Shown: one piece after another, positions 1-33,761 of the stretch
Layout of the letters: each line of letters starts with the position of its first letter
How positions within the stretch are numbered: the stretch's first letter is position 1
Source: an uncultured Demequina sp.
GTDB taxonomy: Bacteria; Actinomycetota; Actinomycetes; Actinomycetales; Demequinaceae
Assembly: GCF_913055775.1 (NCBI RefSeq)
Contig: NZ_CAJXJX010000012.1
Location: 1-33,761 of the forward strand
DNA length: 33,761 nucleotides
Reading direction: 5' to 3'
Program-made: the position numbers and the translations under genes
The notes under the pieces: generated by a model
Database searches by the model: none
Seen by the model: only the letters and a program-made list of their open reading frames with translations
Told to the model about the DNA's origin: nothing

Positions 1-111
1 GTCGGCGTGGACCGCACAGCACGGACCGGCGTCGCGCTGGTGACAGCGACCGCGCGCTCGTGCGAACGCGAGGGCTTCGCCGCGCTGCGTCAGTTGGCGT
101 CGGAGTCCTGA
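1..111 (+). CDS. 3' end of an unidentified gene (partial)
   Basis: Frame 1 is open from the window edge to a TGA at 109-111, giving a 36-residue C-terminal tail ending in LRQLASES. About 31 of 36 codons end in G or C, like the certain genes here, which is the only support that it is coding. The tail overlaps the 3' end of the convergent formate channel gene by 22 bp. I do not recognise the family; the stretch is too short, and a chance open frame remains possible in DNA this rich in G+C. Confidence 0.35.
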   Translation, partial: VGVDRTARTGVALVTATARSCEREGFAALRQLASES

Positions 112-1022
112 GCGCCGCCGCTCTTCCACGCCGGATGCCCGGCGCGCGCGTCCGCGCGGTGCAGCTCGAGCGCGAGGCGCGCGTCGACGTCGGCCAGTTC
201 GCGCTCGGCCTCCGCCAGCGGGTCCTCATCGCCTTCAGTTGCAGGCTCCGCGGTCGTGCCGCCCACGAACGCGTACGCGAGGCCGATGACGACCATGCCG
301 CCGATGAGGTTGCCCAGGCCCACCCACAGCATGCTCGTTCCGAAGGCCGCCCACGAGACGTCCACCGAGGCGTCGCCCAGGACGCCCAGACCGTAGATGG
401 TCATGTTCGCGACCACGTGCTCGAAGCCCGCCGCGATGAATCCGAGCACGCCCCAGAAGACGACGATCGCCTTCGCGGTCTCGCTGCGCACACGGGACGC
501 GGCCCAGATCGCGCCGGACACCAGCACGTTGCACAGGATGCCGCCGAACAGCATCTCCGTGGCCGAGTGCCCCATCTTGGACTCGAGCAGCCCGTCGAGC
601 ATGCCCGCCGTGGCGGACGAGTGCAGGATGCCCGTCTGGATCAGCGCCCAGGCGAACAGCAGCGATCCCGCGAGGTTGCCCAGGAACACGAAGACGAGGG
701 TGCGCGCGGCCTGCCACGACGTGATGGTGCGGCGCAGCGCGCCGATGGGCAGGATCATCATGGCGGAGGTCGCGAGCTCGCCGCCGGCGAAGACCACGAA
801 GGTCAGGGCGATCGCGAAGACCGCGCCGGACACGAGGCGAGTCGCGGGTGAGTCGACGGCGTCGAAAGGCCCTGCGGCGGCCAGCATGAGCGTCACGCCG
901 ATGCCGATCCACATGCCCGCGAGCATCGCCGCGACGACAAACCTCAGCGGTCGGCGGGTGCCGGCGACCTTGGTGGCCGCGGCGTCCGCTTGCGCGGTCA
1001 CGGAGTCGGGGATGCTCAGCAC
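90..1022 (-). CDS. Formate/nitrite transporter (FNT family, FocA/NirC-like)
   Basis: A 310-residue pentameric-channel protein of the inner membrane that probably moves formate (or nitrite) across it. About six hydrophobic helices span residues 28-255. The family marks are present: a GGELATSAM segment near residues 80-88 with the conserved Thr at 85, an ILCNVLVSGAIW helix near 162-173, and GFEHVVANM at 199-207 with the central His at 202. Residues after about 255 form an acidic, charged cytoplasmic tail of roughly 55 residues that is longer than in E. coli FocA. I chose the GTG at 1022 because a TAGCGT -10 box (1034-1029) puts the transcription start on that base, so the mRNA would be leaderless. 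Formate is favoured over nitrite because the window encodes pyruvate formate-lyase and this promoter shares its motif with pflB and adhE. No nitrite reductase is visible. Confidence 0.9.
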   Translation of the reverse strand: MLSIPDSVTAQADAAATKVAGTRRPLRFVVAAMLAGMWIGIGVTLMLAAAGPFDAVDSPATRLVSGAVFAIALTFVVFAGGELATSAMMILPIGALRRTITSWQAARTLVFVFLGNLAGSLLFAWALIQTGILHSSATAGMLDGLLESKMGHSATEMLFGGILCNVLVSGAIWAASRVRSETAKAIVVFWGVLGFIAAGFEHVVANMTIYGLGVLGDASVDVSWAAFGTSMLWVGLGNLIGGMVVIGLAYAFVGGTTAEPATEGDEDPLAEAERELADVDARLALELHRADARAGHPAWKSGGAQDSDAN

Positions 1023-1028
1023 TCATCT

Positions 1029-1071
1029 ACGCTACGGGGTCCATCCACGGGGCCGCGGGGGCTTTGGTCCG
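1029..1071 (-). promoter_or_regulatory. FNT promoter with DosR-like inverted repeat
   Basis: On the minus strand CGGACCAAAGCCCC (1071-1058) is followed 24 bp later by the -10 box TAGCGT (1034-1029), and the predicted start is 1022, the GTG itself. The repeat matches the adhE-proximal site at 11 of 14 positions and has the same 24-bp offset as in the adhE and pflB promoters. The identity of the binding protein is inferred. Confidence 0.6.
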
Positions 1072-1147
1072 GGGTTGGACCTGCTGCCTCCGTCCCGGTG
1101 ACGCCGCGGTCGGTCGCATCCACAGGCCAGGTGCGAGCCATCACCTG

Positions 1148-1174
1148 ATCGGGCCCGATGTCAGAGGCCTCTGA
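1148..1174. promoter_or_regulatory. Two adjacent perfect palindromes before the HNH gene
   Basis: ATCGGGCCCGAT (1148-1159) and TCAGAGGCCTCTGA (1161-1174) are perfect 12- and 14-bp palindromes separated by one base. They end 12 bp before the ATG at 1187, over the expected promoter of the HNH gene. They look like operator sites. No regulator is identified. Confidence 0.45.
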
Positions 1175-1186
1175 TGAGATCAGTGC

Positions 1187-2893
1187 ATGGCCCACAACCA
1201 CGAGATCCAACCCGAGTACGGCGCGACTGCCGCCGGCTCGGGGGACGTTCTCGTGCGCGCTCGCGCGGCGGTGGGAAACGGGTCAGGGCTCTCGGGCCTG
1301 GACCTGTCCGCCATGCCCCAGGGCGAGCTGCGCGCCTGGGGCGAGGCGCTCGGTCGCGTGCGTCGCGAAGTCGACGTCATGCTCGCCAAGGTCTCGCACG
1401 CGCAGGCGGCCCGGTCGACCTCGGAGGACAGCGCTGCCGGCATGTCACGGCGCAACGGCAAGCCCAGCCCCACGCACCTGATCGCCGGCCAGACGGGAGG
1501 GTCGGAGTTCGACGCGAACCGCCTGATCGACGTCGGCGGCGCGCTCGATGGCGCTCAGCAGGAGCCTCAGGCGCCAGACGGTCACGCACCGGAGCCGCAC
1601 GCTCCCGAACCTCGGACTCCCGGAGACCCCGCCGGCGCTCCGGACCCGGCTCCGGAGGCTGGGCCCACGTTCATGGTCGTCGCGGCGGCTGTCGAAGCCG
1701 CCGATATCAGTGTCGAGGCCGCCTCGAAGATCACCCGCATGCTCAGGTCCGTGCACGGTGTCGCGGATCCCGAGGCCTGGGCGCGCGCGGAGCGGGAACT
1801 GGTGGCCAAGGCGAAGCTGCTCGAGATGGCGAAGCTCAACCGCGCGATACGTCAGACCGAGGCACGCCTGCACCGCCAGGGCATCGAGGAGCGCGAGCAG
1901 GAGGCGCGGCAGGCCCGGTACCTCAAGGTGTTCGAGGACCCGCACGGCATGATCCGCATCGACGGCCGCCTCGATGTCGAGACAGCCGCGCCTGTCAAGG
2001 CCGCGCTCGACGCCCTCGTGGGCGCCTCGCTGCGCGCCAAGCGGGACCGTCCGTCCCTCACTCCCGACGTGCGCACACCCGCGCAGATGCGCGCGGACGC
2101 CTTGGCCCTGCTCGCTCGCCACGTGCTCAAGTGCGAGGACGAGGCACTTCCAGGCGCAGGCACGACCGTCGTGATCCGCATGAGCGCGACGGACGCTCAG
2201 GGTGACCTCGACGCCAGCGGTCGTGCGGACGACGCGGGGGTCCCGCGGACCGTGCGGGAGGCGCGGGTCGACGGGATCGGTCAGCCCATCTCGGCGGCCG
2301 CCGCTCGCCGCCTGGGAGGCGAGGCCGGCATCGTCCCGGTGCTCCTGACCGCGGACGCGGCGGTGCTGAACCTGGGGCGTGACGTGCGACTGTTCACCCG
2401 AGCGCAGAAGCTCGCCCTGATCGAGCGTGATGGCGGATGTGCGATGTGCGGCGCTCCGCCGTCGTGGTGCGAGGCCCACCACATCCGTGAGTGGTCGCGA
2501 GAATCGGGTCGCACCGACCTCGACAACGGCGTGATGCTGTGCACCCGCTGTCATCACGATGTGCACCGCCAAGGGTGGCGCATCCACGCCACGCCCACGC
2601 AGGTATGGTTCACGCCACCCGCGTCCATCGACCGCGACCGCAGGCGAAGGCCCGGCGGGCGCATGCTCCATGATGGCGACGCGCTCGCGCCCGCCGCTCT
2701 CGAGGAACTCGAGCGCGCAGCCGACGACGCCACAGAGGCCGCAGCCTCGCGACGCGTGACTCGTGCCCCGGGGGAGGGCTCTGTCTCGGGTCAGGGATCG
2801 CTCCTGCATCGGAGCACGAGCCCGTGCGCGGTGAAGCGACTCCGGTGCGGGGACGTCGCCACGAGGCCGCGGCGCGCGCTTGCGCCGCTGTGA
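1187..2893 (+). CDS. DUF222 / 13E12-repeat HNH endonuclease family protein
   Basis: A 568-residue protein. The long N-terminal and middle part is the DUF222 (13E12 repeat) region common in actinobacterial genomes. The HNH nuclease domain lies at about residues 405-465: a Cys pair in CAMCGAPP, the EAHHIREW core, a DNGVMLCTRCHHDVH segment with the second Cys pair, and the closing His. This treble-clef, metal-binding fold cuts DNA or binds it in related families. A Pro/Ala-rich linker (about residues 125-160) separates two parts of DUF222. The biological role of the family is unsettled: many copies per genome are typical, and some are tied to mobile elements. The ATG at 1187 fits the start of conserved sequence but has no clear Shine-Dalgarno. 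The C-terminal 60 residues are low complexity and Arg-rich. The metal-binding residues look intact. Confidence 0.88.
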   Translation: MAHNHEIQPEYGATAAGSGDVLVRARAAVGNGSGLSGLDLSAMPQGELRAWGEALGRVRREVDVMLAKVSHAQAARSTSEDSAAGMSRRNGKPSPTHLIAGQTGGSEFDANRLIDVGGALDGAQQEPQAPDGHAPEPHAPEPRTPGDPAGAPDPAPEAGPTFMVVAAAVEAADISVEAASKITRMLRSVHGVADPEAWARAERELVAKAKLLEMAKLNRAIRQTEARLHRQGIEEREQEARQARYLKVFEDPHGMIRIDGRLDVETAAPVKAALDALVGASLRAKRDRPSLTPDVRTPAQMRADALALLARHVLKCEDEALPGAGTTVVIRMSATDAQGDLDASGRADDAGVPRTVREARVDGIGQPISAAAARRLGGEAGIVPVLLTADAAVLNLGRDVRLFTRAQKLALIERDGGCAMCGAPPSWCEAHHIREWSRESGRTDLDNGVMLCTRCHHDVHRQGWRIHATPTQVWFTPPASIDRDRRRRPGGRMLHDGDALAPAALEELERAADDATEAAASRRVTRAPGEGSVSGQGSLLHRSTSPCAVKRLRCGDVATRPRRALAPL

Positions 2894-2934
2894 GCACTGC
2901 GCTCGCGCGTGCAGGGAATCACCCTGACCCGGCG

Positions 2935-3030
2935 CCCGCACCGGATTTGCGGGTTCAGCCCGCACCGGACGTGAGGGTTCGGCCCGCACCGGGCTTGCCG
3001 GATCAGCCCGCACCCGACTTGGGGGATCAG
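2935..3030. repeat. Four tandem 24-bp repeats between convergent genes
   Basis: Units at 2935-2958, 2959-2982, 2983-3006 and 3007-3030 each begin CCCGCACC and end in GGNTCNG, with a variable middle. They lie between the HNH gene and smpB, which converge here. GCGGGTTCAGCCCGC (2949-2963) and GGGTTCGGCCC (2975-2985), at the unit junctions, can form small hairpins, so the array may act as a two-way terminator. The 24-bp period equals 8 codons (PAPDLRVQ-like units in plus frame 1), but that frame has no matching gene. Confidence 0.75.
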
Positions 3031-3054
3031 ATGAGGCGCGGGTCCTGGTCCCGC

Positions 3055-3516
3055 CTAGGCCTGACGACGCAGGCTCATGGCCCGCTGCGCCTCGCGGTCG
3101 TCCTGCTTCTGGCGGAGCGTCTGCCGCTTGTCGTAGAGCTTCTTGCCTCGGCCGATGCCGATCTCGAGTTTCGCACGGCCCTTCACGAAGTACAGCCTCA
3201 GCGGCACGATCGTGAAGCCCTTCTCGCGGGTCTTGACCAGGAGCTCGTCGATCTCCGCGTGGTGCAGCAGCAGCTTCCGGCGACGGCGAGGCGCGTGATT
3301 GGTCCACGTTCCCTGCACGTACTCCGGGATGTGGACGTTCTCGAGCCACGCCTCGGTGCCCTCGACGTGCACGTAGCCGTCCCCGATGGACGCGCGACCT
3401 TCCCGCAGAGCCTTGACCTCGGTGCCCTGCAGCACGAGGCCCGCCTCATAGGTCTGGTCGATGAAGTAGTCATGCCTGGCCGACCGGTTGGTCGCGACCA
3501 CCTTCTCGCCTGCCAT
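3055..3516 (-). CDS. smpB: SsrA-binding protein SmpB
   Basis: A 153-residue small basic protein that binds tmRNA and delivers it to stalled ribosomes for trans-translation. The OB-fold core is clear: [12 protein letters not shown] near residues 8-19, [19 protein letters not shown] at about 26-44, the [22 protein letters not shown] segment, and [30 protein letters not shown] near 97-126. The basic C-terminal tail ([22 protein letters not shown]) is the part that enters the mRNA channel. Length is normal. The start has a strong Shine-Dalgarno, AGGAGGTGA. It follows ftsE-ftsX-M23 on the same strand after a 108-bp gap with its own likely promoter. The tmRNA gene (ssrA) often lies nearby in actinobacteria, but I do not see it in this window. 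Confidence 0.97.
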
Positions 3517-3576
3517 GACTCACCTCCTCGACTCGGTGCTCCCGCGGGAGCTGGACACGCACAGACGCGAGGTACG

Positions 3577-3582
3577 AGTGTA
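3577..3582 (-). promoter_or_regulatory. Likely smpB promoter -10 box
   Basis: TACACT on the minus strand is close to the TATAAT consensus. It would start an mRNA near 3570 with a leader of about 54 nt containing the smpB Shine-Dalgarno. No convincing -35 is seen. Confidence 0.4.
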
Positions 3583-3624
3583 GGCGATCCGCGCATCGGC
3601 CGGGCGCGAGACGTTCCCGCGGTA

Positions 3625-4971
3625 CTACGGGAAGTTCGGCAGCAGCGTCTCCGGGTTGACCACCACGCCGTTGACGTAGGTCTCGAAGTGCAGGTGGCAG
3701 GCCGTCGACGAACCGGTGTTGCCGGAGTACCCGAGCAGGTCGCCGCGCGCGACCTTCTGGCCCGACCGAACCGCGTAGCTCGACAGGTGGTTGTAGTTCG
3801 TGATGAGCGACTTGCCGCCCACGTAGCCGTGGTCGATCAGCACCTGGTTGCCGTAGCCGGGCTGATAGGTCGCCCATTCGACGGTGCCCGTCGCCGCGGC
3901 ATAGATGGGCGTGCCGCAGTACGCGCGCAGGTCAGTCCCGGCGTGGAGCCGGGCGTAGCCGTAGATGGGGTGCACGCGCATGCCGAACGACGACGTCTTG
4001 TATGGCACCTTGGTGGGGAACGAGAGGTAGCCCTTGCCGAGCGTGTTCGACTGAGCGGCGGCGGCGCGGCGCGCGGCCTCCTCCCGCGCCTCGGCGGCCT
4101 CCTTCTTCTCGAACAGCGCCAGCACCTGGTTGCGGAGCTGCCGCTGGAGCCGCTCGTTCTCCTCCTGCTGGGCGATGAAGGCCTCGCGCTGCGACTCGAG
4201 GTACTGGCGCAGCTCCTCCTGCTCGTCGAGCAGCACCTCGACCTCGTCGCGCTTGACCTGGGCCTCGTCGCGCAGGCCCTCGAGCTTGACAACGAGCGCA
4301 TCGGCCTCGGCCTTCAGCTCGGCGATGTAGTCGCGCACCGCCTCCTGACGCGCACCGCGGTTGCGGTTCACCGCCGCGATTTCGTCCAGCTCGGCGAGGG
4401 TGTTCGACTGCACCCGCGCGGCCGACTGCTGCGCCGTGTACTCGTCGACGAACTCGCGAGTGTCCGCGGAGCCGAACACGATGTCCAGCCCGGCAGTCGC
4501 ATCGTCGCCCTTGTAGGTCTCGCGCGCGATCGCGGCGACGAGCGCCTCCAGGTGTGCGGTGCGCTCCTCGTCCTCGGCGATCTGCTCGGTGATCGCGGCG
4601 TCCTGTGCCTCGGCAGCCGCCAGCTTGTCGGCGACGATCCCCTGCTCGACCACGGCAGCATCGACCTTGCGATCGGCCTCCTCGAGCTCCTCCTGAGCGA
4701 CCTCCAGATCCGCGTTGAGGGCCCGCAGCTGCGCGTCGGCCTCGACGATGCGCGCATCGGTGTCCTCGAGAGCGTGAGCGATCTCGTCCGCCCGCGCCTC
4801 CGCGGCCCGGCGCTCCGCCTCGGTGTCGTCGATCTCGTCCTGATAGTCGTCCGAGGACTTGGCGGCGGCCGAGTCGCCGAGCGCCGAAGCCGCTCCTACG
4901 GCGTAGCCCGTCATGATGGCGACCGCGAGGATCGCCGCCACCACCAGAACCAGCCTGCGGGTACCGCTCAT
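3625..4971 (-). CDS. Secreted coiled-coil M23 peptidoglycan endopeptidase of the FtsEX module
   Basis: A 448-residue exported protein. Residues 5-30 form a signal/anchor helix. Residues of about 38-300 are heptad-rich and very high in Glu, Ala, Arg and Gln (coiled coil), and residues of about 325-448 form an M23/LytM domain. Zinc ligands are visible: H343 and D347 in HAGTD, and H426 and H428 in HLHFE. The domain therefore looks catalytically intact, unlike E. coli EnvC, which is degenerate. By position and architecture it should be the cell-wall hydrolase, or hydrolase activator, driven by FtsEX during division. The ATG at 4971 is chosen because it overlaps the ftsX stop as ATGA, and the N-terminus from there is a proper signal. 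Upstream codons belong to ftsX in another frame. Mycobacteria use an NlpC/P60 enzyme (RipC) with FtsEX, so the M23 partner is a lineage difference. Confidence 0.9.
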   Translation of the reverse strand: MSGTRRLVLVVAAILAVAIMTGYAVGAASALGDSAAAKSSDDYQDEIDDTEAERRAAEARADEIAHALEDTDARIVEADAQLRALNADLEVAQEELEEADRKVDAAVVEQGIVADKLAAAEAQDAAITEQIAEDEERTAHLEALVAAIARETYKGDDATAGLDIVFGSADTREFVDEYTAQQSAARVQSNTLAELDEIAAVNRNRGARQEAVRDYIAELKAEADALVVKLEGLRDEAQVKRDEVEVLLDEQEELRQYLESQREAFIAQQEENERLQRQLRNQVLALFEKKEAAEAREEAARRAAAAQSNTLGKGYLSFPTKVPYKTSSFGMRVHPIYGYARLHAGTDLRAYCGTPIYAAATGTVEWATYQPGYGNQVLIDHGYVGGKSLITNYNHLSSYAVRSGQKVARGDLLGYSGNTGSSTACHLHFETYVNGVVVNPETLLPNFP

Positions 4972-5879
4972 GCGCGCGTGTACCTCCCGAGCGTGACCAG
5001 CGACGCGAGCGCGGCGAGGCCCACGGCGATCGCGATCAGCCACGGTGCGACCGTCCACACGTCGTCGCGCCCGATGTAGTCCACCCACACGATCGACCCC
5101 GTCAGCCAGTCCTCGACCAGGTACCGGGCGCCGAGCCACAGGCCGCCGATCGCCAGAAACGCTCCGGCGGTCGCCGCCACGGCGCCCTCGAGCACGAACG
5201 GCATCTGGATGAGGCTCTTCGACGAGCCGACCATCCGCATGATCGTGGTCTCACGGCGGCGGCTCAGCGCGGACAGCCGGATCGTGGTGGTGATGAGCAG
5301 CACGGCGGCGAGCATCATCACCGCGGCGAGGCCCGCGGCCACGAATGTCGCCGCGTTCAGGAACGTGAACAGCTGGTCGAAGACCTCGCGCTGATCCTGG
5401 ACCTCCTCGACGCCCGTCAGGCCGGCGGTCGCGTCGGCGACCACCTGGAACTGCTCGGGGTCGGACAGCTTGACGCGGAAGACGGGGCCCAGGTCCGCGG
5501 CATCGAGCTGCGAGTACACACCGGTGTCGTCGGAGGCGACGATGTTCTCGTAGACCTCCTCGCGGGTCTCGTAGTAGACCTCGTCCACGAGGTTCGCGAC
5601 GGAGCCCTCCTCCAGGACCGCGAGGATGTCGGCCTCCTGAGCGGCGGTGACGCCGCCGGAGGCGCACTGCTCGAACAGCGAGTTCTCGGGGCACAGGAAG
5701 ATCGACACCTCGACCTTGCCGTACCAGGCGTCGCGCAGTTGCTGCACCTGCATCTGCGTGAGGGCGGCCGCGCCCACGAAGGTCAGCGACACGAAGGTCA
5801 CGAGCACCACGGACAGCGCCATGGTCGAGTTGCGTCGGAGCCCGTTCCAGACCTCGCCGAGAATGAACCGCAGGCGCAT
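4968..5879 (-). CDS. ftsX: Cell division protein FtsX (permease subunit)
   Basis: A 303-residue inner-membrane protein with the FtsX layout: a short cytoplasmic N-terminus ([17 protein letters not shown]), a first helix at about 20-45, a large extracellular loop at about 50-170 with two Cys (LCPENSLFEQCASGG) that may form a disulfide, then three helices near residues 175-300. It works with FtsE to pass ATP-driven movement to a peptidoglycan hydrolase outside the membrane, here most likely the M23 protein encoded directly downstream. The ATG at 5879 shares one base with the ftsE TGA (TGATG), and the 3' end overlaps the M23 gene by ATGA, so the three genes are translationally coupled. Codons further upstream lie over ftsE in a different frame and give no family sequence. 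Confidence 0.95.
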   Translation of the reverse strand: MRLRFILGEVWNGLRRNSTMALSVVLVTFVSLTFVGAAALTQMQVQQLRDAWYGKVEVSIFLCPENSLFEQCASGGVTAAQEADILAVLEEGSVANLVDEVYYETREEVYENIVASDDTGVYSQLDAADLGPVFRVKLSDPEQFQVVADATAGLTGVEEVQDQREVFDQLFTFLNAATFVAAGLAAVMMLAAVLLITTTIRLSALSRRRETTIMRMVGSSKSLIQMPFVLEGAVAATAGAFLAIGGLWLGARYLVEDWLTGSIVWVDYIGRDDVWTVAPWLIAIAVGLAALASLVTLGRYTRA

Positions 5880-6571
5880 CAGACGGTCTCCAGTCCATAG
5901 ACGCCGCGATCCTGGTCGCGCACCAGGTGCCCGCCCTTGAGCTCGATCACGCGTTTGCGCATCTGGTCCACGATCTCGTCGTCGTGCGTCGCCATCAGTA
6001 CGGTGGTGCCGGTGCGGTTGATCCGGTCGAGCAGGCGCATGATGCCCACCGACGTCCCGGGGTCGAGGTTGCCCGTGGGCTCGTCGCACAACAGGATCGG
6101 AGGCCGGTTCACGAACGCGCGCGCGACAGCGACGCGCTGCTGCTCGCCGCCGGACAGCTCGTGCGGCAGCCGCCGCTCCTTGCCCGCGAGACCCACGAGC
6201 TCGAGCATCTCCGGAACGTTTTGCTCGATCTCGCGCCGGGACTTGCCGATCACCTGCAGGGCGAAGGCCACGTTCTGATACACGGTCTTGTTAGGAAGCA
6301 GGCGGAAGTCCTGGAACACCGCGCCGATCTCGCGCCGCAGGTGCGGCACGCGCCAGCTCGACAGCCGGTTGAGGTGGCGGCCGGCCACGTAGACGTCGCC
6401 CACCGTGGGGCGCTCCTCGCGCAGGATCAACTTGAGGAACGTGGACTTGCCGGACCCCGAGGAGCCCACGAGGAACACGAAGTCCCCGCGCTCGATCTCC
6501 ACGGAGACGTTGTCGAGCGCAGGCCGTGCACCGCGGGTGTAGACCTTGCTGACGTTATCGAGTCGAATCAT
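5879..6571 (-). CDS. ftsE: Cell division ATP-binding protein FtsE
   Basis: A 230-residue ABC ATPase, the usual length. Walker A is GSSGSGKS at 36-43. Later come the signature LSGGEQQR, Walker [13 protein letters not shown] and the switch His in ATHDDE. The N-terminus [14 protein letters not shown] matches FtsE proteins closely, and this is why I prefer the ATG at 6571. A second in-frame ATG four codons upstream (6583) is possible, but it has no better ribosome site. FtsE binds FtsX at the cytoplasmic face of the divisome. The gene starts the ftsE-ftsX-M23 operon. prfB lies upstream on the same strand, with an oppositely oriented DUF1801 gene between. Confidence 0.96.
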
Positions 6572-6731
6572 GCTTCCAAGCACGGGGGGACGGACCCGCG
6601 CTTCTTGCAGGGTAGGAAGGCGCCGCAGCTATCGGGGTCAGGCGCGCCGGAGCGCGGGTGCGAGATGGGTCACAGCGCGGACACGCGCACACGCGTCGGC
6701 TGCGCTAGCGTCGAAGCCGAGGAGGGACGCC

Positions 6732-7139
6732 ATGGCCGACGCACCGCCCGTGCCTGCTGAGGTCGAGGACGCGATCTCCGGGTATCCGGACGAGGTGCAG
6801 GATCGGATCCTCGAGCTCCGGGCCCTCGTGTGGGACGTGGTCCGTGACAGCGAGGACATCGGCGCGGTGCGTGAAGCGCTCAAGTGGGGCCAGCCCAGCA
6901 TCCTGCCCGTGCGCCCGCGCACCGGGACCACCCTACGCATCGACCGCATCGGCTCCGGGTCGGACGTCGCGATCCTGACGCACTGCCAGACCAGCCTGGT
7001 CGACGAGTTCCGCGCCGAGCACGGCGACCTGCTCGAGTACGACGGCACTCGCGCCGTGATCGTGCCCGCGACCGGCGAGCTACCGGTCGAGGAGCTGCGC
7101 GCCCACGTGCGCTCGGCCCTGGTGTATCACCGGCGCTGA
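6732..7139 (+). CDS. DUF1801 (YdhG-like) domain protein
   Basis: A 135-residue soluble protein. Its core, from about residue 10, has the DUF1801 pattern: a helical start ([25 protein letters not shown]), the [10 protein letters not shown] motif near residues 51-60, a beta-rich middle ([10 protein letters not shown]), and a C-terminal helix. The molecular function of the family is unknown; members resemble the iron-chaperone-like YdhG fold. The ATG at 6732 has a clear GGAGGG Shine-Dalgarno, and a TAGCGT -10 box at 6706-6711 predicts a start near 6718. It sits alone on the plus strand between prfB and ftsE, which in many actinobacteria are adjacent, so it looks like a local insertion. Confidence 0.82.
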
Positions 7140-7166
7140 TCCGAGTCCGGTCCCGGGCCTCTCGCT

Positions 7167-8279
7167 TCAGGCGTCGGCGGACTGCTGCTGGCGGCGCCAG
7201 CGGATGCCGGCGTCGATGAAGCCGTCGAGGTCGCCGTCGAAGACCACCTGGGGGTTGCCCACCTCGTGGCCGGTGCGCAGATCCTTGACGAGCTGCTGCC
7301 CGTAGAGGAAGTACGAGCGCATCTGGTCGCCCCAGCTCGCCTTGATGTCGCCCGCGAGCTCCTTCTTCTGCGCGGCCTCCTCCTCCTTCTTGAGCAGGAG
7401 CAGGCGCGACTGCAGCACGCGCATCGCGGCGGCACGGTTCTGGATCTGCGACTTCTCGTCCTGCATCGACACGACGATGCCCGACGGCAGGTGGGTGATG
7501 CGCACAGCGGAGTCGGTGGTGTTCACCGACTGCCCGCCGGGGCCGGACGAGCGGAAGACGTCGACCTTGATGTCGCTCTCCGGCACCTCGATGTGGTCGG
7601 TGGACTCGATCTGCGGGATCACCTCGACCGCGGCGAAACTGGTCTGGCGCTTGTCTGCCGAGCCGAACGGGCTGATGCGCGCGAGGCGGTGCGTGCCGGC
7701 CTCGACGGACAGCGTGCCGAAAGCGTACGGGGCGTTGAGCTCGAAGGTCGCCGACTTGATGCCCGCGCCCTCCGCGTACGACGTGTCGAGCACCTTGGTC
7801 GCGTAGCCGTGGCGCTCGGCCCACCGCAGATACATGCGCAGCAGCATCTCCGCGAAGTCGGTGGCGTCGTCACCGCCGGCGCCCGAGCGAATCGTGACGA
7901 CCGCATTGCGCTCGTCCCACTCCCCCGTCATCAGCGTCCGGACCTCCATGGCGGACAGGTCCGTCTTGACCTTGCCGAGTTCAGAAGCGGCCTCCTCGAG
8001 CGTCGCCTCGTCCTCGCCTTCGACACCCAGCTCCACCAGCACCTCGAGGTCGTCGATCCGGCCGCGCATGGTGGACAGCCGCTCGAGCTCGTTGTTGGCG
8101 CTGCTGAGCGCGGTGGTGACCGCCTGCGCATTCTCCTGGTCGTCCCACAGGTCGGGCGCGGCGGCCTGCTCCTCAAGCTCGGCGACCTTCGCTCGCAGGT
8201 TCTCCGGGTCGCTCACGGCCTCGATCTGCTCGAAGGTTCCGCGCAGTGCGGCGATCTCGGCGGGGAAGTCGGTATCCAC
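7167..8279 (-). CDS. prfB: Peptide chain release factor 2
   Basis: A 370-residue class I release factor that reads UGA and UAA stop codons. The RF2 anticodon-like tripeptide SPF is at 203-205, and the catalytic GGQ loop ([13 protein letters not shown]) has GGQ at 248-250, so it is RF2 and not RF1. The sequence is collinear from the first residue, so there is no programmed +1 frameshift of the E. coli type. The start is GTG at 8279. A TAGACT -10 box (8293-8288) predicts transcription from about 8281, so the mRNA is practically leaderless. It is divergent from the ClC gene with 71 bp between the two starts. Confidence 0.97.
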
Positions 8280-8350
8280 GACAGACGAGTCTATCGGCCG
8301 ATGCGCATGGTGCTCGGTCGCGCCGACGTCGCCCCTCGTATGCTCGACCC

Positions 8351-9649
8351 ATGAGCGACGAGCAGGCGACTGACGCTCCCCCCGTGCCCACGCATCGGCT
8401 CCTCATGGCGATCACGCTTCCCGCGCTCGTCATCGGTGTGATGACCGGCGTTCTGCTGTGGGGCATCGACGAGGTCGCGCTGGTGCTGGAACACCTGTGG
8501 TGGGAGCACCTGCCGGAGTGGCTGGGCTTCGCGCCCGATGCGGCGTGGTGGATCGTGGGCGTGCTCACCATCACGGGCACGGCCGTCGGGCTGGTGCTCC
8601 GGTATGCCCCGGGCCGCGGCGGGCACGACCCTGCCAAGGTCGAGCTGGTGGCGCCACCGCTGCCGCTGTCCGCGCTGCCCGGCGTCGCACTCGCCCTGAT
8701 CCTGGGCCTCGCAGGCGGCATCTCGCTGGGCCCGGAGAGTCCCATCATCGCGATCGCGATCGCCGTATCCGTGTGGTTCACGCGCCGGTTCGCGAAGAAG
8801 ATCTCGGTCGAGATGGCGCTCATGATGGCGGCCTCCGGGATGCTCGGGGCGATGTTCGGCTCACCCGTCGCCGCGGCGCTGCTGCTCACCGAGATGGTGG
8901 CCGCCGCGAAGCGCGGCGGCCTGCTGTGGGACCGGCTGTTCGGGCCCGTGGCGGCCGCCGCTGCCGCCGCGATCACGGCCGACGCCCTGGGCGTCGCGCT
9001 CGAGATGCCGGAGGGGGTGGGATACGACGGCGCCACCGTCATGCAGGTCGTGTGGGGCATCGTCGCCGCGCTGGTCGCCGCCCTCGTCAGCATCGCCGGC
9101 GCGTGGGCCATGCCGCGCGTGTGGCGGCTCCTGCGCCGCCTGAGCAGCCCCGTCCTCTACGCCACGGTGGGCGGCCTCGCGCTGGGCGTGCTGGGCGTGA
9201 TCGGCGGACCCATCACGCTGTTCAAGGGCGCCGAGCAGACCGGAGAGCTCATCTCGCGAGCGCCCGACATGTCCACGTGGGAGCTGGTGCTCGTCACGCT
9301 CGTCAAGGTCGCAGCCCTCACGATCGCCGCGGCAGCGGGCTTCCGGGGAGGCCGCATCTTCCCTGCGGTGTTCATCGGCGCCGCCGCAGGCCTGGCGGTG
9401 CAGTCCGTGGTGCCGGACCTGCCGATCCTCATGGCCGTGGCGTGCGGCGTGCTGGGCGCGGTCCTGGCCGTGGGTCGCGATGGGTGGCTCGCGCTGTTCA
9501 TCGCCGTCGCGGTCAGCGGAGAGATCGACATGCTGGCGGTCCTGTGCATCGTGGTGCTGCCGACCTGGCTGCTCGTCACCTCGTCGCCCGAGATGCTGGT
9601 CCAGGACGAGGACGACCAGATCGATCCGCACAACGTGACCGCGGCCTGA
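8351..9649 (+). CDS. ClC-type chloride/ion channel protein (YfeO-like)
   Basis: A 432-residue membrane protein with about ten or more hydrophobic helices. The ClC selectivity signatures are present: GISLGPESP at residues 123-131, with Glu129 in the place of the gating glutamate, and [16 protein letters not shown] in the second half, corresponding to GxFxP. These place it in the voltage-gated chloride channel superfamily, probably the branch of E. coli YfeO. It may be a Cl-/H+ exchanger or a fluoride or chloride channel; the sequence alone does not decide. The ATG at 8351 is supported by a TATGCT -10 box at 8339-8344 that puts the transcription start on the ATG (leaderless). There are no C-terminal CBS domains. 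The gene stands alone and ends opposite adhE. Confidence 0.9.
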
Positions 9650-9686
9650 CCGCACAGGCGACCAAGCACAACCAGGACACGGGAAA

Positions 9687-9710
9687 GCCCCGGTACCGAA
9701 GTACCGGGGC
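9687..9710. terminator. Bidirectional hairpin between ClC gene and adhE
   Basis: A perfect 10-bp stem, GCCCCGGTAC/GTACCGGGGC, with a CGAA loop. Outer arms CACAACC (9667-9673) and GGTTGTG (9723-9729) can extend the structure. There is no T-run, as is usual in this G+C range. It lies between two convergent genes. Confidence 0.75.
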
Positions 9711-9789
9711 CCCGTTCGCGCCGGTTGTGTCCGGACCGACGACGACTGGCGGGATCCGCGCGCCCGGGCGGGTGGCCCGGGCCGCGTCC

Positions 9790-12510
9790 CTACTTCGCGG
9801 CCTTCTTGGCGCGCGAGGTCTTGGCGGCGGCCTTGGCCTTGGGGGCCTCGGCCTTGACCGCACGGTTCTTGACGTCCTCGTAACGGACGCCGTAGTAGGC
9901 GGCCTCCATCATCACCTTCATGTCGGCCAGCATCGGCAGGCGCGGGTTCGCGGGTGCGCACTGGTCCTCGTAGGCGTTCATGGCGAGGGTGTCGAGCGAG
10001 CTCAGGAACTCGGCCTCGTCGAGGCCCACCTCCTGGAAGGACCGCTCGATGCCGACCTTGTCGCGCAGCTCCTCGACGGCCGTGGCGTAGGCCTCGACGG
10101 CCTCCTCCGGGGTCGAGTGGGCCAGACCCAGCATCTTGGCGATCGCCTGGAAGCGCTCGGGCGCCACGTACGACTCCTGCTTGGGCCACGAGGTCGGCTT
10201 GGTCGGGACCTTGCCGTTGTAGCGGATCACGTGCGGGAGGTACACGGCATTGGTGCGGCCGTGCGCGACGTGGAACATCGATCCCGTGACGTGGCTCATC
10301 GCGTGCACGAGGCCCAGGAACGCGTTGCCGAAGGCCATGCCCGCGATGGTTGCGGCGTTGTGCATCTTCTCGCGCGCCTGCTCGGCGCTGCCGCCCACGG
10401 TGACCGACTCCTCGATGTTCTCGAAGACCAGCCGGATGGCCTGCAGGGCCATGCCGTCGGTGAAGTCGTTCGCGTAGACGGACACGAACGCCTCGGTCGC
10501 GTGGGTGAGAGCGTCAAAGCCGGAGTCCGCGGCCACCCGCGAGGGCAGGTTGGCCGTCAGCACCGGGTCCACGATCGCCACGGTCGGGGTCAGCGCGTAG
10601 TCCGCGAGCGGGTACTTGCGGCCCGTGTCGGTGTCAGTGATGACCGCGAACGGGGTGACCTCCGCGCCGGTGCCCGACGTGGTCGGGATGCACACGAGCT
10701 TGGCGAGCTCGCCCAGCTTGGGGAACGCGAAGGCGCGCTTGCGGACGTCGAAGAACTTCTCCTTCAGGTCGCTGAAGACCACGTCCGGGTGCTCGTACAT
10801 GAGCCACATGACCTTCGCGGCGTCCATGGGCGAGCCTCCGCCCACCGCGATGAGCGTGTCGGGCTTGAATGCCCGCAGTACCTCGGCACCGGCCTTCACG
10901 GTCTTGATCGACGGCTCCGGCTCGACGTTGTCGATGATCTGCACGGAGATCTTGTTCTCGCGGCGGTTGAGCACGTCGAGGATCTTGTCGACGATGCCGA
11001 TGCGAGTCATGGTCGAGTCCGTGATGATCGTGACGCGCTCGACGTCGGGCATCGACTTGAGGTACCGGATCGAGTTGGGCTCGAAGTAGGTCTTGGCCGG
11101 CACCTTGAACCACTGCATGTTGTTGTTCCTCCGGCCGATGCGCTTGACGTTCACGAGGTTCACGGCGGTGACGTTATTGCTCACCGAGTTGTGTCCGTAG
11201 GAGCCGCAGCCCAGGGTCAGCGACGGCAGGAAGGCGTTGTAGATGTCGCCGATGCCGCCCTGGCTCGAGGGCGAGTTGGTGATGACGCGGACGGCCTTCA
11301 CACGGCGGCCGAACTCCTGGATGAGCGCCTGGTCGGTCGCGTGGATCGCGGCCGAGTGGCCCAGGCCGTGGAACTCGACCATCTGCTCGGACATCAGCAG
11401 GCCCTGCTCGGTCGAGTCAGCCTTGAGGACGGCCAGCACCGGGCACAGCTTCTCGCGGGTCAGCGGCTCCGACTCTCCGACCTCGGAGACCTCGGCGAGG
11501 ATGATCGACGTCTCCTCCGGCACCTCGAAGCCTGCCTGCTCGGCGATCCACTGCGGCGACTTGCCCACGACGGTGGGGTTGAGCTTCGCACCCGCGCAGT
11601 TCGCGCCGTTGGCCTGGACGCCGAAGATGAACTCCTCGAGCTTGGCCTTCTCGTCAGCGGTCACGCGGTAGGCGTGCAGGCGGTCGAGCTCGGCGAGGGC
11701 CTCGTCGTAGATGCTCGCGTCGATGATCGCGGCCTGCTCCGACGCGCAGACCATGCCGTTGTCGAAGGCCTTCGAGATGACGATGTCGTTGATGGCCCTC
11801 TTGAGCTTGGCCGACTCGTGGATGTAGGCGGGCACGTTGCCGGCGCCGACGCCCAGGGCAGGCTTGCCGCAGCTGTAGGCCGCCTTCACCATCGCGTTGC
11901 CGCCGGTGGCGAGGATCAGCGCGACGCCATCGTGGTTCATCAGCGCGTTGGTCGCGTCGATGGAGGGCGCCTCCACCCACTGGATGCAGTTCTCGGGCGC
12001 GCCGGCCTCGATCGCGGCGTCACGCACGATGCGGGCGGCCGCCACGGACGAGTTCTGCGCGCTCGGGTGGAACGCGAAGATGATCGGGTTGCGGGTCTTG
12101 AGAGCGATGAGCGACTTGAAGATGGCCGTCGACGTGGGGTTGGTCACGGGGGTGACGCCGCAGATGACGCCCACGGGCTCGGCGATCTCGGTGATGCCTA
12201 GCAGCGGGTCGTCGTTGATGACGCCCACCGTCTTCATGGGACCCATCGAGTGGGTGACGTGCTCGCACGCGAAGATGTTCTTCACGGCCTTGTCCTCGAA
12301 CACCCCGCGGCCGGTCTCTTCGACGGCCTTCACGGCGAGATCGCCGTGCTGGTTCAGGGCTGCGACGGACGCCTTCTTGACGAGCAGGTTGACGTCGTCC
12401 TGGGTGAAGGCCGAGTAGTCGTCGAGCGCCTTCTGGGCGTTGGCGACCAGGCGGTCGATCTCCTCGGCCACTGAGGGGGCCGTGGCGGTGGATTCGGCGG
12501 TGGCGGTCAT
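9790..12510 (-). CDS. adhE: Bifunctional acetaldehyde-CoA/alcohol dehydrogenase
   Basis: A 906-residue fusion. Residues of about 15-440 are the CoA-acylating aldehyde dehydrogenase, with catalytic Cys255 in GMVCASEQ. Residues of about 460-870 are the iron-dependent alcohol dehydrogenase, with the nucleotide loop GGGSPMDAAK and the iron-site segment HAMSHVTGSMFHVAHGRTNAV. It turns acetyl-CoA into ethanol in two NADH-using steps, disposing of electrons during fermentation, and pairs with pyruvate formate-lyase in this window. The ATG at 12510 has a strong GGGAGGAA ribosome site; an earlier in-frame ATG at 12582 would add 24 unconserved residues. Odd: after the normal end (GVRYEDVKNRAV) there is a Lys/Ala-rich basic tail of about 22 residues. 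It is monocistronic with its own DosR-box promoter. Confidence 0.97.
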   Translation of the reverse strand: MTATAESTATAPSVAEEIDRLVANAQKALDDYSAFTQDDVNLLVKKASVAALNQHGDLAVKAVEETGRGVFEDKAVKNIFACEHVTHSMGPMKTVGVINDDPLLGITEIAEPVGVICGVTPVTNPTSTAIFKSLIALKTRNPIIFAFHPSAQNSSVAAARIVRDAAIEAGAPENCIQWVEAPSIDATNALMNHDGVALILATGGNAMVKAAYSCGKPALGVGAGNVPAYIHESAKLKRAINDIVISKAFDNGMVCASEQAAIIDASIYDEALAELDRLHAYRVTADEKAKLEEFIFGVQANGANCAGAKLNPTVVGKSPQWIAEQAGFEVPEETSIILAEVSEVGESEPLTREKLCPVLAVLKADSTEQGLLMSEQMVEFHGLGHSAAIHATDQALIQEFGRRVKAVRVITNSPSSQGGIGDIYNAFLPSLTLGCGSYGHNSVSNNVTAVNLVNVKRIGRRNNNMQWFKVPAKTYFEPNSIRYLKSMPDVERVTIITDSTMTRIGIVDKILDVLNRRENKISVQIIDNVEPEPSIKTVKAGAEVLRAFKPDTLIAVGGGSPMDAAKVMWLMYEHPDVVFSDLKEKFFDVRKRAFAFPKLGELAKLVCIPTTSGTGAEVTPFAVITDTDTGRKYPLADYALTPTVAIVDPVLTANLPSRVAADSGFDALTHATEAFVSVYANDFTDGMALQAIRLVFENIEESVTVGGSAEQAREKMHNAATIAGMAFGNAFLGLVHAMSHVTGSMFHVAHGRTNAVYLPHVIRYNGKVPTKPTSWPKQESYVAPERFQAIAKMLGLAHSTPEEAVEAYATAVEELRDKVGIERSFQEVGLDEAEFLSSLDTLAMNAYEDQCAPANPRLPMLADMKVMMEAAYYGVRYEDVKNRAVKAEAPKAKAAAKTSRAKKAAK

Positions 12511-12560
12511 GGCGATTCCTCCCGGGAAGGTGGGGCGCACCCTGCGTCCCTGATACTTCG

Positions 12561-12618
12561 AATCTAGGGTGCAGGCGGACACCTTCCCAGGGGCATAGGT
12601 CCCGGGGACCTAGGACCC
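12561..12618 (-). promoter_or_regulatory. adhE promoter with two DosR-like boxes
   Basis: On the minus strand the distal site GGGTCCTAGGTCCC (12618-12605) and the proximal site GGGACCTATGCCCC (12603-12590) lie one base apart. A -10 box, TAGATT (12566-12561), begins 24 bp below the proximal site. The block around the -10, CTAGATTCGAAGTATCA, matches the pflB block GTAGTTTCAAAGAATCA at 13 of 17 positions. The predicted start is near 12554. Confidence 0.65.
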
Positions 12619-12670
12619 AGACGCACGCCGTTGTGGTCACCTACGAGGGATGATGACGGCCCCGGCGCCG

Positions 12671-12706
12671 AGGCCCGGCTTCCTTCACTCTCCAGAAGCT
12701 GGGCCT
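12671..12706 (-). terminator. Hairpin downstream of the OFA transporter operon
   Basis: The arms AGGCCCGGCTTC and GAAGCTGGGCCT pair over 12 positions (one G-U wobble on the plus strand, one A-C mismatch on the minus strand) around a 12-nt loop. It separates the small-subunit gene from the adhE promoter. There is no T-run. Confidence 0.55.
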
Positions 12707-12728
12707 TGCGTCGGCACGCTCCGTCTCC

Positions 12729-12863
12729 CTAGCCGGTGAAGAGCGCTGCGGCCTTGATGACCGTCTGGCTCACGCCGTACAGGAGTCCCGATCCGACGAT
12801 CACCCACAGGACGATCGCCAGCGGGTTGGACGAGTGGCGGGGCGCCTCATTGCGGTCGCTCAT
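12729..12863 (-). CDS. Small membrane partner of the OFA-type MFS transporter
   Basis: A 44-residue protein that starts MSDRNEAPRH and has one hydrophobic helix (about residues 15-31, LAIVLWVIVGSGLLYGV), followed by SQTVIKAAALFTG. This matches the short single-helix proteins found directly after oxalate/formate-type MFS genes, described as the MFS transporter small subunit. The start has an AAGGGATG ribosome site and lies 2 bp after the transporter stop (TGA-TC-ATG), so the two are clearly co-translated. It probably stabilises or modulates the carrier in the membrane; the exact role is unknown. Its small size makes it easy to miss. Confidence 0.8.
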   Translation of the reverse strand: MSDRNEAPRHSSNPLAIVLWVIVGSGLLYGVSQTVIKAAALFTG

Positions 12864-12865
12864 GA

Positions 12866-14287
12866 TCATCCCTTCGTTGACGCGAGCTGGTTGTCGGTGG
12901 TGTCGCCTGCCAGCGGCGGCGTGGACGCCGACGGCGGCCCGTCGGCGTGGTGACGCTCGTGGTCAGGAACCGCGTCCGCGTGCTCGAGCCACTTGGCCGC
13001 CACGGGGCGCACGAGCAGGTTGGCGACGAAGCCGACGCAGAGGACGCCGACCATGACCAGCAGCGAGGGCCGGTACAGGTCCGAGCCTTCGAGACCCTGG
13101 CCCTCGAGCGCGTCGAGCACCGAGTTGATGATGAGCGGCCCGGCCACGCCGGCGGCGGACCACGCCGTCAGCAGACGACCGTGGATCGCCCCCACCTCGA
13201 ACTCCCCGAACACATCCTTGAGGTAGGCGGGGATCGTGGCGAACCCGCCGCCGTAGAAGCTGATGATCAGCACCACGAGCGGCACGAACAGCGCGATGGA
13301 CGCCGGCCCGAACAGCGCGACGGCCGTGTACGCGAGCGCTCCCACGCCGAGGTACATGACGTATGTGAGCTTGCGCCCGATGACGTCCGACAGGCTCGAC
13401 CAGCCGATGCGGCCCGCCATGTTGGCGAGCGACAGCAGCCCCACGAAGCCGGCAGCGGCCGCGGCGGTGATCTGCGGGAAGTAGTCCTCGATCATGGGCT
13501 TCGCGTTCTCGAGGATGCCGATGCCCGCAGTGACGTTGGTGAAGAGCACGATCCACAGGAACCAGAACGCCGGGGTCTTGATCGCGTTCTTGGCGCTCAC
13601 CTGGCCGCCGCTCGAGACCTTGGCGCGGTGCTCCGACGGCTCCCAGCCGTCGGGCAGCCAGCCCTTGGCGGGAACGCGGATCACGGCCGCTCCCAGCAGC
13701 ATCAGCGTGAAGTACAGCGCGCCCAGCGTGAGGAAGGACGGCACGAGCGCCTCGGACGGCTCATCAGCGTAGGTGCTGAGCAGGAACTGCGACAGCGGTG
13801 CGGCGAGCATGGCGCCTCCGCCGAATCCCATGATCGCCAGTCCCGTCGCGAGACCGGGACGGTCCGGGAACCACTTGATCAGCGTGGACACCGGCGAGAT
13901 GTACCCCAGTCCCAGTCCGATGCCGCCCAGGACGCCGTACCCCAGGTAGACGAGCCACAGCTGCTCCGACGCGACGCCCAGCGACGCGATGCCGAAGCCT
14001 CCCGCCCACGAGAACGCGGCGACCACCATCGTGGCGCGCGGGCCGGTGCGCTCCATCCACCGGCCCCCGAAGGCGGCCGACAGGCCCAGCATCACGATCG
14101 AGATCGAGAAGATCATGCCGATCTGGGTGTGCGTCGCGTCGAAGCGATCGATGAGCGCGTCCTTGAAGACGCTGAAGGCATACACCTGGCCGATGCTGAG
14201 GTGCACGGCGAGCGCGGCCGGGGGCACCAGCCAGCGGTTGTACCCGGGCGGCGCGATGGTGCGGTCACGGCTGAGGACGGACATCAT
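12866..14287 (-). CDS. OFA-family MFS transporter (oxalate/formate antiporter-like)
   Basis: A 473-residue carrier with 12 predicted helices. Features of the oxalate:formate antiporter family include the N-terminal LVPPAALAVHLSIGQVYAFSVF, GGRWMERTGPR in the loop after helix 2, GLGYISPVSTLIKWFPDRPGLATGLAIMGFGGGA in helices 4-5, and NMAGRIGWSSLSDVIGRK in the second half. The real substrate of such proteins is often not oxalate; formate, lactate, pyruvate or other monocarboxylates are possible. Here the shared promoter motif with pflB, adhE and the FNT channel points to an anion made during fermentation. Two ATG codons (14287 and 14284) are possible after an AGGGAG ribosome site; I give the longer. 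The C-terminal 35 residues are hydrophilic. It forms an operon with the 44-residue partner and diverges from the first TDT gene. Confidence 0.9.
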   Translation of the reverse strand: MMSVLSRDRTIAPPGYNRWLVPPAALAVHLSIGQVYAFSVFKDALIDRFDATHTQIGMIFSISIVMLGLSAAFGGRWMERTGPRATMVVAAFSWAGGFGIASLGVASEQLWLVYLGYGVLGGIGLGLGYISPVSTLIKWFPDRPGLATGLAIMGFGGGAMLAAPLSQFLLSTYADEPSEALVPSFLTLGALYFTLMLLGAAVIRVPAKGWLPDGWEPSEHRAKVSSGGQVSAKNAIKTPAFWFLWIVLFTNVTAGIGILENAKPMIEDYFPQITAAAAAGFVGLLSLANMAGRIGWSSLSDVIGRKLTYVMYLGVGALAYTAVALFGPASIALFVPLVVLIISFYGGGFATIPAYLKDVFGEFEVGAIHGRLLTAWSAAGVAGPLIINSVLDALEGQGLEGSDLYRPSLLVMVGVLCVGFVANLLVRPVAAKWLEHADAVPDHERHHADGPPSASTPPLAGDTTDNQLASTKG

Positions 14288-14320
14288 TGTTCTCCCTGTG
14301 TGAGGACTTCCGATTCCCTC

Positions 14321-14363
14321 ATGCTTCCGCTCGACCGGCGCGATCGAAAGGGACCAAGGGCCT
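14321..14363 (-). promoter_or_regulatory. OFA transporter promoter with DosR-like box
   Basis: AGGCCCTTGGTCCC (minus, 14363-14350) is followed, 24 bp from its near edge, by AAGCAT (14326-14321), a weak -10 that keeps only the key A2 and T6. The predicted start is 14314, with a 27-nt leader. This is the weakest of the four related promoters. Confidence 0.45.
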
Positions 14364-14386
14364 ATCGCGTGCGGACCCCGGAGTGT

Positions 14387-14404
14387 GATACCCCTATGGG
14401 TATC
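14387..14404. promoter_or_regulatory. CsoR/CstR-like operator before the first TDT gene
   Basis: GATACCC-CTAT-GGGTATC has perfect 7-bp arms. It resembles A/T-flanked C-tract/G-tract operators of the CsoR/RcnR repressor family and is nearly the same as the palindrome at 15931-15946. It sits about 53 bp before the ATG at 14457. No CsoR-family gene is in the window. Confidence 0.6.
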
Positions 14405-14456
14405 TGGAGCACCCCGAGCCCAGCGCACCCGCAGCGCGACGAGAGGACCACGAGCC

Positions 14457-15443
14457 ATGACCCGACCTGACGCCGCCGTGGCACAGCAGACCCCGAGCCT
14501 CGCGCACCTGCCCGTCGGTGCATTTGCCATCGTCATGGGTCTCGGCGGCACGGCCGTCGCCTGGGAGCGTGCGCACCAGCGCTGGGGCCTGCCCGCGATC
14601 GTGGGCGAGGCGGTGGCCTGGCTGGGACTCGCCGTGCTCGCCACGCTCACCGTGGCGTACGCGCTCAAGCTCGCCCGCCACCCCAGCGCCGTGGTCGCCG
14701 AGTGGCGCCATCCCGTGCGCTCAGCGTTCGCCGCCAGCGTCGCCGTCGCTCCGCTCGTCCTCGCCGTGGCGATGCTGGAGACCGCGCCCGCGCTCTCGGC
14801 CGGCCTGTGGTGGGTGGGCGCGTCACTCATGGCCGTGGTGACCGTGGGCGCGCTGCGCACGTGGATCGCCGATGCGGAGATCCAGCCCGGCCACGTGCAC
14901 CCCGCCTGGTTCATCCCCGTCGTCGGCAACCTGGTCGCGCCGCTCGCGGGAGTGGACCACGCCCCCGTGCAGGTGTCGTGGTACTTCTTCGGCGTCGGCG
15001 CCGTCTACTGGCTGGGGCTGCTTCCCGTGGTGCTGTCGCGCCTGTTCATCGCGGGGGTCATGCCCCCTCGGCTCGCCCCCACGCTCGCCATCCTGGTGGC
15101 CCCGCCGGCGGTGGGCGCACTCGCGTGGGTGCGCCTGGGAGGCGCGTGGAGCGATCCCCTCGCCCAGGTGCTGCTTGCGGTCGTGCTGCTGCAGGTCGCC
15201 CTGCTCGCCTCGCAGGCTCCCGCCCTGCGGGCAGTGCCCTTCGCGCTGTCCTCGTGGGCCTACACGTTCCCACTCGCCGCGGCCACGGTCGCCGTCGGCT
15301 CAGCCGCGGACGCCGGCTTGGGAGTCGCGTACGCATGGATCGCCGGTGCGCTTCTCGCGGCGACCACGGTGCTCGTCGTCGGCATGGCCGTGAGGACGGG
15401 CGTTGCCGTGCGCCGCCGGCAGATCTGCATCCCGGAGGGATGA
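14457..15443 (+). CDS. TDT/SLAC1-family anion transporter (first copy)
   Basis: A 328-residue membrane protein with about ten hydrophobic helices, from the tellurite-resistance/dicarboxylate transporter (TDT; TehA, SLAC1, Ssu1) family. Family-type segments are HLPVGAFAIVMGLGGTAVAW at about 20-39, HPAWFIPVVGNLVAPLAG in the middle, and FALSSWAYTFPLAAATVA near residue 270. Related proteins carry anions such as chloride, nitrate, malate or sulfite. A GAGAGGA ribosome site precedes the ATG at 14457. The operator just upstream and a close paralog at 16001 beside a rhodanese make sulfite or another sulfur anion a reasonable guess, but this is inference. The gene ends 4 bp from the convergent rhodanese stop. 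Confidence 0.85.
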   Translation: MTRPDAAVAQQTPSLAHLPVGAFAIVMGLGGTAVAWERAHQRWGLPAIVGEAVAWLGLAVLATLTVAYALKLARHPSAVVAEWRHPVRSAFAASVAVAPLVLAVAMLETAPALSAGLWWVGASLMAVVTVGALRTWIADAEIQPGHVHPAWFIPVVGNLVAPLAGVDHAPVQVSWYFFGVGAVYWLGLLPVVLSRLFIAGVMPPRLAPTLAILVAPPAVGALAWVRLGGAWSDPLAQVLLAVVLLQVALLASQAPALRAVPFALSSWAYTFPLAAATVAVGSAADAGLGVAYAWIAGALLAATTVLVVGMAVRTGVAVRRRQICIPEG

Positions 15444-15447
15444 GGCG

Positions 15448-15921
15448 TCAGCCGGTGACGACCTCGCCGGCCCACGCCCCGATGCCGCCCTCGAGTCCCA
15501 CCGTCGCGTCGATGCCGGCCGCCGTCATGACCTCGATGGCACCGCGCGAGCGGTTGCCGGAGCGGCAGTACACGGCGTAGGAGGCGTCGGCGTCGAGTTC
15601 GCCGATGGCCTCGGCGAAGCCGGCATGCTGCAGGTTGATGTTGACCGCGCCCGGCAGGTGGCCCTGGGCGAACTCCTCGGGGGTGCGCACGTCGATGATC
15701 GTGACGCCCGGCTCCGCGACGGCGGCGGCGAAGGACGCCGCATCGACATGTGCGCCCGTGAACTCGGGCGCGGCATCGCCCTGGACGGAGGCCACGGCAG
15801 CGAGGTCCTGGTCGGCGCCGCCATCGGGCGCGCTGCACGCGGCCACCGAGACGGCGAGCGCGGCGGCGAGCGCGCCGACCTTGAGCAGGCGCGGCAGGTT
15901 CATCAGACGTGAGGAGATCAT
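15448..15921 (-). CDS. Lipoprotein rhodanese (single-domain sulfurtransferase)
   Basis: A 157-residue exported protein. Residues 1-28 are a signal peptide with lipobox SVAAC, so Cys29 would be lipidated and the protein held outside the membrane. The rhodanese domain covers about residues 50-155, with IIDVRTPEEFAQGHLPGAVNI and the active loop YCRSGNRS, where Cys119 would carry the persulfide. The CRSGNRS loop is of the single-domain GlpE/PspE type. I chose the ATG at 15921 because TATAGT (15933-15928) puts the transcription start exactly on it (leaderless); the ATG at 15903 is an alternative that keeps the lipobox. The operator overlaps the -10 box, so repression is likely. It is divergent from the second TDT gene, which hints at a joint job in sulfur-species handling. 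Confidence 0.88.
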   Translation of the reverse strand: MISSRLMNLPRLLKVGALAAALAVSVAACSAPDGGADQDLAAVASVQGDAAPEFTGAHVDAASFAAAVAEPGVTIIDVRTPEEFAQGHLPGAVNINLQHAGFAEAIGELDADASYAVYCRSGNRSRGAIEVMTAAGIDATVGLEGGIGAWAGEVVTG

Positions 15922-15930
15922 CGCACCACT

Positions 15931-15946
15931 ATACCCCATGGGGTAT
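15931..15946. promoter_or_regulatory. Perfect CsoR/CstR-like palindrome between rhodanese and second TDT gene
   Basis: ATACCCCATGGGGTAT is a perfect 16-bp palindrome. It overlaps the rhodanese -10 box (TATAGT, 15933-15928) and lies at about -68 to -53 of the divergent TDT promoter (-10 TAGACT, 15987-15992). The shape is typical of CsoR-family operators; persulfide sensors (CstR) commonly control rhodanese genes. Confidence 0.7.
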
Positions 15947-16000
15947 TTTCCTGCGTCCGCCGCCCCGCACGCGCATCGGCCCTCGATAGACTGCGGCGCC

Positions 16001-17020
16001 ATGACCGAGGACCCGGCCCGAGCCCAGGACCCGGCGACGGCGGGCGCCTCCGCGGAGGCGCCGCCCCGCTCCCTCGCGAACTTCCCGATCACTGCCTTCG
16101 GCATCTCGATGGGACTGTCGGGGACGTCGCTCGCGTGGCGGCGCGACTCGGACGTGCTGGAGTGGACGAGCACCACGGGTGAGGTGCTGGCGTGGATCGC
16201 GCTGGGCGCGTTCATCGCGGTCGCCATCACCTACGGAGCGAAGCTGGTGCTCCACCCCGGCGCGGTGCGGCGCGAGTGGGCGCGTCCGTCCACCATGCCC
16301 TTCGCCGGCACCCTGTCGATCTCGATGCTGCTGCTCGCCGCGACGTTCCTCGACACCGCGCCCGGCCCCGCCGCGGCGCTGTGGTGGGCGGGCGCGGTCA
16401 CGCAGGTGGTGCTGACCGTGGGCATGGTGCGGGCGTGGGTCGCGCAGTCGGGCATCTCGACGCGCGACATCCATCCCGCGTGGCTCATCCCGATGATCGG
16501 CATGCTGGCGGTCCCGATCGCGGGCGTCGAGATCGCCGCCGTGGACCTCAACTGGTTCTTCTTCTCCGTGGGCGGCGTCTACTACCTCGCTCTGCTGCCG
16601 CTCGTGCTGCACCGGCTGATCGCCGTCGAGGCCATGCCCGCGGCGCTCGCGCCCACGCTCGCCGTCCTCATCGCCCCGCCCGCGGTCGCGCTCACGGCCT
16701 GGGTGAGCCTGGGCGGATCCATGGACTCGCCGCTGGCGCACGTGCTGCGCTCGCTCGTGCTGTTCCACCTGCTGCTGCTGGCGACCCAGGTCGACACGCT
16801 CCGGCGGGCGCCGTTCGCGCTGTCGTGGTGGGCGTACACGTTCCCGCTCGGCTCCGCATCCGTGGCGCTGATCGCGAGCGCGGACGCGGGCACGTGGGCG
16901 GGCCACCGGGTCGTGGGGGTCATCTGCCTCGCGATTCTCACGCTGCTCCTGGGCATGCTGACGTACCGCACGGCCGCCATGGCATGGCGCGGGGACCTGT
17001 TCCGGCCGCAGAAGGTCTGA
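16001..17020 (+). CDS. TDT/SLAC1-family anion transporter (second copy)
   Basis: A 339-residue membrane protein, clearly paralogous to the product of 14457-15443. Both have a hydrophilic N-terminus, an HPAW(F/L)IP segment (here at about residue 160), a LPxVLxRLxxxxxMPxxLAPTLAxLxAPPAV stretch and the PFALSxWAYTFPL block near residue 278. About ten helices are predicted. The substrate is unknown. Yeast Ssu1 in the same superfamily exports sulfite, and the divergent rhodanese with its CstR-like operator would fit that. The ATG at 16001 is supported by a TAGACT -10 box at 15987-15992, giving a start at about 15999 (leaderless or 2-nt leader). No ribosome site is visible, in keeping with this. Confidence 0.86.
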   Translation: MTEDPARAQDPATAGASAEAPPRSLANFPITAFGISMGLSGTSLAWRRDSDVLEWTSTTGEVLAWIALGAFIAVAITYGAKLVLHPGAVRREWARPSTMPFAGTLSISMLLLAATFLDTAPGPAAALWWAGAVTQVVLTVGMVRAWVAQSGISTRDIHPAWLIPMIGMLAVPIAGVEIAAVDLNWFFFSVGGVYYLALLPLVLHRLIAVEAMPAALAPTLAVLIAPPAVALTAWVSLGGSMDSPLAHVLRSLVLFHLLLLATQVDTLRRAPFALSWWAYTFPLGSASVALIASADAGTWAGHRVVGVICLAILTLLLGMLTYRTAAMAWRGDLFRPQKV

Positions 17021-17053
17021 GCGGCGCAGAGAGCGCGCCACCGAGTCGGCGCA

Positions 17054-17872
17054 CTACATCACCGGGATGCCGCGGTCGGAGAACTGCTTCTTGACCCGCT
17101 CGATGAGCTCCGGCGTGGGGCGCTCGGTGTCCCCCAGGAGGTAGGGCTCCCCCGTCGCGGCCCACTTGTCGCGACCCAGCTGGTGGAACGGCAGCACCTC
17201 GAGCCGCTCGACGTTGGTGAGCGGCTCGACGATGTCCGCGATCGCCTCGACGTTCTCGACGGCGTCGGTGAGCCCCGGCACCAGCACGAACCGGACCCAG
17301 ACCTTGCGATCCAGCGCGTGCAGGCGCTTCGCGAAGTCGATCGTGGGCTGCAGCGGACGACCGGTCACGCGCGTGTAGGTCTCCGGCAGGCCCGACTTGA
17401 TGTCGAGCAGCACCAGGTCCACGAGCTCGAGCTCCTCGTCGCTCAGCCGTGCCCCGAGCAGCCCCGCCGTGTCGAGAGCCGTGTGGATCCCCAGCTCGTG
17501 GCACCGCCGGAAGATGTTGACCACGTACTTGGCCTGCAGCAGCGGCTCGCCGCCCGAGATCGTGAGTCCCCCGCCGGTGACCTGCATGATCTTCGTGTAC
17601 CGGGACACGCGCTCCATGACCTCGTCGACCGTGTGCCGCACGCCGTCGCGCATCTTCCACGTATCCGGGTTCTGGCAGTACTGGCAGCGCATGCCGCAGC
17701 CGGCGAGGAACAGCGTCATCCGCGTGCCCGGGCCGTCCGCGCCGGTCACGAGGTCCCACGAGTGCACGGACCCGCTCAGGTGGTCCCGGATGTCCTCGGA
17801 CGCCGCCAGCTCGCGGTCGGCGATCTCCATGGGCGGAGAGACCAGCCCTGCGGGGTTCTCCTCGGATGTCAT
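17054..17872 (-). CDS. pflA: Pyruvate formate-lyase activating enzyme
   Basis: A 272-residue radical SAM enzyme that uses S-adenosylmethionine to place the glycyl radical on PflB. The iron-sulfur motif CxxxCxxC is C59, C63 and C66 (GCGMRCQYCQNP). SAM-site segments follow: TGGGLTISGGEPLLQ near 99-113, and the substrate-related LDIKSG. The N-terminus has about 30 extra residues ahead of the conserved SVHSWDLVTGADGPGTR. An AGGAGG ribosome site lies 9-10 bp before the ATG. It is directly downstream of pflB on the same strand with 101 bp between, and a very stable hairpin there should lower its expression relative to pflB, which suits a catalytic activator. Confidence 0.96.
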   Translation of the reverse strand: MTSEENPAGLVSPPMEIADRELAASEDIRDHLSGSVHSWDLVTGADGPGTRMTLFLAGCGMRCQYCQNPDTWKMRDGVRHTVDEVMERVSRYTKIMQVTGGGLTISGGEPLLQAKYVVNIFRRCHELGIHTALDTAGLLGARLSDEELELVDLVLLDIKSGLPETYTRVTGRPLQPTIDFAKRLHALDRKVWVRFVLVPGLTDAVENVEAIADIVEPLTNVERLEVLPFHQLGRDKWAATGEPYLLGDTERPTPELIERVKKQFSDRGIPVM

Positions 17873-17914
17873 GCGGACCGGCCTCCTGAGTGGGCGTCGA
17901 TGAGGGTAAAGAGC

Positions 17915-17949
17915 GGCGCCCCGCCCCGCTGAGAGCGGAGCGGGGCGCC
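17915..17949 (-). terminator. Strong hairpin between pflB and pflA
   Basis: A 15-bp stem (17915-17929 with 17935-17949; one U-G wobble on the minus-strand RNA) around a TCTCA loop, followed on the minus strand by CTCTTTACC. It probably ends most pflB transcripts while letting some read into pflA. Confidence 0.8.
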
Positions 17950-17973
17950 TGTCGTGGTGGAGCCTACGCGGTC

Positions 17974-20247
17974 CTAGAGGCCGGCGTGGAACGTCCGCGA
18001 CAGCACGTCGAGCTGCTGCTCGCGGGTGAGTCGCACGAAGTTCACGGCGTAGCCGGACACGCGAATGGTCAGCTGCGGGTAGTTCTCCGGGTGCTCCATC
18101 GCGTCCTCGAGGGTGTCGCGGTTGAGCACGTTGACGTTCATGTGGAAGCCGTGCGAGACGGTATAGGCATCGAGCACACCCACGAGGTTCTGCACCTGCT
18201 CCGTCTTGTCGCGGCCCAGGCCCGACGGAACCACCGTGGTGGTGAGCGAGATGCCGTCCTGCGCGTCGTCGTACGGGAGCTTCGCCACGGACAGCGCCGA
18301 CGCGACGATGCCGTGGTTGTCGCGCCCGTTCATCGGGTTCGCACCGGGTGCGAAGGGCTCGCCCTCGCGCCGCCCGTCGGGCGTGTTGCCCGTCGCCTTG
18401 CCGTACACCACGTTCGAGGTGATCGTGAGCACGGACTGCGTGTGCTTGGCGCCCCGGTAGGTGGGCTGCTGGCGCACCTTCTCCATGAAGCGGTGAACCA
18501 GGTCCACGGCGATGTCGTCGACACGGTCGTCGTCGTTGCCGTAGGTCGGGTACTCGCCCTCGGTCGAGTAGTCGACGACGAGCCCGGTCTCGTCACGGAC
18601 CGGCGTGACCCTGGCGTACTTGATGGCGGACAGCGAGTCCGCCGCCACCGACAGGCCAGCGATGCCGCAGGCCATGGTCCGGAGGATCTCGCGGTCGTGC
18701 AACGCCATCTCGATGCGCTCGTACGCGTACTTGTCGTGCATGTAGTGGATGACGTTCAGCGCGTCGACATAGGTCTCGGCGAGCCAGTCCAACAGGCCGT
18801 CGAACTTCTCCATGACATCGTCGAAGTCGAGGACGTCGCCCTCGACCGGGGCGCTCACCGGCGAGACCTGCTTGCCCGAGACCTCGTCCCGGCCGCCGTT
18901 GATCGCGTACAGCATCGCCTTGGCGAGGTTGACGCGGGCGCCGAAGAACTGCATCTGCTTGCCGACCTCCATGCCGGACACGCAGCAGGCGATCGCCGCG
19001 TCGTCGCCGCACTGGTCGCGGAGCAGATCGTCGGACTCGTACTGGATCGACGAGGTGTCGATCGAGACCTTCGCGCAGAACTCCTTGAAGCCCCGGGGCA
19101 GCTGGTCGCTCCACAGCACGGTCAGGTTCGGCTCGGGGGCCGGGCCCAGGTTGTACAGCGTCTGCAGGAAGCGGAACGAGGTCCTGGTGACCAGCGGGCG
19201 ACCGTCGTCGCCGATGCCGCCGATGGACTCGGTGACCCACGTGGGGTCGCCCGAGAACAGGGCGTCGTACTCCGGGGTGCGCAGGAAGCGGACGATGCGC
19301 AGCTTGATGACGAAGTCGTCGATGATCTCCTGCGCGGCCTCCTCGGTGAGGGTGCCCTCGGCGATGTCGCGCGAGGCGTAGACGTCGAGGAAGGTCGAGG
19401 TGCGGCCCAGCGACATTGCGGCGCCGTTCTGCTCCTTGACCGCGGCGAGGTAGCCGAAGTAGAGCCACTGCACGGCCTCGCGGAAGGTGGCCGCGGGCCC
19501 CGAGATGTCGTAGCCGTACGAGGCCGCCATCTGCTTGAGCTCATTCAGAGCCTTGATCTGCTCCGAGTTCTCCTCGCGGTCGCGGATGATCTCCTCGGTC
19601 GAGCGCTCCATGTCGAGCTGCATGCGCTCGATCTTCTTGCCCTCGATCAGCGCGTCCACGCCGTACAGGGCCACGCGGCGGTAGTCGCCGATGATGCGGC
19701 CACGGCCATACGCGTCAGGCAGGCCGGTGACGATGTGGGAGCTGCGTGCGGCGCGCACGTTCGGCGGGTAGGCGTCGAACACGCCGTCGTTGTGGGTCTT
19801 GCGGTACTTCGAGAAGGTCTCCTCGAGCTCTGGGAGCACCGGGTAGCCGTAGGTCTCGAGCTCCTTGACGACCATGCGCCAGCCGCCGAACGGCATGATC
19901 GCGCGCTTCAGCGGAGCGTCGGTCTGGAGGCCGACGATGACCTCCGCGTCCTGGTCGATGTAGCCGGGCGCGTGCGCCGTGATGGTCGCCGGGGTCGAAT
20001 AGTCGACGTCGTACACGCCCTTCTCGCGCTCCTCCGGGAACATCCCGGAGAGCGTGTCCCACACGCCCGTGGTGCGGGCGGTCGGACCGGCGAGGAACGA
20101 GTCATCGCCCTCGTAGGGCTCGTAGTTGGCCTGGATGAATCCGCGGACGTCGATGGCGTCGGCCCACGGGCCGCGCTCGAAGCCCCTCCACTCGTTCGCG
20201 TGGGCGACGGTGTCGGCGGCCGATGCGGGGATATCGGTGGCGGTCAT
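17974..20247 (-). CDS. pflB: Formate C-acetyltransferase (pyruvate formate-lyase)
   Basis: A 757-residue glycyl-radical enzyme, close to E. coli PflB (760). It converts pyruvate and CoA to acetyl-CoA and formate without oxygen. The active-site pair Cys421-Cys422 ([11 protein letters not shown]) and the radical Gly732 ([17 protein letters not shown]) line up with C418/C419 and G734 of E. coli. The N-terminus [23 protein letters not shown] is typical. The start has a GGAGGAA ribosome site. The enzyme is destroyed by oxygen when active, so the host must live at least partly without oxygen. The promoter carries the DosR-like box. pflA follows, and the FNT channel and adhE elsewhere in the window complete the pathway. 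Confidence 0.98.
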
Positions 20248-20315
20248 TCTCGGTTCCTCCCTGTGGGGCGTGCTTTCCGGCTCGCCCGGGTCGGGCGATC
20301 ACCGGTGATTCTTTG

Positions 20316-20358
20316 AAACTACGCCTCAGGGGCCTGACGCGCTTGGGACCTAGGGCCC
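20316..20358 (-). promoter_or_regulatory. pflB promoter with DosR-like box
   Basis: GGGACCTAGGGCCC on the plus strand (20345-20358), a near-perfect inverted repeat, is 24 bp from the minus-strand -10 box TAGTTT (20321-20316). The predicted start is 20309, with a leader of about 62 nt. Spacing and the sequence around the -10 match the adhE promoter. Confidence 0.65.
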
Positions 20359-20530
20359 TTTGTCGTCGACGGCACCCGGCCGATGCGGCGGTCACGCTGG
20401 CAGCGGCACTCACCCCGCGCATCGGCCCTGCTCAGGAGGCGAGGCCGCGGCGCCGCCACGCGCCGCCGTGCCAGGATGGACGGGAGCATCCCAGGACTGC
20501 CCTGCGTCGCACGGCGTCGCGCGCGTGGCA

Positions 20531-20561
20531 GACTGGTCGCCAGTCCACCCATAACGTTTCG
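20531..20561 (+). promoter_or_regulatory. Beta-mannosidase promoter and operators
   Basis: CATAACGTTTCG (20550-20561; reverse complement CGAAACGTTATG) overlaps a possible -10 box, TAACGT (20552-20557). It shares CGAAACG with sites before the sugar ABC operon, as expected for one LacI-type repressor. GACTGG-TCG-CCAGTC (20531-20545) is a second, unrelated inverted repeat just upstream. Confidence 0.5.
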
Positions 20562-20583
20562 ATACCTCTCCTGGAGCGCACCC

Positions 20584-23091
20584 ATGACGGCTGTCACCCT
20601 CATTCAGAATCCCCTCCACGAGGGCTGGTCCCTCACGCACCTGGCGGGCGAGGCTCCCGAGGGTGTCGCCGGCGCGACGATCCCGGCAGAGGTGCCCGGC
20701 ACCACGCACGTGGACCTGCTCCGTGAGGGTCTCATCCCGGATCCGTACCTCGACCGGAACGAGAAGGCGCTCGAGTGGATGTGGAGCTGCTCGTGGCGCT
20801 ACGCGACGGCATTCTCCGCGACGCCCGCGACCGACGGCGAGCGCGTCGACCTGGTCTTCGACGGCCTCGACACCGTGGCGACCGTGCGCCTCAACGGCAC
20901 CGAGGTCGCCCGCACCAAGAACATGCACCGCTCCTACCGCTTCGACGTGCGAGAGCTCATCGAGCCGGGTGCGAACGCACTCGAGGTCGACTTCGACTCC
21001 GCGCTCGAGTACGCGAACGGCGTGCAGGACGAGATCGGCTTCCGGCCCAGCCCGTACCCCCACCCGTTCCACGCGATCCGCAAGATGGCGTGCTCGTTCG
21101 GGTGGGACTGGGGTCCCGACCTGCAGACCGCCGGCATCTGGAAGGGCGTGCGGATCGAGCGCTGGCGCACCGCGCGGCTCGACGCCGTGCGGCCTCTGGT
21201 GACGGTGGACGGGACGCACGGCCGCGTCGAGGCGCACGTGGACGTCGAGCGGGCCGCGGACGAGCCCCTGACAGTCGTCGCGAGCGTCGCCGGCGTGGAG
21301 GCGACCGCCACCATCGACCCGGGCGAGTCCACCGCGGTCGTGGTGGTCGAGGTGCCCGACGTCGAGCTGTGGTGGCCCCACGGCCACGGCGAGGCGCGCC
21401 TGTACGACCTGGCGGTCGAGCTGCGCTCGTCCGACGAGTGCCTCGACAGCTACGACCGCCGCATCGGCTTCCGCACCGTGCAGGTCGAGGTGACCGACGA
21501 GGGCGACGGCGCGGGCTTCACCTACGTGGTCAACGGCCGCGCCATCTTCGTCAAGGGCGCCAACTGGATCCCCGACGACCACCTCATGACCCGCATCACC
21601 CGCGAGCGCCTGGCCCGCCGCATCGACCAGGCGGTCGACGCCCACATGAACCTCATCCGGATCTGGGGCGGCGGCATCTACGAGACAGAGGACTTCTACG
21701 ACCTCTGCGACGAGCGGGGCGTGATGGTCTGGCAGGACTTTCCGTTCGCGTGCGCCGCGTACCACGAGGGCTCGCCCATCATCGAGGAGGTGCGGGCCGA
21801 GGCCCGCGAGAACGTCACGCGTCTCACCCCGCACGCGTCCCTCGTCATGTACAACGGCTCGAACGAGAACATCTGGGGCTGGTGCGACTGGGGCTGGCCC
21901 GCGGTCGTGGGCGGCGACGGCTCGTGGGGCATCAAGTACTACGAGGAGATCCTTCCCGAGATCGTCGCGGAGCTCGACCCCACGCGCTTCTACACGCCGT
22001 CCTCGCCCTACAGCCCCTTCCAGCACTTCGAGGACGTCCACCCCAACGACAAGGCCTGGGGCACGTCGCACGAGTGGGAGGTGTGGAACCAGCTCGACTA
22101 TTCCGAGTACCGGCGGTACGTGCCGCGCTTCATGTCGGAGTTCGGCTTCCAGGGGCCGGCGACGTGGGCGACCGTCACCCGCAGCCTTCCCGAGGACCAG
22201 CGCCGTCAGGACTCCGAGGGCTGGCTCATGCACCAGAAGGCGGAGTCCGGCAACGACAAGCTCAACCGCGGCCTCGAGCCCCACCTGCCTGCGGGCGCGG
22301 ACTTCGAGGAGTGGCACTGGGCCACGTCTCTGAACCAGGCGCGCGCCATCCAGTACGGCATCGAGCACTACCGCTCGTGGTGGCCGCAGTGCGCGGGCGC
22401 GATCGTGTGGCAGCTCAACGACTGCTGGCCCGTGACGTCGTGGGCCGCGGTCGACGGAGACGAGCGTCGCAAGCCGCTGTGGTACGCGCTCAAGCACGCG
22501 TTCGAGCCGCGACTGCTGACGTTCCAGCCGCGCGCGGAGGACGGCTCGAACGACCCCGCGGGCGCCGTTCACCTGGTGGCCATCAACGACACCGACGAGC
22601 CGTGGTCGGAGACGCTGACGTTCACGCGCATGGGGCTCGACGGCGGCGAGCTCGCGGTCGCCACGGCGCACCTGTCGGTGGACTCTCGCGGCGTGGCCAC
22701 GATCGAGGTCCCTGCGCACGTGCGGGAGGCGGGCGACGCCACCGCCGAGGCGCTCATCGCGGATGCCGGCTACCCCGGCGACGACGGCCATGCGCGAGCG
22801 CTGCACCTGTTCGCCGAGGACAAGGATGTCGCCTACGAGAAGGCGCCGCTGGCCGCATCGGCCCACGCTGTCGCGGGCGGGTACGAGGTGAAGGTGACCG
22901 CGTCCTCCCTGGTGCGCGACCTGACCGTGCTCGCCGACAAGGTGCACCCGGACGCGACGGTGGACGACGCGCTGGTCACCGTGGCGCCCGGCGAGACCCA
23001 CGTGTTCCGCGTCGCGTGCGACGCGGACGTGGCGGCCGAGCGCTTCCTCGACGGTCGTGTGCTGGTCTCCGTGAACGCGCTGGTGGGCTGA
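20584..23091 (+). CDS. Glycoside hydrolase family 2 beta-mannosidase
   Basis: An 835-residue enzyme that removes beta-mannose from the non-reducing ends of manno-oligosaccharides. Domains in order: a sugar-binding jelly roll (about 5-185), an immunoglobulin-like domain (about 190-300), and the catalytic barrel (about 305-640) with GANWIPDDHL, the acid/base Glu428 in NGSNENIWGW and the nucleophile Glu519 in MSEFGFQGP, then C-terminal beta domains. These positions nearly equal the published Glu429 and Glu519 of Cellulomonas fimi Man2A (recalled, not looked up). There is no signal peptide, so it acts in the cytosol on imported sugars, and the ABC importer downstream is the likely supplier. I chose the ATG at 20584 for its GGAG ribosome site and because the fold starts right there. 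Confidence 0.95.
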   Translation: MTAVTLIQNPLHEGWSLTHLAGEAPEGVAGATIPAEVPGTTHVDLLREGLIPDPYLDRNEKALEWMWSCSWRYATAFSATPATDGERVDLVFDGLDTVATVRLNGTEVARTKNMHRSYRFDVRELIEPGANALEVDFDSALEYANGVQDEIGFRPSPYPHPFHAIRKMACSFGWDWGPDLQTAGIWKGVRIERWRTARLDAVRPLVTVDGTHGRVEAHVDVERAADEPLTVVASVAGVEATATIDPGESTAVVVVEVPDVELWWPHGHGEARLYDLAVELRSSDECLDSYDRRIGFRTVQVEVTDEGDGAGFTYVVNGRAIFVKGANWIPDDHLMTRITRERLARRIDQAVDAHMNLIRIWGGGIYETEDFYDLCDERGVMVWQDFPFACAAYHEGSPIIEEVRAEARENVTRLTPHASLVMYNGSNENIWGWCDWGWPAVVGGDGSWGIKYYEEILPEIVAELDPTRFYTPSSPYSPFQHFEDVHPNDKAWGTSHEWEVWNQLDYSEYRRYVPRFMSEFGFQGPATWATVTRSLPEDQRRQDSEGWLMHQKAESGNDKLNRGLEPHLPAGADFEEWHWATSLNQARAIQYGIEHYRSWWPQCAGAIVWQLNDCWPVTSWAAVDGDERRKPLWYALKHAFEPRLLTFQPRAEDGSNDPAGAVHLVAINDTDEPWSETLTFTRMGLDGGELAVATAHLSVDSRGVATIEVPAHVREAGDATAEALIADAGYPGDDGHARALHLFAEDKDVAYEKAPLAASAHAVAGGYEVKVTASSLVRDLTVLADKVHPDATVDDALVTVAPGETHVFRVACDADVAAERFLDGRVLVSVNALVG

Positions 23092-23116
23092 CGGAGGGCC
23101 CTCACCGAACGTGCGC

Positions 23117-23152
23117 AGCGCCCGGCCCCGCACGCGTGCGGGGCCGGGCGCT
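23117..23152 (+). terminator. Terminator hairpin after beta-mannosidase
   Basis: A perfect 36-bp palindrome (18-bp arms, AGCGCCCGG... mirrored about 23134/23135) begins 25 bp after the stop. It is very stable and has no T-run. Confidence 0.85.
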
Positions 23153-23186
23153 CGTGCGTCAGGACGCGGGCGACGAACGTGCGAAT

Positions 23187-23282
23187 CGAAACGATCCGGG
23201 CAAACCGCGCTCGAAACGATTCGTGATCGTAACCAAGTCGTAATCGGAGGGTCTGTCGAAAGGTTTCGGACGCGGCTAGGGT
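23187..23282 (+). promoter_or_regulatory. Sugar ABC promoter with three LacI-like operator sites
   Basis: CGAAACGATCCG (23187-23198), CGAAACGATTCG (23212-23223) and CGAAAGGTTTCG (23257-23268) are related 12-bp inverted repeats. A -10 box, TAGGGT, lies at 23277-23282, so the third site covers the -35 area and would block polymerase. The predicted start is 23289, with a 46-nt leader. Confidence 0.6.
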
Positions 23283-23334
23283 GACAGTGCGTCCCAACGA
23301 GGGGGCGTACGAATTCACCTAAGGGGAATCAACT

Positions 23335-24666
23335 ATGAAGTGGACTCGATCCCGGACGGCGACCGCTCTCGCCGTCGGTGCGGCGTCGGCAATGCTGCTG
23401 ACTGCCTGCTCGAGCGGAGACGGTGGCGACGAGGAGCCCAGCGACGAGCCTACGAGCGCTGAGGAGACCGAGGAGCCGGCAGAGGCCGAGCCCGTCACGC
23501 TGAACGTCTCGTACTGGGGAACCTTCGGCCTGGAGTCGCTCGCCGAGCAGTACACCGCCGACAACCCGCACGTGACCATCAACCTGGACTCCGGCGAGTA
23601 CGGCGCCCAGCACGACAAGCTGACGCAGGCACTCATCGCCGGCTCCGGCGCTTCCGAGGTCTCCGCGATCGACGAGGGCTACATGGCTGGCTTCCTCGCG
23701 CAGCAGGAGAACTTCGTCAACCTGCTCGACCTGGGCGCCGGCAAGTACGAGGAGAACTACCTCGACTGGAAGTGGGGCCAGGCGGCCTCCGCCGACGGCT
23801 CCTACGTCATCGGCCTCGGCTCCGACGTCGGTGGTCTGGCCATGTGCTACCGCCACGACCTGTTCGCTGAGGCCGGTCTGCCGGACGCTCGCGACGACGT
23901 GTCGGCCGCGTGGGGCGACGGCTGGTCGGACTACATCACCCTGGGCGAGGAGTACGTCGCCGCCTCGGGCTCCGCGTTCGTCGACAACGTGACGCAGATC
24001 ATGAATGCGGCGCAGACGCAGCTCGGCACGGGCTACGCCTACTACAACCGCAACAACGAGCTGGACATGGAGGCGAGCAAGCCTGCCTTCGACCTGACTC
24101 TCGAGATCATCGAGAAGGGCCTGTCCGCGAACATCCAGCCCTGGGGCCCGGAGTGGAACACCGGCTTCAGCAACGGCGACTTCGCGACGCTGCCCTGCCC
24201 CGCGTGGATGCAGGCGAACATCATCGACTCCGGTGCCCCCGAGGGCACCTGGGACATCGCCGACATCCCCGGACCCGGTGGCAACTGGGGCGGTTCGTTC
24301 TACACGATCCCCGCCCAGTTCGACGAGGCGACCACTCAGGAGGCCTACAACTTCATCGAGTGGGTCATCCAGCCCGAGCAGCAGATCGCGATCTTCGACG
24401 AGACCGGAAACCTCCCGTCGCAGTCCTCGATCTGGGACGAGCCGGGCATCCAGGCCCAGGAGAACCCGTTCTTCAACGGCGCTCCGACCGGTCAGATCTT
24501 CACCAAGACCGCGGGTGACATCCCTGGTGCGATCTACTACGCCCCGAACAACGCCACCATCCGCTCCGCGGTGGAGACGGTGCTGAACGAGGTGCAGGCA
24601 GGCAACATCGCTCCGGAGGACGCCTGGGACGAGGCAGTCGCCGCCGCTGAGGCAGCCGACGCGTAA
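23335..24666 (+). CDS. ABC sugar transporter, solute-binding lipoprotein
   Basis: A 443-residue family 1 extracellular solute-binding protein. The signal peptide ends at lipobox LLTAC with Cys25 as lipid anchor. An acidic linker (about 26-53, rich in Glu, Asp and Ser) leads to a binding fold starting VTLNVSYWGT. Typical elements follow: GSGASEVSAIDEGYMAGFL, YVIGLGSDVGGLAMCYRHDLFAEAGLP, and NFIEWVIQPEQQ near the C-terminus. It catches a carbohydrate outside the cell and hands it to the two permeases encoded next. The substrate is not readable from sequence. A manno- or gluco-oligosaccharide is likely, because the operator type is shared with the neighbouring beta-mannosidase gene. The ribosome site is AAGGGG. 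A hairpin after the gene should keep its level above that of the permeases. Confidence 0.93.
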   Translation: MKWTRSRTATALAVGAASAMLLTACSSGDGGDEEPSDEPTSAEETEEPAEAEPVTLNVSYWGTFGLESLAEQYTADNPHVTINLDSGEYGAQHDKLTQALIAGSGASEVSAIDEGYMAGFLAQQENFVNLLDLGAGKYEENYLDWKWGQAASADGSYVIGLGSDVGGLAMCYRHDLFAEAGLPDARDDVSAAWGDGWSDYITLGEEYVAASGSAFVDNVTQIMNAAQTQLGTGYAYYNRNNELDMEASKPAFDLTLEIIEKGLSANIQPWGPEWNTGFSNGDFATLPCPAWMQANIIDSGAPEGTWDIADIPGPGGNWGGSFYTIPAQFDEATTQEAYNFIEWVIQPEQQIAIFDETGNLPSQSSIWDEPGIQAQENPFFNGAPTGQIFTKTAGDIPGAIYYAPNNATIRSAVETVLNEVQAGNIAPEDAWDEAVAAAEAADA

Positions 24667-24688
24667 TCCCACGCGATGACGGACGGAG

Positions 24689-24718
24689 CGGGGGCGAGTC
24701 CAGCGAGGCTCGCCCCCG
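24689..24718 (+). terminator. Hairpin between binding-protein and permease genes
   Basis: CGGGGGCGAG and CTCGCCCCCG form a perfect 10-bp stem with a 10-nt loop, followed by GTTTC-type sequence (TTT at 24719-24721). It is likely a partial terminator or mRNA-stabilising structure inside the operon. Confidence 0.75.
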
Positions 24719-24775
24719 TTTCACCGTCCATCCCTAGACTTCCATCACGAGCGTTCATGACCAACGGAGGTTTCC

Positions 24776-25831
24776 ATGTCCGCCAGCAGCGTCTCGGCTG
24801 AGCAGGCCGACGCCACGGGCACGGACCGCGCGAGGAAGAAGGGGCCCAAGAGTTCGATCTGGGCCCGCTTCGACCACGTCGTGGTCCCCTACATCCTCAT
24901 CTCCCCCTTCTTCATCCTCTTCGTCGCCTTCGGGATCTTCCCGATCGTGTACAGCGCGCTGGTGTCCTTCCAGACGTTCCGCTCGGAGACCCTCACCTTC
25001 CCGAGCGGCAACTCCGAGGTGCTGTACACCGAGCGGTGGGTGGGCCTCGAGAACTACCAGAAGGTCCTCACCAACTGGGACTTCACGCAGGCGCTGCTGA
25101 ACACCCTGGGACTGTTCGTCTTCTCGGCGATCCCCCAGCTGATGTTCGCGCTGGTCCTCGCGTCGCTGCTGAACCGGCGCCTGAGGGCCCAGTCGCTGTT
25201 CCGCATCGGCATCCTGATCCCGTACATCACGCCCATCGTCGCGTCCTCGCTCGTGTTCGTGACCTTCTTCTCCGAGCAGTACGGCCAGGCCAACTGGCTG
25301 CTGGGGCTCTTCGGCTTCGAGCATGAGTCCGGCATCGGCGGCTCCGCCCAGGTGCTCGACGGCATCGACTGGCGCGCCGAGCGCTGGTCCTCGTGGCTCG
25401 CGATCATCATCATGATCAACTGGAAGTGGACCGGCTACAACGCCCTGCTGTACCTGGCCGCCATGCAGTCGATCCCCAAGGACGTGTACGAGGCCGCGGC
25501 GCTCGACGGCGCCTCCGCCTGGAAGCAGCTGTGGTCCATCACCGTCCCGATGATCCGCCCCATGGTGATCTTCACGGTGGTGCTGTCCACCATCGGCTCT
25601 CTGCAGCTGTTCGCTGAACCCGTGCTCCTCGACGAGGATCCGAGTTCCGGCGAGGGCGGTGGACTGAGACACCTGTGGCGCACCGTCGCGCAGCTGATCT
25701 GGTACACCGGCTGGGGCGACCCGAAGGACTTCGGATACGCCGGCGCGATGTCGTGGGTGCTGTTCGTGGTCGTGGTCCTGCTCGCAGGCTTCAACGCGTT
25801 CGTGTCGAACAAGATCGGAGGCCGCAAGTGA
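24776..25831 (+). CDS. ABC sugar transporter permease (MalF/UgpA-like)
   Basis: A 351-residue inner-membrane subunit. A basic cytoplasmic N-terminus (RARKKGPKSS) is followed by a first helix (VVPYILISPFFILFVAFGIFPIVYSAL, about residues 39-65) and then about five more helices. The EAA loop that docks the ATPase is EAAALDGASAWKQLWSITVPMIRP at about residues 238-261. It forms the channel with the next gene's product. A GGAGG ribosome site precedes the ATG. The stop overlaps the next start as GTGA, so the two permeases are translationally coupled. Like many actinobacterial sugar importers, the operon has no ATPase gene. Confidence 0.95.
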   Translation: MSASSVSAEQADATGTDRARKKGPKSSIWARFDHVVVPYILISPFFILFVAFGIFPIVYSALVSFQTFRSETLTFPSGNSEVLYTERWVGLENYQKVLTNWDFTQALLNTLGLFVFSAIPQLMFALVLASLLNRRLRAQSLFRIGILIPYITPIVASSLVFVTFFSEQYGQANWLLGLFGFEHESGIGGSAQVLDGIDWRAERWSSWLAIIIMINWKWTGYNALLYLAAMQSIPKDVYEAAALDGASAWKQLWSITVPMIRPMVIFTVVLSTIGSLQLFAEPVLLDEDPSSGEGGGLRHLWRTVAQLIWYTGWGDPKDFGYAGAMSWVLFVVVVLLAGFNAFVSNKIGGRK

Positions 25832-26769
25832 CCGCGACCATCGACGAGGCCCCCGAGGCCCAGGCGCCCAAGAACAAGCGCAACAAGGCCGCCCTCCTGG
25901 GCCGCAGCCCGCAGGACACCCCCGCGGGAGCCTTCAACTACATCCTGCTGGGCTTCATCCTGCTCGTGGGTGCCTGGCCCATCTACTGGGCCGGCATCAT
26001 GTCCACCTGGAAGGAGGACAAGCTCTTCCAGGCGGGCGCGCCGCAGGCCACTCCGGGACCGTACTTCCAGTTCAACTGGGACATCATGACGGTCAAGATC
26101 CGCGAGCAGGGCTACCCGGCGTACGACAACGTCCAGTTCGTCCAGTCCTTCTTCAACTCTGTCATCGTGGTCGCCGTGGTCGTGACGGCCACGCTGTTCT
26201 TCTGCTCGCTCGCGGGCTTCGCGTTCGCGAAGCTGAAGTTCAAGGGCCGCGATCCGCTGTTCTACTTCGTGGTGCTGACCCTCACGATCCCGGCGCAGCT
26301 GGGCATCGTGGGCGCGTACCAGATCATGGACACCCTGGGCTGGGTGGACACCCTGCTCGCGGTCACGGTCCCTGCACTGGTCTCCGCGTTCGGCGTGTTC
26401 TACATGAGGCAGTTCATCGAGGATGCGATCCCCGACGAGATCATCGAATCGGCTCGCGTCGACGGCGCAACGACCTTCCGCGTGTTCTGGGAGATCGTCG
26501 TGCCGACCGTCAGGCCCGCGATGGGCGTGCTGGGACTCATCACCGCGGTCAACGCGTGGAACGAGTATCAGTGGGCGCTGGTCGCGGTGGGCGGCTCCGA
26601 CGCCCAGACCATCGGCCCCGCGCTGCACAACCTGCGCGTGGGCAACACCCCCAAGAACTCCATCGTTCTGACGGGATCCTTCCTCGCCTCCCTGCCGCTG
26701 ATCGCGCTGCTGGCCGTCGCCGGTAGGCAGATCGTGCGCGGCATCATGGAAGGCGCGGTCAAGACCTGA
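25828..26769 (+). CDS. ABC sugar transporter permease (MalG/UgpE-like)
   Basis: A 313-residue inner-membrane subunit starting at a GTG that overlaps the previous stop (GTGA). Six helices are predicted, the first at about residues 33-52 (FNYILLGFILLVGAWPIYWAG). The EAA loop is ESARVDGATTFRVFWEIVVPTVRP near residues 209-232. The N-terminal 30 residues are hydrophilic and basic. It pairs with the upstream permease. The missing ATPase is presumably a shared MsiK/UgpC-type protein encoded elsewhere, as in other actinobacteria. A strong terminator follows at 26791. Confidence 0.95.
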   Translation: MTATIDEAPEAQAPKNKRNKAALLGRSPQDTPAGAFNYILLGFILLVGAWPIYWAGIMSTWKEDKLFQAGAPQATPGPYFQFNWDIMTVKIREQGYPAYDNVQFVQSFFNSVIVVAVVVTATLFFCSLAGFAFAKLKFKGRDPLFYFVVLTLTIPAQLGIVGAYQIMDTLGWVDTLLAVTVPALVSAFGVFYMRQFIEDAIPDEIIESARVDGATTFRVFWEIVVPTVRPAMGVLGLITAVNAWNEYQWALVAVGGSDAQTIGPALHNLRVGNTPKNSIVLTGSFLASLPLIALLAVAGRQIVRGIMEGAVKT

Positions 26770-26790
26770 TCGAGTCCACGTTCGACAGGC

Positions 26791-26822
26791 GCGGCCGGTC
26801 CACCTCAGGGTGGGCCGGCCGC
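26791..26822 (+). terminator. Terminator after the sugar ABC operon
   Basis: A 14-bp stem, GCGGCCGGTCCACC with GGTGGGCCGGCCGC (one U-G wobble), and a TCAG loop, 21 bp after the last permease stop. It lies between convergent operons and may also stop Tad transcripts. Confidence 0.85.
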
Positions 26823-26898
26823 AGTCGTGTCCGGACCATGCCCGGCTCTCCGTCCCTCGCGGCCCCCTGCTCCTGGTCCTGGTCGCCCTCGTACCGGC

Positions 26899-26986
26899 CA
26901 ACACACACCTGTGGCGCACGGTGACCCAGAGTGGGATGTGATTCCCCGTGTTCAACACCTGTCGCAGTGGTCACGGCCGTGTGTTG
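26899..26986. other. Cluster of inverted repeats between convergent operons
   Basis: CAACACAC (26899-26906) is mirrored by GTGTGTTG (26979-26986). Between them GTGTT-C-AACAC (26948-26958) forms a small hairpin, and CACCTGTGGC/CACCTGTCGC are direct near-repeats. The stretch lies between the ABC terminator and the end of the Tad operon and holds no credible gene. It may be a structured transcript end. Confidence 0.35.
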
Positions 26987-27014
26987 AGGTGCGCGCATGC
27001 TCGGCGACGCCCGG

Positions 27015-27467
27015 TCAGCCGATGCGCGCGCTGCCAGAGGCGGTGAGCGTCACCCCGACGTCTGGGAGCCACCCCCAGCCGCCCACGAGCGGCAGCACCG
27101 TCCGTGTGAGCACCACCTGCGCGGTCGAGTCGTCGTCGGTCCGGACCGCGACCACGCGGACGTCGTCGACCCACGGGCGATCGTCGCCAGCGAGTCGTGC
27201 GAGCACCACGTCGGCCGTCTCGCCGTCCGAAGCGAAGTAGTCCGCGGCGAGGGCATGCCCGGCCGCCGCGACCGCGCACTCGTCAGCGAGCGAGACCAGA
27301 CGCATCCGATTCACGTGGACCTGAGTGGCGCCCACCAGCACGGCGACCGCCATGAGCGCGACCACGATCCACCCCAGCGTGAACAGCGAGACACTGCCAG
27401 CGTCGGAGGCGAACGCCGGCGCGCGATCGCGAACGGCGCGCGCCGGCGGCCTCGTGCACCCCGTCAT
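27015..27467 (-). CDS. Tad-locus pseudopilin/TadG-like membrane-anchored protein
   Basis: A 150-residue protein with one helix near the N-terminus (about residues 27-47, SLFTLGWIVVALMAVAVLVGA) preceded by SDAGSVS, resembling the DRGSxS start of TadE/TadG-like proteins. The rest (VHVNRMRLVSLADECAVAAAGHAL and following) is the extracellular part usual for the last gene of actinobacterial Tad clusters. The ATG at 27467 overlaps the previous stop as ATGA. The function is inferred from position: assembly or anchoring of the Flp pilus. Sequence alone gives a family-level guess only. Confidence 0.7.
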   Translation of the reverse strand: MTGCTRPPARAVRDRAPAFASDAGSVSLFTLGWIVVALMAVAVLVGATQVHVNRMRLVSLADECAVAAAGHALAADYFASDGETADVVLARLAGDDRPWVDDVRVVAVRTDDDSTAQVVLTRTVLPLVGGWGWLPDVGVTLTASGSARIG

Positions 27468-27958
27468 CGGCCACCGCCGCTGACGCCAGTCAGGAGGTCC
27501 ACCTGAGCGGTGCCCCGGGCGGACACGGGCACGGCGGCCGAGATCGCATCGGCGATGGGACCCGGGATGCCCGGCAGCGGCACAGCGACCTCGACCTCGA
27601 CCACGACCTCGCTGCCCGGTCCGCCGCAGCCCGCGTCTCCGCAACCGACCACCAGGTCGTGCAATCCCCGGACGGCGAAGTCCTCGAGCGCCAGCGAGAC
27701 AACATCGGACGCCCGCTCGACCGCGGCCGCGTGGGCGGTCTGCTCGCTCCCACCGCGGTCGAGCTCGTCCAGCGCCGCCAGGGCGGCACCCCGTGCGGCG
27801 GTCCGGCTCGCGCCCTCGACGGCGTAGGTGGCCGCCTGCACCTGCCCGACCGCGAGGACCGCGTAGACGATCGGCACGAGCATCAGCACCGTCACGCCCA
27901 GGAACTCGACCAGCGCGGCGCCGGTGTCGTCTCGCGACAGCGCGCGGGCGCGACTCAC
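27464..27958 (-). CDS. TadE-like pilus assembly protein (second)
   Basis: A 164-residue protein with the TadE signature DDTGAALVEFLGVTVLMLVPIVYAVLAVGQVQAATYAVEGASRTAARGAA near residues 10-60: a Glu in the helix start, then one membrane helix. The remainder is predicted extracellular and holds two Cys (VGCGDAGCGG) that could form a disulfide. TadE-type minor pilins help build and anchor Flp pili. The start is GTG at 27958, overlapping the previous stop (GTGA), and the 3' end overlaps the next gene by ATGA. Confidence 0.82.
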   Translation of the reverse strand: MSRARALSRDDTGAALVEFLGVTVLMLVPIVYAVLAVGQVQAATYAVEGASRTAARGAALAALDELDRGGSEQTAHAAAVERASDVVSLALEDFAVRGLHDLVVGCGDAGCGGPGSEVVVEVEVAVPLPGIPGPIADAISAAVPVSARGTAQVDLLTGVSGGGR

Positions 27959-28353
27959 GGCGACTCCGCGATCGCGCGCGCTTCCACCGTGAGCGTGCCC
28001 GGCCCCCATAGGCCGATCACCGGCAGCGGTGCCGACAGCTCGATCAGAACGAGGTCTGCTCCGTCCACGGCGCTCGCGCTGGCGGTCGCCGTGGTGTCGA
28101 CGCCGGCCATCGCCTCCGCAGCCATGGCCTCGGCCCGCGCCTCTCCGTCGGCGAGCGTCCTGTCGGCCTGCGCCGCGATCCTGGCGCCCTCGTACGCGCT
28201 CGACGTCAGCGTGTTGCGCACGTGCACCGCGAGGACCAGCTGCAGCAGCGCGAGTCCCAGGAGCACCACCAGCGACGCGACGAGGACGAACTCGACGACC
28301 GCAGAGCCTCGATCGCGCGCTGCGTCACCCGCCGGTGACGGAGTCGATCGCAT
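27955..28353 (-). CDS. TadE-like pilus assembly protein (first)
   Basis: A 132-residue protein with the TadE motif DRGSAVVEFVLVASLVVLLGLALLQLVLAVHVRNTL at about residues 14-49 and a short Ala/Asp-rich extracellular domain. The ATG at 28353 lies inside the end of the pilin gene (29-bp overlap) but has a GAGG ribosome site at the right distance, so coupling to pilin translation is likely. It probably acts as a minor pilin or pilus anchor. Confidence 0.85.
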   Translation of the reverse strand: MRSTPSPAGDAARDRGSAVVEFVLVASLVVLLGLALLQLVLAVHVRNTLTSSAYEGARIAAQADRTLADGEARAEAMAAEAMAGVDTTATASASAVDGADLVLIELSAPLPVIGLWGPGTLTVEARAIAESP

Positions 28354-28507
28354 CGGTGAAGACCTCGCCGAGTGCCGGGCCGGCGAGGGCCCAGATCAGA
28401 GCGACAAGTCCCGCCGTCATCAATGTGATGAGCACCCAACCCGGCACGTCCCCGCGCTCCCCCTTGTCGCGGAGCTCGGCGCTCACGTTCTCGAACCACC
28501 TGATCAT
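28325..28507 (-). CDS. Flp-type major pilin
   Basis: A 60-residue prepilin. A short charged leader ending KGERGDVPG precedes one long hydrophobic helix (WVLITLMTAGLVALIWALAG, about residues 24-43) and a short tail FTDAIDSVTGG. This matches the small Flp-like pilins of actinobacterial Tad loci, with cleavage expected near the Gly residues before the helix. It assembles into the fibre, powered by the CpaF ATPase through TadB/TadC. A GAGGGGGAACC ribosome site precedes the ATG, and a 38-bp gap separates it from tadC. The prepilin peptidase gene is not in the window. Confidence 0.88.
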   Translation of the reverse strand: MIRWFENVSAELRDKGERGDVPGWVLITLMTAGLVALIWALAGPALGEVFTDAIDSVTGG

Positions 28508-28545
28508 GGTTCCCCCTCTTCCTTGTTGTCTTTCCGAGTGATGGG

Positions 28546-29469
28546 CTAGCCGCCCAGATTGATGGCCACGAGTCCTGGGAACACGGCGAACACGACCGTG
28601 ACAGGCAAGATGAGGAACACCACGGGAATCAGCATGGCAATCTCGCGGCGCCCGCCTTCCTCCATGAGCTCTCGGTGGCCCTGTGCACGCATGTCCTGGG
28701 CCTGAGCCCGCAGCACCTCGGCGAGCGGAGTGCCGCGCTCGACGGCGGTCGTCACGCCCTCCGCGAAGCGATCCAGGGCGGGCACGCCCGAGTCCTGCGC
28801 CATGCGCCGCAGCGCGTCGGTCAACCGCGCGCCTGCCTTGACTCGTCCCAGGGCGGTCTGCAGGCTCTCAGCCACCGCCCCCGAGGTCGATGTCGCAACC
28901 CTCTCGAGTGCGACGGGCGCTGACTCGCCAGCGGCGACGGCCAATGCCAGGAGCTCCGCGACCGTCGGCAACTCCTGCAGCAGCCGGCGCGACCGACGCC
29001 GGACCGCCAGTGTCAGAGCAACGTCCCGCCCGACGGCGCCGCACACCGCCATCACGAGGGCGAGCATCAACCCCGCCACCGCGCTCGCGCCGCGCAGGGA
29101 GACGAGGGCGCCCGCGAAGAGCAACCCGACCGCCAGACCCACGGCGCCCCAGGCAACCTGCCGGGCCCGAAACTGCTCGGCGCTCCACGCCAGGCCCGCG
29201 CGACGCAGCCGCAGCTCGACGTCGGCGGCCTCGATCCCCCACCGCTCGAGCACGCGCATCACATCCCGCGCCACCGGCGTGAGGATGCGCTCGAGCGTCG
29301 GAAAGGGCGTCACGGCCGCGTCGCGTCGTCGGATCTCAGCGGCGAGCGTCGAACGCACGAACGGCGAGACCCGCGCCTCCAGCGTGGGTCGCCGCGCCCG
29401 GAACCATGCGACCACCAGGCTCGCGCCAAAGCCCAGCATTCCGCCGAGCACCACTGCCGTCCAGGTCAT
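28546..29469 (-). CDS. tadC: Tad secretion system protein TadC
   Basis: A 307-residue membrane platform protein of the type II secretion F-domain family. The T2SSF domain is in the second half: ELPTVAELLALAVAAGESAPVALERVA at about 167-193, and LTDALRRMAQDSGVPALDRFAEGV, followed by the closing helix LIPVVFLILPVTVVFAVFPGLVAI. The start ATG overlaps the tadB stop (ATGA). TadB and TadC together form the inner-membrane base on which CpaF turns. Confidence 0.92.
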   Translation of the reverse strand: MTWTAVVLGGMLGFGASLVVAWFRARRPTLEARVSPFVRSTLAAEIRRRDAAVTPFPTLERILTPVARDVMRVLERWGIEAADVELRLRRAGLAWSAEQFRARQVAWGAVGLAVGLLFAGALVSLRGASAVAGLMLALVMAVCGAVGRDVALTLAVRRRSRRLLQELPTVAELLALAVAAGESAPVALERVATSTSGAVAESLQTALGRVKAGARLTDALRRMAQDSGVPALDRFAEGVTTAVERGTPLAEVLRAQAQDMRAQGHRELMEEGGRREIAMLIPVVFLILPVTVVFAVFPGLVAINLGG

Positions 29470-30326
29470 CGCAGGACCCTGCTCTCCTGCGGCAGCCGCC
29501 CTACCCGCATCATCACGCGGTACGCGACGATCGTGCTCGCCCCGCCGGCAGCGAGCACGAACGCCCCCGCCGCGGAGTCATAGGCGTCGAGCGTCGACGA
29601 CTGCGTCGCGAGGAGGGCGAGCACGACCCAGGGCGCCGCGACGGCAAGGCGTGCCGCGTTGACGGTCCAGCTCTGGCGGCCCTCGAGCTCGCCGCGCAGG
29701 CGCGCGTCGTCACGCAGGAACTCCGCCAGTGTGCGCAGCACGCGACCCACGTCCGTGCCGCCCACATCCCGCGTGATGCGCAGGGTCTCGACGATCCGGT
29801 CCGCAGTCGGGTCAGCGAGCCGCTCCTTGAGCAGGTCGAGCGACGCCTGGAACCTGCCGGACGCGCGGTAGTCCTCCGCGAAGCGCGCGAAGGGCTCACG
29901 CAGCGCGTCGGGGCCCCGGTCGCCCACCTGAGAGACCGCCTCGGGCAGCGACAGACCGGCCCTGATCCCGGAGGCGAGGCTGTCCACGACCTCAGGCCAC
30001 AGGTCGCGGGTCTGTGCGGCGCGGGCGCGGGCCCGAGAGGCGACCACGGCGAACGGCCCGCGCGCGGCGATGACGCCGAAGCACAGCCCGATGAGCGCGG
30101 ATCCCGTCAGACCAGCGGCGACGATCCACGCGACCACGCCCAGCCCCACCGACGTCATCACCAGGGCCGCGGGGGTCACTCCCGGGGCACCTGCGCGCAC
30201 CAGTCGGTCCCGCGTCCGGTCCGACCAGCCGCCGGGCCGCCTCCGCGCGCGCGGCTGCTCTGGCCAGAACGACCACCAGACCAGGAACGCCCCGATGCCG
30301 AGGACGACCCCCCACCACGCCTCCAC
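29466..30326 (-). CDS. tadB: Tad secretion system protein TadB
   Basis: A 286-residue membrane protein with the T2SSF domain (WPEVVDSLASGIRAGLSLPEAVSQVGDRGP at about 112-141; DVGGTDVGRVLRTLAEFLRDDARLRGELEGRQ at about 188-219), two helices before it and two at the C-terminus. The start is GTG at 30326, one base after the cpaF stop, giving VEAWWGVVLGIGAFLVWW as the first helix. It is the partner of TadC. Confidence 0.9.
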   Translation of the reverse strand: MEAWWGVVLGIGAFLVWWSFWPEQPRARRRPGGWSDRTRDRLVRAGAPGVTPAALVMTSVGLGVVAWIVAAGLTGSALIGLCFGVIAARGPFAVVASRARARAAQTRDLWPEVVDSLASGIRAGLSLPEAVSQVGDRGPDALREPFARFAEDYRASGRFQASLDLLKERLADPTADRIVETLRITRDVGGTDVGRVLRTLAEFLRDDARLRGELEGRQSWTVNAARLAVAAPWVVLALLATQSSTLDAYDSAAGAFVLAAGGASTIVAYRVMMRVGRLPQESRVLR

Positions 30327-30327
30327 G

Positions 30328-31560
30328 TCACAACCCCCTGAGGAGGGCCGCGACGTCGTGGGCGCGCGCCGCCATCCGGTCCTCGTGCGGCGGGAACCCG
30401 GGCCCTCGCACGAGCGCGCCGTCACGGCGCTCGAACACGGTGGACGTCTCGATCACGCCCTGTTCGGAGCGGCCGCTCACGCCGACGATCTCGCGCACCC
30501 CGCGCCGCCCCGAGGCCGGGTCGAGGTCCAGATGGACAACGACGTCGATCGCGGAAGCCACGGTCGGCACCACGAAGCGATCGGAGACGTTGTCGCCCGC
30601 GAGAAGCGGCAGCGTGCACATCTTGGTGATCGCATCTCGCGCCGAGTTCGCGTGGATCGTGCACATGCCCGGCACTCCCGCGTTGAGGGCGATGAGCATG
30701 TCGAGGGCCTCGGCCTCGCGGACCTCGCCGATGATGATGCGGCTGGGGCGCATGCGCAGCGCCTCCTTGACGAGGCGCCTGAGCGGAATCTCTCCGGTGC
30801 CCTCGAGCGACTCCTGCCGGCACTGCATCGCCACCACGTCGCGGTGCTGGATCGCGAGCTCGAACACCTCCTCGCAGGTCACGACCCGCTCGCGGGGCGG
30901 AATCGACCCCGCAAGCGCCGCCAGCATGGTTGTCTTTCCCGCCTGCGTAGCGCCGGATACCAGGACGTTCAGTCCGGAGTCCACGGCAGCGTCAAGGAAC
31001 GCCGCGGCCCGCGGGGTGAGCGATCCGAGCCTCACCATGTCGCCCACCGACCTTGCCCGCGCCACGTACTTGCGGATGTTCACCGCCCAGTGACGCTGCG
31101 TGATCTCGGGGATGACCACGTGGAGCCGCTCGCCGCCTGGAAGCGTGGCGTCCACAAAGGGAGAGCTCAGATCCAGCCGGCGACCGCTCATCGCGAGCAT
31201 CTGTTCCACCAGGTCGCGCACCTGCTCTGCCGTGAGCATCGTGGGGGTCAGCTCGGGCTCTCCGGCGCGCGCGACGAACACCTGCTGCGGCGCATTGATC
31301 CAGATCTCCTCGACCTCGGGATCATCGAGATAGGGCTGGAGCGGCCCGAACCCCGCCACGGCGTCCATCACTGCACGTGCCGTGGCGACCGGATCCACCA
31401 GCGGCTCCACGTCACCGGTGAGCGACCGCGTCTCCCACCGCTCGAGAGCATCGTCCACGAGCGCCCGCACCGCCGCGACATCGCGCTTGGGATCCACGCC
31501 GGAAGCGCGGATGCGCTCGCGCACCTCGCTCTCGATCCCCCCGACGGCCCCCGACGTCAT
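30328..31560 (-). CDS. cpaF: Tad/Flp pilus assembly ATPase (CpaF/TadA)
   Basis: A 410-residue type II/IV secretion ATPase that powers pilus assembly at the cytoplasmic face. Domain order: an N-terminal region with FGPLQPYLDDPEVEEIWINAP (about 71-91), then the motor with Walker A GATQAGKTT at 203-211, an Asp/Glu-box segment ERVVTCEEVFELAI, Walker B RIIIGEVREAEALDML, and the His-box TIHANSARDA. All key motifs are present. The ATG at 31560 is the first of the operon. A TACCCT -10 box (31574-31569) puts the transcription start at 31562, nearly leaderless. Genes for the septum-site-like CpaE and for the prepilin peptidase are not next to it. Confidence 0.94.
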   Translation of the reverse strand: MTSGAVGGIESEVRERIRASGVDPKRDVAAVRALVDDALERWETRSLTGDVEPLVDPVATARAVMDAVAGFGPLQPYLDDPEVEEIWINAPQQVFVARAGEPELTPTMLTAEQVRDLVEQMLAMSGRRLDLSSPFVDATLPGGERLHVVIPEITQRHWAVNIRKYVARARSVGDMVRLGSLTPRAAAFLDAAVDSGLNVLVSGATQAGKTTMLAALAGSIPPRERVVTCEEVFELAIQHRDVVAMQCRQESLEGTGEIPLRRLVKEALRMRPSRIIIGEVREAEALDMLIALNAGVPGMCTIHANSARDAITKMCTLPLLAGDNVSDRFVVPTVASAIDVVVHLDLDPASGRRGVREIVGVSGRSEQGVIETSTVFERRDGALVRGPGFPPHEDRMAARAHDVAALLRGL

Positions 31561-31562
31561 GG

Positions 31563-31593
31563 ACCCTGAGGGTAGAGACAAACCGCGGGTTTG
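31563..31593 (-). promoter_or_regulatory. Tad operon promoter with inverted repeats
   Basis: The -10 box TACCCT (minus, 31574-31569) lies within ACCCT-G-AGGGT (31563-31573). CAAACC-GCG-GGTTTG (31579-31593) fills the space between the -35 and -10 areas, a good place for an operator. Confidence 0.45.
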
Positions 31594-31676
31594 ACCAGGG
31601 GGGTTGTGGAAAGTTGCGCCCGTGACCGGACACAGCGCCGATGCGCGTGTCACCCCCTCGTGCCACGATGAGAGAC

Positions 31677-32375
31677 ATGTGCGGCAGGTACGCAAACTTC
31701 CTCGCGGAGCAGGAGCTGATCGACCACTTCGCGATCGCGACGGTCGCGGACGACGCCCGACTGGCTCCCAACTGGAACGTCTCCCCCACCCAGCAGGTCG
31801 CCATCGTCGTGCCGCCCAGGCCAGACAAAGATGACGAAGGCCGCCGCCTCGAGGCCGCGCGCTGGGGCCTGGTGCCGTCGTGGGCGAAGGACCCGAGCAT
31901 CGGCGCCCGCATGATCAACGCGCGCTCGGAGACCCTCGCGGAGAAGCCGTCCTTCAGGACGGCCTTCGCGAAGCGCCGATGCGCGGTGCCGGCATCGGGC
32001 TACTTCGAGTGGCGGACGGAGGGCGGCGTCAAGACTCCGCACTGGATCCACGCGACGGACGATGCGCCCCTCGCGTTCGCGGGGCTCTACGAGTTCTGGA
32101 AGGACAAGGCCGCCGGAGAGGACGCCGAGTGGCTCGTGACCACCACGATCGTCACGACGGCGTCGAGCGGCGCGATGCAGGACATCCACGACCGCCAGCC
32201 CGTGATGATGTGCCGCGAGGCGCTCGACCTGTGGCTGGACCGCGACGCGGACCAGGGCACCCTGCTCGACGTCATCGCGATGCCCGCGCCCGACCTGACC
32301 TGGCACCCGGTCCGCAAGGCCGTCGGCAGCCCCAAGAACAACGCGCCGGAGAACATCGACCCCGTCGACGCCTGA
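31677..32375 (+). CDS. SOS response-associated peptidase (SRAP), YedK/HMCES-like
   Basis: A 232-residue protein that forms a covalent thiazolidine bond with abasic sites in single-stranded DNA, shielding them from breakage. The catalytic Cys2 directly follows the start Met (MCGRYAN), which fixes the ATG at 31677. Other active-site groups are Asn34 (NWNVSPT), the NARSET loop at 81-86, Glu111 (ASGYFEW) and His171 (IHDRQPV). All are intact. It stands alone, divergent from the Tad operon. I see no mycobacterial-type SOS box upstream, so LexA control is not supported here. Confidence 0.95.
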   Translation: MCGRYANFLAEQELIDHFAIATVADDARLAPNWNVSPTQQVAIVVPPRPDKDDEGRRLEAARWGLVPSWAKDPSIGARMINARSETLAEKPSFRTAFAKRRCAVPASGYFEWRTEGGVKTPHWIHATDDAPLAFAGLYEFWKDKAAGEDAEWLVTTTIVTTASSGAMQDIHDRQPVMMCREALDLWLDRDADQGTLLDVIAMPAPDLTWHPVRKAVGSPKNNAPENIDPVDA

Positions 32376-32411
32376 TCCCCGGGGACCGGTTCAGGCCTGC
32401 CCTCAGCCTCG

Positions 32412-32501
32412 ATGCCCGTTTGCTTCCGTTTAGTTGTTGACATGCCCGTTTTACCGGAGTAGCGTCCGGGAGTAGTTCCACAGGAACGGGCCCAAACGGG
32501 C
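32412..32501 (+). promoter_or_regulatory. PTS gene promoter with phased operator half-sites
   Basis: The -35 TTGACA (32437-32442), a 17-bp spacer and the -10 TAGCGT (32460-32465) make the best promoter in the window; the start is near 32472. GCCCGTTT-like half-sites centre at 32417.5, 32427.5 (TTCCGTTT) and 32447.5, and inverted copies at 32487.5 and 32497.5. All spacings are multiples of 10 bp and the array is symmetric about 32457.5. Confidence 0.65.
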
Positions 32502-32536
32502 CTCCAGGATGGTAGTCCTCCGCAAGGAAGCGGAGG
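32475..32536 (+). other. Structured 5' leader of the PTS mRNA
   Basis: Hairpins GTTCC-ACA-GGAAC (32475-32487) and CCTCCGC-AAGGAA-GCGGAGG (32517-32536) lie in the 82-nt leader. The second ends just before the purine-rich ribosome site and could mask part of it. It does not match a riboswitch or a BglG-type antiterminator target that I know. Confidence 0.4.
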
Positions 32537-32553
32537 GGAAGGGTAGGACACCG

Positions 32554-33744
32554 ATGTCCTTCAGCGACGCTCAGGCACAGAGCAAAGCGAACAAGAACCG
32601 CACAGCGGGGTTCGGCGCGCAGGTGCAGCGGCTCGGCAGGTTCCTGTCGGGCATGATCATGCCCAACATCGGCGCCTTCGTGGCGTGGGGCCTCGTCACG
32701 GCCCTGTTCATCGAGACCGGCTGGCTCAACTGGGGAGGCGACGGCGGCGTCGCTCCTGACAGCTGGATCGCCCAGGTCGGTGGCTGGGGCGACTTCGCCG
32801 GAGCCGGCATCGTCGGCCCCATGATCACCTATCTGCTGCCGCTCATCATCGGCTACACGGGTGGCCGGATGGTCTACGACCAGCGCGGGGGCGTGATCGG
32901 CGCGGTCGCCACGACCGGAGTCATCGTCGGCTCGGACGTCCCGATGTTCCTGGGAGCCATGGCGATGGGACCCTTCGCCGCGTGGTGCCTCAAGCACATC
33001 GAGAAGTTCTGGACCGGCAAGATCAAGCCCGGCTTCGAGATGCTCGTCGACAACTTCTCACTGGGCATCATCGGCGCGGGACTCGCCGTCCTCGGCCAGC
33101 TGATCATCGGCCCGGTCGTGTCCAAGCTCGTCGAGTGGGCGGGCCTCGGGGTCGACTTCCTGGTCGAGAACAGCCTGCTCCCCCTGACATCGATCCTGGT
33201 CGAGCCCGCGAAGATCCTGTTCCTCAACAACGCGATCAACCATGGTGTCTTCACGCCGCTCGGAACGGTCGAGGCGGAGGAGACGGGCAAGTCGCTGCTG
33301 TTCATGATCGAGTCCAACCCCGGCCCGGGCCTCGGCATCCTGCTGGCGTTCCTCTTCTTCGGCCCCCGCATGCTCAAGGCGGCGGCCCCCGGTGCGGCGA
33401 TCATCCACTTCTTCGGCGGCATCCACGAGGTGTACTTCCCGTTCGTGCTGGCGAAGCCCAAGCTGATCGCTGCGGTGATCCTGGGCGGCATGACCGGCGT
33501 CTTCATCGGCGTGGTGCTCAACGGCGGACTGGTCGCTCCCCCGTCCCCCGGATCGATCTTCGCCTACCTCACGTTCACGCCTCCCGGCGGCTACGTCTCG
33601 ATGCTTCTCCAGGTCTCCCTGGCGGCCGTCGTCTCGTTCGTCGTGGCCTCGTTCCTCATGGGCTTCGGCCGTGAGGCCAAGCGCGAGGACGCCCCGGACG
33701 ACTCCGAAAGCGCCGAGCAGCCGGCGGAGCCCGTCGCGGCGTGA
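32554..33744 (+). CDS. PTS mannitol-type EIIC component
   Basis: A 396-residue inner-membrane sugar permease of the phosphotransferase system, mannitol/fructitol branch. It has the MtlA N-terminus VQRLGRFLSGMIMPNIGAFVAWGLVTALFIETGW (about 25-58), IGYTGGRMVYDQRGGVIGAVATTGVIVGSDVPMFLGAM, NNAINHGVFTPLG, and the substrate-site motif GIHEVYFPF with GIHE at 289-292. E. coli MtlA continues into EIIB and EIIA domains (637 residues); this protein ends after EIIC with a short acidic tail, so EIIB and EIIA must be separate genes, probably just beyond the window. The ATG at 32554 follows a long purine-rich ribosome region (GGAGGGGAAGGG). It brings in mannitol or a similar hexitol as the phosphate. Confidence 0.93.
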   Translation: MSFSDAQAQSKANKNRTAGFGAQVQRLGRFLSGMIMPNIGAFVAWGLVTALFIETGWLNWGGDGGVAPDSWIAQVGGWGDFAGAGIVGPMITYLLPLIIGYTGGRMVYDQRGGVIGAVATTGVIVGSDVPMFLGAMAMGPFAAWCLKHIEKFWTGKIKPGFEMLVDNFSLGIIGAGLAVLGQLIIGPVVSKLVEWAGLGVDFLVENSLLPLTSILVEPAKILFLNNAINHGVFTPLGTVEAEETGKSLLFMIESNPGPGLGILLAFLFFGPRMLKAAAPGAAIIHFFGGIHEVYFPFVLAKPKLIAAVILGGMTGVFIGVVLNGGLVAPPSPGSIFAYLTFTPPGGYVSMLLQVSLAAVVSFVVASFLMGFGREAKREDAPDDSESAEQPAEPVAA

Positions 33745-33761
33745 CTCCCGCCCCCGGCTCC

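Follow-up and report, generated by a model that had tools for sequence, protein, structure and literature searches.

Putative operators of a CsoR-family repressor at rhodanese and SLAC1/TehA-type channel genes in Demequina

Two operators in a fermentation island

The stretch of DNA analyzed here, called the window, is 33,761 nucleotides long and comes from the genus Demequina. It contains a fermentation island with the order adhE, an L-lactate-type MFS carrier, TDT1, a rhodanese, TDT2, pflA, and pflB (Table 1); TDT2 lies just beyond the range given in the first-pass annotation. That annotation had described two variants of one operator near the TDT genes, one of them a perfect palindrome, and both were present as claimed, by inspection and by a consensus scan. 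The sequence GATACCCCTATGGGTATC was located at 14387−14404, where it spans operator 1. When up to three mismatches to the consensus were allowed, operators 1 and 2 were the only sites in the window (four strand matches); 100 shuffles gave a mean of 0.40 matches, and none of them reached four.

Table 1 Features of the fermentation island and its operators
Feature	Position	Strand	Properties
adhE, acetaldehyde/alcohol dehydrogenase	9790–12510	−	NF010378 above cut-off; operator-linked in relatives, without operator here
L-lactate-type MFS carrier	12866–14287	−	NF049980, 333 bits vs. cut-off 320
Operator 1, ATACCCCTATGGGTAT	14388–14403		16 bp; 53 bp upstream of TDT1 ATG (14457)
TDT1, SLAC1/TehA-type anion channel	14457–15443	+	328 aa; PF03595; model resembles TehA and SLAC1 (PDB)
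Rhodanese	15448–15921	−	157 aa; PF00581; PDB rhodaneses; apparent lipoprotein signal VSVAAC (by eye)
Likely −10 box of rhodanese, TATAGT	15928–15933	−	Overlaps operator 2; 6 nt before rhodanese ATG
Operator 2, perfect palindrome ATACCCCATGGGGTAT	15931–15946		16 bp; between divergent rhodanese and TDT2; 9 bp to rhodanese ATG (15921, minus strand), 54 bp to TDT2 ATG (16001)
TDT2, SLAC1/TehA-type anion channel	16001–17020	+	339 aa; PF03595; 44% identity with TDT1
pflA, pyruvate formate-lyase activase	17054–17872	−	TIGR02493 above cut-off
pflB, formate C-acetyltransferase	17974–20247	−	TIGR01255 above cut-off

The overlap of operator 2 with the rhodanese −10 box, also claimed earlier, is correct as far as can be read from the sequence, because the minus strand of operator 2 runs into TATAGT: its last three bases start that hexamer, and on the plus strand the last three start TATTTT toward TDT2. 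A scan of the operator 2/rhodanese region with the sigma-70 consensus did not find a full promoter. At exact sites in the loci examined, TATNNT was present in 26 of the 27 directions facing this rhodanese vs. 22 of the 99 site directions to which no gene was assigned. It was also present for the gene of a protein with a CPVC motif (12/12), a small Cys-rich protein (14/22), a CoADR-rhodanese (9/22), and TDT (4/13), and for none of the adhE (0/9), SQR-like (0/4), or thioredoxin (0/6) genes. Since the share of TATNNT differs between the linked genes, the −10 overlap is a trait of some of these promoters only.

The candidate regulator and the operator sites in the genome

Sites, regulator type, site-linked genes, and conservation were computed from the genome sequences. 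A search for a CsoR/CstR gene elsewhere in the genome, as the first-pass annotation had advised, yielded a single CsoR-family match in the window's genome (2.71 Mb, 208 contigs, 97% complete), on contig C59. The C59 regulator has the PF02583 fold (79 bits vs. a cut-off of 22.8), cysteines at positions 34 and 63 (numbered from the start used here) with a spacing of 29, and a Gly at the place of the copper-ligand His, so that no histidine stands at the fourth residue before the second Cys. The Cys-His-Cys copper site that marks membership in the copper-sensing CsoR proteins was absent from it in the alignment. Its best PDB matches were 7mq1-3 (E about 3e-9), which have Cys at both places; at the His place 7mq1 has Asn, whereas the C59 regulator has Gly. 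These entries carry the PDB label copper-sensing, and we take them to be pneumococcal CstR. Thirty loci were inspected out of 52 family matches. They comprised 26 two-Cys regulators, in all of which (26/26) the two cysteines are kept and the His place is taken by Gly, Ser, or Ala, and four copper-type CsoR paralogues from relatives, which had C-H-C.

The genome contains four exact sites, two of which are in the window, and the reversed-pattern control gave none. The third, at C59:5314, is identical in pattern and lies upstream of the regulator's own operon, between the gene for a fusion of CoA-disulfide reductase and rhodanese (552 aa) on one side and, on the other, a small Cys-rich gene with the regulator gene after it. 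The closest match of this fusion was the CoA-persulfide reductase 8a56 (E 1.7e-158), and its score falls under the NCBIfam CoA-disulfide-reductase cut-offs. The fourth, at C3:9498, is a few bases upstream of the gene for a membrane protein of 165 aa that carries a CPVC motif (L017:4492–4989, G000 C3) and for which no Pfam or NCBIfam match was found. Sites with one mismatch were located upstream of a gene on C111 for a 506-aa SQR-like protein, whose nearest matches are sulfide-quinone reductases (E 2.6e-36), and of a gene on C130 for an 832-aa CoADR-rhodanese-TusA-DsrE fusion; a third is on C33. At up to two mismatches there were 18 genome sites vs. four for the reversed pattern, and among the eleven two-mismatch sites the one that was read, on C37, looks intragenic.

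ScCsoR of Streptomyces coelicolor, with Cys37 and Cys66, recognizes a 16-bp palindrome, ATACC-n6-GGTAT, from which polysulfide releases it (PMC7533328). The circuit examined here resembles that of ScCsoR in having a 16-bp palindrome with ATACC/GGTAT half-sites, cysteines 29 apart, autoregulation, and a regulon with a rhodanese and a membrane anion exporter, the exporter function being putative here. It differs in that no persulfide dioxygenase was found in the genomes searched, the channels are SLAC1/TDT rather than TauE proteins, the genes are scattered, and SQR-like and CoADR fusion genes, with adhE in relatives, stand at the sites. CstR of S. aureus and E. faecalis is likewise a two-Cys CsoR-family repressor associated with rhodaneses; its S. 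aureus regulon includes SQR and a TauE efflux gene, and in E. faecalis it controls CoA-persulfide reductase (PMC5480029, PMC9405070). Unlike the present case, the excerpts of those two papers mention no adhE operator and name no TDT channel. TTHA1953 of Thermus thermophilus is also a cysteine-based CsoR-family protein that controls scattered sulfur genes and has an ATACC/GGTAT palindrome, but the spacing is shorter, the targets are Sox genes, and NaHS gave no response in that study (PMC10318464). The name CstR in the excerpt of PMC13344952 belongs to an unrelated response regulator.

The type of the regulator, the site at its own operon, the sulfur genes at the sites, and an operator matching that of ScCsoR give good support to the CsoR/CstR-type regulation proposed earlier. 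Judged from these features, a persulfide-type CsoR repressor very likely regulates TDT1, the rhodanese, and TDT2. The C59 regulator itself probably senses persulfide in the manner of CstR and ScCsoR and would be released from DNA by it.

Conservation in the genus and the link to adhE

Exact sites were found in 44 of the 47 family genomes (genus Demequina), 184 sites in all when the table was summed, and the reversed pattern was found in none. Each of the 43 genomes in which a CsoR-family gene was matched contained the site, vs. one of the four without a match; that exception is 85% complete and has two sites. The exact sites thus follow the presence of the regulator.

TDT genes are present in 20 of the 47 family genomes, in one of them by a weak match. 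A check of operator conservation near TDT orthologs, another step proposed with the first annotation, showed a site with no more than one mismatch upstream of TDT at 16 of 20 loci (the window pair and 18 relatives); the other four have an exact site at a convergent rhodanese instead. An exact site was upstream of the rhodanese in all 18 of the TDT-chosen loci that contain one. Three entries were left out of the TDT counts: L041, a weak match without a site (E 7.8e-4), and L039 and L043, each the second fragment of a split TDT gene. When starts were projected from partial matches, the numbers were 14/27 for the rhodanese and 14/20 for TDT (one from another family); the projected rhodanese starts cross a variable signal peptide, and the values of 18/18 and 16/20 come from separate locus scans. 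In the loci examined, a listed gene is downstream of 99 of 108 exact sites, which are only part of the 184, and this proportion is partly circular because such sites supplied the gene list and were the reason for choosing many of the loci.

Outside the family, no operator with up to two mismatches was found at seven TDT loci, whose gene contexts were judged by eye. A relative of TDT1 at 1e-20 was present in three of 296 phylum genomes, counting that of the window, and the nearest TDT proteins outside the family were from Alphaproteobacteria (39–43% identity) and from one genome of the same order (44%). Because these nearest TDT genes have no operators, the TDT gene may have been recruited into the regulon within the genus. 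In G035, the TDT gene (L205:8428–11707) is interrupted by about 2.4 kb containing two genes that resemble IS21-type transposases (by eye). A metallo-hydrolase gene of G041 (L202:1252–2184) lies between the rhodanese and TDT genes and has an exact operator in common with the divergent TDT; the protein was considered as a persulfide dioxygenase and rejected, since it has the motif HLHQDH and no ETHE1-like GRxD. A thioredoxin-like gene with a WCGPC motif follows an exact operator in loci of six relatives (L105, L112, L113, L127, L134, and L140).

In relatives, the operator is also found at adhE. When one mismatch was allowed, a site was present within 300 bp upstream of adhE at 18 of 26 loci (10 of them exact): 12 of the 17 TDT-chosen relatives, six of the eight chosen by a rhodanese site, and not the window. 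The eight remaining adhE loci, like the four TDT loci described above, have no such site. As controls in the adhE loci, prfB gave 0/17, pflB 0/9, and the L-lactate-type carrier 4/14, and the 647 kb of these loci contained 62 real sites vs. 0 of the reversed pattern. For the window's genome, the window scan found no operator upstream of adhE or pflBA. The rhodanese usually adjoins adhE in relatives, and the presence of TDT and the carrier varies; TDT adjoins adhE in divergent orientation at some loci, of which L193 and L200 have just one site for the two genes.

A search of the literature on CstR with adhE, and on sulfane sulfur with fermentation, found, among the entries listed, no report of an adhE operator of the CstR type. 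YgaV of E. coli is of the ArsR type, a family other than CsoR. It resembles the arrangement suggested here as a sulfide sensor governing anaerobic metabolism, but its targets are respiratory and not fermentative, so that it ties sulfide to anaerobic respiration (PMC9774250). In S. aureus, unlike what is suggested here, loss of CstR lowers the fermentation genes pflB, adh1, and a lactate permease (PMC5480029), the reverse of what direct repression and derepression would give. The operator upstream of adhE in relatives suggests that sulfide defense and fermentation are switched on together. It is quite possible, and we advance it tentatively, that a CstR-type repressor directly controls adhE in many Demequina along with the SLAC1-type channels and thereby switches sulfide removal and fermentation jointly.

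Channel cargo and a proposed circuit

Bacterial TDT/SLAC1 channels are usually named for tellurite or dicarboxylates, and we know of no sequence mark of a sulfite-exporter cargo. The structural model of TDT1 (pLDDT 87) matched TehA and SLAC1 with a TM score of about 0.8, a comparison that covers TDT1 alone. Against the NCBIfam model tdt (TIGR00816) the TDT pair scored 150.6 and 121.8 bits, under the cut-off of 237.25, and the TehA model was also under its cut-off. The Phe preceding a conserved Pro was invariant in ten aligned proteins, and from another alignment we take it to correspond to the Phe that lines the pore in Mae1, TehA, and SLAC1 (PMC6765260). The window TDT proteins have in common with the SLAC1/TehA/Mae1/Ssu1 group this pore Phe and the fold, modeled for TDT1; they differ in that their genes lie next to a rhodanese and have an operator of the persulfide type. 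Within this group, a SLAC1-type carrier exports dicarboxylate, and yeast Ssu1 has a SLAC1 domain (PMC6765260).

Because the TDT genes are in the fermentation island and the operator precedes adhE in relatives, efflux of organic acids fits about as well as efflux of sulfur anions. Organic acid anions (formate, lactate, acetate, succinate) are a plausible cargo, to be named with caution; sulfur anions (sulfite, thiosulfate, hydrosulfide) are possible and more doubtful, and some other cargo is unlikely. Since pflB is present in 44 of 47 genomes vs. 20 with TDT, fermenting relatives can do without TDT, which argues against organic acids as a strict need. An FNT-like (formate/nitrite channel) gene at 90–1022 on the minus strand of the window, about 17 kb from pflBA and under its curated cut-off, means that formate may have another exit. 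The earlier reading of the TDT pair as exporters of sulfite or other sulfur anions therefore stands in part: its regulation by a CsoR/CstR-type repressor is well supported, whereas sulfite export is more doubtful, with no persulfide dioxygenase seen in the genomes searched and the genes in a fermentation island. Its doubt about the tellurite name was reasonable; organic acids are among the possible cargoes.

The sulfite reading would make the TDT proteins sulfite/thiosulfate exporters that, within a CstR-type regulon, stand in for TauE and remove the product of persulfide oxidation. An ETHE1-type persulfide dioxygenase makes sulfite in the S. coelicolor circuit, and the enzyme is in the S. aureus regulon too, though not in all regulons of this kind. 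None was found among the PF00753 matches, three in the window's genome and 30 in six TDT-bearing relatives, when judged by an ETHE1 motif; one scan with this motif covered only the matched stretches of metallo-beta-lactamase proteins. This result and the location of the TDT genes inside the fermentation island weigh against such an exporter. In its favor are the presence of TauE in the regulons of S. coelicolor (PMC7533328) and S. aureus (PMC5480029), the SLAC1 domain of Ssu1 noted above, and two matches to PF01507 (PAPS-reductase family) in the window's genome, by which sulfate assimilation may make sulfite; however, one TauE gene of that genome lies only 1.4 kb away from one of the PF01507 genes, and its product could itself handle sulfite. 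The genome G040, which has no TDT, also has a TauE gene (L170:1468–2575) with an exact operator about 50 bp before the ORF, but this locus is ambiguous because the genome has copper-type CsoR paralogues and a metal-ATPase-like gene is nearby. On balance, we regard the replacement of TauE by sulfite-exporting TDT proteins as possible but doubtful. TauE as the usual partner at the operators was rejected, with a site of no more than one mismatch at just one of 30 loci scanned (that of G040); the remaining TauE matches were compared with the site lists by eye, in a few genomes. The neighbors of the G040 TauE gene resemble lspA and a metal ATPase (by eye).

Two other effectors were considered. If copper or another metal were the signal, the repressor would be a CsoR metal sensor and TDT would be unrelated to sulfur. 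The copper operators of CsoR and RicR do resemble the ATACC-n6-GGTAT site (PMC7533328), and copper-type CsoR paralogues exist in some relatives; but the His ligand is missing from the C59 regulator and from all 26 aligned family regulators of its type, and no copper genes were seen at the six sites read among the seven own-genome sites with up to one mismatch. Because the only CsoR-family protein found is without the histidine ligand, copper control was rejected as the main reading, and we consider it highly improbable. An FrmR-like aldehyde sensor that watches acetaldehyde and thus controls adhE would agree with the best NCBIfam match of the regulator, which is FrmR (38 bits, far under the cut-off of 133), and with the fact that AdhE handles acetaldehyde and adhE is operator-linked in relatives. 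It is nevertheless very unlikely, since the regulator keeps both CstR-type cysteines, as do its best PDB matches, and RhdLp, CoADR, CPVC-protein, and SQR-like genes form a large part of the site-linked set.

We return to persulfide as the signal and infer binding, effector, induction, and physiology as follows. In its reduced form, the C59 repressor would sit on ATACCC-N4-GGGTAT and block transcription, covering the likely −10 box at the rhodanese promoter. Sulfide would be converted to persulfide by the SQR-like enzyme and by other routes, persulfide would sulfurate the repressor cysteines, and the repressor would leave the DNA. Upon its release, the rhodanese, the CoA-persulfide-reductase-like enzymes, and the two anion channels would be made. 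Sulfide is a respiratory poison and a sign of anoxic sediment. Because sulfide blocks respiration, a single response to it might both remove sulfane sulfur and open fermentation, with export of the fermentation anions. We consider it likely that a persulfide-released repressor controls sulfide detoxification, the anion channels, and, in many relatives, AdhE. Such a circuit would give bacterial TDT/SLAC1 channels a regulatory context open to test, and it suggests that an actinobacterial genus couples the sensing of reactive sulfur directly to fermentation.

The operator is so well defined that the regulon can be read from it, including the unnamed CPVC membrane protein and the small Cys-rich protein. 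The first gene past the operator in the regulator operon (L001:1295–1453, G000 C59) encodes a 52-residue Cys-rich protein (MCSPITCRQCGKTTWTGCGQH...), and genes of this kind face 22 exact sites across the loci examined.
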